Shown here: positions 1-64,000 of the stretch, in pieces
Numbering within the stretch: the first letter of the stretch is position 1
How the letters are laid out: each line of letters opens with the position of its first letter
Source: Radiobacillus kanasensis
Lineage (GTDB): Bacteria > Bacillota > Bacilli > Bacillales > Amphibacillaceae
Direction: 5' to 3'
DNA: 64,000 nucleotides
NCBI RefSeq assembly: GCF_021049245.1
Contig: NZ_CP088021.1
Location: forward strand, 1-64,000
The notes under the pieces: model-generated
The model's database searches: none
What the model was told of the DNA's origin: nothing
The model's input: only the letters and a program-made list of their open reading frames with translations
Position numbers and translations under genes: made by a program

Positions 1-9
1 GATTTTGAT

Positions 10-42
10 CCTTGAAAACTGAACAAAACAACCAGTATGTTA
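10..42 (+). other. 16S leader arm of the rRNA processing stalk
   Basis: This stretch upstream of the 16S gene is largely the reverse complement of 1690-1721 in the 16S-23S spacer (for example CCAGTATGTT here against AACATACTGG there). The two arms would close a long stem around pre-16S rRNA, the usual substrate of RNase III-type processing. The pairing is read directly from the sequence; the cleavage sites are not known. Confidence 0.7.
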
Positions 43-88
43 AGTAAGATTTTAGCTAGCTTTATTTGAGTAAGATACTACTCATCAA

Positions 89-4785
<4,697 letters not shown>

Positions 4786-4860
4786 ATCTTATGAATGTCT
4801 TAACTCTTATCTAGTTTTTAGGGTGCAAACTCTATAAAAGTTCCAGTAGGAACTTTAAGG

Positions 4861-4976
4861 TCTAGTGGTTATAGCAAAGAGGTCACACCTGTTCCCATGC
4901 CGAACACAGTAGTTAAGCTCTTTAGCGCCCATGGTAGTTGGGGCATTGCCCCTGCGAGAGTAGGACGCCGCTAGGC
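4861..4976 (+). rRNA. rrf: 5S ribosomal RNA
   Basis: About 116 bases with the conserved 5S core CCATGCCGAACACAGTAGTTAAGC and GCGAGAGTAGGACGCCGC. The terminal segments CTAG(T)GG and GCCGCTAGG pair to form helix I. It closes the rRNA operon, is followed at once by a terminator, and no tRNA cluster is attached. Confidence 0.96.
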
Positions 4977-4983
4977 AACATAC

Positions 4984-5035
4984 GACACCTTCTAAGTAAG
5001 AAGAAATTCTTGCCTAGAAGGTGTTTTGTTTTCCC
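4984..5035 (+). terminator. rRNA operon terminator
   Basis: The arms ACACCTTCTA and TAGAAGGTGT enclose a short loop region and are followed by TTTTGTTTT. This is a factor-independent terminator directly after 5S. The rest of the stretch up to 5231 is AT-rich and shows no gene. Confidence 0.85.
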
Positions 5036-5231
5036 ATCAGAATTTATAAACTTTATTGGATGATAGTATAAGCGGAACTAAGGCTCAACCCTGTGCCTAA
5101 AAGCTTGGTTTTCACAAGTTTCCTTTATGTATTTATCCGTCCAAAATAAAGACAACCCAAATCACACGTGTACAAACAAGATTCAGTGGATGGTTTCATA
5201 GAATGAAATATACGTATTATAAAAGTTTTAT

Positions 5232-5261
5232 GTATAGGTTTCGTTAGATTAGGAGAAACTA
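5232..5261 (+). promoter_or_regulatory. sigma-F-type promoter of csfB
   Basis: GTATA at 5232-5236 and GGAGAAACTA at 5252-5261 are separated by exactly 15 bases. This fits the forespore sigma-F pattern (GYATA, 15-bp spacer, GGnnAnAnTw). csfB of B. subtilis is a sigma-F target, so both sequence and context agree. Confidence 0.75.
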
Positions 5262-5281
5262 AACTAACGGAGGTGGAGATT

Positions 5282-5473
5282 ATGGAAACCGTTGAACATT
5301 CAGAAACCTGTGGGATTTGTGAGCAAGAGAAGACAAAGGGTATTCATTTATATACGTTATTTGTTTGCAGCGAGTGTGAACAAGACATGATTCAAACAGA
5401 ACCCAATGACGAAAAATATAAGTACTACTTAAAGAAGCTTAAAGACATAAATCGTCCGACTTTATATTCATAG
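5282..5473 (+). CDS. csfB: Anti-sigma factor Gin (CsfB)
   Basis: A 63-residue protein with two Cys-x2-Cys pairs (CGIC near residue 12 and CSEC near residue 30), a small zinc-binding fold. The segment KGIHLYTLFVC and the C-terminus ending TLYS are near-identical to B. subtilis Gin. Gin binds and inhibits sigma-G (and sigma-E in some settings), keeping the late forespore programme off until engulfment is complete. I chose ATG 5282 because GGAGG sits 8-10 bases upstream; an in-frame GTG at 5273 overlaps that ribosome-binding site. A sigma-F-type promoter lies just upstream and a strong terminator follows, so it is monocistronic. Confidence 0.9.
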   Translation: METVEHSETCGICEQEKTKGIHLYTLFVCSECEQDMIQTEPNDEKYKYYLKKLKDINRPTLYS

Positions 5474-5483
5474 ATTTTTAACC

Positions 5484-5521
5484 GCTCCTGTCGAATCGTT
5501 TCGGCAGGAGTTTTTTTTTTT
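5484..5521 (+). terminator. csfB terminator
   Basis: CTCCTGTCGAA and TTTCGGCAGGAG form a stem with a tight loop, followed by a run of eleven T residues. This is a strong intrinsic terminator. Confidence 0.9.
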
Positions 5522-5573
5522 GGTTTAGGAAGTTATAGAATTGGCTTAGTGTAGATAACATGTTGCAATAGTA

Positions 5574-5615
5574 ACGTCCAGCTCCAGTCCAGCTACCCGG
5601 GCGCCCGGAGCTTTT
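5574..5615 (+). repeat. Possible fragment of a second dispersed repeat
   Basis: ACGTCCAGCTCCAG is followed by a GC-rich palindrome CCGGGCGCCCGG (5597-5608), unlike the AT-rich surroundings. Related pieces occur at 15641-15650 and, in reverse, at 26321-26335. It looks like the remnant of a dispersed Bacillaceae repeat; function unknown. Confidence 0.35.
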
Positions 5616-5741
5616 GTTCCAATAGCCCTATTTATCTAACTTTTTGAAGATGTCTTCTTCAAATCCTATGGAAGTAGTTCACACAATCCTATTATCCTAG
5701 TAATATGAAACTAAGAACAGTTACATAAAGGCGGTATAATA

Positions 5742-7172
5742 ATGGATCACACGAAAACCCCCCTTTTTGATACATTACTTGCACATAAAAAAGAAGATCC
5801 TGTTTCATTCCATGTTCCAGGACATAAAAACGGAACCATTTTTTCAAAGAGGGGAATGGAGCTTTATCAAGGTCTGTTATCCATCGATGCAACGGAACTA
5901 ACAGGACTAGATGACCTTCATGCGCCAACAGGGGTGATAAAGGAGGCTCAGCATTTAGCTGCGGACTGGTTTCAAGCAGACTATAGTCATTTTTTGGTAG
6001 GTGGAAGTACGGTAGGAAATTTGGCAATGATTCTAGCAACTTGTTCCACAGGTGACAAAATACTTGTCCAAAGAAATTGTCATAAATCAGTATTACACGG
6101 GTTAGAACTAGCAGGGGCTAAACCTGTTTTTCTTGCCCCGGAGTTTGATGAGCGTGTAAACAGGTACACTGCTCCCTCTTTCAAGCTCATTAAAGAAGCA
6201 ATCACTAAACATCCTGATAGTAAAGCTCTATTTGTAACTTATCCGGATTACTTTGGCATGACCTATAATTTAGAGAAGATTATCACATATACTCATGAGC
6301 GTGATATTCCGGTTTTGATTGACGAAGCACATGGTGTTCATTTTTCTCTTGGGAAAGGATTTCCGGATTCCGCATTAAATGCAGGAGCAGATGCCGTGGT
6401 ACAGTCTGCTCATAAAATGGCGCCCGCTATGACAATGGCTTCTTATCTCCATGTTCAGTCCAAGTATGTATCCAATCAACGTATTACATACTATTTAAAT
6501 ATGGTTCAATCGAGCAGTCCATCCTATCCTGTTATGGCGAGCTTAGACCTAGCACGGCATTATTTAGCTGGACTAACTGAATCAGACTTGGACTGTGTTG
6601 CAACCAGCGTAAATCATTTTTGTTCATTAATCGAGGGATTAGATATTGGGAAGGTGCTTCGATCGGAAGATCCGTTGAAAATAACGGTAGACGTGTCGGA
6701 GAGTGGTCTATCCAGTAAACAGATCGCGGCTCTTTTTGAAGAGAATCATATCTATCCGGAACTAACAACAGATACGCAAATATTATTTATTCATGGACTA
6801 GCACCCATTAAGGATTGGGATCAGTTAACGACAAGGATAGATAGAATAAAGTCCCAATTAAATAATCTCGTTCGGCATGATACAATAGAAGTTATACGTG
6901 TACCCCAGGTTGATGTACAAGCATTAGATATATCCTATGAGGATATGAAAACGCTAGAGATAAAACAAGTAAACTTGCTGGACTCTATAGAGAGAATTAG
7001 TGCAGAGAATATTGTTCCATATCCACCAGGAATTCCTTTAGTCTTTAAAGGGGAAAGGATCTCGCAAGCGCATGTGGACATGATACAATATTTATTAGAT
7101 AAAGGAATATCATTTCAGAACATCGAAATAAATGAGAAAGTTCATGTTTTTTCTGACATAAAAGGAGAATGA
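5742..7172 (+). CDS. yaaO: Orn/Lys/Arg decarboxylase family protein (YaaO-like)
   Basis: A 476-residue fold-type I PLP enzyme of the ornithine/lysine/arginine decarboxylase family. VPGHKNG (about residues 25-31), the cofactor Asp in IDEAHG (about 193) and the Schiff-base lysine in SAHKM (Lys about 225) are present, followed by the family's C-terminal domain. Length matches B. subtilis YaaO (about 480). Such enzymes decarboxylate basic amino acids to polyamines or their precursors, but which substrate this one uses cannot be told. Its stop overlaps the start of tmk (ATGA), so the two are translationally coupled. xpaC and yaaN, which precede yaaO in B. subtilis, are missing here. Confidence 0.85.
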
Positions 7173-7810
7173 ATGTGGTCGGACATTTTATTACAATAGA
7201 AGGTGGAGAAGGTGCCGGAAAAACTTCTATTATACGAGCATTAGAGAAAAAGCTTCAACAGGATGGCTATCAAGTTATCTCAACGAGAGAACCAGGCGGC
7301 ATTACGATCGCAGAAAAAATTCGAAGCGTGATATTGGATCCTTCTCATACAGCCATGGATGCGAGAACAGAAGCCCTACTCTATGCAGCGGCACGAAGAC
7401 AACACTTAATGGAGAAGGTTTTGCCTGCATTAGAAAAAGGGAATATTGTTTTATGTGACCGGTTTGTGGACAGCAGTCTTGCTTATCAAGGGTATGCGAG
7501 AGGACTCGGTATAGAAGAAGTGTATCAAATTAATCAGTTCGCTATTGAAGGCTGTGAACCTTCCTTAACTTTATTTTTTGATATCGAGCCAGAGAAGGGA
7601 TTGCGCCGTATTCAAGCGAATAAAGAAAGAGAGCAAAATCGCCTTGACCTTGAAGAACTATCGTTCCACGAAAAGGTGTATGAAGCATATCATATATTGT
7701 TAAAGAAGTTTCCGAATCGAATCCAATCGATTCATGCAGATCAATCATTAGAGAAGGTCGAGAAGGAAGCGTATGAAACGATTCAGACCTACTTAGAGAT
7801 GCATAAATAA
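7169..7810 (+). CDS. tmk: Thymidylate kinase
   Basis: 213 residues. It phosphorylates dTMP to dTDP with ATP, an essential step of dTTP supply. The P-loop [10 protein letters not shown] is at residues 11-20, followed by TREPGG and the DRF motif in [13 protein letters not shown] that contacts the substrate phosphate and sugar. Length equals the family norm. It starts inside the last codons of the decarboxylase gene and has AAAGGAG as ribosome-binding site. It belongs to the tmk-darA-yaaR-holB-ricT replication-linked cluster conserved in Bacillaceae. Confidence 0.96.
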
Positions 7811-7846
7811 TCGATAGGGATTGACCGGGACTTAGGATACCTTTAA

Positions 7847-8191
<345 letters not shown>

Positions 8192-8213
8192 CTGAAAGAA
8201 GGTTGTGCAACCG

Positions 8214-8654
8214 ATGAAAATAGGTCAGGACCTGCGATCTCAATTAGAATCAACGAGGAAAAACGTAACGCACCCTAACACAAGTGCGAAAAGTTTTGAT
8301 TCGATGGTTTCTGCTCAATCGCATAAATTAAAACAACAAGAATTAACAAAGCTTATGACGGACTTGAGTGCACAGGGAGAAAAGGTTGCACAACATCAGT
8401 CTTTTAGAGACTTAGCGAAATATAAAAGGCTTGTAAAAAAATTCGTGAAGGAAGCAGTGCAGTATGGGATGGATTTGAAGCACTCTCATAGCTGGACCTC
8501 CCAAGGAAGTAACCGTAAGCTCACGATTGTGGAACAAGTCGATGAGAAGCTTATTGAATTGACAGAGGCTGTTATGGATCAAGAAAAGAAACAAATTGAT
8601 ATTTTAGGACTTATCGGAGAGATTAAAGGGCTCCTTATTAATATTTATGGATAA
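8214..8654 (+). CDS. yaaR: YaaR family protein (DUF327)
   Basis: 146 residues, matching the length of B. subtilis YaaR, a conserved protein of unknown function found between darA and holB. It is charged and largely helical, with no membrane segment or catalytic motif that I recognise; the middle (KYKRLVKKFVKEAVQYGMDLK) looks amphipathic. ATG 8214 is chosen because AGAAGG lies about 11 bases upstream; an in-frame GTG at 8205 is too close to it. Confidence 0.82.
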   Translation: MKIGQDLRSQLESTRKNVTHPNTSAKSFDSMVSAQSHKLKQQELTKLMTDLSAQGEKVAQHQSFRDLAKYKRLVKKFVKEAVQYGMDLKHSHSWTSQGSNRKLTIVEQVDEKLIELTEAVMDQEKKQIDILGLIGEIKGLLINIYG

Positions 8655-8682
8655 CTCCTGATTATTTAAAGGGCGGTCTAGA

Positions 8683-9669
8683 ATGGAAAATTGGTCGGAA
8701 GCTAGTTCGATACAACCAATTGTGAGCAAAATGCTGACAAATAGCATACAAAAGGATCGAATTTCTCATGCTTATCTGTTTCAAGGTCAAAAGGGGACAG
8801 GGAAACGTGATGTAAGTCTTTTGTTTTGTAAAAGTATTTTTTGTAAAAGTAAGAGTGGTGTCGATCCTTGTAATCAATGTAAGGATTGCAACCGAATAAA
8901 TACTGGGAATCACCCGGATGTCCATTGGATAGAGCCAGAAGGTGCGTCCATTAAAACAGAACAAATTGAGCTCCTTCAAAAGGAGTTTTCCTATACAGGT
9001 CTGGAATCCAACCGAAAAATATATGTTGTTTCCCATGCCGATAAAATGACAACGAATGCATCGAATCGTTTACTGAAGTTCTTAGAGGAACCTAGTCGGC
9101 AGACGACGGCGATGCTTTTAACGGAAAACACTCAATCGATTTTACCGACTATACGTTCTAGATGTCAGATTATGGCGTTAACACCACTCAAAGCCGATAA
9201 TCTTCAACAAAAGCTAGTAGAAGAGGGAATATCTACTTCTCATGCTAGAATTGCTTCTACCTTAACGAATAACTATGTGGTAGCAAAGGGTCTTTGTGAA
9301 GATGAGTGGTTTGCTAATGCGCGAAAGTTAGTGGTACAATTAGTAGAAGTTCTTCCGTCCAAATCCGGTGAAGCTCTTTTGTTTATCAGCAATCAATGGA
9401 TGCCCCATTTTAAAGATAGAGAACAATTACAAATGGGATTAGATCTTCTTCTCTTATGGTATAAAGATCTAATATATAAATATATAGAAAGAGAAGAATC
9501 TATTGTCTTTATCGATGAATTAGACCGATTAGAACAGTCTATGATGGTATGGTCCAGACAATTTACGACAGACATACTAGGATTTGTTTTAGAGGCTAAG
9601 CGGAAGCTGGAGCAGAATGTTCATCCGGTCTTGGTGATGGAGCAGCTTACACTTCATATACAGAGGTGA
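8683..9669 (+). CDS. holB: DNA polymerase III subunit delta'
   Basis: 328 residues, an AAA+ clamp-loader subunit. It shows the P-loop GQKGTGK (about residues 35-41), a zinc module with CNQCKDC, the sensor-like segment NRLLKFLEEP and the SRC motif in TIRSRCQI that supplies the arginine finger. The delta' subunit helps open the sliding clamp and load it at replication forks. It ends exactly where ricT translation begins, in a tightly packed cluster. Confidence 0.93.
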   Translation: MENWSEASSIQPIVSKMLTNSIQKDRISHAYLFQGQKGTGKRDVSLLFCKSIFCKSKSGVDPCNQCKDCNRINTGNHPDVHWIEPEGASIKTEQIELLQKEFSYTGLESNRKIYVVSHADKMTTNASNRLLKFLEEPSRQTTAMLLTENTQSILPTIRSRCQIMALTPLKADNLQQKLVEEGISTSHARIASTLTNNYVVAKGLCEDEWFANARKLVVQLVEVLPSKSGEALLFISNQWMPHFKDREQLQMGLDLLLLWYKDLIYKYIEREESIVFIDELDRLEQSMMVWSRQFTTDILGFVLEAKRKLEQNVHPVLVMEQLTLHIQR

Positions 9670-9675
9670 ATGAGA

Positions 9676-10503
9676 TTGATAGAGGTTATTGGTGTCCGCT
9701 TTAAAAAAGCGGGTAAAATATATTATTTTGATCCTAGTGATTTTTCTATAAGTAAAGACGATTATGTAATCGTTGAAACGGTTCGTGGCGTGGAATTTGG
9801 AAAGGTAGTTATTCCAAAAAAACAAGTGGACGAAGAAGATGTGGTATTGCCACTTAAAAAGGTTATTCGCCTAGCTACGGATAAAGATAAAGTCACGGTT
9901 GCAGAAAATCAGGAAAATGCACAGGAAGCCTACCGTGTTTGCCAAGAAAAAATCACACATCATGAGTTGGACATGAATTTGGTAGAAGTAGAATACACGT
10001 TTGACCGAAACAAAGTGATTTTCTATTTCACAGCGGACGGTAGAGTAGACTTTCGTGATTTAGTAAAAGACTTGGCTGCCGTGTTTAAAACTCGAATTGA
10101 ACTGAGACAAATCGGGGTTCGAGACGAGGCAAAACTATTAGGTGGAATTGGACCATGTGGTAGAATGCTATGTTGTTCGACTTTCCTAGGTGATTTTGAG
10201 CCTGTTTCTATTAAAATGGCAAAAGATCAGAATCTCTCCTTAAATCCAGCTAAAATTTCTGGGTTATGCGGAAGATTGATGTGCTGCTTAAAGTATGAGA
10301 ATGATGACTATGAATCAGCAAAAAAACAACTTCCTGACTTAGGAGAGAAAATCAAAACACCTTATGGACAAGGAAAAGTAGTTGGGCTTAACATACTGGA
10401 GCGTTTGATTCAAATTGAAATACCGGAGAAAGAGCGCGTCATCGAATATACGTTGGACGAGCTTGTAAATGAGGGTATCATCACTACTCAAGCCACAGAA
10501 TAA
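9676..10503 (+). CDS. ricT: RicT (YaaT), PSP1-domain protein
   Basis: About 275 residues with the PSP1 core ([14 protein letters not shown] near the start) and clustered cysteines ([25 protein letters not shown]) typical of the Fe-S-binding RicT. RicT joins RicA and RicF in the Y-complex, which assists RNase Y maturation of operon mRNAs and promotes Spo0A phosphorylation, competence and biofilm formation. GAGGTG at 9663-9668 is only one base from ATG 9670 but seven from TTG 9676, so I favour TTG 9676 (protein MIEVIGV...); an ATG 9670 start adds two residues. Confidence 0.9.
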
Positions 10504-10516
10504 TGGGGTGGAGCTC

Positions 10517-10870
10517 GTGAATAAAAAAGAAGTATTTGAGCAAGTATCCTTTATGGAAGAGCAAATTGGTCAACTATATCAGCAGTTGGGTGATTTAAAA
10601 CAACATCTAGCTGAAGTATTAGAGGAAAACCATCGACTTGCTGTAGAGAATCACCATCTTCGCAATCGTTTAGATGGAAGTGTTGAGGCAAGCGCAGATG
10701 GAAAAGAGCCTACTGGTCAACATGGGAAAGAGGAACCTGTAGGAGAAGGATACGATAATCTCGCGAGACTATATGATGAAGGCTTCCATATATGTAACGT
10801 TCACTTTGGAAGTCCACGTCAAGACGAAGATTGCTTGTTTTGCTTACTGTTTTTAAACAAGACGAAATAA
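10517..10870 (+). CDS. yabA: Replication initiation control protein YabA
   Basis: 117 residues. The N-terminal half is a predicted coiled coil ([20 protein letters not shown] onward), which makes the tetramer in the family. The C-terminal half holds the zinc module [17 protein letters not shown]. YabA binds DnaA and the sliding clamp DnaN and restrains initiation at oriC. GTG 10517, preceded by GGGGTGGAG, gives the family length; a longer in-frame start at 10469 would lie inside ricT and is rejected. Confidence 0.92.
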
Positions 10871-10959
10871 CCAAAACGATGGGCTGATACATAAGGGGAA
10901 ACCTTGTGATCAGTCTTTCTTTTTACACGTAATTACCCACGGAATAGAGGGAACTGGAA

Positions 10960-11712
10960 ATGAAAGTGCAATTACATAAAGATGAGCGCCTGGACTATCT
11001 TCTTGCAGAGGAAGACATGAGAATCATTCAAAGCCCGAGGGTATTTGCTTTTTCACTCGATGCAGTATTGTTAGCGGATTTTGCCTATGTCCCGATAAAA
11101 AGAGGGAAAATTTTAGATTTATGCTCTGGCAATGGAGTGATCCCTCTTCTCGTTAGTAGAAGGTCGCACGTACCTATCACGGGGGTGGAGATTCAAGAGC
11201 GACTATATGATATGGCGATACGAAATGTTCAATTAAACGAATTGGAAGAGCAAATTACGATGATTCACGGAGATTTAAAGGATATGCCAAAAGCGTTAGG
11301 GCATGGTGAATTTGATACGGTACTTTGTAATCCCCCTTACTTTAAGAAAGCAGAAAAGAAGCAACAAAATGAAAATCCTTTTTTTACGATTGCTAGGCAT
11401 GAAATATTCTGTACGTTAGAGGATGTTATTTTTGCCTGTAGCAGGCTGACGAAGCCAGGTGGCAAAGTAGCCCTCGTTCACCGTCCAAGTCGCTTAGGAG
11501 ACATCATTACCTTATTCAAACAAAATAGAATTGAACCGAAGCGGATTCGATTTGTCCATCCAAAGGAAGGGCGCGAAGCCAATACTCTTTTAATAGAAGG
11601 AACGAGGGATGGGAAATCAGATGTAAAGATTCTTCCCCCTTTATATGCATTTGATCAAGATGGAAATTACTCCAAAGAGTTAGAAGGTATCTTGTATGGA
11701 AAAAAACTCTAA
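10960..11712 (+). CDS. trmN6: tRNA1(Val) A37 N6-methyltransferase (YabB)
   Basis: 250 residues, a Rossmann-fold SAM-dependent methyltransferase. Motif I is [13 protein letters not shown] (about residues 49-61) and the amino-methylating catalytic motif is NPPY (in CNPPYFK). Members of this family methylate the exocyclic amine of adenine, in E. coli A37 of tRNA-Val1; the exact target here is inferred. The last codons overlap yazA by 17 bases, so the pair is coupled. Confidence 0.85.
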
Positions 11713-11971
11713 TCACTACGTGTATATGCTGAGATGTAAGGATGGATCGCTTTATACGGGTTACACGAATAATGTCGAAAAACGATTAAAAGTGCATGAA
11801 GAAGGAAAAGGAGCTAAATATACAAGAGGAAGAGGCCCTTTTGAATTAGTATTTGTTGAGGAATACGAAACAAAAGGGCTGGCACTTCAACAAGAACATC
11901 GTATGAAGAAACTAACAAGAAAAGAGAAAGAAAAACTTATTCAAGCGTCAGAAGGGAGGAAAAATGGATGA
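11696..11971 (+). CDS. yazA: GIY-YIG nuclease-fold protein YazA
   Basis: 91 residues, made of a single GIY-YIG domain: [19 protein letters not shown] holds both motif tyrosines, and the downstream Arg ([12 protein letters not shown]) and Glu ([11 protein letters not shown]) positions are kept. Members are UvrC/SLX-like small nucleases; the physiological role of YazA is unknown. It overlaps trmN6 at its start and rsmI at its end (ATGA). Confidence 0.88.
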
Positions 11972-12840
11972 ACGTACAACGTAGCTTTGAAAATACGAAG
12001 CGTGGAAACCTCTATGTGGTAGCAACCCCTATTGGCAATTTAGACGATATTACGATAAGAGCGCTTAAGACACTGGAACAAGTCGATGTAATTGCTGCAG
12101 AAGATACAAGAAATAGTAAAAAACTCTTAAATCACTTTGACATACATAAACCTTTGGTAAGCTATCATGAGCATAACAAACTTAGTCGGGAAGACCATTT
12201 AGTGGATACGTTACAAGAGGGTAAAGATATAGCTCTGATCAGTGATGCGGGGATGCCAGCCATCTCAGACCCTGGCTATGAGATGGTCAAAGCGGCCATA
12301 AAACGAGATATTCCAGTCATCGTTATTCCAGGGGCGAATGCAGCTTTGACCGCACTAGTAGCCTCTGGTCTCCCTACAGAGGAATTTTATTATTATGGAT
12401 TTTTGCCTCGTAAGAAAAAAGAAAAGGAAGAAGAATTATTACGCCTTTCCTCGATAGCAGCTACGGTTATTTTTTATGAATCCCCTTATCGGATTGAGGA
12501 GACCATCGAAGCCATTGTAGAGGTTTTGGGGGAAAGGCAAATCTGTTTAGCAAGAGAGCTAACAAAGAAGTTTGAAGAATATGCCCGAGGGACGGGACAA
12601 GAAATCTTGGATTGGTTGAAGGAGCAAACGGTCCGAGGAGAATTTTGCATTGTGGTGGAAGGGAATCAAAGCGAATCTAAGGAAGAAGACCAATGGTGGG
12701 CAGCCCTTACGGTGGAGCAACATGTTACCCACTATATTACGGAGCTTGGCCTTAGAAGTAAGGATGCTATCAAAAAAGTTGCAACCGAACGAAATCTTCC
12801 CAAAAGAGAAGTGTACCAGGCCTTTCATGTGGAGGAGTAA
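11968..12840 (+). CDS. rsmI: 16S rRNA ribose-2'-O-methyltransferase RsmI (YabC)
   Basis: 290 residues of the tetrapyrrole-methylase fold. The hallmark VATPIGNLDDITIRAL is near residue 19, followed by AAEDTRNSKKLLNHF, SDAGMPAISDPG and IPGANAALTALVASGLP. RsmI methylates the ribose of C1402 in 16S rRNA near the decoding centre. It starts within the yazA stop codon and has GGGAGG as ribosome-binding site. It ends convergently with abrB, with a shared terminator in between. Confidence 0.94.
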   Translation: MNVQRSFENTKRGNLYVVATPIGNLDDITIRALKTLEQVDVIAAEDTRNSKKLLNHFDIHKPLVSYHEHNKLSREDHLVDTLQEGKDIALISDAGMPAISDPGYEMVKAAIKRDIPVIVIPGANAALTALVASGLPTEEFYYYGFLPRKKKEKEEELLRLSSIAATVIFYESPYRIEETIEAIVEVLGERQICLARELTKKFEEYARGTGQEILDWLKEQTVRGEFCIVVEGNQSESKEEDQWWAALTVEQHVTHYITELGLRSKDAIKKVATERNLPKREVYQAFHVEE

Positions 12841-12901
12841 AGCTGGTTGACTTGGCTATGTATGCATAAACGGTTTCCTGCTGAAACTACAAATATAATA
12901 A

Positions 12902-12940
12902 AAAATCCTTCGCTTAAATAAATAGCGAAGGATTTTTTTA
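12902..12940. terminator. Bidirectional terminator between rsmI and abrB
   Basis: AAATCCTTCGC and GCGAAGGATTT form an 11-bp stem. It has a T run on the plus side and, read from the minus strand, an A/T-rich tail, so it can end both the rsmI and the abrB transcripts. Confidence 0.85.
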
Positions 12941-13222
12941 TTATTTGTCACCTATACGAGATTGAATTTCATTGATTAACTCTTTTGCGCCTTCTGGGCT
13001 TAAAACAAGTTTACCATTAGCAAGTGATAGATTATCATCAGAAATTTCCCCTGTAATATGACAAGTCATATTAGGTTTGTATTTCTTCAAGATGATGCGA
13101 TCATCATCAACATAGATTTCCAACGCATCTTTTTCATTAATACCAAGCGTGCGACGAAGCTCAATGGGAATAACTACACGCCCAAGCTCATCAACCTTAC
13201 GAACGATTCCTGTAGATTTCAT
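12941..13222 (-). CDS. abrB: Transition-state regulator AbrB
   Basis: 93 residues. The N-terminal swapped-hairpin DNA-binding domain begins MKSTGIVRKVDELGRVVIP, followed by IELRRTLGINEKDALEIYVD; the C-terminal half mediates tetramerisation. AbrB represses many post-exponential genes, including spoVG in B. subtilis, and is itself repressed by Spo0A~P. The start at 13222 gives the family N-terminus and has GAGGGGAG upstream; twelve extra in-frame residues are discarded. Its promoter and Spo0A box lie just upstream. It is divergent from metG. Confidence 0.96.
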   Translation of the reverse strand: MKSTGIVRKVDELGRVVIPIELRRTLGINEKDALEIYVDDDRIILKKYKPNMTCHITGEISDDNLSLANGKLVLSPEGAKELINEIQSRIGDK

Positions 13223-13260
13223 TGTTTTTTCTCCCCTCATACAATGGTATTTCGGCATTA

Positions 13261-13308
13261 TTCGACATCTATATACAGTAGTTTACCAGTGTTTTACATA
13301 AGTGTCAA
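13261..13308 (-). promoter_or_regulatory. abrB promoter with downstream Spo0A box
   Basis: On the minus strand TTGACA (13303-13308) and TAAACT (13280-13285) are separated by 17 bases. A perfect Spo0A box TGTCGAA (13261-13267) falls just downstream of the expected transcription start. This is the arrangement by which Spo0A~P represses abrB in B. subtilis. Another TGTCGAA lies at 13409-13415 on the plus strand and a near-match at 13430-13436. Confidence 0.75.
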
Positions 13309-13524
13309 TTATAATTTGCGAAAAATTCTCGCCCTGGGAAAGTTTGTGGCAGTTTTGTGTACTTATCACAGGTTTACTTGAACAACTTTCCTAAAAAGTA
13401 CGAAAACATGTCGAAAATCATAATGGAAAATCGACAAAAAAATTTCCTTTTGCAATTTTCTTTCCTTTTTTTCTTCCATTATAATGGGGCAAAGTTGAAT
13501 TTTCCCATTATAGCCTTAGAAAAA

Positions 13525-13554
13525 TTGGCAAAGTAATGATAAAATCGCTACAAT
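13525..13554 (+). promoter_or_regulatory. Candidate sigma-A promoter of metG
   Basis: TTGGCA (13525-13530) and TACAAT (13549-13554) are spaced by 18 bases, about 75 bases upstream of metG. The leader is too short for a T-box and shows none of its conserved elements. Confidence 0.5.
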
Positions 13555-13615
13555 AAGAAGAAATAAGGTTAAAAGAGGTAAAAATTAGGTCATTCTATTA
13601 AAAGATACGAATTAA

Positions 13616-15580
<1,965 letters not shown>

Positions 15581-15710
15581 TAAACAAAAGTGCAAGCGGC
15601 CGGTAAACAATGTACGGAAATGAGGGAAGTCTCGCTAGTTGCTGGACGTCGCCCTAAAAGTGAAGAAGAACGCTTATCCTGTTTTAATCAGATAAGCGTT
15701 TTTCTCTTTA
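15581..15710 (+). terminator. metG downstream region with terminator
   Basis: ACGCTTATC and GATAAGCGT pair (15669-15700) and are followed by TTTTTCTCTTT, an intrinsic terminator. Between the metG stop and the hairpin there is a GC-richer stretch containing GCTGGACGTC (15641-15650), similar to pieces at 5574 and 26321, probably a decayed repeat. Confidence 0.75.
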
Positions 15711-15756
15711 AAAGAAAATAAATCAAAAAATTTAGCTCGAGACAAGGTTATGGCAT

Positions 15757-15834
15757 GCCACCGCTCCAGAAATATACCTCGCTTTCCGCGGGCTCGCGGG
15801 AGTCTACGTATATTTTCTACGCTTAAATGGTGGC
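15757..15834. repeat. Deletion derivative of the dispersed hairpin module
   Basis: GCCACC...AGAAATATAC and GTATATTTTCT...GGTGGC pair as outer arms around CGCTTTCCGCGGGC and GGGAGTCTACG, which are fragments of the type I module seen complete at 46325-46455. The module's centre is missing. The remaining bases to 15970 hold only the tatD ribosome-binding region. Confidence 0.6.
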
Positions 15835-15970
15835 GCTATTGTTATAGAATGCAATATTCAGGAGTAAGGGAATACAAAAAAATAAATAATCCTGTTTCTA
15901 GAAAATGAATAGTAGCTCTTGAAATCAATCTGGTCTGTTTTCTTAAGAGTAAAAAGGAGGAAAAGATAAG

Positions 15971-16735
15971 ATGTTGTTTGATACACACGTTCATTTGAAT
16001 GTACACCAATTTGACGAAGATCGAGATGAGGTAATGGAACGAGCCCATCAAGCGGGTGTCGAAAAAATGGTAGTTGTCGGATTTGATCGAGAAACAATTC
16101 CAAAGGCGTTATCCCTAGCAGAAGAGCATGACCATATCTACGCAACAGTAGGCTGGCATCCAGTTGATGCGATTGATATGACTCAAAAGGACTTAGAATG
16201 GATTGAAGAATTATCATCCCACTCAAAAGTAGTAGCAATCGGTGAGATGGGCTTGGATTACCACTGGGATAAATCCCCTAAAGACGTACAAAAATCCGTA
16301 TTTCGACAACAAATCTCGCTTGCTAAACGTGTGAACCTTCCAATCGTTATCCATAACCGAGAAGCGACGGAGGATATTGTCAAGATACTGAAGGAAGAGA
16401 ATGCGGCAAAAGTCGGGGGGATCATGCACTGTTATAACGATTCGGTCGATTACGTTCAGGATTGTTTAGATATGAATTTTTATATTTCCTTAGGGGGTCC
16501 TGTTACGTTCAAAAATGCTACCCTTCCGAAAGAGGTAGCAAAAGCAGTTCCAATCGACCGCCTTCTCATCGAAACAGACTGTCCATTCCTTGCTCCACAT
16601 CCTAACCGTGGTAAGCGGAATGAACCAGCTTATGTAAAGCTTGTTGCAGAAAAAATAGCGGAACTAAGAGAGGTCTCTTATGAAGAAGTAGCTCGTTCTA
16701 CAACAGAAAATGCTATAAGATTGTTTAATATTTAA
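15971..16735 (+). CDS. yabD: TatD family metal-dependent DNase (YabD)
   Basis: 254 residues of the TatD-type TIM barrel. Metal ligands are visible: DTHVHLN at residues 4-10, GEMGLDYH, an internal HNR, MHCY and the C-terminal ETDCPFLAP. TatD proteins are 3'-5' exonucleases or hydrolases implicated in DNA repair; the true substrate of YabD is unproven. ATG 15971 follows AAAAGGAGGAAAAG. It ends before a 14-bp hairpin and yabE. Confidence 0.88.
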   Translation: MLFDTHVHLNVHQFDEDRDEVMERAHQAGVEKMVVVGFDRETIPKALSLAEEHDHIYATVGWHPVDAIDMTQKDLEWIEELSSHSKVVAIGEMGLDYHWDKSPKDVQKSVFRQQISLAKRVNLPIVIHNREATEDIVKILKEENAAKVGGIMHCYNDSVDYVQDCLDMNFYISLGGPVTFKNATLPKEVAKAVPIDRLLIETDCPFLAPHPNRGKRNEPAYVKLVAEKIAELREVSYEEVARSTTENAIRLFNI

Positions 16736-16767
16736 CAGAAAAAAGCTAATTAAATCTAAACATGGAA

Positions 16768-16808
16768 ATCGACCTCAAACCATTGGTGTTAAAGGGTTTG
16801 AGGTCGAT
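16768..16808. other. Intergenic hairpin after yabD
   Basis: ATCGACCTCAAACC and its exact reverse complement GGTTTGAGGTCGAT are separated by 13 bases. No T run follows on the plus strand, so it is a poor intrinsic terminator; it may protect the mRNA 3' end. Confidence 0.6.
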
Positions 16809-16966
16809 GTAATCTAATTTTAATATAACTGAAATAAAAAAGCAGAAAAACTGGATTAGCCTAGAATTATCAACGGTTTTGCACAGGTCATCTTGCAAAT
16901 TGCTCGTTTGACACTCTTTCCCGTAGCTCTATATAATCAACAGGGTACAAAAGGAGGCAAGCGAGC

Positions 16967-18169
16967 ATGAATCCAATTTCAAAGCTATTGCCGGCATGGA
17001 AACACAAGCTGGTTATTCCTATGGCCACAATTTTAGCAGCACTTGTTTTGGTATCTATGATCACATACCAAGTAACAAAAGCTGAAGTTACTGTAGTCAA
17101 AAATGGGGACGAAGAAATAGTCAACACCCATGCAGATACTGTGGCAGAACTCTTACAAGAACTTAATATTAATCCTTCTAAATATGATACATTATCCCAT
17201 AAGCAACAAGAAACAATCACAGCAGGTATGACCATCATGTATGAGAAAGCCCAACCTGTTGAAGTGACGCTAAATGGGAAAACAACAGAATATTACACTA
17301 CTGCAGATACTGTAGGTGCGTTTTTGCAAGAAAATGAGATTGCCATTAGCGAGCACGACAAACTATCGGTGGCTCAGGAAGATGAGATCAAAAATGGAAT
17401 GAACATTTCCATTGATCAGGCTTTCCAGATCACCTTAACCGATGCAGGGAAAGAACAGAAGGTTTGGACAACAGGTGGAACTGTTGCTGATTTACTAAAA
17501 GGTCACGACATTAAGCTTGGCGAATTAGATAAACTAAACGTCAAAGAAACAGATAAAGTAAACAAAGATACTGTTGTGAAAATAACAAGAGTGGAAAAAG
17601 TGACAGACGTGGTGGAAGAAACAAAGGATTACGCCGTCGTCAAGAAACAAGACAGCTCTTTAGCCAAAGGACAGGAGAAAGTAATTTCTTCTGGAGAAGA
17701 AGGAATCGTAGAGAAGCATTATGAAGTGATTTTGGAAAATGGAAAAGAAGTAAGTCGTAAGCTAGTAAAAGAACAAGTGAAAAAAGAAAGTGAAAAGCGC
17801 GTCGTTGCTATTGGAACAAAGGTTAATCAAAACACAGGAGTGAATACTGTTTCTCGTGGTGATGCTCCTGCTGGTAAAACTTTTTACATGAAAGCAACAG
17901 CGTACAATTGGAATTGTGCATCTTGTAGTGGTTCCGGCTATACAAGCACAGGAATTAACTTGAAAGCGAACCCGGACCGCAAAGTCGTATCCGTTGACCC
18001 TAACGTAATCCCACTAGGAACAAAAGTATGGGTAGAAGGTTATGGATATGCTATTGCTGGTGACACGGGAGGCCATATTCAAGGAAATCGTATTGACGTT
18101 CATTTACCAACCTTGAGTGCTGCCCAGAGTTACGGCACAAGGCGTGTACAAGTGAAAATTTTAAATTAA
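16967..18169 (+). CDS. yabE: YabE: G5/3D-domain cell-wall protein
   Basis: 400 residues. An N-terminal membrane anchor or signal (about 15-38) is followed by three repeats of about 50-60 residues of the ubiquitin-like DUF348 type (each ending with phrases like TADTVGAFLQENEI). Then come a G5-like segment (about 205-285) and a C-terminal 3D domain. The latter shows the three conserved acidic sites in VSVDPNVIPLGT, AIAGDTGG and GNRIDVHLPT, the catalytic core of Rpf2/MltA-like lytic transglycosylases. Expected to act on peptidoglycan outside the membrane. In B. subtilis yabE is controlled by SigX/SigM and an antisense RNA, which I could not confirm here. Confidence 0.85.
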   Translation: MNPISKLLPAWKHKLVIPMATILAALVLVSMITYQVTKAEVTVVKNGDEEIVNTHADTVAELLQELNINPSKYDTLSHKQQETITAGMTIMYEKAQPVEVTLNGKTTEYYTTADTVGAFLQENEIAISEHDKLSVAQEDEIKNGMNISIDQAFQITLTDAGKEQKVWTTGGTVADLLKGHDIKLGELDKLNVKETDKVNKDTVVKITRVEKVTDVVEETKDYAVVKKQDSSLAKGQEKVISSGEEGIVEKHYEVILENGKEVSRKLVKEQVKKESEKRVVAIGTKVNQNTGVNTVSRGDAPAGKTFYMKATAYNWNCASCSGSGYTSTGINLKANPDRKVVSVDPNVIPLGTKVWVEGYGYAIAGDTGGHIQGNRIDVHLPTLSAAQSYGTRRVQVKILN

Positions 18170-18177
18170 TGCAACCA

Positions 18178-18214
18178 TAATGCCCTTGCCTGTACGGTAA
18201 GGGCATTTTACTTT
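18178..18214 (+). terminator. yabE terminator
   Basis: AATGCCCTT and AAGGGCATT pair, with a four-base loop and inner pairs, followed by TTACTTTT. The U tract is interrupted, so moderate strength. Confidence 0.65.
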
Positions 18215-18269
18215 TAGAGTCCCTTTTACTATTATGATTAGAAGGAAGACGGAAAAGGATGGGAAGTTC

Positions 18270-19708
<1,439 letters not shown>

Positions 19709-19817
19709 GTGGTTTCTAGAATTTATTTCGGCTAATGATACCGGGAATCTGTAGTTCCTGATTGTTGCGAAACTTGATATAAATAATTAAATAAATAAAG
19801 GTGAGTTTATTACGTAT

Positions 19818-20405
19818 TTGATATAGACTCCGACTTAACGAAATAAGGACTCGTATATACTTTATCAAGTTAACTGCTAATGCGGCGCTGCGGAAAAATA
19901 CTCGCTTTCCGTGGGGAACGCCTCAGCCAGGCTACTTCAGCGAGTAATCTACTTCGCTGCCTTGCACCGAGGAACTTTACCACGAAGCATAACTAGAAGA
20001 CGCAGGTGCATCCCTGCGGGGTCTTCAACTGTTCCCTTCCCACAGGACAAGGAATACTCCGGAAGCTTAACCCCGCACGCAGAAAATTGGGGTTTATTTT
20101 CAAGGAGTCTCGCATTTTTCCGCAGCTTAGTACGGAGTTCTTTTCAAGGCAGAGGTGTTTCTTGGTCTACTTATTTTATTGGTGTTAATAACCCACTATA
20201 TTAGAAATACCTATAAGCGTAGGCAGAATACGTAGACTCCAGCGGGAATAGCGCGAGCCGAAGATCCCGCAGGAAGTGGTGTTCTTCCGAGGAAGCTGAG
20301 GCCGTGCCCGCGGAAAGCGAAGTATTCTGCCGGAGCGTGGCATTTAGGCTAAACTTGACTTTCTAGTAATTATCCAAAAGATCATTATGTCGCATTTTAT
20401 ATCAA
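19818..20405. repeat. 588-bp composite repeat with terminal inverted repeats (unit 1)
   Basis: The left end TTGATATAGACTCCGAC and the right end GTCGCATTTTATATCAA are imperfect inverted repeats (17 of 22 positions agree). Inside are two hairpin modules. Module 19887-20126 has perfect 13-bp outer arms (GCTGCGGAAAAAT / ATTTTTCCGCAGC). Module 20216-20336 has outer arms GGCAGAATAC / GTATTCTGCC and the GCCCGCGGAAAGC core common to all copies. No coding capacity beyond short chance ORFs. It fills the gap between rsmA and yabG. The size, ends and modules match the units at 28160 and 46290 once their IS110 insertions are subtracted. Confidence 0.75.
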
Positions 20406-20451
20406 CTGCGGCCGAAAATAACTTTAACGAAACAATCAAAAACAATAAGGA

Positions 20452-20478
20452 ACAACTTTTCAATCTCATCATAGGCTA
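20452..20478 (+). promoter_or_regulatory. Candidate sigma-K promoter of yabG
   Basis: AC at 20452-20453 is followed after 16 bases by CATAGGCTA (20470-20478). This fits the late mother-cell sigma-K pattern (AC, about 16-17 bp, CATAnnnTA). B. subtilis yabG is sigma-K dependent. Confidence 0.5.
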
Positions 20479-20528
20479 TTTTATAACGAATATTCTTTTG
20501 GTTAATGAGGCCTATGTGAGGTGGAAAC

Positions 20529-21392
20529 ATGGATATAAAGATAGGAGATTTAGTTTCAAGAACCTCTTACAATCATGATTTATTATTTCGAGTGATAAAT
20601 ATATCGGATCAAATGGTCCTTTTGCATGGGGAAGATATGCGACTAGAAGCAGATGCTTCACCAGAAGATCTCGTGCGCATACCTGAAAGAGATTTAGAGA
20701 AACGGAGAAAGAAAATGAAAGAGCAAGAGGATTTTTCCTTTCGCTTATTTCGACAAGATTACCAGCTGATGAAAGAAAAGCGAGAGTATGAGTCCACTTC
20801 TGGTTATGAGCAGACCCCAAACTATTTTCAATTGCCAGCGAGAGTCCTACATTTAGATGGGGATCGACAGTATTTGAAAAAATGTATTAATGTCTATCAA
20901 CAACTCGGTCTACAAGTCCATGGCGTCCATTTAGACGAAAAGGAAATGCCGGAGGAAATAGGCCGTCTTGTCGAAAAAATTCAGCCGGATATTATTATTA
21001 TTACTGGTCATGATGCATTTTCTCGGAACAAAGGGAATAAGAATGACCTTGGAGCATATCGACACTCCAAGTATTTCGTGGAAACGGTTCGCGAGGCAAG
21101 AAGGGTTGTTCCACATTTGGATCAGCTTGTTATTTTTGCGGGAGCGTGCCAATCACACTTTGAATCACTGATTCGTGCTGGTGCCAACTTTGCTAGCTCT
21201 CCTTCTCGAGTCAATATACATGCTTTAGATCCTGTTTATATTGCCGCAAAAATTGCTTATACGCCTTTTATGGATAAAGTAGGCGTATGGGATGCTTTGC
21301 GCAACACAATGACTGGAGAAAAAGGAATGGGTGGTGTAGAAACAAGAGGATTGCTCCGAACTGGCATGCCGTATATAGAGAGTGGAGACTAA
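20529..21392 (+). CDS. yabG: Sporulation-specific protease YabG
   Basis: 287 residues. The order and sequence match B. subtilis YabG, a mother-cell cysteine-type protease that trims spore coat proteins late in sporulation and prepares them for Tgl cross-linking. The family's conserved IIITGHDAF and FAGACQSHFESL segments (the latter with a Cys and a His) are present. ATG 20529 follows GAGGTGG. It is monocistronic, with a sigma-K-like promoter upstream, and precedes veg. Confidence 0.9.
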   Translation: MDIKIGDLVSRTSYNHDLLFRVINISDQMVLLHGEDMRLEADASPEDLVRIPERDLEKRRKKMKEQEDFSFRLFRQDYQLMKEKREYESTSGYEQTPNYFQLPARVLHLDGDRQYLKKCINVYQQLGLQVHGVHLDEKEMPEEIGRLVEKIQPDIIIITGHDAFSRNKGNKNDLGAYRHSKYFVETVREARRVVPHLDQLVIFAGACQSHFESLIRAGANFASSPSRVNIHALDPVYIAAKIAYTPFMDKVGVWDALRNTMTGEKGMGGVETRGLLRTGMPYIESGD

Positions 21393-21547
21393 AGGTGTAA
21401 AGTGCTTATTCATGGGTGGATAAGTACTTTTCCGCTTCATATGCGGGTCAAATTTTCAAAAAACTGAAAAAAGAATCAAAAGTAGTACATATTTTAATCA
21501 TCCTGAGAAAAGATAAAGATTAAATCGGGCAATATATTATTTAATCG

Positions 21548-21618
21548 TTGACATCAAAAATGCTATACTGTTATAATATAATATTTTATTTGACGATTAA
21601 ACAAGCTTGTGGTATAGT
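21548..21618 (+). promoter_or_regulatory. Tandem sigma-A promoters of veg
   Basis: Two near-consensus promoters lie in series. The first is TTGACA 21548-21553 with TATAAT 21572-21577 (18-bp spacer). The second is TTGACG 21590-21595 with TATAGT 21613-21618 (17-bp spacer). The veg promoter of B. subtilis is one of the strongest known sigma-A promoters, so strong transcription is expected here. Confidence 0.8.
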
Positions 21619-21640
21619 ATTATTAGTGAGGTGGAGTGTA

Positions 21641-21907
21641 TTGGCTAAAACATTAGTGGAAATTAAGCAAGGTTTAGACGGGCAAATTGGGAAACGCTTG
21701 AAGCTAAGAGCGAACGGCGGAAGAAGAAAGACCATCGAACGTTACGGAACTTTGGCTGAAACGTATCCTTCCGTTTTTATTGTTGAATTGGATCAACAAG
21801 AAAATGCATTTGAAAGGGTATCTTACAGCTACGCAGATGTTTTAACGGAAACAGTAGAATTAAACTTCATTGATGATATGAGTAAAATGGCGCTTGGGGA
21901 GCAGTAA
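21641..21907 (+). CDS. veg: Veg protein (biofilm-related)
   Basis: 88 residues, matching the short basic Veg protein of Firmicutes ([27 protein letters not shown]). In B. subtilis Veg stimulates extracellular matrix genes, apparently by opposing SinR. The start is TTG 21641 with GAGGTGGAG 5-10 bases upstream, giving [14 protein letters not shown]; upstream in-frame ATGs lie within the promoters and are rejected. Confidence 0.93.
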
Positions 21908-22035
21908 ACGATGTTTACTGCTTTTTTATTTTTTACGATAGAATAGGATGTTAAAATATACCTGATTTTGTAAAGCATTAGCTCCATATACTAAGGGTGT
22001 CGTATCAAAAACCAAAGCCGAAAGGAGCTGCTTTC

Positions 22036-22215
22036 ATGGGTAGGAGAAGAGGAGTTATGTCCGACCATTTGAAAGAGGAAATTGCTAAGGAGTTAGGTTT
22101 TTACGACACAGTGAAGCAAGAAGGCTGGGGTGGCATTCGAGCACGTGATGCTGGGAATATGGTTAAGCGTGCCATCCAAATGGCAGAAGAGCAAATGACA
22201 AGGGGCAAATCCTAA
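22036..22215 (+). CDS. sspF: Small acid-soluble spore protein SspF
   Basis: 59 residues, an alpha/beta-type SASP relative ([26 protein letters not shown], then [18 protein letters not shown]). Such proteins coat spore DNA and protect it from UV and heat; SspF is a minor member that lacks the germination-protease site of the major ones. ATG 22036 follows AAAGGAG at 22021; an in-frame upstream start is rejected. A sequence like a sigma-G -10 box (TATACTA, 21987-21993) precedes it but the -35 is weak. Confidence 0.92.
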
Positions 22216-22322
22216 TAATGGGGTTTGTCCCCTTTTCGTTTTAATGGTATGGTACTATTAAAAAGCTAGAAGCAAATGAGGGAGGATTCCCTCGTTCTGA
22301 TGTAGAAAAAGTAGGTGAAGGC

Positions 22323-23192
22323 ATGTATTTACTCGAAAAGGCTCCCGCCAAAATCAACTTATCCTTAGATGTACTGTATAAGCGACCAGATGAATTTCAT
22401 GAAGTTGAAATGGTTATGACAACGATTGATTTAGCGGACCGTATTGAGTTGATCGTGTTACATGAAGATCGGATAGAAATTAAATCTGAAAATAGATTTG
22501 TTCCCAATGATGAACGAAATTTAGCCTATCGGGCGGCGAAGCTTTTAAAAGATACGTTTTCCATTAAAAAAGGAGTGCGTATTTATATTGAAAAACAGAT
22601 CCCTGTTGCAGCCGGTTTAGCGGGAGGAAGTAGTGACGCTGCCGCGACATTAAGAGGATTGAATAAGCTGTGGAGCTTAAACCTAACTACGAAAGAGTTA
22701 GCAGAATTAGGTGCGCAAATTGGATCAGATGTATCATTCTGTGTCTACGATTCCACCGCATTAGCGAAAGGGAGAGGCGAGCAAGTTATCGAGCTACCAC
22801 CACCCCCAGCGTGCTGGGTCGTATTAGCGAAGCCGGCGATTGGTGTCTCCACCCAAACCGTTTATCAAAATTTAAACTTAGAAAATGTACCGCACCCTAG
22901 GACAAAGAACATGGTGCAAGCTATACTAAATCAACATTATCAAGGGATATGTGATCACGTAGGGAATGTCTTAGAGTCTGTAACATTACGGCTTTATCCG
23001 GAAGTGAAACAAATAAAAGAACATATGGAGCAATCTGGCGCGGATGCTGTTCTGATGAGTGGCAGTGGACCAACTGTATTTGCTCTCGTTCAACATGAGA
23101 GTAGAGCACAGCGTATGTACAACAGTTTAAAGGGGTTTTGTGAAGAAGTATATATGGTTCGCATGCTCGGCTACCCTCAGTCACTTGATTAA
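22323..23192 (+). CDS. ispE: 4-diphosphocytidyl-2-C-methyl-D-erythritol kinase
   Basis: 289 residues, a GHMP kinase of the MEP isoprenoid pathway that phosphorylates CDP-methylerythritol at the 2-hydroxyl. The N-terminus [14 protein letters not shown] carries the substrate-binding Lys, the ATP loop is [15 protein letters not shown] (about residues 94-108), and the GHMP C-terminal motif is [12 protein letters not shown]. Family length. It lies between sspF and purR, as in B. subtilis. Confidence 0.95.
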
Positions 23193-23235
23193 ATCCGTAT
23201 GAAAGTGATATATTTAACAATAAATATTCGGATTT
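23191..23235 (+). promoter_or_regulatory. Convergent PurBox-like pair before purR
   Basis: AAATCCGTATGAA (23191-23203) and AATATTCGGATTT (23223-23235; reverse complement AAATCCGAATATT) face each other 19 bases apart. They resemble the PurBox recognised by PurR (CCGAAC core) and lie just before purR, suggesting autoregulation. The first box begins in the ispE stop codon. Confidence 0.5.
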
Positions 23236-23247
23236 AGAGGTGAAGAG

Positions 23248-24060
23248 ATGAAAAGAAGTGATAGATTAGTAGCTATGACACATTACTTAATTGAACATCC
23301 TTCTCAACTGGTATCCTTACCATTCTTTTCAGAGACGTACGATGCAGCTAAATCCTCCATCAGTGAAGATTTAGCGATAATTAATAAAAGGTTTCAAGAG
23401 GAAGGAATTGGCTACTTAGAATCCATCGCAGGTGCTGCAGGTGGTGTAAAATATGTACCGGAAATGACGAAGGTCAAAAGCGAGCAGTTTTTGGACATTT
23501 TGTGTGAGAGATTAGAGGACCCCAATCGTTTGTTACCTGGTGGATATTTATTTATGAGCGATTTATTAGGGGAACCGAATCTCGTTCGAAAAGTAGGCCA
23601 AATCTTCGCTTCTGCTTTTGCTAAGTTAGAGGTGGAAGTAGTGGTTACAGTAGCTACAAAAGGAATTCCTTTGGCCTATGCAGTCGCTTCCTTCTTGAAC
23701 GTACCAGTAGTTATTGTTCGAAGAGATCCAAAAGTGACAGAAGGATCAACGGTGAGCATTAATTATGTGTCTGGCAACTCCAAAAAAATACAAACAATGG
23801 TCTTGCCGAAGCGAAGCTTACGAGAAGGGGCAAAAGTTTGTATTATTGATGACTTCATGAAAGCTGGCGGTACGATTAATGGAATCAAAGAGCTTCTGAA
23901 AGAGTTTGAAGCGGATGTTGTTGCTATTGGTGTGCTAGCGGAAGCGGAGGACGAAGAGGAAGAAAGAGTAGTCGATCAATACACGTCGCTTGTCCAAATT
24001 ACAAATGTGGACATGAAAAATAAAAAGATCGAAGTGCATGAAGGAAATTTGTTTCAGTAG
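23248..24060 (+). CDS. purR: Purine operon repressor PurR
   Basis: 270 residues. An N-terminal winged-helix domain (about 1-74, MKRSDRLVAMTHYLIEHP) is fused to a phosphoribosyltransferase-like effector domain with the PRPP motif VCIIDDFMKAGGT (about residues 198-210). PurR represses purine synthesis genes at PurBox pairs, and PRPP relieves it. Length agrees with the Bacillus protein (285) within normal variation. In B. subtilis yabJ follows at once; here spoVG follows without it. Confidence 0.95.
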   Translation: MKRSDRLVAMTHYLIEHPSQLVSLPFFSETYDAAKSSISEDLAIINKRFQEEGIGYLESIAGAAGGVKYVPEMTKVKSEQFLDILCERLEDPNRLLPGGYLFMSDLLGEPNLVRKVGQIFASAFAKLEVEVVVTVATKGIPLAYAVASFLNVPVVIVRRDPKVTEGSTVSINYVSGNSKKIQTMVLPKRSLREGAKVCIIDDFMKAGGTINGIKELLKEFEADVVAIGVLAEAEDEEEERVVDQYTSLVQITNVDMKNKKIEVHEGNLFQ

Positions 24061-24189
24061 ATTTTTTTCAAATAGGGCGTATTACCTAAAGAAAAATCAA
24101 AAAAATATGAGCTATTCCGACTAATTTAACGAAAAATGCGGTTACAAATTTAAATTTTCTAATATTTTATGAATTTTTTTTGAAAATTA

Positions 24190-24218
24190 GCAGGAATTAT
24201 CTTTATTTTGTGGAATAT
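24190..24218 (+). promoter_or_regulatory. sigma-H promoter of spoVG with AT-rich upstream box
   Basis: GCAGGAATT (24190-24198), 11 bases, then GTGGAATAT (24210-24218) fits the sigma-H consensus RnAGGAwww-N11/12-RnnGAATww at every fixed position. The preceding 130 bases are extremely A/T-rich, like the AbrB-bound upstream box of B. subtilis spoVG; abrB is encoded in this same window. Confidence 0.8.
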
Positions 24219-24256
24219 GGTAATAAGTTTCTATAGGGAAAAGGTGGTGAAACATA

Positions 24257-24547
24257 ATGGAAGTAACTGATGTGAGATTACGCCGCGTTAATACCGAGGG
24301 AAGAATGCGAGCCATTGCTTCTATTACGTTAGATCAGGAGTTCGTCGTACATGACATCCGTGTCATAGACGGTAACAACGGTTTATTTGTTGCTATGCCA
24401 TCCAAACGTACACCGGATGGAGAATTCAGGGATATTGCACACCCTATTAACTCTAATACCCGTGCTAAGATTCAAGACGCTGTATTAGAAGAGTATCACC
24501 GTGCAGGAGAAATGGAAGTTGAATACGAAGAAGCAGGTGCTTCTTAA
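24257..24547 (+). CDS. spoVG: SpoVG regulatory RNA/DNA-binding protein
   Basis: 96 residues, nearly identical to SpoVG of Bacillus ([20 protein letters not shown] at the start, [23 protein letters not shown] in the middle). SpoVG affects asymmetric septation and cortex formation and binds nucleic acid in several Firmicutes. AGGTGGTGA precedes the ATG. The sigma-H promoter and the terminator at 24561 make it a single-gene transcript. Confidence 0.97.
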
Positions 24548-24560
24548 GTTGACACCAGGG

Positions 24561-24595
24561 GTCTAATCTTCCATGATTAGGCTTCTTTTTATTGG
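24561..24595 (+). terminator. spoVG terminator
   Basis: GTCTAATC and GATTAGGC pair across a six-base loop, followed by TTCTTTTT. Confidence 0.8.
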
Positions 24596-24888
24596 TCAGG
24601 ATAGGTTAAAAAAAGAGGCATATTATAATAACAGAGCTTAGCAGCAGAGGTCGATTCGTGCTATGCTTTTTTTAATATTTCAAATAGGAAGAGATATAGA
24701 GGCTGATTGTTGAAATGACTGGCAGTTTAAGATATATTCGATAATGGATGTAAAAAAATAATTGCCTTCTAAAGGATGTTCAAAAAGTTTGGTAAGAATC
24801 GGTTAAATTTCTGCATTTTTATTCTCCCTTTTGAACATGCACTTCTATAAAACAGGCAAGAATATCAATGAAAAATGGAGGTTACCTC
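24596..24888 (+). other. spoVG-glmU intergenic region
   Basis: About 290 bases without a gene. GCTTAGCA and TGCTATGC (24639-24668) form a stem with one mismatch followed by seven T residues, a second terminator-like hairpin. The remainder is A/T-rich, with the GGAGG of glmU at 24877. No riboswitch that I recognise. Confidence 0.5.
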
Positions 24889-26256
24889 ATGACCAATAGG
24901 TATGGTGTTGTACTTGCAGCAGGACAAGGAACGAGAATGAAATCCAAGCTTTATAAGGTTCTTCATCCTGTTATGGGTCGCCCGATGGTACAGCATGTAG
25001 TAGATCAATTAAAAGCGCTTCAGCTAAGCAATATTATTACAGTTGTTGGATTCGGTTCAGAATTAGTAAAAGAGCAATTAGGAGAAGATTCAAGCTTCGT
25101 TCTCCAAGAAGAACAACTAGGAACCGGTCATGCAGTGCTACAAGCAAAGGATCTACTTGCCAGCAAAGAAGGAACAACATTAGTCGTTTGCGGAGATACT
25201 CCATTATTAACACATGATACGTTAGATGCACTTGTTTCCCATCACGAAAAGCTAGGTGCGAAAGCGACGATCCTTACAGCACTAGCACCAGAGCCAGCAG
25301 GTTATGGTCGCGTACTTCGGAACGCATCCAATGATGTAGAGCGAATCGTGGAGCATAAGGATGCAAGTGAAGAGGAAAAAACAGTTAAAGAGATCAATAC
25401 TGGTACGTATTGTTTTGATAATCGTTCGTTATTTGAAGCATTGGAGAACGTGTCTAATGACAATGCACAAGGGGAGTATTACTTACCGGATGTTATTCAA
25501 ATTCTTCAGGAGCAAGGGGAAAAGGTTGCAGCCTTCCAAAGTGGAAGTTTTGAAGAAACATTAGGCATAAATGATCGAGTTGCCCTTGCGGAAGCAGAAA
25601 AACTAATGAAACGAAAAATAAATGAAAAACATATGAGAAATGGTGTCACTATCATCGACCCAGACCACACATATATCGGTCCAGACGTCGAAATCGAACA
25701 AGATGTTGTTCTTTATCCTGGAACGAGTCTTTCAGGGAAAACCGTCATCAAAAAGAATGCGAAAATAGGACCAAACACAGAGATTATCGACTGTTTGGTT
25801 GGGGAAGAAACACTGATTAAGCAAAGTGTTGCAAAACAAAGTGAGATTGGTAAGCAAGTTTCCATCGGTCCATTTGCTCATATCCGACCAGATGCATCCA
25901 TTGGGAATGAAGTGAAAATCGGAAACTTTGTAGAAGTGAAAAAATCGGTTATCGAGGATAAATCCAAGGTCTCTCATCTGAGCTATATCGGTGATGCAGA
26001 GATTGGAAAAGATGTTAACGTCGGCTGTGGAACAATCACAGTGAATTATGATGGAAAAAACAAACATCTAACCAAAATAGAAGATGGAGCATTTATCGGT
26101 TGTAATTCCAACTTAATTGCGCCCGTGACGATCGGAAAAGGTGCATATGTAGCAGCAGGCTCTACCATAAACAAAAACGTTCCGGACGAGGCATTATCGA
26201 TTGCTCGTGTCCGACAAGAAAATAAAGAAGGCTACGTGAAGCGTTTTAAAAAATAA
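24889..26256 (+). CDS. glmU: Bifunctional GlmU (GlcNAc-1-P uridyltransferase/GlcN-1-P acetyltransferase)
   Basis: 455 residues. The N-terminal uridyltransferase domain starts with [19 protein letters not shown]; the C-terminal half is a left-handed beta-helix of hexapeptide repeats (from about residue 250) carrying the acetyltransferase. It makes UDP-GlcNAc for peptidoglycan and wall polymers. ATG 24889 is chosen because GGAGG lies within the seven extra codons of the longer frame. Next to prs, as in B. subtilis (gcaD-prs-ctc). Confidence 0.96.
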
Positions 26257-26263
26257 AGGTGGT

Positions 26264-26301
26264 CTCGTTATTCCTACATGGTGATAAGTAGGAATAACGA
26301 G
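26264..26301. other. 14-bp-arm hairpin between glmU and prs
   Basis: CTCGTTATTCCTAC and GTAGGAATAACGAG are exact reverse complements with a ten-base loop and no T tract. It lies inside what is normally a glmU-prs cotranscript, so it may be an mRNA processing or stability element. Confidence 0.6.
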
Positions 26302-26399
26302 ATGATGGGGATAAGAACAATAGCTGGAACTGGACGTGGCCTATCTTGATCAAGAGAAGTCACGGTCTTGAACAAAATAAAAATTGGAGGCTTAAAAGC

Positions 26400-27353
26400 A
26401 TGTCATCGGGTTATAAAGATTCGTCGCTAAAGGTATTTTCATTAAATTCAAATCAGGAGTTAGCCAAAGAGATTGCTAGTCATATCGGAACAGATTTAGG
26501 AAAGTGCTCCGTTACCACTTTCAGTGATGGGGAAGTGCAAATTAATATCGAAGAAAGTGTACGTGGTTGTGACGTATATGTGGTTCAGTCTACTTCTGAG
26601 CCTGTAAACCAGCATATGATGGAACTCCTTATCATGATTGATGCGTTGAAACGTGCATCTGCAAGTTCTATCAACATTGTAATGCCTTATTATGGGTATG
26701 CTCGTCAGGACCGAAAAGCTCGTGCTAGAGAACCAATCACAGCCAAGCTTGTAGCAGACCTGCTGCAAACAGCTGGAGCAAATAGAGTAATCACGCTAGA
26801 TTTACACGCTCCGCAGATTCAAGGTTTCTTTGATATTCCAGTTGATCAGTTAGTAGGGGTACCTATTTTAGCAGAATACTTCCTGAAGAAAGATTTAAAG
26901 GATATTGTCGTTGTATCTCCTGACCATGGTGGAGTAACTCGTGCACGACAAATGGCGGATCGATTAAAAGCTCCAATTGCTATCATTGATAAGAGAAGAC
27001 CGAAGCCAAATGTTGCGGAAGTCATGAATATCGTAGGGAATATCGAAGGAAAAACAGCCATTTTAATCGATGATATCATTGACACAGCTGGAACGATTAC
27101 GCTTGCTGCTAATGCTTTAATTGAAAATGGTGCAACAGAAGTATTTGCGTGCTGTACACACCCAGTTTTGTCTGGTCCGGCTATCGAACGTATTGAAAAT
27201 TCTAAGATAAAAGAATTAATTGTGACAAATAGTATTGCTTTAAAAGAAGAGAAGAAGACGGACAAGCTAAGTCAGCTATCTGTAGCTCCTTTAATTAGTG
27301 AAGCAATTGTGCGTGTGCATGAACTTCAGTCTGTAAGTATTTTATTCGACTAA
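26400..27353 (+). CDS. prs: Ribose-phosphate pyrophosphokinase
   Basis: 317 residues. It makes PRPP from ribose-5-phosphate and ATP. The PRPP-binding loop is [18 protein letters not shown] (about residues 218-235), the ATP-side segment is [16 protein letters not shown], and the catalytic region is [11 protein letters not shown]. Near-identical to Bacillus Prs. ATG 26400 follows GGAGG at 26386-26390; the 18-codon upstream extension is discarded. PRPP is the effector of PurR and a substrate of Hpt, both encoded in this window. Confidence 0.97.
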
Positions 27354-27432
27354 AAAAAGAACGCGTGTTTATTTCTGCCAGTTACCGGGAAATATACTTT
27401 AATATAAGTTATTTTCATGGAGGGTGATTATA

Positions 27433-28074
27433 TTGGCAGTCACGTTAAAGGTAGATCATAGAGAGGATTTAAAACAGTCCAACACGAGAAAAATTAGAAA
27501 TAGTGGGTTGATTCCAGCAGTTGTGTATGGAAAGGATAAAGATCCTGTAACGGTTTCTGTTAATAGTTTGGAACTGTTAAAAACGGTAAGAGACGAAGGT
27601 AGAAATGCTATTATCTCTTTAAATGTAAATGGTAGTACGGTAGATGTTATGCTACATGACTATCAAGTAGAACCAATTAAAGGAGAACTTCTACACGCAG
27701 ACTTCTATGTGGTAAATATGTCACAAGAAATGGACGTAGAAGTTGCCATTCATCTAACTGGTGAATCTATTGGAGTGAAAGATGGTGGTGTCCTGCAGCA
27801 GCCTCTTTATAACTTAGCTGTACGAGCTAAGCCAGCGAATATCCCTGAAGAAATTAGTGTGGATGTAACCGACTTAGCGGTTGGGGATAGTATAACAGTA
27901 GGCGATTTGAAGTCTGGTCGTGGTTATGAAATTCAAGAGGATGATAATACGACTGTTGTAACAATCTTGCCACCTGATAGTGGTGCAGAGCAAGATGAAG
28001 TAGAGGCTCCGGAAGAGATTGCTGATGCAGATTCAGAAGCAAGTAATGAGGAAGAAGAAGAAAATAAGGAATAA
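27433..28074 (+). CDS. ctc: Ribosomal protein bL25 / general stress protein Ctc
   Basis: 213 residues. An N-terminal bL25 5S-rRNA-binding domain (about 1-90) is followed by the beta-rich TL5/CTC-specific domain (LTGESIGVKDGGVLQQPLYNLAV) and an acidic tail rich in Glu. Ctc binds 5S rRNA in the ribosome and is stress-induced through sigma-B in B. subtilis. I place the start at TTG 27433, six bases after GGAGGGTG. No clear sigma-B promoter was found in the 80 bases after prs. Confidence 0.9.
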   Translation: MAVTLKVDHREDLKQSNTRKIRNSGLIPAVVYGKDKDPVTVSVNSLELLKTVRDEGRNAIISLNVNGSTVDVMLHDYQVEPIKGELLHADFYVVNMSQEMDVEVAIHLTGESIGVKDGGVLQQPLYNLAVRAKPANIPEEISVDVTDLAVGDSITVGDLKSGRGYEIQEDDNTTVVTILPPDSGAEQDEVEAPEEIADADSEASNEEEEENKE

Positions 28075-28082
28075 CGATAGAA

Positions 28083-28115
28083 CGGGAGCGCGATCTAAGA
28101 GATCGTGCTCTTTTC
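28083..28115 (+). terminator. ctc terminator
   Basis: GAGCGCGATCT and AGATCGTGCTC pair across a three-base loop and are followed by TTTTCTG. Confidence 0.85.
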
Positions 28116-28394
28116 TGCTTGCTTGAGAATTTATGCTCTATTCGCATAGTGTGTTGCTATTTAAATAAATTGCGACGTAACTCTAATTAAATAATTTATT
28201 GAAAGAATGATAAGTGAACCTTGAGACCGCGCTCCGGCAGAATACTCCGCTTTCCGCGGGCACGGCCTCAATCTCCTCAGAAGAAACCCACTTCTTGCGG
28301 GGCTTTCACCTCGTGCTGTTCCCGCAGTCATTCATGTATCGCGAAAACAGCTATACACCACAGAGAATGAAAATAGTTATTGTGTGGCTATACT

Positions 28395-28535
28395 GATGCT
28401 ACGGCTGGATGAGGAAGGTCGAGACTCCTTGGTGCGTGAGAGCCCTACCCGCAGTCTGACTCCTTCGACCACGGTGCATCACAGACTGTTGCTCCTTTTA
28501 AGGGAAGCACTCATGGTAGATTAACCCTATTCTGG
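28395..28535 (+). ncRNA. Predicted IS110 bridge RNA, copy A
   Basis: The outer stem GGTCGA (28417-28422) / TCGACC (28465-28470) encloses GACTCCT (28423-28429) on the 5' side and CCCGCAG (28448-28454) on the 3' side. These match the two halves of the insertion target GACTC-CT-GCGGG (first in sense, second as its reverse complement), both including the core dinucleotide. The second loop surrounds a hairpin (28491-28508). Its 3' side TCATGGTAG (28511-28519) repeats the element's right end plus core, and its 5' side CATCACAGACT (28477-28487) agrees in 8 of 11 positions with the reverse complement of core plus left end. Copy B differs by one base, turning a G.U pair of the hairpin into G-C. RNA ends are estimates. 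Confidence 0.8.
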
Positions 28536-28583
28536 TTGTTGCGCCAGCCTCCATTATTATTTGCCGTAGAAAGGATGTTTTCA

Positions 28584-29807
28584 ATGGATGTAATCATTGA
28601 GAATGCTTGTGGTATGGATGTCCACAAGGATACCATTACCGCTTGTGCCATTACAACAGAAGGAAAGGAGATTGAAACTTTTTCAACTAAAACCATATAT
28701 CTAATTGAGTTGGTGGACTGGGTGAAGAAACATAAGTGTACCCATGTGGCAATGGAAAGTACAAGTGTCTACTGGAAACCCATTGTCAATCTACTAGAAG
28801 CAGAAGATATTGAATATCTAGTTGTGAATGCTCAACACATTAAGGCTGTCCCCGGGCGTAAAACGGATGTGAAAGATGCCGAATGGATAGCCAAATTACT
28901 TCGTCACGGTTTACTTAAAGCTAGTTTTATTCCTGATCGAAACCAGCGAGAATTACGTGAACTTGTTCGTTATCGTCGAAGTATTATTGAAGAGCGTGCC
29001 AGACAATATAATCGGATTCAAAAAGTGTTAGAAGGAGCTAATATCAAACTTGGTTCTGTTGTTTCTGACATTATGGGAGTTTCTGCTCGTGATATGCTTC
29101 GATCCATATCCGAAGGAAATGATGATCTCGAAGAGTTAACAACCTTTGCGAGAGGAGTAATGAAGAAGAAAAAGGATGAATTGAAACTCGCACTTCAAGG
29201 GTATGTTCAAGAACACCAACGGTTCATGATAAAAACGATTCTAGATCATATCGATTTCCTGACGGATCAAATCGATAAACTAGATAAAGAGATAGCGAAA
29301 AGGATGGAAGACTCTCAAGAAGATATAGACCGTTTAGATTCCATTCCTGGTATTGGGAGAAAAATGGCGGAACAAATGCTTGCAGAGCTTGGTACAAATA
29401 TAAAGGAGCAATTTCCTACTGCACCTCAAATGTGTTCATGGGCTGGATTAGTTCCTGGAAATAACCAAAGTGCTGGAAAACGTAAATCATCTAAAACGTT
29501 GAATGGAAACAAGTATCTTAAATCAGCACTGATTGAAGCAGCTCATTCTGTTCGAGGATCCAAAAACTACCTTGGTGCACTTTACCGGCGAACAGCTTCA
29601 CGTAAAGGTAAAAAGCGTGCAGGAATCGTTGTAGCTCATGCGATATTACGAATCTCCTATTATCTCTTAACACGAAAAGAAATGTATGTAGATTTAGGAG
29701 AAGATTACTTCGACAAACAAAGACAACAATCCGTTGTTAAGCATTCACTACGAAGATTAGAGAGTTTAGGTTACACAGTGACAATTGTGGAACCAAAAGT
29801 GTCTTAA
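28584..29807 (+). CDS. IS110-family transposase (RNA-guided recombinase), copy A
   Basis: 407 residues. The N-terminal RuvC-like DEDD domain has Asp12 (GMDVHKD), Glu58 (VAMESTSVYW), Asp95 and Asp98 (KTDVKDAEW). A long coiled region follows, then the C-terminal Transposase_20 part with the helix-hairpin-helix-like SIPGIGRKMAEQMLAELG, the GLVPGNNQSAGKRKSS segment expected to hold the catalytic serine, and GNKYLKSALIEAA. ATG 28584 is chosen, with AGAAAGGA eight bases upstream; an in-frame TTG 48 bases earlier is rejected. All predicted catalytic residues are present, so it is likely active. Members of this family use a bridge RNA encoded in the element. Confidence 0.93.
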   Translation: MDVIIENACGMDVHKDTITACAITTEGKEIETFSTKTIYLIELVDWVKKHKCTHVAMESTSVYWKPIVNLLEAEDIEYLVVNAQHIKAVPGRKTDVKDAEWIAKLLRHGLLKASFIPDRNQRELRELVRYRRSIIEERARQYNRIQKVLEGANIKLGSVVSDIMGVSARDMLRSISEGNDDLEELTTFARGVMKKKKDELKLALQGYVQEHQRFMIKTILDHIDFLTDQIDKLDKEIAKRMEDSQEDIDRLDSIPGIGRKMAEQMLAELGTNIKEQFPTAPQMCSWAGLVPGNNQSAGKRKSSKTLNGNKYLKSALIEAAHSVRGSKNYLGALYRRTASRKGKKRAGIVVAHAILRISYYLLTRKEMYVDLGEDYFDKQRQQSVVKHSLRRLESLGYTVTIVEPKVS

Positions 29808-30154
29808 AATTATTCTCCAACTTCATTAGATCTTAGAATGTGGCGCTCTCCTCAAAAAAACGAATGAGCTGCGTCTACCTTAGTATTGCCATTTTTCCAT
29901 ATATTAGAACCTTATTTTCATGGTAGGAGTCTCCGTATTCTGCCTACGCTAAGTTACTATATTCTAATTAAGTAAAATTTGTAGCCGGAAAAAAACAGAT
30001 GATTAAATACTTGAAATAATTGGGGAAACCTTGTACAAAATCATTAGTCTGATAACATGAATCTCTAACTTAATAAGATTTCAATTTACTTATAATTATT
30101 AAAGAATAATTTTATACATTCGGAAAACTATTCTATGTCAGCTACTTACGGCAT

Positions 30155-30295
30155 GTTGATTGTAGTGGAGGGCTAGTCGACTCCTGTGGAAACAGCACGA
30201 GGTGAAGACCCCACAGTGAGCGATTTTTGCGAGCGAGGAGGCTGAGACCGTGCCCACGGAAAGCGACTGCCCGCAGCGGAAATCAACATCGCGTG
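30155..30295. repeat. Intact type II hairpin module of unit 2
   Basis: Outer arms around GTTGATT and AATCAAC enclose GACTCCTGTGGAAACAG, GAAGACCCCAC, a GAGCGA/GCGAGC pair and GCCCACGGAAAGCGAC. It corresponds to the module split by IS110 copy B, but here the target reads GACTCCTGTGG instead of GACTCCTGCGG. Confidence 0.65.
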
Positions 30296-30544
30296 TATAT
30301 CGAGCAGTTATTAAACGGATGGTTTTTCGTTTAACTTTTTATGTCGCATTTTATATCAACTTTCTATAACTACTAGTAAGACTTGCCTCACCCTAGCAGG
30401 ATAGGTCAATTATTAATTTACGAAGACTAAAGGATGTTTTTAGTCTGTAATCCATCATTGCGGGTGCTTTGGCATTTATCTTTTTTTTATAGCATCGTTA
30501 CGTTACAATAAAAGCAACGACAATCGGAAGAAAGACGTGAAATC

Positions 30545-31102
30545 ATGAAATGTATAGTAGGGCTCGGAAATCCGGGAAAACGATTTGCTGATACACGCCA
30601 TAACATAGGATTTATGGTCGTGGATGAGCTTATAAAACGACATCAATTATCATTGGATAAAAAGAAATTCCATGGGCAATATACGACCCATGTCATAGAA
30701 GGGGAAAAAATCATCTTCCTCGAACCATTAACATATATGAACCTATCGGGCGAATCTGTCCGTCCATTAATCGACTTTTATAACATCGAACCGGAAGATA
30801 TAGTGGTTATCTATGATGATTTAGATTTACCGAATGGCAAGATTCGTTTAAGACAAAAAGGCAGCCATGGAGGTCATAATGGCATTCGCTCTATTATTGA
30901 CCATTTAGGGACAAAAGAATTCAAGCGTATTCGTGTTGGGATTGGAAGACCAACTACACCTCAACCGGTTCCTAATTTTGTTACAGAACCTTTTTCAAAA
31001 GAGGAATGGGTGCTGGCAAGCGAGGGCATCGAAAAAGCAGCAGATGCTTGTGAAGCATGGTTTACCAAACCCTTTGAACAAGTCATGAATGAATTTAATT
31101 AA
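30545..31102 (+). CDS. pth: Peptidyl-tRNA hydrolase
   Basis: 185 residues. It recycles peptidyl-tRNAs that fall off the ribosome. It begins [22 protein letters not shown], containing the catalytic His of the RHNIG motif, with Asn in PLTYMNLSG and the [23 protein letters not shown] segment all in place. Length is normal. The gene is called spoVC in B. subtilis because an allele blocks coat formation. It precedes fin and mfd, as there. Confidence 0.96.
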
Positions 31103-31160
31103 AACCGCATACATTGAAAGAACCTAAGGAGTTCAACGACTGACCTGATAAGGATGAAAA

Positions 31161-31190
31161 GTATAGAAAAAAACCTTTTCGGACAAACTG
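31161..31190 (+). promoter_or_regulatory. sigma-F-type promoter of fin
   Basis: GTATA (31161-31165), 15 bases, then GGACAAACTG (31181-31190) agrees with the sigma-F/sigma-G pattern except at the last base. fin of B. subtilis is a forespore gene, so the context fits. Confidence 0.65.
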
Positions 31191-31226
31191 ATAAAAGAAT
31201 TAAGTTTCGTTCGAGGAGGAAATACA

Positions 31227-31457
31227 TTGTCTTTGATTTATACATGTAATCATTGCGGAAATAACGTAGGAGAATTACATCAAAAAGTAGTCGATACGCA
31301 ATCCTTAGGATGGCACGAACTATCGGAACAGGAAAAACGGGAAATGATCCAGTATCAGGATAATGGAGATATCCATGTCAAGACAATCTGTGAAAACTGC
31401 CAAGAATCGTTAGACCATAATCCTCACTATCATGAATTAGACTATTTTATCCAATAA
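31227..31457 (+). CDS. fin: Anti-sigma-F factor Fin (YabK)
   Basis: 76 residues with two zinc-type pairs, CNHCG near residue 7 and CENC near residue 57, and the conserved ending LDHNPHYHELDYFIQ. Fin binds core RNA polymerase and displaces sigma-F, helping the forespore move to sigma-G. The start codon is TTG 31227 after GAGGAGG. A terminator hairpin follows within 15 bases. Confidence 0.93.
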   Translation: MSLIYTCNHCGNNVGELHQKVVDTQSLGWHELSEQEKREMIQYQDNGDIHVKTICENCQESLDHNPHYHELDYFIQ

Positions 31458-31469
31458 ATAAGTAGCATT

Positions 31470-31500
31470 AAGCTTTGGGTTATGACCAAAGCATTTTTGC
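31470..31500 (+). terminator. fin terminator
   Basis: GCTTTGG and CCAAAGC pair across a seven-base loop and are followed by ATTTTTG. The rest up to mfd (31701) shows no gene. Confidence 0.75.
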
Positions 31501-31700
31501 ACTTTCAGAGTTTATATCCTGACAGTGAAAAAGTCTATTTGACTTAGGGTAAAATCAACTAGGTCTCACCAAGTTTTCTATTATTGGATTGGACACAACA
31601 AGAACCTTCATGGATTATAATCTAAATCCAGTAAGATCATCCGGGTAAAATGTTCCACTCAACTTAGCAAGAGGTTGTACGTCAGGGGGAAACATAAAAA

Positions 31701-34700
31701 ATGCAAGGCATAAAAGACTACTTAAAATCAAAAGAAGATATAGATTCCATTATAACGGGGGTCTCTAGTGGCTTATCCGAACAGCTTGTTTCAGGCTTAT
31801 CGGGTTCTGCCAGAGGGACGCTCGCATCTTTAATTAGTGAATCTTTGAACAAACCAATCTTATTAGTGACGCATCAATTGATGCAGGCACAGCAGCTTTA
31901 TGAGGATCTAAGTGAAATCTCTTCCAAATCAAATGTATTTTTGTATCCAGTGAATGAATTAATGGCTTCCGAGATTGCCATTGCAAGTCCAGAGCTTAGA
32001 AGTCAGCGGATTGACGCTTTGACTCAATGGTTAAGCCAAGACGCGGGTATTTTAATCGCCCCTGTGGCAGCGCTAAAAAGAATTCTACCACCTGCGTCTT
32101 ATTGGAAAAACCACCAAATTTCATTAGAAGTAGGAAAAGATATCGACTTAGAAGGTTCCGTACAAACACTTGTAGAGATGGGCTATGAAAGAGTGGGGAT
32201 GGTGTCTACCCCAGGAGAATTTAGTATTCGTGGTGGAATTATGGACATTTATTCCTTAACGGAGGAAAACCCAATTCGGGTTGAGCTATTTGATACTGAG
32301 ATCGATTCCATTCGTTATTTCGATTCGGAGTCCCAACGCTCTCTTGAGAAGCTATCGGTGGCAACAATTGCTCCAGCAACGGAGATGCTTTTAACCGAAC
32401 AGGATATTGCATCAGGTGCGGATAAGCTGGAAGAGGCTCTGGCCTATTCCTTAAAAAAACTGACGAAGAAGGAAGAGAAAGAGAAGCTCTCTACCTTTAT
32501 TAGTCATGACATCGACCGAATGCGTGAACAAGAGCGATTCCAAGAGATGTACAAGTATGTCCATTTTCTCTATGAAGAGCCTGCTAGTTTATTAGATTAT
32601 CTTCCGAAAGACGGACTGCTTATCTTGGATGAAATGAGCCGCATTCAAGAAACGGCAACGCGTCTAGACCAAGAGGAAGCAGAATGGATGAATGGTCTCC
32701 TTACCAGCCAACATATGGTCCGTGATAACAAGATATCCTTTGACTGGGTAGATGTTTGGTCCAAAATGGAACAGCCTCGACTCTATTTATCCGTCTTCTT
32801 ACGCCATATTCCGAATACCAATCCACAAAACATCGTGAATATTTCTTGTCGGTCTATGCAGCAGTTCCATGGGCAAATGAATTTGCTTCAAAATGAAGTA
32901 AACCGCTGGATGAAGGGCAACTTTTCGGTCCTTATTTTTGCTCCAAACGGAAAGCGTGCGGAAAAGATTCAATCCGTACTTGCGGATTACGATATGGAGG
33001 CGGATATTGCATCGGAAAATGTCACGTTGCCGGTAACAAAACCTACTATCATTCAAGCTCAGATTAGTAGTGGGTATGAGCTTCCAATCCACCGACTTGC
33101 CATTTTGACAGAAAGTGAATTGTTCAAGCAAAGAACCGTTCGACCGAAGCGTAAGCAAAAAATCTCCAATGCGGAGCGAATTAAGAGCTACCAGGAGTTA
33201 AAGGTCGGCGACTATGTTGTTCATGCAAACCACGGGATTGGGAAATATTTAGGGATAGAAACTTTGGAAGTAAATGGACTTCATAAAGATTTTATGCTCG
33301 TGAAATATTCGGGAGATGACAAGCTATTTGTACCGATTGATCAAATCGATTTGGTGCAAAAGTACGTTGGTTCCGAAGGGAAAGAACCGAAACTTTATAA
33401 GCTTGGTGGATCCGAATGGAAAAAGGTTAAAAGTAAAGTTCAGTCAACAGTGGAAGATATTGCGGATGACTTGATTAAGCTTTATGCCGAGCGTGAAGCG
33501 ACAGTGGGCTATGCATTTTCAGAGGATACACTTATGCAGCGTGAATTTGAAGATGCTTTCGCTTATCAAGAAACAGAGGACCAAATTCGATGTATAGAAG
33601 AAATAAAAAAAGATATGGAACGCTCGCGACCGATGGACCGTTTGCTATGTGGCGACGTTGGCTACGGAAAAACGGAGGTTGCCATTCGTGCTGCTTTCAA
33701 AGCGATTACAGATGGAAAACAGGTAGCAATTCTAGTTCCAACTACGATTCTAGCGCAGCAGCATTATGAAACCATTATAGAAAGATTTCAGGACTATCCG
33801 ATTAATGTTGGTTTATTGAGTCGTTTCCGTACACGAAAGCAACAAAAGCAAACGTTAGAGGATTTAAAAAAAGGGTTAGTAGATATCGTAATCGGAACAC
33901 ACCGTTTACTTTCCAAAGATGTGGAGTATAAAAACATCGGATTGCTTATCGTGGATGAAGAGCAACGATTTGGAGTCAAGCATAAGGAAAAAATTAAACA
34001 GCTCAAAACCAATGTAGATGTTTTGACTTTAACGGCAACACCGATTCCAAGAACATTGCATATGTCGATGCTGGGAGTTAGAGATCTATCCGTAATCGAA
34101 ACACCTCCAGAAAACCGATTTCCGATTCAGACTTATGTGTTAGAGTACAATCCTGTATTTCTTCGAGAGGCCATTGAACGGGAAATGGCACGGGGAGGTC
34201 AAGTATTTTTCTTATATAACCGAGTGGATAACATTGAACGAATGGCAGAAGAAATATCAGCTCTTGTAGAGGATGCTAGAGTCACATTTGCACACGGCCA
34301 GATGAATGAATCCGAGCTGGAAAACGTCATGTTTTCTTTCTTAGAAGGGGAATATGATGTGCTAGTGAGTACGACTATTATAGAAACAGGGGTGGACATT
34401 CCGAATGTGAATACCCTCATTGTCTATGATGCCGATCGAATGGGGCTTAGTCAGCTTTATCAGCTAAGAGGACGTGTAGGTCGTTCCAACCGAGTCGCCT
34501 ATGCTTATTTCACGTACCAACCAGATAAAGTGTTAACGGAAGTTGCAGAGAAAAGGTTAGAAGCAATCAAGGAGTTTACGGAATTAGGCTCTGGATTTAA
34601 GATTGCCATGCGTGATTTATCTATACGAGGAGCCGGAAACTTATTAGGTGCTCAACAGCACGGTTTCATTGATTCCGTTGGGTTTGATATGTATTCGCAA

Positions 34701-35240
34701 ATGCTGAAGGATGCTATCGAAGCCCGCAAAGAAGGAAAAACACAAGCGCAGTTGAAGCCTTTTGAAGTGGAGCTTGACCTTGATTTAGATGCCTATATTC
34801 CAGAAACATATATTAGTGATGAAAAACAAAAAATAGATATGTATAAACGGTTCCAAGCAGCGGAAACGCAAGAGGATATCCATGATATTCGAGATGAGAT
34901 GATTGATCGATTTGGAGATTATCCAAATGAGGTTGAAAATCTGTTTCATGTCACTTCTCTAAAAGCTCATGCTAAAAAACAAAGAGTGGAATCGATTAGT
35001 GAAAAGAAACAGAAACTGGAGCTATTAGTAGAAGAGGATGCTAGTCAATCCATCGACGGAGCAAAGTTATTTGAGTATGCCAATAAATATGGCAGAATGG
35101 TTCAGCTAGGTACGGATAATCGAAAACTAAAGGTCGTTTTCCAATGGGATAAAAAGTCCTATCTCAACCGTTACGATATTACGGAAGAATTTATTGCTGA
35201 ACTGCAAAACATGAGGCGAGAGGAAGCTTTGTCCAACTAG
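31701..35240 (+). CDS. mfd: Transcription-repair coupling factor Mfd
   Basis: 1179 residues, the full family length. N-terminal UvrB-like domains (1-350) are followed by the RNA-polymerase-interacting CarD-like domain (about 490-560: LKVGDYVVHANHGIGKYLGIE). The RecG-like helicase core has Walker A GDVGYGKTEVA (about 651), DEEQ (Walker B), LTATPIPRT and QLRGRVGRS, and the C-terminal TRCF domain ends the protein. Mfd pushes stalled RNA polymerase off lesions and recruits UvrA. It is followed by spoVT. Confidence 0.97.
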   Translation: MQGIKDYLKSKEDIDSIITGVSSGLSEQLVSGLSGSARGTLASLISESLNKPILLVTHQLMQAQQLYEDLSEISSKSNVFLYPVNELMASEIAIASPELRSQRIDALTQWLSQDAGILIAPVAALKRILPPASYWKNHQISLEVGKDIDLEGSVQTLVEMGYERVGMVSTPGEFSIRGGIMDIYSLTEENPIRVELFDTEIDSIRYFDSESQRSLEKLSVATIAPATEMLLTEQDIASGADKLEEALAYSLKKLTKKEEKEKLSTFISHDIDRMREQERFQEMYKYVHFLYEEPASLLDYLPKDGLLILDEMSRIQETATRLDQEEAEWMNGLLTSQHMVRDNKISFDWVDVWSKMEQPRLYLSVFLRHIPNTNPQNIVNISCRSMQQFHGQMNLLQNEVNRWMKGNFSVLIFAPNGKRAEKIQSVLADYDMEADIASENVTLPVTKPTIIQAQISSGYELPIHRLAILTESELFKQRTVRPKRKQKISNAERIKSYQELKVGDYVVHANHGIGKYLGIETLEVNGLHKDFMLVKYSGDDKLFVPIDQIDLVQKYVGSEGKEPKLYKLGGSEWKKVKSKVQSTVEDIADDLIKLYAEREATVGYAFSEDTLMQREFEDAFAYQETEDQIRCIEEIKKDMERSRPMDRLLCGDVGYGKTEVAIRAAFKAITDGKQVAILVPTTILAQQHYETIIERFQDYPINVGLLSRFRTRKQQKQTLEDLKKGLVDIVIGTHRLLSKDVEYKNIGLLIVDEEQRFGVKHKEKIKQLKTNVDVLTLTATPIPRTLHMSMLGVRDLSVIETPPENRFPIQTYVLEYNPVFLREAIEREMARGGQVFFLYNRVDNIERMAEEISALVEDARVTFAHGQMNESELENVMFSFLEGEYDVLVSTTIIETGVDIPNVNTLIVYDADRMGLSQLYQLRGRVGRSNRVAYAYFTYQPDKVLTEVAEKRLEAIKEFTELGSGFKIAMRDLSIRGAGNLLGAQQHGFIDSVGFDMYSQMLKDAIEARKEGKTQAQLKPFEVELDLDLDAYIPETYISDEKQKIDMYKRFQAAETQEDIHDIRDEMIDRFGDYPNEVENLFHVTSLKAHAKKQRVESISEKKQKLELLVEEDASQSIDGAKLFEYANKYGRMVQLGTDNRKLKVVFQWDKKSYLNRYDITEEFIAELQNMRREEALSN

Positions 35241-35266
35241 AAGTGGATGAAAAATGTAGCAAAAAT

Positions 35267-35295
35267 GTATAGTTCTCACGAGGTAACCCATACTA
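35267..35295 (+). promoter_or_regulatory. sigma-G promoter of spoVT
   Basis: GTATA (35267-35271), a 17-base spacer, and CATACTA (35289-35295) give a close match to the forespore sigma-G pattern (GnATR, 17-18 bp, CATnMTA). It lies about 90 bases before spoVT, a known sigma-G gene in B. subtilis. Confidence 0.7.
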
Positions 35296-35387
35296 GAAAC
35301 ACAACTGGTTATTTCTTCTTCCCTTTTATGAACGTGGAAGGACTGCCAGACAGAAAGATCATCAAAGAAAGTGAGGCTACACAGATT

Positions 35388-35924
35388 ATGAAAGCAACAG
35401 GAATTGTACGTCGAATTGATGATTTGGGTAGAGTAGTTATCCCGAAAGAAATAAGAAGAACCCTACGCATCCGAGAAGGAGATCCATTAGAAATTTTTGT
35501 AGACAGAGAAGGGGAAGTTATTTTAAAGAAATACTCTCCAATTAGTGAACTAGGTGACTTTGCGAAGGAATATGCGGACGCATTATTTGATTCGCTCGGT
35601 TCACCAGTTCTTATATGTGATCGTGATGAATTTATTGCCGTTTCAGGCGAATCTAAGAAAGAATACTTAGGTAAAAGCATAGGTAAAATCATGGAAAAGG
35701 CGATGGATGACCGTTCCATTATTACTGAATCCGATGAATCCATGCTCGAAATTGTAGACGGGAATGAAGAAAAAATTGGATCTTACGTCGTAAGCCCGAT
35801 AGTGGCAAACGGGGATCCAATTGGATGCGTGATGATATTATCAAAAGACGATAAGAAATTAAGTGCTGTCGAGCATAAAGCAGTAGAAACTGCTGCAAGC
35901 TTTCTAGCTAGACAAATGGAATAA
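35388..35924 (+). CDS. spoVT: Forespore transcription regulator SpoVT
   Basis: 178 residues. The N-terminal AbrB-like swapped hairpin (MKATGIVRRIDDLGRVVIPK) is followed by a C-terminal GAF-like domain (about 55-178, GSPVLICDRDEFIAVSGE, ending ETAASFLARQME). SpoVT tunes sigma-G-dependent genes in the forespore and affects germination. The 47 in-frame codons upstream of ATG 35388 overlap the sigma-G promoter and are not homologous, so they are dropped. Confidence 0.95.
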   Translation: MKATGIVRRIDDLGRVVIPKEIRRTLRIREGDPLEIFVDREGEVILKKYSPISELGDFAKEYADALFDSLGSPVLICDRDEFIAVSGESKKEYLGKSIGKIMEKAMDDRSIITESDESMLEIVDGNEEKIGSYVVSPIVANGDPIGCVMILSKDDKKLSAVEHKAVETAASFLARQME

Positions 35925-35937
35925 GGAAAAAAGATAA

Positions 35938-35992
35938 GGGCTAAACCTTTGGTAGTGAAAGCTTCCGGAGGTTTAGCCCTTTTTTTCTTTTC
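35938..35992 (+). terminator. spoVT terminator
   Basis: GGGCTAAACCT and AGGTTTAGCCC form an 11-bp stem followed by TTTTTTTCTTTTC. Confidence 0.9.
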
Positions 35993-36060
35993 TTCCAATC
36001 TGAAGTGCGATATACTTGTGGGCATGTAAACGGATTTGTAAGAAAAAAGGGTGCGGTGAA

Positions 36061-36903
36061 ATGGTTGAACATGTACGTATTGAAAAAGTATTAAATAATA
36101 ATGTACTAATAGCGGAGCATCCAACCTATAAAGAGGTCGTCTTAATAGGGAAAGGGATAGGCTTTAATCGGAAGCAAGGGGAAACGGTTTCATTCGATAA
36201 GGCGGATAAAACGTTCTTACTAAAAGGGGAAAATGAAAAGGAACAATACATGAACCTTCTCCCCCATTTAGAGCAAGAACTAATTGATTTTATGAATGAT
36301 GTCTTAGTGTACATTGAGGATCGAATGGGACAGGAGTTAAATGAACACATTCATATTGCCCTCACTGATCACATTGCGTTTGCTATTAATCGCGCGAAGA
36401 AAGAGATTTATTTCTCTAACCCTTTTTTATTTGAAATTGAATCTCTTTATGCAAAGGAATATCAAGTAGCACGTGAAGTAGTAGAAATGGTGCAAAAGCA
36501 AATGGGAATCGCGTTGCCAGAAGGGGAAATAGGCTTCATTGCGCTCCATATTCATAGTGCGGTTACGGATAAAGCATTAAGAGATATTAATAAGCATAAT
36601 AAGTTAATTTCCCGTTTCGTTGAAATTATTGAGGATGAATTAGACATTAAGATGGACCGTAGCCAGGTTGATTATAACCGTCTTATTCAACATTTGCACC
36701 GTGCGATAGATCGGGTTCACCATGGCGAATCATTAGGAAAAGAAAACCGATTAGCGGAATTGTTGAAAAATGAATATCCGGTATGCTATAATCTTGCTTG
36801 GAAGTTGATAAAAGTGATGCAGAAACAATTAAATAAACCTGTAGATGAATCTGAAGTATTGTACTTAACGATTCACTTACAACGATTATCCAATAAATCT
36901 TAA
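36061..36903 (+). CDS. glcT: Transcription antiterminator GlcT (BglG family)
   Basis: 280 residues. The N-terminal RNA-binding (CAT) domain (about 1-58: KVLNNNVLIAEHPTYKEVVLIGKGIGF) is followed by two PTS regulation domains, with conserved histidines in LNEHIHIALTDHIAF and LPEGEIGFIALHIHSA (PRD1) and in the second PRD. When glucose is transported GlcT is unphosphorylated and prevents termination in the ptsG leader. ATG 36061 follows GTGCGGTGA; the extra 15 in-frame codons are dropped. The pair glcT-ptsG sits between spoVT and yabM, where B. subtilis has neither. Confidence 0.92.
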   Translation: MVEHVRIEKVLNNNVLIAEHPTYKEVVLIGKGIGFNRKQGETVSFDKADKTFLLKGENEKEQYMNLLPHLEQELIDFMNDVLVYIEDRMGQELNEHIHIALTDHIAFAINRAKKEIYFSNPFLFEIESLYAKEYQVAREVVEMVQKQMGIALPEGEIGFIALHIHSAVTDKALRDINKHNKLISRFVEIIEDELDIKMDRSQVDYNRLIQHLHRAIDRVHHGESLGKENRLAELLKNEYPVCYNLAWKLIKVMQKQLNKPVDESEVLYLTIHLQRLSNKS

Positions 36904-36926
36904 CATACGTGTTACTGATTCGATCA

Positions 36927-37017
36927 GGCATGAGTATTAAAGAGTTTTATGGGCAAAGTATGGAATGGAATGTATCCGTTTCCGTATTTTTCCGACTCTT
37001 TTACTCATGCCTTTTTC
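36927..37017 (+). promoter_or_regulatory. ptsG leader: GlcT-responsive terminator/antiterminator
   Basis: GGCATGAGTATTAAAGAGT (36927-36945) pairs with ACTCTTTTACTCATGCC (36995-37011), followed by TTTTTCTTTT: a strong terminator between glcT and ptsG. The region enclosed contains its own stem-loop (TATGGAATGGA with TCCGTTTCCGTA). I infer that a GlcT-bound RNA antiterminator overlaps the upstream arm; its exact bases were not resolved. Confidence 0.7.
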
Positions 37018-37071
37018 TTTTGCCCTTATCATATTCCGTATCTGTATCACTACAAAAAAGGAGGAGCTTTT

Positions 37072-39102
37072 ATGTTTAAAAATGCATTTGGTACCTTACA
37101 AAAAGTCGGTAAGGCCCTCATGTTACCGGTAGCCTTGCTACCTGCTGCAGGTATTTTACTTGCTTTCGGAACGAGCTTTGCTCAAGAACAATGGATTGAT
37201 AAATTTCCATGGTTTGGAAATCCAGTTGTCCTAAAAGTCTTAGAAGTGATGGCGGCGGCTGGTGGAGTCGTTTTCGATAATCTGCCGTTACTATTTGCCG
37301 TTGGGGTAGCCATCGGGCTAGCTGGTGGAGATGGTGTTGCAGGTCTTGCTGCGATTATCGGGTATCTCATTATGAATAAAACAATGGGAGTTTTTGGTGG
37401 GGTTACAGCAGAAATGACTGACAACCCAGCATATGCTGCCGTTCTAGGTATCCCAACCCTGCAAACAGGTGTTTTTGGTGGTATTATTGTCGGGGTTCTC
37501 GCCTCGTATATGTATCGAAGATTTTTCAATATTGAGTTGCCACAGTTTTTAGGATTCTTTGCTGGTAAACGATTTGTGCCAATTATCACAGCGTTCTCAT
37601 CTGTCTTTTTGGGGATTTTAATGTACTGGATATGGCCATTTGCACAAGAAGGCCTTAATAACTTATCTCACTTAATGCTCGATACAAACCGTACAGTTTC
37701 TACATTCGTGTTTGGTGTAATTGAACGTGCATTGATTCCATTTGGTTTACATCATATTTTCTACTCTCCATTCTGGTTTGAGTTCGGTCAATATACGAGC
37801 GCGGCAGGAGAGCTTGTACGTGGTGATCAAAGTATTTTCTTCGCTCAGCTGAAAGATGGAGTAGAATTCACCGCTGGTAACTTTATGACGGGTAAGTTCC
37901 CGTTCATGATGTTTGGTTTACCAGCTGCAGCATTGGCGATTTACCACACAGCTAAACCAGAAAGAAAGAAAGTTGTAGCTGGTATCATGGGTTCTGCCGC
38001 TTTAACTTCTTTCCTAACAGGTATTACAGAGCCGATTGAATTCTCATTCCTATTCGTGGCTCCATTATTATTTGCGATTCACACTGTTTTTGCTGGTCTA
38101 TCCTTTATGACGATGTATCTTCTAGACGTCAAAATTGGGATGACTTTCTCTGGTGGTTTAATCGACTTCCTGTTATTCGGTGTTATGCCGAACCGAACGG
38201 ACTGGTGGTGGGTAATCATCATTGGTCTTGTATTCTCTGTGATCTATTACTTTGGATTCCGTTGGGCGATTCTTAAGTTCAACCTTGCAACGCCAGGTCG
38301 CGAAGACGAAATGGATGACGATGGAGACGTAGCTGAAGTAGGAGATCTTCCGTATGAAGTCCTTTCAGCAATGGGTGGTCAAGAGAACATTACGAACCTA
38401 GATGCATGTATTACACGACTACGTGTTAGTGTTGATGACATTAAAAATGTCGACAAGAACCGTTTGAAAAAATTAGGGGCTTCTGGTGTCATGGAAGTCG
38501 GAAATAACATTCAAGCTATTTTCGGGCCAAAATCTGACACGTTACGTGGACAAATCCAAGATATTATCGATGGAAAAACACCGCGTAAACAAGAAGATAT
38601 ATCTAAAATTCTGGATGAAGCGAATGATGCTGTTACTCCAATGACTGCAGATTTAGATTTCGTTAGTCCTATTACAGGGGAAATTATGAGCATCACTGAT
38701 GTTCCAGATCAAGTATTCTCTGAAAAAATGATGGGCGATGGATTTGCAATTAAGCCATCAGAAGGTACCATTGTTTCACCGGTAAACGGAAAAATCGTGA
38801 ACATTTTCCCTACAAAGCATGCGATTGGCATTATGGCGGAGAATGGAACAGAGATCTTAATCCATATCGGTATTGATACTGTAAACCTAAAAGGGGAAGG
38901 CTTTACTGCGAAAGTTGAAGAAGGCGCTGAGGTGAAGCAAGGTCAAGCTCTAATGGAAGTAGACCTAGCATACATTGAGGAAAACGCAACTTCTACTGTA
39001 ACACCAGTTATCTTCACGAACCTTTCAGAAGGTCAGTCTGTAGAATTGAAAGCAAAAGGTACCGTTCAACAGACAGATAAAGATATCCTTGCTATTAAAT
39101 AA
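37072..39102 (+). CDS. ptsG: Glucose-specific PTS enzyme IICBA
   Basis: 676 residues, with domains in the order C-B-A. The membrane EIIC part (about 1-400) has many hydrophobic segments and the conserved [18 protein letters not shown] carries its phosphocysteine in [19 protein letters not shown] at the C-terminus has the phospho-histidine in [17 protein letters not shown]. It imports and phosphorylates glucose. ATG 37072 follows AAGGAGG; the 41 in-frame codons upstream lie in the terminator leader. The presence of glcT upstream supports glucose as substrate over GlcNAc. Confidence 0.94.
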
Positions 39103-39112
39103 GAGAAGCATT

Positions 39113-39145
39113 ACCCTCCACTTTCTTAATGGTGGAGGGTTTTTC
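39113..39145 (+). terminator. ptsG terminator
   Basis: ACCCTCCAC and GTGGAGGGT form a stem followed by TTTTTCTTT. Confidence 0.9.
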
Positions 39146-39166
39146 TTTATACGGGAAGAGAGTATA

Positions 39167-39240
39167 GGTCGAGACTAGGAAGAGAAATGGCTCCGCTCAG
39201 GTAAGCGACTACCCGCAGCATAAATCAACCTAGTCTACGC
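39167..39240. repeat. Remnant of the dispersed hairpin module
   Basis: GACTAGG (39173) and CCTAGTC (39229) pair around AAGCGACTACCCGCAGC and TAAATCAAC, pieces of the type II module seen at 30155. A shorter relative begins at 44648 with the same CGAGACTAGG. Confidence 0.45.
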
Positions 39241-39384
39241 TTTTTAAAAAAAATGGGCTAAGTGTCTTCTTGCCTTTTAATTAGAGAGTGATGACCGCAG
39301 CACAAGGTATCCTCCGTTTTAATTGGGCAATCCCCCTATGATATAATGAGAGCATTCTAATAGAGAAAAAGGAAACACTTACCT

Positions 39385-40971
39385 ATGGAACAGACAACGA
39401 AGCAATTGTTTAGAGGTGCTTTATTACTCACTATTGCAGGACTCATTAGTAAAATCATTAGTGCTGGCTACCGGATTCCACTTCAAAATATTACAGGGGA
39501 TCTGGGTTTTTATATGTATCAACAGGTTTATCCGATTTTAGGAATATCCCTTACACTTTCTTTATATGGCTTTCCGGCTGCTATTTCAAAGCTTGTGGCA
39601 AGTCGCAAGGAAGAGGGAGAGTGGTTATCTGTAAGGAGCTTCTACATTCCGTTGTTTGGATTGCTTTTTTTCATAAATGGGATATTGTTTATTATCCTTT
39701 ATTTTGGCTCTAACAAAATAGCAGCTTGGATGGGGGATCCGAACCTTGCGCAAGCATTTCGGGTAGCCGCTTTTCCCTTTTTACTTGTACCGTTTACCTC
39801 ATTATTTCGTGGGGTGTCTCAAGGACTTAATGATATGAGGCCCACTGCTACTTCTCAAGTGTTGGAACAGATTATAAGGGTTATTGTCATTCTATTTTTT
39901 GCAGTTATAGTCGTCCAAGCTAATGGAGACTTATATGGCGTTGCAGTAGGGGCGGGAATAGGAGCAACAATTGCGGCAGGAATTGCAGCTTGTTGGTTGG
40001 CGTGGATGTGGCTTCGTTCACAAGAATTCACGTGGCAGAAAATGAGCTTTTCGTGGAGGACATATAGTCAAACCATTTTTGGTTACGGATTTTTCATTTG
40101 TCTAAACTATATGATGTTGCTATTGCTTCAACTAGCGGATTCCTTAACTGTTGTGAATGGGTTAATAGACCACGGTTTACCTACGTTAGGAGCAAAGGAA
40201 TGGAAGGGAGTATTGGACAGGGGTTATCCACTCGTTCAGTTAGGCACCGTTTTAGGATCGTCTTTAGCCTTGGCCTTGATTCCATCCGTAACGAAGAAGC
40301 GTTACCAGCGTGCACCCAAGTCCTTTCAGTTGCATATGGAAAGCGCGCTTCGTTTTAGTATATACATAGCAAGCGCTTGTTCTTTTGGATTGATGGCGAT
40401 CATGCCTTTAGCTAACCAAATGCTCTACGAAACGAATGAAGGTGTACAAAGTCTTCAAGTATTAGCCTTTACAATCCTTTTTGCATCCACTGCTTTAACG
40501 GCATCATCTATTTTACAAGGATTAGGATTCATCTATCGTACGGCAGTCTTTGTCATGATTGCCTTTTTTATAAAGTATATCGGTAATCTGATGTTCATTC
40601 CGCAATTTGGCATCATGGGGTCTGCTCTCGCAACGGTATTTGCGGTATTTATGTTATGTATGATCAATGTTTACGTATTGAAGAGGAAAGTAGCGGGAAT
40701 TCGATGGTTTCCGATTCCATTCGCACGCTTCGCTATCTCTTTGCTTATCATGACTGGGTTTGTTTTCGCGATGAACAAGGTTTATGCATACAGCCCATTT
40801 CTCAATAGTCGGATAGAGACTGCCTTGTTTGTGGTCTTTACTTGTGTCCTTGCCGCTTTTTTATACTTTGTTTTACTCATCCGTCTGCACGCCTTGGAAG
40901 AGTCTGATCTTCGAGAGCTGCCATTTGCGGATCTACTTATAGAAATTCAGAGATGGAGGTTTCGTCCATGA
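39385..40971 (+). CDS. yabM: Polysaccharide/lipid II flippase family protein YabM (SpoVB-like)
   Basis: 528 residues, an integral membrane protein of the MATE-like MOP superfamily with about 14 hydrophobic segments. It starts with LFRGALLLTIAGLISKIISAGYRIPLQNITGDLGFYMYQQVYPI, typical of SpoVB/MurJ-like proteins. Such proteins flip lipid-linked sugars; the substrate of YabM is not established. It overlaps mazG by four bases (ATGA). Confidence 0.82.
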   Translation: MEQTTKQLFRGALLLTIAGLISKIISAGYRIPLQNITGDLGFYMYQQVYPILGISLTLSLYGFPAAISKLVASRKEEGEWLSVRSFYIPLFGLLFFINGILFIILYFGSNKIAAWMGDPNLAQAFRVAAFPFLLVPFTSLFRGVSQGLNDMRPTATSQVLEQIIRVIVILFFAVIVVQANGDLYGVAVGAGIGATIAAGIAACWLAWMWLRSQEFTWQKMSFSWRTYSQTIFGYGFFICLNYMMLLLLQLADSLTVVNGLIDHGLPTLGAKEWKGVLDRGYPLVQLGTVLGSSLALALIPSVTKKRYQRAPKSFQLHMESALRFSIYIASACSFGLMAIMPLANQMLYETNEGVQSLQVLAFTILFASTALTASSILQGLGFIYRTAVFVMIAFFIKYIGNLMFIPQFGIMGSALATVFAVFMLCMINVYVLKRKVAGIRWFPIPFARFAISLLIMTGFVFAMNKVYAYSPFLNSRIETALFVVFTCVLAAFLYFVLLIRLHALEESDLRELPFADLLIEIQRWRFRP

Positions 40972-42428
40972 ATCAAATAGAAGTAATTGGATTAGGGGCA
41001 GGCGATATTGATCAATTGCCTTTGGGTATTTATAAAAAATTAACAACATCGCAAAAGCCGATTTTTGTTCGGACGGTGGACCATCCTGTTATTCAAACAT
41101 TGGAACAAGAGGGTGTTACTTTTAAAGGGTATGATTCCGTCTATGAGGCGCATGCGGAATTTGGGGATGTCTATCAAGCGATTGTAGAAGACCTTCTTCA
41201 TCAGGCGAAGAGTGACTCGCTAATCTATGCCGTACCGGGTCACCCTATGCTAGCAGAAAAAACAGTGCAATTATTAGAGGATCAAACCGAAGTTAACGTG
41301 ACGATTGTTGGTGGTCAAAGCTATTTAGATGATTTATTCACAGCTTTAAGAATGGATCCCATCGAAGGCTTTCAATTCGTGGATGCCACCTCCTTTAGCC
41401 GATTTGAATTAAATTACTTGCAGCATATTGTCTTTTGCCAAGTATATGATTCCTTCGTCGCATCAGAGGTGAAGCTTGCCCTACTAGAAGATTTAAATCC
41501 GGAGCATCCAATTACCATTGTCGATGCAGTAGGTAGTAACCAAGAGAAAATACTTCGTGTCCCGTTAGTAGAATTAGATCAGACGGTAAGCCTCAGTAAT
41601 TTAACGAGTATTTATGTTCCCCCAGTAAAGAGGGAGCAGCTTCCACATCAATTTTTCCGTCTTCGCGAGGTCATTGCCCAATTACGGGGGCCTAATGGCT
41701 GTCCTTGGGATAAGGAACAAACCCATGAATCACTGCGCAACTATTTGTTAGAGGAAGCATATGAATTTATAGAAGCGGTAGATGACCTTGATGATGATGG
41801 AATGATTGAAGAACTAGGAGACGTTTTACTACAGGTCATGCTTCATAGCCAGATAGGGGAAGATGAAGGGTACTTTACAGTCGATGATGTCATTGAATCG
41901 ATCACGGAGAAAATGATTAGAAGACACCCACACGTGTTTGGCGATACTGTTGCTTCCTCATCGGAAAAGGTTGTCCAAAATTGGGACGAAATCAAAAGAG
42001 CAGAAAAAACGGAACGAACTTCCCTGATGGATGCCGTTCCGAAACATATGTCAGGCTTACTTGAGGCTGAACAAATTCAAAAGCAAGCAGCAAAGGTTGG
42101 ATTCGATTGGCAGGATCCTGAACCTATGTGGGAGAAAATAAAAGAAGAAATGGAAGAAGTGAAACAAGCGATAGCTACCCAAGATGAAAAAGAAATAGAA
42201 AAAGAATTTGGTGATGTGTTATTTGCTATCGTCAATCTAACAAGATATTATAAAATAAATCCAGAACTTGCTGTTAAGCAAACCAACCGAAAATTTAAAC
42301 AACGATTTACGTTTATGGAACAGGAAATAAAAAAGAACAATGAACAGCTTTCAGAATTAACATTAGAGCGATTAGATCAGTATTGGGATAAAGCAAAACA
42401 AGCAGAGCGAAAAGAGGGGAATTCATAA
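40968..42428 (+). CDS. mazG: YabN: tetrapyrrole-methylase-like domain fused to MazG pyrophosphohydrolase
   Basis: 486 residues. An N-terminal SAM-methylase-like domain (about 1-220, IEVIGLGAGDIDQLPLG) is fused to two MazG repeats (from about 235, NGCPWDKEQTHESLRNYLLEEAYEFIEA and EELGDVLLQVMLHS; the second near EEVKQAI and EKEFGDVLFAIVN). The EExxE...ExxD metal motifs are present in both. MazG hydrolyses non-canonical NTPs; the N-terminal part is of unknown activity. ATG 40968 has GGAGG upstream. Confidence 0.92.
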   Translation: MNQIEVIGLGAGDIDQLPLGIYKKLTTSQKPIFVRTVDHPVIQTLEQEGVTFKGYDSVYEAHAEFGDVYQAIVEDLLHQAKSDSLIYAVPGHPMLAEKTVQLLEDQTEVNVTIVGGQSYLDDLFTALRMDPIEGFQFVDATSFSRFELNYLQHIVFCQVYDSFVASEVKLALLEDLNPEHPITIVDAVGSNQEKILRVPLVELDQTVSLSNLTSIYVPPVKREQLPHQFFRLREVIAQLRGPNGCPWDKEQTHESLRNYLLEEAYEFIEAVDDLDDDGMIEELGDVLLQVMLHSQIGEDEGYFTVDDVIESITEKMIRRHPHVFGDTVASSSEKVVQNWDEIKRAEKTERTSLMDAVPKHMSGLLEAEQIQKQAAKVGFDWQDPEPMWEKIKEEMEEVKQAIATQDEKEIEKEFGDVLFAIVNLTRYYKINPELAVKQTNRKFKQRFTFMEQEIKKNNEQLSELTLERLDQYWDKAKQAERKEGNS

Positions 42429-42691
42429 TGAGACTGGACAAGTTTTTAAAGAATTCTAGGTTAATTAAGCGAAGAACATTGGCGAAAGAGGTAGCCGATC
42501 AAGGACGAATTACGATAAATGGAAATCCAGCGAAGGCTGCTTCCAATGTTAGCGTAGGAGATGAACTAAGGATCCAATTCGGACAAAAACTTGTAACGGT
42601 TCAAGTAGAGTCCTTGAAAGAAATTGTCCGCAAAGAAGAAGCAACCACTTTATATTCGATTAAAAAGGAAGAACCGGTTTCGCAAGATTAA
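42428..42691 (+). CDS. rqcP: Ribosome quality-control protein RqcP (YabO)
   Basis: 87 residues, an S4-type RNA-binding protein (MRLDKFLKNSRLIKRRTLAKEVADQGRI, then NGNPAKAASNVSVGDEL). RqcP, a relative of Hsp15, works with RqcH on split 50S subunits to add alanine tails to stalled nascent chains. It shares one base with the mazG stop (TAATG), so it is coupled. Confidence 0.93.
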   Translation: MRLDKFLKNSRLIKRRTLAKEVADQGRITINGNPAKAASNVSVGDELRIQFGQKLVTVQVESLKEIVRKEEATTLYSIKKEEPVSQD

Positions 42692-42713
42692 GTTCTAAAC
42701 TTGTCCCTCTATT

Positions 42714-42721
42714 CATACATT
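42714..42721 (+). promoter_or_regulatory. Candidate sigma-E -10 box before yabP
   Basis: CATACATT agrees with the sigma-E -10 consensus CATACAnT, 30 bases before yabP. The -35 region is weak. yabP and yabQ are sigma-E genes in B. subtilis. Confidence 0.5.
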
Positions 42722-42750
42722 TGTAATGATAAAAGGAGGGGCTGTAGATT

Positions 42751-43050
42751 ATGAACTATTATGAAAACAATCAATCCGTACGGGCGCAGGTAGAACATCA
42801 CGTTAGAATGAGCAATAGAAGAACCCTTGATATTTCTGGTGTAAAGGAAGTCGACAGTTTTGACAATGAAGAGTTCTTGTTACAAACGGTTATGGGGTTT
42901 TTAATTGTTCGTGGTGAAAATCTTCAAATGAAAAATCTCGATTTGGAAGAAGGGAATGTGTCCATTAAAGGAAAGATTTACGAGCTTTCTTACTTAGAAG
43001 AGCAACATGGGGAGAAAGCTAAAGGACTCTTTAGCAAGCTGTTTAAATGA
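42751..43050 (+). CDS. yabP: Sporulation protein YabP
   Basis: 99 residues, YabP/YqfC family: RTLDISGVKEVDSFDNEEFLLQTVMGFLIVRGENLQMKNLDLEEG covers the conserved core. In B. subtilis it is a mother-cell protein needed for full sporulation. It has AAAGGAGGGG as ribosome-binding site and overlaps yabQ by four bases. Confidence 0.92.
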   Translation: MNYYENNQSVRAQVEHHVRMSNRRTLDISGVKEVDSFDNEEFLLQTVMGFLIVRGENLQMKNLDLEEGNVSIKGKIYELSYLEEQHGEKAKGLFSKLFK

Positions 43051-43643
43051 CCTTAACCGTTCAATTCCTAACAATTATCTCCATGATCGCCGGAGGAATT
43101 TATTTAGGAATCGCGATTGAAACGTTTCGACGATTTGAGGGAGCTTGGAAAAAACGTAAAGTCTTTTCTTATATAATAGAAATCTGTTTTTGGCTGCTGC
43201 AATCGCTAATCTTGTTTTACTTATTGTTTCGAGTAAATCAAGGGGAACTTCGGTTTTATATACTTTTAGCTTTATTGTGTGGCTACTCAGCTTACAATGC
43301 TTTACTCAAAAGTTATTATCAACGGTTATTAGAGAGAATGATAGTCTCTTGTCTTTCGATTTATCGCTTCTTATATCGAATGGTTCACCTATTCTTTATT
43401 CGACCTATAATCCGTATTTTTCAGCTCATCCTCTCCATTTTATTTGCTCTATGGGGAGGATTAGTATGGGTAGCTGTTTTGTTGTACAAGATCGTATTCT
43501 ATCCGATTCGACTGATTGGGATGTTCATATGGCGACTCGTACCGAAAAATGCGAAAAATAAAATATCCCATTTAGCAGGATTTTATAGTAAAATAAAGAA
43601 TAAAATAGTCAACTGGAAACATTCAGATAAGAAGGATGAATAA
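43047..43643 (+). CDS. yabQ: Spore cortex biosynthesis protein YabQ
   Basis: 198 residues with about five hydrophobic membrane segments (beginning MTLTVQFLTIISMIAGGIYLGIAI) and a basic C-terminus. YabQ sits in the forespore outer membrane and is needed for cortex synthesis. There is no clear ribosome-binding site; the start overlaps the yabP stop (ATGA), so translation is probably coupled. Confidence 0.9.
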   Translation: MTLTVQFLTIISMIAGGIYLGIAIETFRRFEGAWKKRKVFSYIIEICFWLLQSLILFYLLFRVNQGELRFYILLALLCGYSAYNALLKSYYQRLLERMIVSCLSIYRFLYRMVHLFFIRPIIRIFQLILSILFALWGGLVWVAVLLYKIVFYPIRLIGMFIWRLVPKNAKNKISHLAGFYSKIKNKIVNWKHSDKKDE

Positions 43644-43658
43644 GGAGGTAGCCAGTCG

Positions 43659-44042
43659 GTGACACGAAAAGAACAAAAATCCGTTGCAAGAATTAATTCT
43701 AGCTATATGAAGCAGTACGACGTTCATTTGAAAAGACAGCAGAAAAAGAGAAAAAGACTCTATCGCCGGCTAGTGCTATTTACGATACTAGCTATGCTCG
43801 TATTTGGTTCTCTTATTGCCTATCATGTAAATCAACAAATTGTATATGCAGAAAAGAAAGAACAATATGAGAAAATGAAAGAAGAAATGGCTTCCCTTGA
43901 AAAAGAAGAGCAGGATCTGAAACAGGAAGTCCAATTACTCCAAGATGAAGAATACGTGAAAGAAATTGCGCGAACCAATTATTTTTTCTCGAAAAAGGGA
44001 GAAATTATTTTTAAACTTCCTGAGGAAGACCCGTCTTATTGA
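43659..44042 (+). CDS. divIC: Cell-division protein DivIC
   Basis: 127 residues: a short basic cytoplasmic part, one membrane segment (about 45-66, RLVLFTILAMLVFGSLIAYHV), then an extracytoplasmic coiled coil (EKKEQYEKMKEEMASLEKEEQD) and the conserved EEYVKEIARTNYFFSKKGEIIFK. DivIC acts with FtsL and DivIB in the division complex. The start codon is GTG 43659 after AAGGAGG. Confidence 0.94.
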   Translation: MTRKEQKSVARINSSYMKQYDVHLKRQQKKRKRLYRRLVLFTILAMLVFGSLIAYHVNQQIVYAEKKEQYEKMKEEMASLEKEEQDLKQEVQLLQDEEYVKEIARTNYFFSKKGEIIFKLPEEDPSY

Positions 44043-44115
44043 CACGCTTTTCAAAGCTTATATATAATATATAGGTGAGATATCTTTTAAACTTTTAAGG
44101 AGGAGCATTTTTTTT

Positions 44116-44517
44116 ATGTCAATCGAAGTAGGCAGCAAGTTACAGGGTAAGGTAACCGGAATCACTAATTTTGGAGCATTCGTTGAGTTACCGGGTGGAA
44201 CAACAGGGCTGGTTCATATTAGTGAGGTTGCTGATAACTACGTGAAAGACATTAATGAACATTTAACAGTCGGAGACGAAGTAACGGTTAAAGTCATTAA
44301 TGTAGAAGATGATGGAAAGATCGGCTTATCCATTAAAAAGGCGAAAGAAACAGCAAATACTGGTCGCCGCAAGCCACACCAAAAAAATAACCGCGAACGC
44401 ACAGAGACATTTGAGGCAAAAATGAATCGATTTCTTAAAGACTCCGAGGACCGTTTAGCTTCTTTGAAGAAGAATACGGAATCGAAACGCGGAGGTCGAG
44501 GAGCTAGAAAAGGTTAA
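44116..44517 (+). CDS. yabR: S1-domain RNA-binding protein YabR
   Basis: 133 residues. One S1 domain (about 4-75: GSKLQGKVTGITNFGAFVELPGGTTGLVHISEVAD) is followed by a basic, disordered tail rich in Lys/Arg/Gly. It is related to polynucleotide phosphorylase S1 domains; its function is unknown, though the family lies in a division/sporulation operon. AAGGAGGAG precedes the ATG. Confidence 0.9.
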   Translation: MSIEVGSKLQGKVTGITNFGAFVELPGGTTGLVHISEVADNYVKDINEHLTVGDEVTVKVINVEDDGKIGLSIKKAKETANTGRRKPHQKNNRERTETFEAKMNRFLKDSEDRLASLKKNTESKRGGRGARKG

Positions 44518-44592
44518 CCTTGCTGTCTATTGATGAGAGCGATATGATAAATGCCTTATTTATATAAACAACGGGTCGAAAACCGTATAGAT

Positions 44593-44626
44593 AAAGCTGA
44601 TACACAAAAGTATCAGCTTTTTTTAA
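44593..44626 (+). terminator. yabR terminator
   Basis: AAAGCTGATAC and GTATCAGCTTT pair across a short loop and are followed by TTTT. Confidence 0.9.
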
Positions 44627-44647
44627 TGGAGAGAAAAACAAAAAACT

Positions 44648-44715
44648 AGTTCGAGACTAGGGAGCGGAATAGCGCTACTCCACTTTCCAGACACACTCAG
44701 CGGAAATATGGGTGG
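44648..44715. repeat. Remnant of the dispersed hairpin module
   Basis: TTCGAGACTAGGGAG and later CTCCACTTTCC and CAGCGGAAAT are decayed pieces of the repeat family described at 30155 and 46325. No gene lies between yabR and the tRNA. Confidence 0.35.
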
Positions 44716-44761
44716 TTAATAAGGATGAGTGGGCTTGAACTGATATTTCTTACTTGATCAA

Positions 44762-44795
44762 AAAAAGAAGAACAGGGATAAACCTGTTCTTCTAA
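44762..44795 (-). terminator. tRNA-Met terminator
   Basis: On the minus strand AGAAGAACAGG and CCTGTTCTTCT pair and are followed by a T run. It lies just downstream of the tRNA. Confidence 0.85.
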
Positions 44796-44799
44796 AAGA

Positions 44800-44873
44800 T
44801 AGCGGCGGAGGGAATCGAACCCACGACCTCACGGGTATGAACCGTACGCTCTAGCCAGCTGAGCTACACCGCC
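44800..44873 (-). tRNA. tRNA-Met (anticodon CAT)
   Basis: 74 bases with a complete cloverleaf. The D-arm has AGCTCAGCTGGCTAGAGC, the anticodon arm ACGGTTCATACCCGT and the T-arm GTGGGTTCGAATCCC; the discriminator is A and CCA is not encoded. The acceptor stem begins GGCGGTG. It matches the elongator tRNA-Met found at this same place in B. subtilis. A CAT anticodon could also mark tRNA-Ile2, but the body is that of elongator Met. Confidence 0.95.
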
Positions 44874-44991
44874 ATGTTAAAGTCACAAAGAATATATTAC
44901 AACAGCTTTGATATCGTGTCAACCATCTTTTGTATCGGCTACCCATTTTCGTAAAAACAAGATACACTAGAAGTAGAAAAGGGGGATACAG

Positions 44992-45561
44992 ATGATTGGT
45001 TTAGTCCGACATGGCGAAACAGACTGGAATGTGGCAGGGAAACTACAAGGGAAAACAGACGTACCTTTAAATGAACGCGGAATTGCCCAAGCAAAAGCAT
45101 GTAAGGAACATTTTAAGCATGAGGATTGGGACCTATTAGTCTCGAGTCCTTTAAAACGAGCTAAGAAAACAGCTGAAATCATAAATGAAGCCCTCCAACT
45201 ACCTTTTTATGAAATGGAGGACTTTAAAGAACGTTCTTTTGGAGAAGCAGAAGGGTTACTAGCAGAAGAGCGAAATAGCTTGTACCCAAATCGCGACTAT
45301 CCTGGAGCGGAAAGCTTTGAGGCGTTTCAAGCTAGAGTGATGAACGGCTTAAGTTTATTAAACAGCAAATATCCAAACAAGCGAATCCTGCTCGTCGCTC
45401 ATGGTGCCGTCATTGGATGTATCCTTTCCATATTGTCTAAAGGAACTTTAAATTCAAAGAACACGAGATTACATAATGCTGGTTGGAGTAGAATTCAATA
45501 CATTGATGATGCATGGCAAGTACACGATGTGAATCAAGTCAATCACCTTACCAACTTATAA
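44992..45561 (+). CDS. Histidine phosphatase family protein
   Basis: 189 residues, phosphoglycerate-mutase-like. The catalytic RHG motif is at residues 6-8 (GLVRHGETDWN), the second Arg/Glu sites are in SSPLKRAKKTAEII and FKERSFGEAEG, and the second histidine is in LLVAHGAVIGCI. The cytosolic family includes broad phosphatases and sugar-phosphate enzymes; the substrate cannot be told. It lies 16 bases before a NUDIX gene, probably the same transcript, and neither has a counterpart here in B. subtilis. Confidence 0.85.
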   Translation: MIGLVRHGETDWNVAGKLQGKTDVPLNERGIAQAKACKEHFKHEDWDLLVSSPLKRAKKTAEIINEALQLPFYEMEDFKERSFGEAEGLLAEERNSLYPNRDYPGAESFEAFQARVMNGLSLLNSKYPNKRILLVAHGAVIGCILSILSKGTLNSKNTRLHNAGWSRIQYIDDAWQVHDVNQVNHLTNL

Positions 45562-45576
45562 AAGGGAAGTGTTTTT

Positions 45577-46188
45577 GTGTCAGAAAAACTTGATGTTTGG
45601 TCTGAGGATGGGGCTTTTATTAAAGTGGAGGACCGGGAAACGGTCCATTTAGAAGGGTTATGGCATCAAACCTTTCATTGTTGGATTGTTCGAAATGAAC
45701 TTGATCAACGAATGGTCCTTTTCCAGCTACGGCATCCGGAAAAGGATATTTCAGCAAACAAATTAGACATTAGTGCAGCGGGTCACTTAGAAGCAGGAGA
45801 AACTCCAGAGGATGGCGTCCGTGAACTGGAGGAGGAACTAGGTATTCACCTCGATTTCCATGACTTAATATCGGTGGGACTTATCAAAGAGACTATTGTA
45901 GAAAAGCCCTATGTGGATAGAGAGCGTTGCCATGTGTTCATTGGGCAATGTAATCAATCTACTTTGGAATATGCCGTGCAAGAAACAGAAGTTTCGGGGT
46001 TATTTGAAATACCAGCGAAGGATATGCTCGAGCTTTTGGAAGGGAAGCGAAAAACAGTAACGGGAGAAGGTTTTACCATACTGCACTCCACAAAGAGGCA
46101 AGAAACAAAAGACTTTATGATCGAGGACTTTGTTGCTCATCAGAAAAGCTATTATCAGGAAGTATTTCAGAGAATATTAGCTTTATAA
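45577..46188 (+). CDS. NUDIX hydrolase
   Basis: 203 residues. The Nudix box GHLEAGETPEDGVRELEEELGI (about 68-89) fits GX5EX7REUXEEXGU with all metal-binding glutamates. The N-terminal part (WHQTFHCWIV, QLRHPEKDISANKLDISAAGHL) resembles the isopentenyl-diphosphate-isomerase-like and YfcD-type Nudix proteins. Substrate unknown. Start codon GTG 45577 with AAGGGAAG upstream. It follows the histidine phosphatase gene. Confidence 0.85.
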   Translation: MSEKLDVWSEDGAFIKVEDRETVHLEGLWHQTFHCWIVRNELDQRMVLFQLRHPEKDISANKLDISAAGHLEAGETPEDGVRELEEELGIHLDFHDLISVGLIKETIVEKPYVDRERCHVFIGQCNQSTLEYAVQETEVSGLFEIPAKDMLELLEGKRKTVTGEGFTILHSTKRQETKDFMIEDFVAHQKSYYQEVFQRILAL

Positions 46189-46324
46189 AAGAAAAGAGGC
46201 CGGGATAAAACCGAAACTTTTCCCTGCAAAGAATAACGGTTATAGAACAAGAAGTTAAGAATGTTTAATGGTTATAGCCTCATTCGTATTTAATATAAAA
46301 ATGCGACGTAAGTGGTGAAGCTAT

Positions 46325-46455
46325 ATGCCGGCGCTCCGGCAGAATACTCCGCTTTCCGCGGGCACGGCCTCAGCTTCCTCGGAAGAACCCCACTTCCTGC
46401 GGGATCTTCGGCTCGCGCTGTTCCCGCAGGAGTCTCCGCATTCTGCCTACGCTGG
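46325..46455. repeat. Intact type I hairpin module with an unoccupied IS110 target
   Basis: The outer arms GGCAGAATACTCCG and CGCATTCTGCC enclose GCTTTCCGCGGGCACGGCC, paired GGAAG/CTTCC segments and TTCCCGCAGGAGTC. The last part (46421-46434) is the uninterrupted version of the site occupied by IS110 copy A in unit 2. Confidence 0.7.
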
Positions 46456-46809
46456 TAGGAACTTTCTACAAATGACAGTGGCTTTATCAATACTTAATAT
46501 GTCGTTATGACCTGAAGAACGACTCTTTGAACGTGCATTTAACTTGATTCACTTTTCTTAGTATTGATAAGTTCTTTTGTCTCATTCTTTTATCTTGATT
46601 TTACTTCATTTCAGTGATAAATCTCTTTTGAAAATTTTCATCTAGTTCATTTATTATGGTATGTTGATTGGAGTGGAGGGTAATCGACTCCTACCATGAA
46701 AATAAAGTTCTAATATATGGAAAAATGGCAATACTAAGGTAGACGCAGCTCATTCATTTTTTTGAGGAGAGCGCCATATTCTAAGATCTAATGAAGTTGG
46801 AGAATAATT

Positions 46810-48033
46810 TTAAGACACTTTTGGTTCCACAATTGTCACTGTGTAACCTAAACTCTCTAATCTTCGTAGTGAATGCCTAACAACGGATTGTTGTCTTTGT
46901 TTGTCGAAGTAATCTTCTCCTAAATCTACATACATTTCTTTTCGTGTTAAGAGATAATAGGAGATTCGTAATATCGCATGAGCTACAACGATTCCTGCAC
47001 GCTTTTTACCTTTACGTGAAGCTGTTCGCCGGTAAAGTGCACCAAGGTAGTTTTTGGATCCTCGAACAGAATGAGCTGCTTCAATCAGTGCTGATTTAAG
47101 ATACTTGTTTCCATTCAACGTTTTAGATGATTTACGTTTTCCAGCACTTTGGTTATTTCCAGGAACTAATCCAGCCCATGAACACATTTGAGGTGCAGTA
47201 GGAAATTGCTCCTTTATATTTGTACCAAGCTCTGCAAGCATTTGTTCCGCCATTTTTCTCCCAATACCAGGAATGGAATCTAAACGGTCTATATCTTCTT
47301 GAGAGTCTTCCATCCTTTTCGCTATCTCTTTATCTAGTTTATCGATTTGATCCGTCAGGAAATCGATATGATCTAGAATCGTTTTTATCATGAACCGTTG
47401 GTGTTCTTGAACATACCCTTGAAGTGCGAGTTTCAATTCATCCTTTTTCTTCTTCATTACTCCTCTCGCAAAGGTTGTTAACTCTTCGAGATCATCATTT
47501 CCTTCGGATATGGATCGAAGCATATCACGAGCAGAAACTCCCATAATGTCAGAAACAACAGAACCAAGTTTGATATTAGCTCCTTCTAACACTTTTTGAA
47601 TCCGATTATATTGTCTGGCACGCTCTTCAATAATACTTCGACGATAACGAACAAGTTCACGTAATTCTCGCTGGTTTCGATCAGGAATAAAACTAGCTTT
47701 AAGTAAACCGTGACGAAGTAATTTGGCTATCCATTCGGCATCTTTCACCTCCGTTTTACGCCCGGGGACAGCCTTAATGTGTTGAGCATTCACAACTAGA
47801 TATTCAATATCTTCTGCTTCTAGTAGATTGACAATAGGTTTCCAGTAGACACTTGTACTTTCCATTGCCACATGGGTACACTTATGTTTCTTCACCCAGT
47901 CCACCAACTCAATTAGATATATGGTTTTAGTTGAAAAAGTTTCAATCTCCTTTCCTTCTGTTGTAATGGCACAAGCGGTAATGGTATCCTTGTGGACATC
48001 CATACCACAAGCATTCTCAATGATTACATCCAT
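46810..48033 (-). CDS. IS110-family transposase, copy B (catalytic Asp95 changed to Glu)
   Basis: 407 residues, start at 48033 as for copy A. It differs from copy A in two residues: Asp95 is Glu (KTEVKDAEW; codon at 47749-47751) and one Lys near the C-terminus is Arg. Asp95 is the first Asp of the KTDxxDA pair in the DEDD active site, so this copy is probably weakened or inactive, though Glu can sometimes keep metal binding. The reading frame is intact, indicating recent origin. It could still be moved by copy A in trans. Confidence 0.92.
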   Translation of the reverse strand: MDVIIENACGMDVHKDTITACAITTEGKEIETFSTKTIYLIELVDWVKKHKCTHVAMESTSVYWKPIVNLLEAEDIEYLVVNAQHIKAVPGRKTEVKDAEWIAKLLRHGLLKASFIPDRNQRELRELVRYRRSIIEERARQYNRIQKVLEGANIKLGSVVSDIMGVSARDMLRSISEGNDDLEELTTFARGVMKKKKDELKLALQGYVQEHQRFMIKTILDHIDFLTDQIDKLDKEIAKRMEDSQEDIDRLDSIPGIGRKMAEQMLAELGTNIKEQFPTAPQMCSWAGLVPGNNQSAGKRKSSKTLNGNKYLKSALIEAAHSVRGSKNYLGALYRRTASRKGKKRAGIVVAHAILRISYYLLTRKEMYVDLGEDYFDKQRQQSVVRHSLRRLESLGYTVTIVEPKVS

Positions 48034-48081
48034 TGAAAACATCCTTTCTACGGCAAATAATAATGGAGGCTGGCGCAACAA

Positions 48082-48222
48082 CCAGAATAGGGTTAATCTA
48101 CCATGAGTGCTTCCCTTAAAGGGAGCAACAGTCTGTGATGCACCGTGGTCGAAGGAGTCAGACTGCGGGTAGGGCTCTCACGCACCAAGGAGTCTCGACC
48201 TTCCTCATCCAGCCGTAGCATC
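48082..48222 (-). ncRNA. Predicted IS110 bridge RNA, copy B
   Basis: Identical to the copy A RNA except for one base at 48121, which changes a G.U to a G-C pair in the hairpin of the second loop. The guide segments GACTCCT, CCCGCAG and TCATGGTAG (48098-48106 for the last) are unchanged. RNA ends are estimates. Confidence 0.78.
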
Positions 48223-48507
48223 AGTATAGCCACACAATAACTATTTTCATTCTCTGTGGTGTATAGCTGTTTTCGCGATACATGAATGACTGCGGGAAAA
48301 GCACGAGTTGAAGACCCCGCAAAAAAGCGAACTTTGCTTTTTGAGGAGGCTGAAACCGTGCCCGCGGAAAGCGATTACCCGCAACGGAAATCAGCATCGC
48401 ACACACACCGAGCAGTCACTAAACCGATGGTTTTGTAGTAACTTTTATTATTTCGTTACGTCGCATTTTATATATTTTCGCAATAATATTTTCAAAAGTA
48501 CCCCAAA

Positions 48508-48566
48508 AGAAAAATCCGAATTGATTCGAATTCTAAATAAGAATTTCGAACCAGTTCGGATTTTGA
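48508..48566 (-). terminator. Terminator of the marR-MFS operon
   Basis: AAAATCCGAA (48511-48520) and TTCGGATTTT (48555-48564) form the base of a long hairpin, with inner arms TTCGAATTCT and AGAATTTCGAA. Read from the minus strand it is followed by TTTTCTTTT. It closes the operon just beside the repeat unit. Confidence 0.8.
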
Positions 48567-48609
48567 TATGATTAAATCATCATTGTCACAGAAGCTTCCG
48601 CTTTTCTTT

Positions 48610-50118
48610 CTAATTTGTTGGAGATTCGGACTGTTGATAGCTTTTAGCTAGTGCAGCTTCTTTTTCTTCTTCATCAGCTGAACGAACCCTTTTCAAGTAA
48701 AAAGATAGGACAAAACCCAAGATGGCAAAGCCAGTTGCAACCATGAAGGAATCGTTAATCCCTTCAATAGTAGCATGCTGCACCGCATAAGCCATTTGCT
48801 GATCGTTTGGAACGCCGTTCGGTAAGAATTCACTCATATGATCCTCACGACGATTACTCATGACCGTAACGAGGAAGGCTGTTCCTATTGCTCCAGAAAC
48901 TTGACGAAGGGTATTCGCCATCGCTGTTCCATGGGAATATAAACGCATTGGCAATTGGTTTAAGCCTGCCGTCATAATTGGCATCATGATCATGGAAATC
49001 CCGACCATACGTGCACTATAAATGAACATCATATACCCATAGGTCGTTGAGTCAGATAGATCGGTTAAGCCAAACGTTGTTAGGGCAGTAATAAACAACC
49101 CGACTAAAGCGAGAGGTCTTGCCCCGATTTTATCAAATAGTTTCCCTGTAATAGGAGACATAACTGCAGAGATTAATGCTCCAGGTAGAAGTAATAAACC
49201 AGATTCTAGCGGTGTAAAACCGCGAATCAGCTGCAAGTATAATGGAATTAAAATCATGGCTGCAAACATGGCCATGGTTACAACGACATTGATGACGGTC
49301 GATAAAGTAAACATACTATATTTGAAGACGCGGAATTCTAACATCGGTCTTTCCATCCGAAGCTGTCTGGTTACAAAGAATATCATAGCAACCGCCCCAA
49401 TAATTAGGGTTGCAACCACTTGTTCATCCCCCCAGCCTTCGTTACCTGCTCTACTGAAGGCGTAAAGTAGCCCGCCAAAGGCAAAGGTTGAAAGGATAAT
49501 GGAAAAAATGTCGATCTTCGGATTAGAAAGCTTGGTTACGTTTCTTAATAAGAAAAAGGCTAAAAGGACATCTAAGATAGCAATCGGTAAAATGATGAAA
49601 AACAATAAACGCCAAGAGTAATTTTCTACAATCCACCCAGATAATGTTGGTCCGATGGCTGGTGCGAACATCATCGCTAGACCAATTAAGCCCATTGCTG
49701 CTCCTCGGTTTTCAATAGGGAATAGACTTAAAATAACATTGGTTAATAGCGGCATCATAATCCCTGCCCCTGCCGCTTGAACAACTCTTCCCATTAAGAT
49801 AAGAGAAAAGGTTGGAGACACCCCACAAATTAAGGTACCAATCGCGAAAAGGGTCATCGCCGTTAAAAATAGTTGTCTCGTACTAAATTTCTCCATCAAA
49901 AAAGCAGTGATTGGAATGGCAATCCCGTTCACAAGCATAAAAATGGTCGTTAACCATTGGGCCGTATTTTCCGTTATATCTAAATCTACCATCATGACTG
50001 GTAATGCAATATTCATTAACGTTTGGTTCAAAATAGCGACAAATGCCCCAAGAACCATAACGAATATAATCGGCCCCTTGTTTACCTGAGAGGCTTCAAT
50101 ATACGTACTTCTATCCAT
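48610..50118 (-). CDS. MFS drug-efflux transporter, DHA2 (EmrB/QacA) family
   Basis: 502 residues with about 14 membrane segments. MNIALPVMMVDLDITENTAQWLTTIFML and GRVVQAAGAGIMMPLLTNV are the usual motifs A/C of the DHA2 group, and the C-terminal tail is charged. Such proteins expel drugs or antibiotics in exchange for protons. Closest in type to LmrB/MdrP-like pumps; the substrate is unknown. I place the start at 50118, eight bases inside marR, with GGAGATGA before it. It is cotranscribed with the marR gene. Confidence 0.88.
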   Translation of the reverse strand: MDRSTYIEASQVNKGPIIFVMVLGAFVAILNQTLMNIALPVMMVDLDITENTAQWLTTIFMLVNGIAIPITAFLMEKFSTRQLFLTAMTLFAIGTLICGVSPTFSLILMGRVVQAAGAGIMMPLLTNVILSLFPIENRGAAMGLIGLAMMFAPAIGPTLSGWIVENYSWRLLFFIILPIAILDVLLAFFLLRNVTKLSNPKIDIFSIILSTFAFGGLLYAFSRAGNEGWGDEQVVATLIIGAVAMIFFVTRQLRMERPMLEFRVFKYSMFTLSTVINVVVTMAMFAAMILIPLYLQLIRGFTPLESGLLLLPGALISAVMSPITGKLFDKIGARPLALVGLFITALTTFGLTDLSDSTTYGYMMFIYSARMVGISMIMMPIMTAGLNQLPMRLYSHGTAMANTLRQVSGAIGTAFLVTVMSNRREDHMSEFLPNGVPNDQQMAYAVQHATIEGINDSFMVATGFAILGFVLSFYLKRVRSADEEEKEAALAKSYQQSESPTN

Positions 50119-50560
50119 TTTGTTCATCTCCATCTGTCTTGATATTCTTGATGATTTTTTCATGTAAAGAAAGGAGTAATTCTACTTCGTGATCATCTAA
50201 AGCATGAAGGCCAGACAATCTTTCCATATATTCTTTATAGGCCTCGACCTTTTGCAACACACCATCTTCGGTTAAGCGCATGACAAGTGCGCGGCGATCC
50301 TGCATCGATCGGTTTCTCTCGATATAACCTGCCTTGACAAGGCGCTCCACTGTTTCACTGACAGTACTTTTACTTGTTGCGACTTTATTCGCTAACTCGA
50401 TCAAACCTATATCCGGACTTTCATGAAGTATCCTTAATATTTGTAACTGTAGCGTAGTTACTCCTAAATCCTTCGCATTGCTTCTGACGTGTATGAGGAA
50501 GTTTCGATTTACCGCTCGAAACGATTGTATAATGCGATTAATTTTTTCATTTTTATCCAT
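50111..50560 (-). CDS. MarR-family transcriptional regulator
   Basis: 149 residues with a winged helix-turn-helix (TTLQLQILRILHESPDIGLIELANKVATSKSTVSETVERLVKAGYIERNRSMQDRRALVMRLTEDG). The DRR wing motif is present. Proteins of this type repress their own operon and release DNA when bound by a drug. The start at 50560 follows AAAGGGG; 16 extra in-frame residues lie over the promoter region. The palindrome 24-45 bases upstream of the start is the likely operator. Confidence 0.9.
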   Translation of the reverse strand: MDKNEKINRIIQSFRAVNRNFLIHVRSNAKDLGVTTLQLQILRILHESPDIGLIELANKVATSKSTVSETVERLVKAGYIERNRSMQDRRALVMRLTEDGVLQKVEAYKEYMERLSGLHALDDHEVELLLSLHEKIIKNIKTDGDEQNG

Positions 50561-50583
50561 TAGAAAGACCCCTTTAACATAAA

Positions 50584-50646
50584 AATAGTTCCTGTACGAA
50601 CTATTCACCGCAAGAACTATTATAGTCCTTCATAATAAGAAATCAA
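50584..50646 (-). promoter_or_regulatory. marR-MFS promoter and MarR operator
   Basis: On the minus strand TTGATT (50641-50646) and TATAAT (50619-50624) are spaced by 16 bases. The perfect palindrome AATAGTTC-N6-GAACTATT lies at 50584-50605 and a further GAACTATT half-site at 50614-50621 overlaps the -10. Binding here would block transcription, fitting autoregulation by the MarR protein. Confidence 0.75.
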
Positions 50647-50750
50647 GAGCATAAATCAAAAAAATAATATGTAAGCGAAACCAATTTTTTATCCCTTCCG
50701 ACAAGGGATCATTTAAATAATGTTGAAACAGGCTTGGACACCTAGAAAGA

Positions 50751-50816
50751 CGTCGAACATTTTGTCACGACACATCTGTTGTTTTGACAAAAAATTGAGA
50801 AAGGGTGTGCTTTAAT
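50751..50816 (+). promoter_or_regulatory. spoIIE promoter with 21-bp spacer and Spo0A boxes
   Basis: TTGACA (50784-50789) and TTTAAT (50811-50816) are 21 bases apart, an unusually long spacer that is also found at the Spo0A-activated spoIIE promoter of B. subtilis. A Spo0A-box-like CGTCGAA (50751-50757) and GTCACGACA (about 50764-50772) lie upstream. Confidence 0.65.
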
Positions 50817-50842
50817 AGACGGAAGAGAAGGAGTGGTGTGTA

Positions 50843-53293
50843 ATGATGGATTCAGTAACGGGTAACGAATCCAAATCCATGTTGGTGGATAAGAAGAGGA
50901 TAGAATCTTGGAGAAGAAAGCTTTCGGATAAAACGAAATTGTTTTTCTTAGAGAAGGGGTGGCTTTTGTTTCTCGTCGGATTCTTACTTGGACGAGCGAT
51001 TGTATTGTCATCGGTATCCCCATTTGCTCTTTCGTTTTTAGCATCCGTTTGGTTTATGAGAAAGGACAAGTCCTTTAAGGTTATGCTGGCCACCGTTATT
51101 GGTGCATTAACGCTTAGTTGGCAGCATGGTGTATTTGTCGTGATTGCATCATTTGTATTCATATTCTTTGCTTCCTTATGTAAGACAATGGATCATCAGC
51201 AAAGAATTTTACCAATTATCGTGTTTTTTGCTAGTGGATTACCACGCATCCTAACGCTTTCCTTTACGAGCCAGCTATCCACGTATGAATGGATGCTAGC
51301 AGCAGTAGAAGGAGTGTTGAGTGCGGTCTTAGTTCTTATTTTTATGCAAAGCATTCCATTATTATCACCAAAACGTTATAAACCGTCATTAAAAAATGAA
51401 GAAATCGTTTGTATGATTATATTGTTAGCTTCCGTCCTTACGGGGACGATTGGTTGGGAAATCCAAGGTGCCTCCATGGAACAAATTTTTTCCCGCTATC
51501 TCGTACTATGGCTATCTTACGTAGGTGGAGCAGCCATCGGGTCAACGGTGGGAGTAGTAGCCGGATTAATTCTAAGTTTAGCCAATGTGGCTAGCCTTTA
51601 CCAAATGAGCTTACTAGCGTTTTCCGGATTGTTAGGGGGACTCCTTAAGGATGGGAAAAAGATAGGAGTAAGTCTTGGACTATTTGTTGGAACACTCCTT
51701 GTAGGGATATACGGAAATGGGGTAGACACGATTCTGTCCTCTCTACTGGAGACGTTATGTGCAGTGCTGTTGTTCTTCTGTACGCCTGAGAGCTGGATTA
51801 AAAAAATATCCAGATACATACCAGGTACGCTCGAACATTCCAAGGAGCAAGAACAATATTTACAAAAGGTTCGCGATGTAACTGCGAGTAGAGTAGAACA
51901 GTTCTCCAATGTGTTCCAGGCGTTATCCAAAAGCTTCAATCACGAACAAAAAGCAGCGATGGAAGAAGAGCAAACAAAAGATATAGACTTCTTTTTGAGT
52001 AATGTTACCGAGAAGACGTGTCAATCTTGTTTTAAAAAGGAAGTGTGCTGGGCACAAAAATTTGATAAAACCTATGATTTAATGGCAGAAATGAAGGATG
52101 AATTGGAAACTGGAAATCAGCCAAACAAGGTTTTACAATCCAACTTTGATAATCATTGTGTAAAATCCAAGCGAGTTGTCGAAACGATGAAGCATGAGCT
52201 ATCGTTTTACGAAGCGAACAAAAAGTTGAAAAAACAAGTGACAGAAAGCCGTCAGTTCGTAGCAGATCAACTTCTAGGAGTTTCTGAAGTCATGGGAGAT
52301 TTCGCGAAAGAAATTGTGAAAGAAAGAGAAAACCATGAACAGCAGGAAGTGGAGATTGTTGCCGGGTTAAACCATATGGGCATTGAAATAGAAAAGCTAG
52401 ATATTTATAGCCTGGAAAAAGGCAATATTGATATTGAAATGAATTTATCCTTTTACAACTACCATGGGGAAGGACCGAAACTTATTGCACCGATGCTTTC
52501 CGATATTTTAAAAGAAGCCGTCGTTGTGAAAGAAGAAGAAGTTTCTCCATTTCCAAACGGCTATTGTTATTTATCGTTTGGTTCTGCGAGAAAATATGTG
52601 ATTGAAACAGGAGCAGCTCATGCAGCCAAAGGAGGCGGACTCGTCTCTGGTGACAGCTTCTCTACGATAGAACTAGGTGCTGGAAAATACGCGATGGCCA
52701 TCAGTGATGGAATGGGTAATGGAGAAAGGGCACATGAGGAAAGTGTCGAAACACTAAGACTTCTCCAACAAATATTGCATTCTGGAATCCAAGAACAAGT
52801 AGCCATTAAATCAATCAATTCTATTTTGTCGTTGAGAACGAGTGATGAAATATTTTCGACGCTTGATTTAGCGGTAATGGATTTGCATAATGCAGCCGTT
52901 CGTTTTCTCAAAATAGGTTCTACCCCTAGCTTTATTAAACGAGGAAAACAAATTCAAACGATCGAAGCAAGCAATTTACCAATTGGAATCATTCAAGACT
53001 TTGATGTAGAAGTTGTTAGTGATCAGCTTAAGGCCGGAGACTTATTAATCATGATGAGTGACGGTATTTTTGAGGCACCGAAGCATATCGAAAATGTAGA
53101 TGTTTGGTTAAAACGGATTATTAAGGAAATCCAAACGGATGAACCACAGGAAATTGCAGACATTATATTAGAAGAAGTCATCCGGAATACCTCTGGAGAA
53201 ATAGATGATGATATGACGGTATTAGTTTCCAGAATTGATAAAAACAATCCGAAGTGGGCACCAATTCCAACTTACACAGAAAAGGCGCTGTAG
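50843..53293 (+). CDS. spoIIE: Stage II sporulation protein E (membrane phosphatase)
   Basis: 816 residues. The N-terminal third has about ten membrane segments (about 50-330). The central part binds FtsZ in the family, and the PP2C phosphatase domain (about 590-800) has SGDSFSTIELGAGKYAMAISDGMGNG and LLIMMSDGIFEA with metal Asp residues. SpoIIE helps place the polar septum and dephosphorylates SpoIIAA-P, activating sigma-F in the forespore. Length equals B. subtilis (827) within a few residues. ATG 50843 follows GAAGGAGTGG; a second ATG follows at once. Confidence 0.96.
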   Translation: MMDSVTGNESKSMLVDKKRIESWRRKLSDKTKLFFLEKGWLLFLVGFLLGRAIVLSSVSPFALSFLASVWFMRKDKSFKVMLATVIGALTLSWQHGVFVVIASFVFIFFASLCKTMDHQQRILPIIVFFASGLPRILTLSFTSQLSTYEWMLAAVEGVLSAVLVLIFMQSIPLLSPKRYKPSLKNEEIVCMIILLASVLTGTIGWEIQGASMEQIFSRYLVLWLSYVGGAAIGSTVGVVAGLILSLANVASLYQMSLLAFSGLLGGLLKDGKKIGVSLGLFVGTLLVGIYGNGVDTILSSLLETLCAVLLFFCTPESWIKKISRYIPGTLEHSKEQEQYLQKVRDVTASRVEQFSNVFQALSKSFNHEQKAAMEEEQTKDIDFFLSNVTEKTCQSCFKKEVCWAQKFDKTYDLMAEMKDELETGNQPNKVLQSNFDNHCVKSKRVVETMKHELSFYEANKKLKKQVTESRQFVADQLLGVSEVMGDFAKEIVKERENHEQQEVEIVAGLNHMGIEIEKLDIYSLEKGNIDIEMNLSFYNYHGEGPKLIAPMLSDILKEAVVVKEEEVSPFPNGYCYLSFGSARKYVIETGAAHAAKGGGLVSGDSFSTIELGAGKYAMAISDGMGNGERAHEESVETLRLLQQILHSGIQEQVAIKSINSILSLRTSDEIFSTLDLAVMDLHNAAVRFLKIGSTPSFIKRGKQIQTIEASNLPIGIIQDFDVEVVSDQLKAGDLLIMMSDGIFEAPKHIENVDVWLKRIIKEIQTDEPQEIADIILEEVIRNTSGEIDDDMTVLVSRIDKNNPKWAPIPTYTEKAL

Positions 53294-53419
53294 GATTTTA
53301 TATTTTGATAGATGAATAGGTATATTTCTCCTCTTACTGGGTGACACTGAGGGTAAGCAAACTCTTTCTGTTTGGGAATCTAGCAAAGGAAAGGGCAGTA
53401 AAAAGAGGAGGAATTATCT

Positions 53420-54157
53420 ATGAAAAAAGGTACGTTGAAGCAAATTCTATTAATTACGGACGGGTGCTCCAATAAGGGAGAAGATCCATCAGCAGTAGCG
53501 GCATTGGCTTTTCAACAAGGGATTACAGTAAATGTTATTGGAATCATGGAGGATCAGTCGGAGGATCCAGCTGGACTTCAAGAAGTAGAAGAGATTGCTT
53601 TATCTGGTGGAGGTGTGAGCCAGATCGTGTATAAGCAGGCACTCTCTCAAACTGTACAAACCGTAACGAAGCAAGCGATGACGCAAACGCTGCAAGGAGT
53701 CGTCAATCAGGAGCTGAAGCAGATATTAGGTCCTGATCAAAGTCTAGAGGAGTTACCTCCAGAGCAACGCGGGGAAGTGATGGAGGTGGTAGAAGATCTA
53801 GGAGAAACGTGTGATCTAGAAGTATTAGTGCTCGTTGATACAAGTGCTAGTATGGGAAATAAGATTCATACCGTTCAGGAAGCATTAATTGATTTGTCTG
53901 TTAGTTTAAATGCACGTATTGGAAGAAACCGATTTGCGATATATGCGTTTCCGGGTAAACGAAAAGATATTAACAAGGTTCTAGATTGGTCGCCAAAACT
54001 AGAATCCATCTCTTCTGTTTTTCCGAAGCTTACCAGTGGTGGGATTACACCAACAGGTCCAGCGTTGAAGGAAGCCATGTATCAATTCGGTAAAAAAAGC
54101 TTAAAAAGGAGCTTCATGAGGGAAGATGAACCAGGCATCGAAGAAGCAGGGTATTAA
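53420..54157 (+). CDS. yabS: VWA-domain protein YabS
   Basis: 245 residues. A von Willebrand A-like domain with the MIDAS motif DTSASMG (about 139-145) follows an N-terminal part that also resembles a partial VWA fold (ILLITDGCSNKGEDP). Function unknown; B. subtilis yabS precedes yabT and is expressed in sporulation. It ends 32 bases inside yabT. Confidence 0.85.
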   Translation: MKKGTLKQILLITDGCSNKGEDPSAVAALAFQQGITVNVIGIMEDQSEDPAGLQEVEEIALSGGGVSQIVYKQALSQTVQTVTKQAMTQTLQGVVNQELKQILGPDQSLEELPPEQRGEVMEVVEDLGETCDLEVLVLVDTSASMGNKIHTVQEALIDLSVSLNARIGRNRFAIYAFPGKRKDINKVLDWSPKLESISSVFPKLTSGGITPTGPALKEAMYQFGKKSLKRSFMREDEPGIEEAGY

Positions 54158-55124
54158 TCTTAGACCAGGTAAGGTGATTGTTGGGAAATGGCATCAACAT
54201 CAATATGTCATAAAAAAGAGACTCGGTCATGGCGCGATCGGATCTGTCTTTCTTTGTGAAAGGAATGGAAGAGATGCTGCTTTAAAAATTAGTGAGAAGA
54301 GCTCATCGATCACAATGGAGGTTAACGTACTCAAAACGTTTGAAAAGGTCCAAGGGAATCGCCTTGGGCCTTCTTTATTGGATGTGGACGATTGGGTGAC
54401 ACCAAGTGGAAAACAGCTGTCGTTTTATGTGATGGAATATTTAAAGGGTGAGCAGCTACCGAGTTTTTTTCAGAGTCATGGAGAAGAATGGTTAGCAATA
54501 TTTGTGTTACAGCTCTTAGATGATTTGACGGAATTGCATCAGGCAGGTTGGGTATTTGGGGACTTAAAGACCGAGAATTTAATCATTACCTCCCCTCCAC
54601 CACGATTGCGTTGGATTGATGTCGGAGGAACGACACAAATCGGAAGATCGATTAAGGAATATACGGAATTTTATGATCGTGGATATTGGAATTTAGGGTC
54701 TCGTAAAGCAGAGCCTTCTTATGACTTGTTCGCACTAGCCATGGTCATGGTACGAATTTTCTATCCAAAGGGATTTGAACGAGGGAAAAACCCCGAACGC
54801 ACACTGATGGGGTATATCCAGCAATCTTCTGGATTGAAAAAATACGAACCGATTCTTAAAAAAGCATTTTATGGGAAGTATGCGACAAGTGAAGCGATGA
54901 AAAAAGATTTATCGACATTGCTGTTGAAGTACTCCGATCAAACTAAAAAGCGAAAAAGTCAGCCGCAGGCACGGTCCCAAGCGCAGACGAAGGTTAGGGC
55001 CAAACCTACTCGATCCTCATACAAAGCGCCTGCTCCTAAACGGAAAAGCTTTGTTGTGGTGGAGAGCTTCGCGATATCGTTTGTTGTTTTTCTCTTTTAC
55101 ATGTTCTATTTGTTTTTAACGTGA
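54126..55124 (+). CDS. yabT: Hanks-type Ser/Thr protein kinase YabT
   Basis: 332 residues. The kinase domain (about 25-270) shows a glycine-rich loop GHGAIGS, the ATP lysine in AALKISE and the catalytic loop FGDLKTEN. DFG is replaced by DVG (WIDVGGTTQ), as an oddity. A basic, Pro/Lys-rich stretch (about 275-310) and one C-terminal membrane segment (ESFAISFVVFLFYMFYLFL) follow. In B. subtilis YabT acts at the septum in sporulation, is stimulated by DNA and phosphorylates RecA. It overlaps yabS. Confidence 0.88.
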   Translation: MNQASKKQGINLRPGKVIVGKWHQHQYVIKKRLGHGAIGSVFLCERNGRDAALKISEKSSSITMEVNVLKTFEKVQGNRLGPSLLDVDDWVTPSGKQLSFYVMEYLKGEQLPSFFQSHGEEWLAIFVLQLLDDLTELHQAGWVFGDLKTENLIITSPPPRLRWIDVGGTTQIGRSIKEYTEFYDRGYWNLGSRKAEPSYDLFALAMVMVRIFYPKGFERGKNPERTLMGYIQQSSGLKKYEPILKKAFYGKYATSEAMKKDLSTLLLKYSDQTKKRKSQPQARSQAQTKVRAKPTRSSYKAPAPKRKSFVVVESFAISFVVFLFYMFYLFLT

Positions 55125-55148
55125 GCACTTTCTCATAGTATGCCGATA

Positions 55149-55310
55149 TTGATATAGACTGCGACATAACTAAGTAATAATTTATTGAAAAAGTAATGAA
55201 GTGAAGCTTGCGCTTCGGCAGAATACTTCGCTTTCCGCAGCGCCGGTTTAGCAGTCAACTTGATAAGGGAAATAAAGAGTCACTATTTTGTTATGTCGCA
55301 ATTTATATCC
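55149..55310. repeat. 162-bp deletion derivative of the composite TIR repeat
   Basis: The ends TTGATATAGACTGCGACATA and TATGTCGCAATTTATATCCA are the best-preserved inverted repeats of the family. The interior keeps only the left flank and the start of module I (CGGCAGAATACTTCGCTTTCCG), then skips to the right flank. It lies between yabT and tilS, and the rest of that 345-base gap shows only the tilS ribosome-binding region. Confidence 0.75.
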
Positions 55311-55469
55311 ACTTAATATCAACTAACTAGTAGAAAATAAATACTTGGAAAAGCAGCGGTCTTTTAGAACACAGCTTAACGTAAGGAAACGGACTTTGTT
55401 TTGCTTATTTAGAACGTGTAGTGATAGGATATCTTTATAGAGGAAACGAGAGAGCGGAGGAAAGAAGCG

Positions 55470-56876
55470 ATGAGAAAGGCTGTCGAGTCTTTTGTAAAAA
55501 AAAATCAGTTATTACATAAAGGTGCTACGGTATTGGTCGGTGTATCTGGTGGACCAGACTCTATGGCACTTTTACACGTGTTAAATTCTCTTCAAAAGAC
55601 GTGGCAGCTACGCCTCATCGCCCTTTCAGTTGACCATGGGCTAAGAGGGGACCAATCTAAACAGGATGTTGCTTATGTACGAGATATGTGTTCCAAATGG
55701 AATATTGAATGTAACGAAACCTATGTAGATGTTCGAACGTACAAAGAGAAGGAAGGAAAAGGTACCCAAGTTGCTGCGCGTGAATTAAGGTATAAATATT
55801 TTCAAGACCAAATGGAAGTGTGGAAGGCTGATTATTTAGCGCTGGGCCATCATGGAGATGATCAAGTAGAGACCATTATGATGAGGCTTGCGCAACGTAC
55901 GGATCCAGCTAGCTTAACAGGGATCCCTATCCAAAGGACATTTGCGAATGGAAGGCTTATTCGGCCTCTTTTGTGTGTGAATAAAGAAGAGATTGAAGCT
56001 TATTGTCGGGAGCAACATATCGAACCGAGAAGAGATCCCTCCAATCAAGAAGATGTGTACACCCGAAATTATATTCGACTACATATTCTCCCTCTTTTGA
56101 AACAAATGAATCCAAGTCTGTCTGTTACGGTTCAGAAGTTAACAGAACGGATAGCGGACGATGAGGACTATTTGTTGGAAGAGGCAAAAAAAGTGTTGGA
56201 TGAAGCGGTTATTTTTGAACGAAATACGATTCGGTCTTCCATTAATATAGAAAAGTTTGGACAGTTTCCCATTGCTTTACAAAGGAGAGCCTATCATCTA
56301 ATATTGAATTATCTATATCGTTCCGTGCCGAAGGATCTTAGTTACATACAAGAAGAGCAGTTGTTTGAACTGATAGAAAACAGGCCGAATAAGACGATTC
56401 ATCTTCCCGGTGGATTAATAGCGGTGAAAGCTTATGATAGGGTTAATCTCTATTTTCAGTCGGAGCTGGAACAAAGTGAGCAAACGTCTTATTCTTATTC
56501 CCTACCAGTACCAGGAAGAGTCATATTACCAGATGGTTCTATGATGAAGGGAGAGGTAGTTGGGAATGCTACTCCAAAAGGAAATGATAAGTTTGTATGT
56601 GACCCTCAGTCTGTGGAATTACCTATTCATATTAGAACGAGAAAACTAGGCGATAAAATCCGTTTGAAGGGCCTAAATGGATCGAGAAAACTTAAGGATA
56701 TTTTCATTGATGAGAAAATTCCTCTAGCCGAAAGAGACACATGGCCAGTGGTCACGGATGCTACAGGAACAATCCTTTGGCTGCCGGGTCTTAAGAAAAG
56801 CTCTATAGAGCGCGCAAACGATAGCCTTTCCACGGAATATCTTCAACTTGAATATATTAAGAATAGCAGCATGTAG
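55470..56876 (+). CDS. tilS: tRNA(Ile)-lysidine synthetase
   Basis: 468 residues. The PP-loop SGGPDSMALLHVL (about 27-39) marks the adenylating N-terminal domain; the middle and C-terminal domains (IHIRTRKLGDKIRLKGLNGSRKLKDIFID) recognise tRNA. TilS turns C34 of tRNA-Ile(CAT) into lysidine, changing its decoding from Met to Ile; it is essential. In B. subtilis it forms an operon with hpt (hprT) and ftsH, as here. Confidence 0.95.
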   Translation: MRKAVESFVKKNQLLHKGATVLVGVSGGPDSMALLHVLNSLQKTWQLRLIALSVDHGLRGDQSKQDVAYVRDMCSKWNIECNETYVDVRTYKEKEGKGTQVAARELRYKYFQDQMEVWKADYLALGHHGDDQVETIMMRLAQRTDPASLTGIPIQRTFANGRLIRPLLCVNKEEIEAYCREQHIEPRRDPSNQEDVYTRNYIRLHILPLLKQMNPSLSVTVQKLTERIADDEDYLLEEAKKVLDEAVIFERNTIRSSINIEKFGQFPIALQRRAYHLILNYLYRSVPKDLSYIQEEQLFELIENRPNKTIHLPGGLIAVKAYDRVNLYFQSELEQSEQTSYSYSLPVPGRVILPDGSMMKGEVVGNATPKGNDKFVCDPQSVELPIHIRTRKLGDKIRLKGLNGSRKLKDIFIDEKIPLAERDTWPVVTDATGTILWLPGLKKSSIERANDSLSTEYLQLEYIKNSSM

Positions 56877-56888
56877 GAGGGTACCATA

Positions 56889-57434
56889 ATGAACCAAGAT
56901 ATTGAGAAGGTATTAATTTCACAGGAAGACATCCAACAAAAATGCCAAGAAATTGGGGAAGCTCTAACGAAGGAATATCAGGATAAGTTTCCATTAGCTA
57001 TCGGGGTCCTTAAGGGAGCTATGCCGTTTATGTCCGATGTACTTCGTTATATGGATACGTATATCGAAATGGATTTTATGGACGTATCTAGCTATGGTGG
57101 AGAAATGAAGTCTTCCGGTGAAGTAAAGATCGTAAAGGATTTGGATACGAAGGTAGAAGGAAGAGATATTCTCATTATGGAGGATATTATTGATAGCGGT
57201 CTAACTTTAAGCTATCTAGTTGACCTATTCAAATACCGCAAAGCAAAATCAATTAAGATTGTAACACTGTTGGACAAGCCAGAAGGAAGAACCGTTGACA
57301 TTAAAGCAGACGTTGTTGGTTTCCAAGTTCCAAACGAATTCGTAGTTGGTTATGGGCTGGATTATCAAGAAAAATACCGAAATCTGCCATACATAGGTGT
57401 GTTGAAGCCAAGGGTTTATAAAGGGGACGAATAG
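56889..57434 (+). CDS. hpt: Hypoxanthine phosphoribosyltransferase
   Basis: 181 residues. The PRPP loop is [17 protein letters not shown] (about 97-113) and the substrate region [15 protein letters not shown] (about 38). It salvages hypoxanthine and guanine with PRPP. Twelve bases after tilS, with AGGAGGG as ribosome-binding site. In B. subtilis the Hpt and TilS proteins together affect ftsH transcription. Confidence 0.95.
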
Positions 57435-57556
57435 TCTTGTCTAATCCAGAATGAAGTCCGGGTTTCTAACATATCTTAGAAGGGTAATTAGTTGTACTGT
57501 TACTTTTTAATATGGTACTATTTACTATAGTTTTCTCGTTTGGGAGGAGGTAGGCA

Positions 57557-59518
57557 ATGAATCGAATATTTAGAAATGTAATTTTTTATTTCCTAATATT
57601 CCTAGTTCTAATAGGAGTTGTTGGTGTATTTAGTGGACAAAACAACCAACAAAAGGAATTCAATGTACAAGACTTTACCCAGGCGTTAAGCAAGGGTGAA
57701 ATAGAAGAAATGGTTATGCGGCCTTCTAATGGGGTCATGCAAATCACCGGAACATTAAAAGAAGGGGAAGACCAAACCTTTATTACAAATATTCCGGAAA
57801 ACACAGATATTGTTGCCAATATTACAGAGCAAGCTACCGATCAAGGTATATTATCTGTTCAAGAAGAAGAGCAACCAAACGGATGGGTTCAATTCCTAAC
57901 TGGGATTATTCCGTTTGTTATTATATTTATCTTATTCTTCTTCCTATTAAACCAAGCTCAAGGCGGCGGAAGTCGTGTGATGAACTTTGGTAAGAGCAAG
58001 GCTAAGCTCTATAGTGAAGAGAAGAAAAAGGTTAAATTTAAGGATGTAGCAGGAGCAGACGAAGAGAAGCAGGAACTAGTAGAGGTTGTAGACTTCTTGA
58101 AAGATCCTCGTAAGTTCTCCGCAATTGGTGCACGTATCCCGAAAGGGGTTTTATTAGTAGGACCTCCAGGTACAGGTAAAACCTTGCTTGCGCGTGCAGT
58201 TGCAGGGGAAGCCGGAGTACCATTCTTCTCGATTTCCGGTTCCGATTTCGTGGAAATGTTTGTAGGGGTCGGTGCATCTCGTGTACGTGACTTGTTTGAA
58301 AATGCGAAGAAGAACGCACCATGTATTATCTTTATTGATGAGATTGATGCTGTAGGTCGTCAACGTGGTGCAGGTGTTGGTGGCGGTCATGATGAACGGG
58401 AACAAACGTTAAACCAATTACTTGTTGAAATGGATGGGTTTGGTGAAAATGAAGGGATCATCATCATTGCTGCAACGAACCGTCCAGATATTTTAGACCC
58501 TGCCTTACTAAGACCGGGACGTTTTGACCGTCAAATCACGGTGGATCGCCCAGACTTAAATGGAAGGGAAGAAGTACTTAAAGTCCACGCTCGTAATAAA
58601 CCATTAGCTGAATCTGTTGATATTAAAACGATTGCAATGAGAACACCAGGTTTCTCTGGTGCGGATTTAGAAAACTTATTAAATGAGGCAGCTTTAGTTG
58701 CTGCGAGAAGTGATAAGAAGAAAATTGATATGGAAGATATCGATGAAGCAGTTGACCGTGTTATTGCCGGACCTGCTAAGAAAAGTCGGGTCATTTCTGA
58801 GAAAGAGCGAAACATCGTCGCATACCACGAAAGTGGACACACGGTTATCGGGATGGTTTTGGACGACGCAGATATGGTTCACAAAGTTACGATTGTACCG
58901 AGAGGGCAAGCTGGCGGATATGCTGTTATGCTTCCGAAAGAGGATCGTTACTTTATGACCAAACCGGAATTACTTGATAAGATTACTGGTTTACTCGGTG
59001 GCCGTGTTGCTGAAGAGGTTATTTTTGGAGAAGTAAGTACGGGAGCTCATAACGACTTCCAGCGTGCTACTAGCATTGCTCGAAAAATGGTTACTGAATA
59101 CGGAATGAGTGATCGCATCGGTCCTCTTCAATTTGGAAGCTCAGGTGGTCAAGTGTTCTTAGGACGCGATATGCAAAACGAACCGAATTACAGTGACGCT
59201 ATTGCATACGAAATTGATCAAGAAATCCAAAGCTTCATTAACCAATGTTACGAAAGAGCGAAACAAATTCTTACAGAGAAAAAAGATAAACTTGAATTGC
59301 TTGCGAAAACGTTACTAGAAGTAGAAACGTTAGATGCAAAACAAATTAAATCTTTATTTGAAAATGGAACAATGCCAGAAAAAGAAGTAGTTGCAGAGCA
59401 AGTGAATCCGGATACAGAAGAGGAAGGCACATCTTCTGATAAGGATGTCAAAGTAAATATCCAATCGAAAGAAGAGGAGCAAGACAGTTCCACTTCCGAA
59501 GAGGATGACAAACAATAA
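57557..59518 (+). CDS. ftsH: ATP-dependent zinc metalloprotease FtsH
   Basis: 653 residues. Two membrane segments (about 7-25 and 108-130) flank a short extracytoplasmic domain. The AAA+ domain has Walker A GPPGTGKT, Walker B IFIDEIDA and the second region of homology; the protease domain has HESGH. The tail is very acidic. FtsH degrades misfolded membrane proteins and some regulators. GGGAGGAGG precedes the ATG. Confidence 0.97.
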
Positions 59519-59523
59519 TTTTT

Positions 59524-59562
59524 TAAAGCGCATGGGGGTAAATCTCTGTGTGCTTTTTTCTT
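59524..59562 (+). terminator. ftsH terminator
   Basis: AAAGCGCA and TGTGCTTT pair (one G.U) and are followed by TTTTCTTTTT. Confidence 0.75.
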
Positions 59563-59751
59563 TTTAACTTAATAGCAAAAACTTGCGTAACGATTAAAAC
59601 ATTGAGTAGTATAAAGGATGTTAAAGACTCATGTATGATGGGAATGGAATAAAGGGCAACGGGCTAATAAGTCCGTTATGTTCCGAAGTGTTTGATAGGT
59701 TGTTGAACACTTTCTAAGGATAAACCGGATATAAAGGAGCGAGTGCATCAC

Positions 59752-60621
59752 GTGAACGATTATTTAATAAAAGCTACCGCATTTGATGGGGCTATTCGTG
59801 CCTATGCGATAAAATCAACGGATACAGTAGAAGAAGCAAGAAGAAGACATGATACTTGGGCAACAGCTTCCGCTGCACTTGGAAGGACTTTAACGATAAC
59901 CATTATGCTTGGGGCTATGCTGAAAGGGAATGACAAACTAACGGTGAAGCTTGAAGGAAACGGACCAGTCGGCCCTATCATCGCCGATGCCAATGCAAAA
60001 GGGGAAGTTCGTGGTTATATAACGAATCCTCATGTCGATTTCGAATTAAATGATAAAGGGAAATTAGACGTTGCACGAGCTGTGGGACAAGGAAGCCTTA
60101 GTGTTGTAAAGGACCTTGGTTTAAAACAAAATTTCACTGGACAAGTTCCTATTGTTTCAGGGGAGGTTAGTGAGGACTTTACGTATTATTTAGCGAATTC
60201 AGAGCAAGTACCTTCTGCAGTTGGTGCAGGTGTTCTTGTTAATCCGGATCATACGATATTAGCAGCGGGTGGCTTCATCATTCAAGTCATGCCTGGTGCA
60301 GATGATCAAGTGATTAGTCATATTGAAGAAAGCATTTCTAACATCCCGCCTATATCCAGTTTGTTACGAGATGGAAATACTCCGGAGCAAATATTAGAAA
60401 AATTACTGGGAGAAGGAAACGTTAAAATCTTAGAGGAGCTTCCGGTACAATTCCAATGTCATTGTTCGAAGGAGAGACTGGAGCAAGCCATTAAGAGTCT
60501 AGGAAATGAGGAAATTGATAAAATGATCGAAGAAGACAATGGAGCGGAAGCGACCTGCCATTTTTGTAATGAGGCATACCAATTTTCAGTGGAAGATTTA
60601 GAACAGTTAAAGATCGATTGA
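59752..60621 (+). CDS. hslO: Redox-regulated chaperone Hsp33
   Basis: 289 residues. The N-terminal chaperone domain has [19 protein letters not shown] and the C-terminal redox switch carries the four zinc cysteines CHC...CHFC. Oxidation releases zinc and turns Hsp33 into a holdase. I prefer GTG 59752 (MNDYLIKAT), 12 bases after GGAG, over GTG 59743, which lies only three bases from it. coaX, normally just upstream in B. subtilis, is missing. Confidence 0.93.
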
Positions 60622-60637
60622 GGAGAGGGAGAATAGA

Positions 60638-61540
60638 ATGACGAGAAAGTTCTTATGGGGAATCATTATTCTCCTCCTTGTAACGAATTTAACAACGGTA
60701 GCCATTTGGATGATAGAACGAAACAATGCATTGCCGTCCCCGATGGGTGTTGAAGTGAATACAGATGAACCTGTTGCGACGATAGGAAAAGAAGAAATTT
60801 TCTATGAAGAGTGGGTGAAGGACCTAGAAGCTAACTATGGGAAGAAAGCGTTAGAAGAGTTGGTGAATAGAGAGGTTGTGTCACAGTTAGCAAAAGAGGA
60901 AGATATTGAAATCAACGATAAGTTGGTAGAAAGAGAAATTTCCTTGCTCTTTACGATGGAAGGGCCCTTAACGGAAAAACAAATTGAAGCAAAAAGGAAA
61001 GAGTGGGAAAAAGAGATTCGTTACCGGCTTACACTGGAAGAGCTTTTGACAAAAGATATTGAAGTAGAGAGCGGAGAAGTGGAAAGCTACTACAATGATT
61101 ACAAAGGCCAATACGACTTTAAAGAATCCATCCAACTGTCCCATATCGTCCTTCCAGATAAACAAACAGCCGAAAAAGTCTACGATGAATTAGAAGCAGG
61201 GGCATCGTTCGCGGCGTTAGCGAGAGAATATACCATGGACGAAGAAACAAAAGCGAATGGAGGATACTTAGGATACTATACGGAAAACGACACATTTCTG
61301 TTGGAGGAGTATTACAATAAAGCGATGGAAATGGAAGAGCATACGTATAGCGAGCCATTTTTAGGAGGCACCGGTACTGTCATTCTCTACTTACATCGAA
61401 AGCTCCCGGATATCACCTTCGAGTATGAAGAATTAGAACATCATATTCAACGAGAATTGGCATTGGAACAAATCGAACCAGCCATTTCGGCTAAGTCTTT
61501 GTGGAATGAAAAAGATGTGAAGTGGATATTTGACGAGTAA
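60638..61540 (+). CDS. yacD: PrsA-like peptidyl-prolyl isomerase YacD
   Basis: 300 residues. An N-terminal membrane anchor (about 3-25) is followed by a SurA/PrsA-type helical region and a parvulin domain (about 165-270: SIQLSHIVLPDKQTAEKVYDELEAGASFAALAREYT, then GGYLGYYT). There is no lipobox cysteine, unlike PrsA. Likely a membrane-anchored extracytoplasmic foldase. Between hslO and cysK, as in B. subtilis. Confidence 0.87.
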   Translation: MTRKFLWGIIILLLVTNLTTVAIWMIERNNALPSPMGVEVNTDEPVATIGKEEIFYEEWVKDLEANYGKKALEELVNREVVSQLAKEEDIEINDKLVEREISLLFTMEGPLTEKQIEAKRKEWEKEIRYRLTLEELLTKDIEVESGEVESYYNDYKGQYDFKESIQLSHIVLPDKQTAEKVYDELEAGASFAALAREYTMDEETKANGGYLGYYTENDTFLLEEYYNKAMEMEEHTYSEPFLGGTGTVILYLHRKLPDITFEYEELEHHIQRELALEQIEPAISAKSLWNEKDVKWIFDE

Positions 61541-61629
61541 AGTCGGTTTATTTTGGTTGACTTTTCTTTCCAATCCACGTAAATTGATAGTAAATCCTAC
61601 AAAAATACTTGGAATTGGGAGTGGATAGA

Positions 61630-62556
61630 ATGAAAGTTGCTCAATCTATTGCGGATCTTATTGGGAATACCCCTATTGTGAAGTTGAATCGAACAGTCGA
61701 CCCTGACGGTGCGGATATTTATTTGAAATTGGAATTTATGAACCCTGGAAGCTCTGTAAAGGATCGTATCGCCCTAGCTATGATCGAAGCGGCAGAAGAA
61801 GCTGGAGAGCTGAAAGAAGGCGATACCATTATTGAACCTACTAGTGGAAATACTGGGATAGGACTAGCCTTAGTGGCCGCTATAAAAGGATACAAAGCAA
61901 TCTTAGTAATGCCGGATACGATGAGTATGGAAAGACGTAATTTACTCCGAGCTTACGGAGCGGAATTAGTCCTTACTCCTGGTGCAGAAGGAATAAAAGG
62001 TGCTATTAAAAAGGCAGAGGAACTTCAGAAAGAGCATGGTTATTTCATGCCTCAACAATTTAACAACCAAGCAAATCCTTCTGTTCACGAGCGTACAACT
62101 GGTAAAGAAATTGTGGAGCAAATGGGAGACCAATTAGATGCTTTCATCTCTGGGATCGGGACTGGTGGAACGATTACAGGTGCTGGTAAAGTGTTGAAAG
62201 AAGCCTATAAAGACATCAAAATCTACGCTGTAGAACCTAAAGGATCCGCTGTTTTATCTGGTGGTAATCCAGGACCTCATAAAATACAAGGTATAGGTGC
62301 TGGTTTTGTACCAGAAGTGCTGGACACAGAAGTATATGATGGTGTGATTACAGTTGAAAATGAGGAAGCCATCGAAACCGCTCGTGAAGCAGCCAAAAAA
62401 GATGGGTTGTTAGGTGGCATTTCATCTGGTGCAGCTATCTTCGCCGCTAAAAAAGTAGCCAAAGAATTAGGAAAAGGTAAAAAGGTTTTAGCGATCATTC
62501 CGAGTAACGGAGAAAGATACCTATCCACTCCTCTTTATCAATTTGATGCCGAATAA
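61630..62556 (+). CDS. cysK: Cysteine synthase A
   Basis: 308 residues, a PLP enzyme making cysteine from O-acetylserine and sulfide. The PLP lysine is in GSSVKDRI (about 39-46), the phosphate loop is [11 protein letters not shown], and [10 protein letters not shown] is present. ATG 61630 follows GGGAGTGG; seven extra in-frame codons are dropped. In Bacillus it can also act with CymR in regulation. The pabB-pabA-pabC genes that follow in B. subtilis are absent; folP comes next. Confidence 0.96.
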
Positions 62557-62561
62557 TGAAC

Positions 62562-62602
62562 ATCAACCCTTACAAGACTTTTGTAAGGGTTTTTAAATGA
62601 AA
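62562..62602 (+). terminator. cysK terminator
   Basis: AACCCTTACAA and TTGTAAGGGTT pair closely around a small loop and are followed by TTTAAA. The T tract is short. Confidence 0.7.
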
Positions 62603-62656
62603 ACAAATGAAACAATCGGTTAGAATAGAGATAAAATGTAAAAAGGAAGATGAAAC

Positions 62657-63493
62657 GTGTCTTTTATCCTGAAAGCTGGAGGGAAAGAGTATGACCTTCA
62701 GGACAAAACTTATGTAATGGGAATAATTAATGCAACACCAGACTCCTTTTCGGATGGCGGTCAATTTAATCAAGTAGAATCAGCTGTAAAGCATGCCCTT
62801 GCCTTGCAAGAGCAAGGAGCGGATATTTTAGATATCGGTGGAGAGTCAACGCGGCCTGGACATGCTCCGGTTAGTGAACAAGAGGAAATAGAAAGAGTGG
62901 TCCCGATAATTGAGGCTATAAAAGAAGAAGTGGACCTTCCCATTTCTATCGATACATTTAAGGCGAAGACAGCCGAGGAAGCCATTCGTGCTGGTGCTTC
63001 TTTGATTAATGATGTCTGGGGGGCCCGCCGAGAACCTGCTATTGCTAAAATCGCGGCGAAATACCGAGTTCCAATCATTTTAATGCATAATCGGACAAAC
63101 CCATCCTATACGAATCTGATTGAGGACTTAATGGACGATTTAAAAGCTAGTATTACGATTGCACAGGATGCAGGTGTTCCGGATGAACATATTATAATAG
63201 ATCCAGGAATTGGATTTGCGAAAACAGTGGAAGAAAATCTAGAGACCATGAGACACTTGGATCAATTTCATCAATTAGGCTATCCCCTTTTGCTAGGGAC
63301 TTCAAGAAAATCCTTAATTGGTAAGTTGTTAGATTTCCCGGTTGGCGAAAGAGATGAAGCGACAGGAGCGACTACATGTTATGGAATAACGAAGGGAGTC
63401 CATATGGTTCGCGTACATAATGTGGAAATGAACGTAAGAATGGCTAAAATGATGGATGCCATAATCGGTAAGGGAGGAAAAAGAAGTGGATAA
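62657..63493 (+). CDS. folP: Dihydropteroate synthase
   Basis: 278 residues. It joins p-aminobenzoate to the pterin pyrophosphate in folate synthesis and is the sulfonamide target. Motifs: MGIINATPDSFSDGG (about 22-36), GGESTRPG and LGTSRKSLIG, the PABA/phosphate sites. The start is GTG 62657, with AAAGGAAGA upstream. It overlaps folB by eight bases. Confidence 0.96.
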   Translation: MSFILKAGGKEYDLQDKTYVMGIINATPDSFSDGGQFNQVESAVKHALALQEQGADILDIGGESTRPGHAPVSEQEEIERVVPIIEAIKEEVDLPISIDTFKAKTAEEAIRAGASLINDVWGARREPAIAKIAAKYRVPIILMHNRTNPSYTNLIEDLMDDLKASITIAQDAGVPDEHIIIDPGIGFAKTVEENLETMRHLDQFHQLGYPLLLGTSRKSLIGKLLDFPVGERDEATGATTCYGITKGVHMVRVHNVEMNVRMAKMMDAIIGKGGKRSG

Positions 63494-63851
63494 AATCTAT
63501 GTAAATAAGATGGCGTTTTACGGTTATCACGGACTTTTTCCGGAAGAAAATAAGCTTGGCCAACGCTTCTATGTAGATGCAATTTTAGAACTTGACCTTC
63601 GAAAAGCTGGTAGATCTGATAAAATGGAAGATTCTATTCATTACGGGGAAGTATACGAGCTGACGAAGAGAATAGTAGAAGGGGAAGCCCTGAATTTAGT
63701 GGAGACTCTAACAGAGACCATCGCTCAAGCATTATTAGGGCATTTTTCCCTGTTAGAGGCTTGTACAATTAAAGTGACCAAACCAGATCCGCCTATCCCT
63801 GGGCATTATGATTCTGTTGCGGTAGAGGTTTACCGGGAGCGGAGCAAATGA
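63486..63851 (+). CDS. folB: Dihydroneopterin aldolase
   Basis: 121 residues, an octameric aldolase that forms 6-hydroxymethyl-dihydropterin. Start GTG 63486 with GGGAGG upstream. The segment KMAFYGYHGLFPEENKLGQRFYVD holds the active-site Glu and Tyr, and KVTKPDPPIPG the lysine. It overlaps folP and folK (ATGA). Confidence 0.95.
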   Translation: MDKIYVNKMAFYGYHGLFPEENKLGQRFYVDAILELDLRKAGRSDKMEDSIHYGEVYELTKRIVEGEALNLVETLTETIAQALLGHFSLLEACTIKVTKPDPPIPGHYDSVAVEVYRERSK

Positions 63852-64000
63852 ACACGGCTTATTTAGCATTGGGATCAAACATAGAGCCGAGGATAGACTA
63901 CTTAGAACAAGCCATTAATAGGTTGAATACCGAAGACAACATAGAAGTTGTGAGAAAATCCTCCATTTATGAGACAGAACCGGTTGGATATACCAATCAG
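63848..64000 (+). CDS. folK: Hydroxymethyldihydropterin pyrophosphokinase (5' part)
   Basis: The first 51 codons only; the window ends inside the gene. The start NTAYLALGSNIEPRIDYLEQ contains the LGSN motif that opens HPPK, and SSIYETEPVGYTNQ is the typical SxxYETxPxG loop. It would supply the pyrophosphorylated pterin used by FolP. Confidence 0.93.
   Translation, partial: MNTAYLALGSNIEPRIDYLEQAINRLNTEDNIEVVRKSSIYETEPVGYTNQ

Follow-up and report, generated by a model that had tools for sequence, protein, structure and literature searches.

The window, by which we mean the whole stretch of 64,000 nucleotides analysed here, from Radiobacillus kanasensis, carries two copies of an IS110-family insertion sequence. 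The features on which the argument rests are listed by position in the window, with the strand in brackets.

28321..28327 (+): left target half CCCGC and core AG, identical across the outer junctions
28328..29926 (+): IS110-family element, copy 1, 1,599 bp including the right-hand AG core; ends set by 10 copies at 9 places and by a tandem junction
28337..28355 (no strand): left-end hairpin region, weak in the window copy, with arms that change together in many homologues
28367..28375 (+): left copy of a subterminal inverted repeat, ATGAAAATA, 39 nt inside the left end
28389..28394 (+): putative -10 box TATACT of an internal promoter, from a consensus scan whose count is not above that expected
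28395..28574 (+): predicted bridge RNA, the conserved region as defined by a 51-sequence alignment, pair counts and a covariance model
28399..28405 (+): 5' arm of the closing helix, CTACGGC, pairing with 28563-28569 (93.0% of cells paired, three pairs with double changes)
28417..28421 (+): 5' arm of the target-loop stem, GGTCG (helix 2 of the pair counts)
28421..28429 (+): target guide 1 in the 5' arm; GAGACTCCT complements the core and right flank of the top strand
28448..28454 (+): target guide 2, 3' arm, CCCGCAG, equal to the left flank and core and thus pairing with the bottom strand
28458..28464 (+): second GACTCCT, almost invariant and taken to be structural, not a guide
28466..28470 (+): 3' arm of the target-loop stem, CGACC (helix 2 of the pair counts)
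28473..28478 (+): 5' arm of the donor-loop stem, GGTGCA, pairing with 28540-28545 (helix 4 of the pair counts)
28477..28487 (+): claimed left-end donor guide, CATCACAGACT, unsupported
28511..28519 (+): donor guide, 3' arm, TCATGGTAG, equal to the right end and core
28563..28569 (+): 3' arm of the closing helix, adjoining the ribosome-binding site
28570..28575 (+): ribosome-binding site AAAGGA, from sequence
28584..29807 (+): transposase gene, 407 aa, with the DEDD_Tnp_IS110 and Transposase_20 domains
29913..29921 (-): right copy of the subterminal inverted repeat, 3 nt plus the core from the right end
29927..29931 (+): right target half GAGTC, identical across the outer junctions
46691..48289 (-): element copy 2, 1,599 bp, with 7 differences from copy 1

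The R. kanasensis genome holds 10 full copies of the element at 9 places, two copies in the window and eight elsewhere. At every outer junction CCCGC-AG precedes the element and GAGTC follows it, so that the insertion target GACTC-CT-GCGGG proposed in the initial annotation was right. The outer flanks of the window copy L001 and the chromosomal copy L002 are near-identical over at least 60-70 bases on each side; these two may therefore be one insertion duplicated between two contigs, and two of the nine places may not be independent. Two differing right-hand contexts occur in the genome, and the target sequence is common to them only up to GAGTC. Uninterrupted target sites, CCCGCAGGAGTC, number 31 in the same genome, compared with none for a reversed-pattern control, and one of them (46423-46434) lies inside a window copy of the repeat that copy 1 has as its target. 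Copies of this repeat are located at 20205-20340, 28227-28327 and 46331-46464.

Two copies lie head to tail with a single AG between them (L006/L008, contig C1, ~1606603-1609827), and their junction reads TTTTCATGGT-AG-TCATTCATG, that is, right end, core and left end, as expected of the joined ends in a circle. This tandem is either an insertion at an element end or a circle junction that has been retained. In Alicyclobacillus dauci, copies L139 and L141 are also arranged head to tail, the second without its outermost left end.

The transposase starts at the ATG at 28584; a 423-aa reading frame begins upstream, with a TTG that lies within the RNA. Both IS110 (DEDD) domains are found in the 407-aa protein, which aligns with the IS621 transposase, and its catalytic residues D12, E58, D95, D98 and S296 are invariant in the window and 20 relatives. 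A tree of 23 transposases gives no reliable placement to IS621, to an IS1111-like row or to a Citrobacter row, because these sit on long branches. Scanning for promoters and terminators returned five promoter-like sites against 5.1 expected and one terminator-like site against 1.4 expected.

Relatives were taken as the best 80 of 528 loci from one scan of named genomes; their transposases are 67-91% identical to that of the window element, and they come from Bacillus, Neobacillus, Oceanobacillus, Lysinibacillus, Paenibacillus, Brevibacillus and other genera. The same RNA is found in 78 of the 80, in 73 by pattern, in three by eye (L052, L086 and L121), in L110 by the covariance model and in L072 in part; in the other two (L064 and L066) the sequence ends 28 bases upstream of the gene. 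The alignment comprises 51 sequences (the window and 50 of the 80), retained after 11 of 61 extracted sequences, including L063 and L113 with altered guides, had been removed by hand, and it has a mean column identity of 85%. Conservation begins, as the initial annotation had it, at 28395, and it continues to about 28574 instead of ending at 28535.

The consensus fold of 32 pairs is kept in 99.3% of cells, and six pairs show double changes compared with 0.5 in shuffles, so that covariance folding of the homologues, suggested earlier as a check, came out in favour of a structured RNA in the non-coding stretch that precedes the transposase gene. When the fold was slid by 1-3 columns, at most 47.1% of cells were paired, although this control favours a fold derived from the same alignment. 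The stem predicted to close the first loop, GGTCG with CGACC, is kept in 99.2% of cells across the 51 sequences. Of the seven differences between the two window copies, one is in the RNA, a T/C at 28496, which by the fold turns a U.G into a C-G pair, in line with the pairing-preserving change noted previously. The helix 28399-28405/28563-28569 and helix 1 of the consensus fold both covary and have bases in common; they may therefore be mutually exclusive, alternative states, and, since the closing helix ends next to the ribosome-binding site of the transposase gene, one might speculate about a switch there.

G.U cells outnumber A.C cells by 26 to 2 outside helix 6, favouring the plus strand, and only in a plus-strand RNA do both guides end 3' with the core, as those of IS621 do. 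Folding of the single sequence was no better than in shuffles (z -0.37), whichever strand was taken, and no Rfam family matched 27500-31000 at up to E = 1. The covariance model finds the RNA in all eight main-clade loci that it was run on and that lay outside its training set (weakly, at 21.7 bits, in L110), and also matches in A. dauci (115 bits) and A. fastidiosus (29 bits). Among 25 sources overall, it gave no hit with E < 0.16 in IS621, Caballeronia, Streptomyces, ISArsp3, Citrobacter, Enterococcus, L021, the group-2 loci or the IS1111-like locus.

All four strings earlier singled out as guides are present, GAGACTCCT at 28421-28429, CCCGCAG at 28448-28454, CATCACAGACT at 28477-28487 and TCATGGTAG at 28511-28519. 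Whether they act as guides can be judged from elements with other guides at other targets. We parsed 81 elements (the window and 80 loci), of which 65 have both flanks and both target arms, 57 of them distinct; two rows were parsed by hand, one of them a duplicate. The 3' target arm agrees at all five positions with the bases immediately left of the core in 55 of the 57 distinct rows, the exceptions being L091 and L096 with four of five. Among rows with an uncommon guide, that is, other than CCGTT, 17 of 18 are exact, and these comprise ten kinds of uncommon guide. Homologues with different guides thus sit at correspondingly different targets, which is what the initial annotation had set as its own test. 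Two of the 16 incomplete rows disagree, L063, in which most of the 3' guide is deleted, and L086 (4/5). Ten of 16 further loci could be parsed and scored, for the 3' arm only; all ten have five of five, although three are places already counted.

Permutation over the 57 rows, in which kinship remains, gave 283 matches for the 3' arm against 228.9 +/- 4.4 (maximum of 10,000 shuffles, 252). For the 5' arm, with the better of two registers and with kinship likewise remaining, there were 188 matches against 151.6 +/- 4.8 (maximum of 10,000 shuffles, 174); here five bases match in three rows, four in 21, three in 24, two in eight and one in one, so that 33 of 57 rows have three or fewer. Further, a scan free of prior assignment compared variable RNA columns with variable junction bases in 44 rows. 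Its top five left-junction pairs are columns 28448-28452 with LF-5 to LF-1, agreeing in 42-44 of 44 rows. The expected pair on the right, 28426 with RF+1, is tenth in the right-junction list, below six non-guide pairs; such pairs also score because the elements are related. The target loop covaries with both halves of the target, very strongly on the left and, by permutation only, moderately on the right.

The proposal that the first-loop guides match the two target halves therefore holds strongly for CCCGCAG and more loosely, though above all 10,000 shuffles, for the 5' arm. As to GACTCCT, its occurrence at 28423-28429 is supported as a guide and that at 28458-28464 is not: we read the latter as structural because it is near-constant in homologues with quite different right flanks.

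In the donor loop, the 3' arm varies together with the element's right end, giving 265 matches against 240.2 +/- 2.7 and a maximum of 252 in shuffles (41 distinct rows; kinship remains), as was expected from its proposed match to the right end plus core. The right-end varieties that it follows are CATGGT, CATGGG, CAGGGT and CATAGT, and the top three right-junction pairs of the column-junction scan (44 rows) are 28514, 28515 and 28517 with RE-4, RE-3 and RE-1, agreeing in 43-44 of 44 rows. Three of the four guide arms covary in this way, one of them moderately. The fourth had been claimed from an 8 of 11 agreement between CATCACAGACT and the core plus left end. We rejected this guide: 13.8% of shuffled queries reach the same match in the window, the 5' donor arm has 94 matches to the left end against 92.7 +/- 1.5 (41 distinct rows; 3,014 of 10,000 shuffles as high), and seven offsets gave no signal. 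A short pairing between the 5' donor arm and the left end may exist, since the left end varies little. The TC that follows the 3' target guide equals the first two bases of the left end of the window element, most relatives having CC; in PMC11208158 (cited here in part) the 'handshake' guides are placed at that position.

The order of the guides is where the window clade departs from IS621. In its target loop, the arm complementary to the right side lies 5' and the left-flank arm 3'. As a control, we analysed IS621 in E. coli plasmid records, where left flanks ATCAGGC or ATCGGGT followed by CT match ATCGGGCCT, and further 3' comes GCGTAG, which is complementary to the right side, as published; in single IS621 copies, the short right arm is as weakly significant as in the elements studied here. 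Relative to the gene, IS621 has its 5' arm matching the bottom strand and its 3' arm the top strand, and here this is reversed. The donor arm that could be verified, that for the right end, is also on the side opposite to that printed for IS621. Read in the RNA's own frame, however, the target is GACTC-CT-GCGGG, with core CT and guide order as in IS621. The earlier suggestion of the same mechanism as IS621 is thus supported by guide-target covariation as far as a bridge RNA is concerned, and not for the IS621 layout.

Compared in the parts of the two reports drawn on here (Durrant 2024, PMC11208160; Hiraizumi 2024, PMC11208158), IS621 is alike in its two transposase domains with catalytic D, E, D, D and S, in its RNA upstream of the gene, in having target and donor loops whose guides include the core, and in the CT core in the RNA frame. 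It is unlike in its guide order relative to the gene, in its transposase of 326 aa (407 aa here) and in that the window clade has a subterminal inverted repeat and no demonstrable left donor arm; its RNA also goes undetected by the covariance model of the window clade. The ISEc21 seekRNA, as given in the part of PMC11187229 used here, is likewise encoded upstream of the transposase gene and matches both target strands, but there the bottom-strand match comes before the top-strand match, the reverse of the window clade.

The subterminal repeat ATGAAAATA was equalled in length by 3 of 500 shuffles. Its parse succeeded in 72 of 81 elements, with the six bases before the eighth fixed by the search pattern. 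The eighth base agrees between the two ends in all 31 distinct main-clade pairs (T-T 29, C-C 1 and A-A 1; null 27.2; 5 of 5,000), and the bases after it show no agreement. A search for the longest repeat in 14 elements, 13 of which could be parsed, covered 12 with long transposases, four of these in the main clade. In 11 of the 12, the repeat sits at a left offset of 32-39 and a right offset of 3-7, with different letters, and it is not always significant individually (in Caballeronia, 5 bp, reached by 391 of 500 shuffles). In the E. raffinosus element and the IS621 control the longest shared repeat is elsewhere. Between the terminus and the repeat, a hairpin occurs in homologues L043-L122, whose arms among 79 parsed elements are AAGCGC/GCGCTT in 18, CAGCGC/GCGCTG in 14, TAGCGC/GCGCTA in four and CCCC/GGGG in five; by the same parse, 19 of the 79 have two or fewer outer pairs. 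This hairpin might serve as a site for a protein or belong to a longer transcript.

Outside the main clade, the left-flank arm is at a comparable place in six of seven rows (Caballeronia, Streptomyces and Alicyclobacillus; one tied), with shuffled-query p values of 0.04-0.61; most matches of the right-flank arm do not reach significance. The highest-scoring right-flank match in Caballeronia (score 7, p 0.037) is located 3' to the left-flank arm, which speaks against the reversed order, whereas the match at the expected place scores 5. We accordingly regard the reversed order as firm in the main clade alone, with transposase identity of 67-91%. Left-flank matches in the group-2 relatives and the Citrobacter element were seen by eye only.

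Two further observations concern these relatives. Loci L025, L027, L037 and L038, in other genomes and at 35-39% identity, have a different upstream RNA in which, by eye, CGTGTTTAT or CGTATATAT follows the left flank; they insert in apparently the same repeat family at another position. On the A. fastidiosus plasmid, the left flanks of L136 and L138 differ (CTCATAAG and CACATAAG) and their guides differ by one base (TGCATAAG and TACATAAG).

Taken together, we consider it very probable that this IS110 insertion sequence, with its long transposase, is guided by a bridge RNA and that its RNA-transposase cassette stands inverted with respect to the recombination sites. In the mechanism we infer, the RNA encoded directly upstream of the transposase gene would be transcribed, would fold into two loops and would be bound by the protein; the 3' arm of the second loop would read the right end of the element, and the transposase would recombine the target with the circular element at the two-base core. 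An RNA-transposase cassette inverted between the recombination sites appears to be the simplest account of the guide order, because in the RNA frame the target order and the CT core are those of IS621; the inversion would then have been an evolutionary event.

One could instead try to retain the canonical IS621 order, with CCCGCAG at 28448-28454 as the 5' guide and the second GACTCCT at 28458-28464 as the 3' guide, so that nothing would be reversed. The window does have both strings in this order, and they fit the target found there; the second GACTCCT scores 7, against 9 for the first. Yet its first six bases, GACTCC, are near-constant in relatives with the right flanks TTNAA, CTTAA, TAAGA and CACAA, and fit, with at least four of five, only the window element, L044 and L045 of 57 rows; moreover, the three bases between the strings are too few for two arms of one loop. 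Contradicted by the right flanks of the homologues, this arrangement was rejected, and we give it hardly any credence. Nor is it at all likely that the flank matches are a by-product, arising where protein-DNA recognition homes the element to a repeat or where insertions are inherited, with guides and flanks held in common by descent. The window targets do lie in a repeat, relatives share guides, and the shuffles retain kinship. Against this, ten kinds of uncommon guide, spread over 18 rows in different genera, change jointly with the flank, and 17 of these rows match exactly; the two right-hand contexts in the element's own genome are alike only up to GAGTC; and the column-junction scan places the diagonals of the left-flank and right-end guides at the top.

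The most substantial challenge to an inverted IS110 cassette is that the element belongs with the IS1111 group and has a relocated RNA, a reading we hold to be possible but improbable. An IS1111-like element from Klebsiella, Enterobacter and E. coli plasmids, whose ends could not be set cleanly, was left out as a control, and the guide order of IS1111 is taken here from PMC11187229. In the cited part of that paper, the top-strand complement leads in IS1111 seekRNAs, and the order is the reverse in the IS110 type, represented by ISEc21. By that order the window clade resembles the IS1111 seekRNAs of ISEc11, ISPa11 and ISKpn4, the top-strand complement coming before the bottom-strand match, and it has in common with them subterminal repeats and a right extension of 3 bp (3 nt from the right core here). 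It differs in that their RNA is downstream of the transposase gene whereas here it is upstream, and in that their repeats are usually 11-13 bp with 7/3-bp extensions, others being described as 'not present or short and imperfect'; the repeat here is 7-9 bp, and its left extension measures 30-41 nt rather than 7 bp. By the ranges given in PMC11208160 (again in part), 7-17 bp for IS1111 and 2-3 bp for IS110, the length alone would just place it with IS1111. The 407-aa transposase, on the other hand, is within the 395-455 aa of the IS110 subgroup and unlike the 330-350 aa of IS1111 in PMC11187229, and the tree places neither IS621 nor the IS1111-like row reliably.

With the inverted IS110 cassette as our preferred reading, a broader proposal can be made tentatively, and we would not put it above a conjecture: the long-transposase IS110 subgroup as a whole might represent a third architecture, with an inverted cassette and a guide order independent of the position of the RNA gene, in which the right end would be read by the RNA and the left end mainly by the subterminal repeat and the covarying terminal hairpin.

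That IS110 elements use bridge RNAs is established; Durrant et al. (PMC11208160, in the part cited) predicted one in 85.7% of IS110s, mostly at the left end. The reversed order in a clade with an upstream RNA is not described in the titles and abstract openings searched, a set with most subscription papers and all bioRxiv preprints outside it. What appears to be new is therefore the combination, in one clade, of an upstream RNA with the IS1111 guide order, although the six examples drawn by Durrant et al. may include it. In the cited part of PMC11187229, guide order is presented as a difference between IS1111 and IS110, the mechanics of which may differ, with the IS110 side drawn from one tested element, ISEc21. 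A clade spread across many Bacillales genera that unites upstream RNA, IS1111 order and a subterminal repeat breaks this pairing of order with position, and suggests one chemistry with swapped ends. For such elements, assuming the IS621 order when predicting targets or reprogramming would assign the guides to the wrong target halves.
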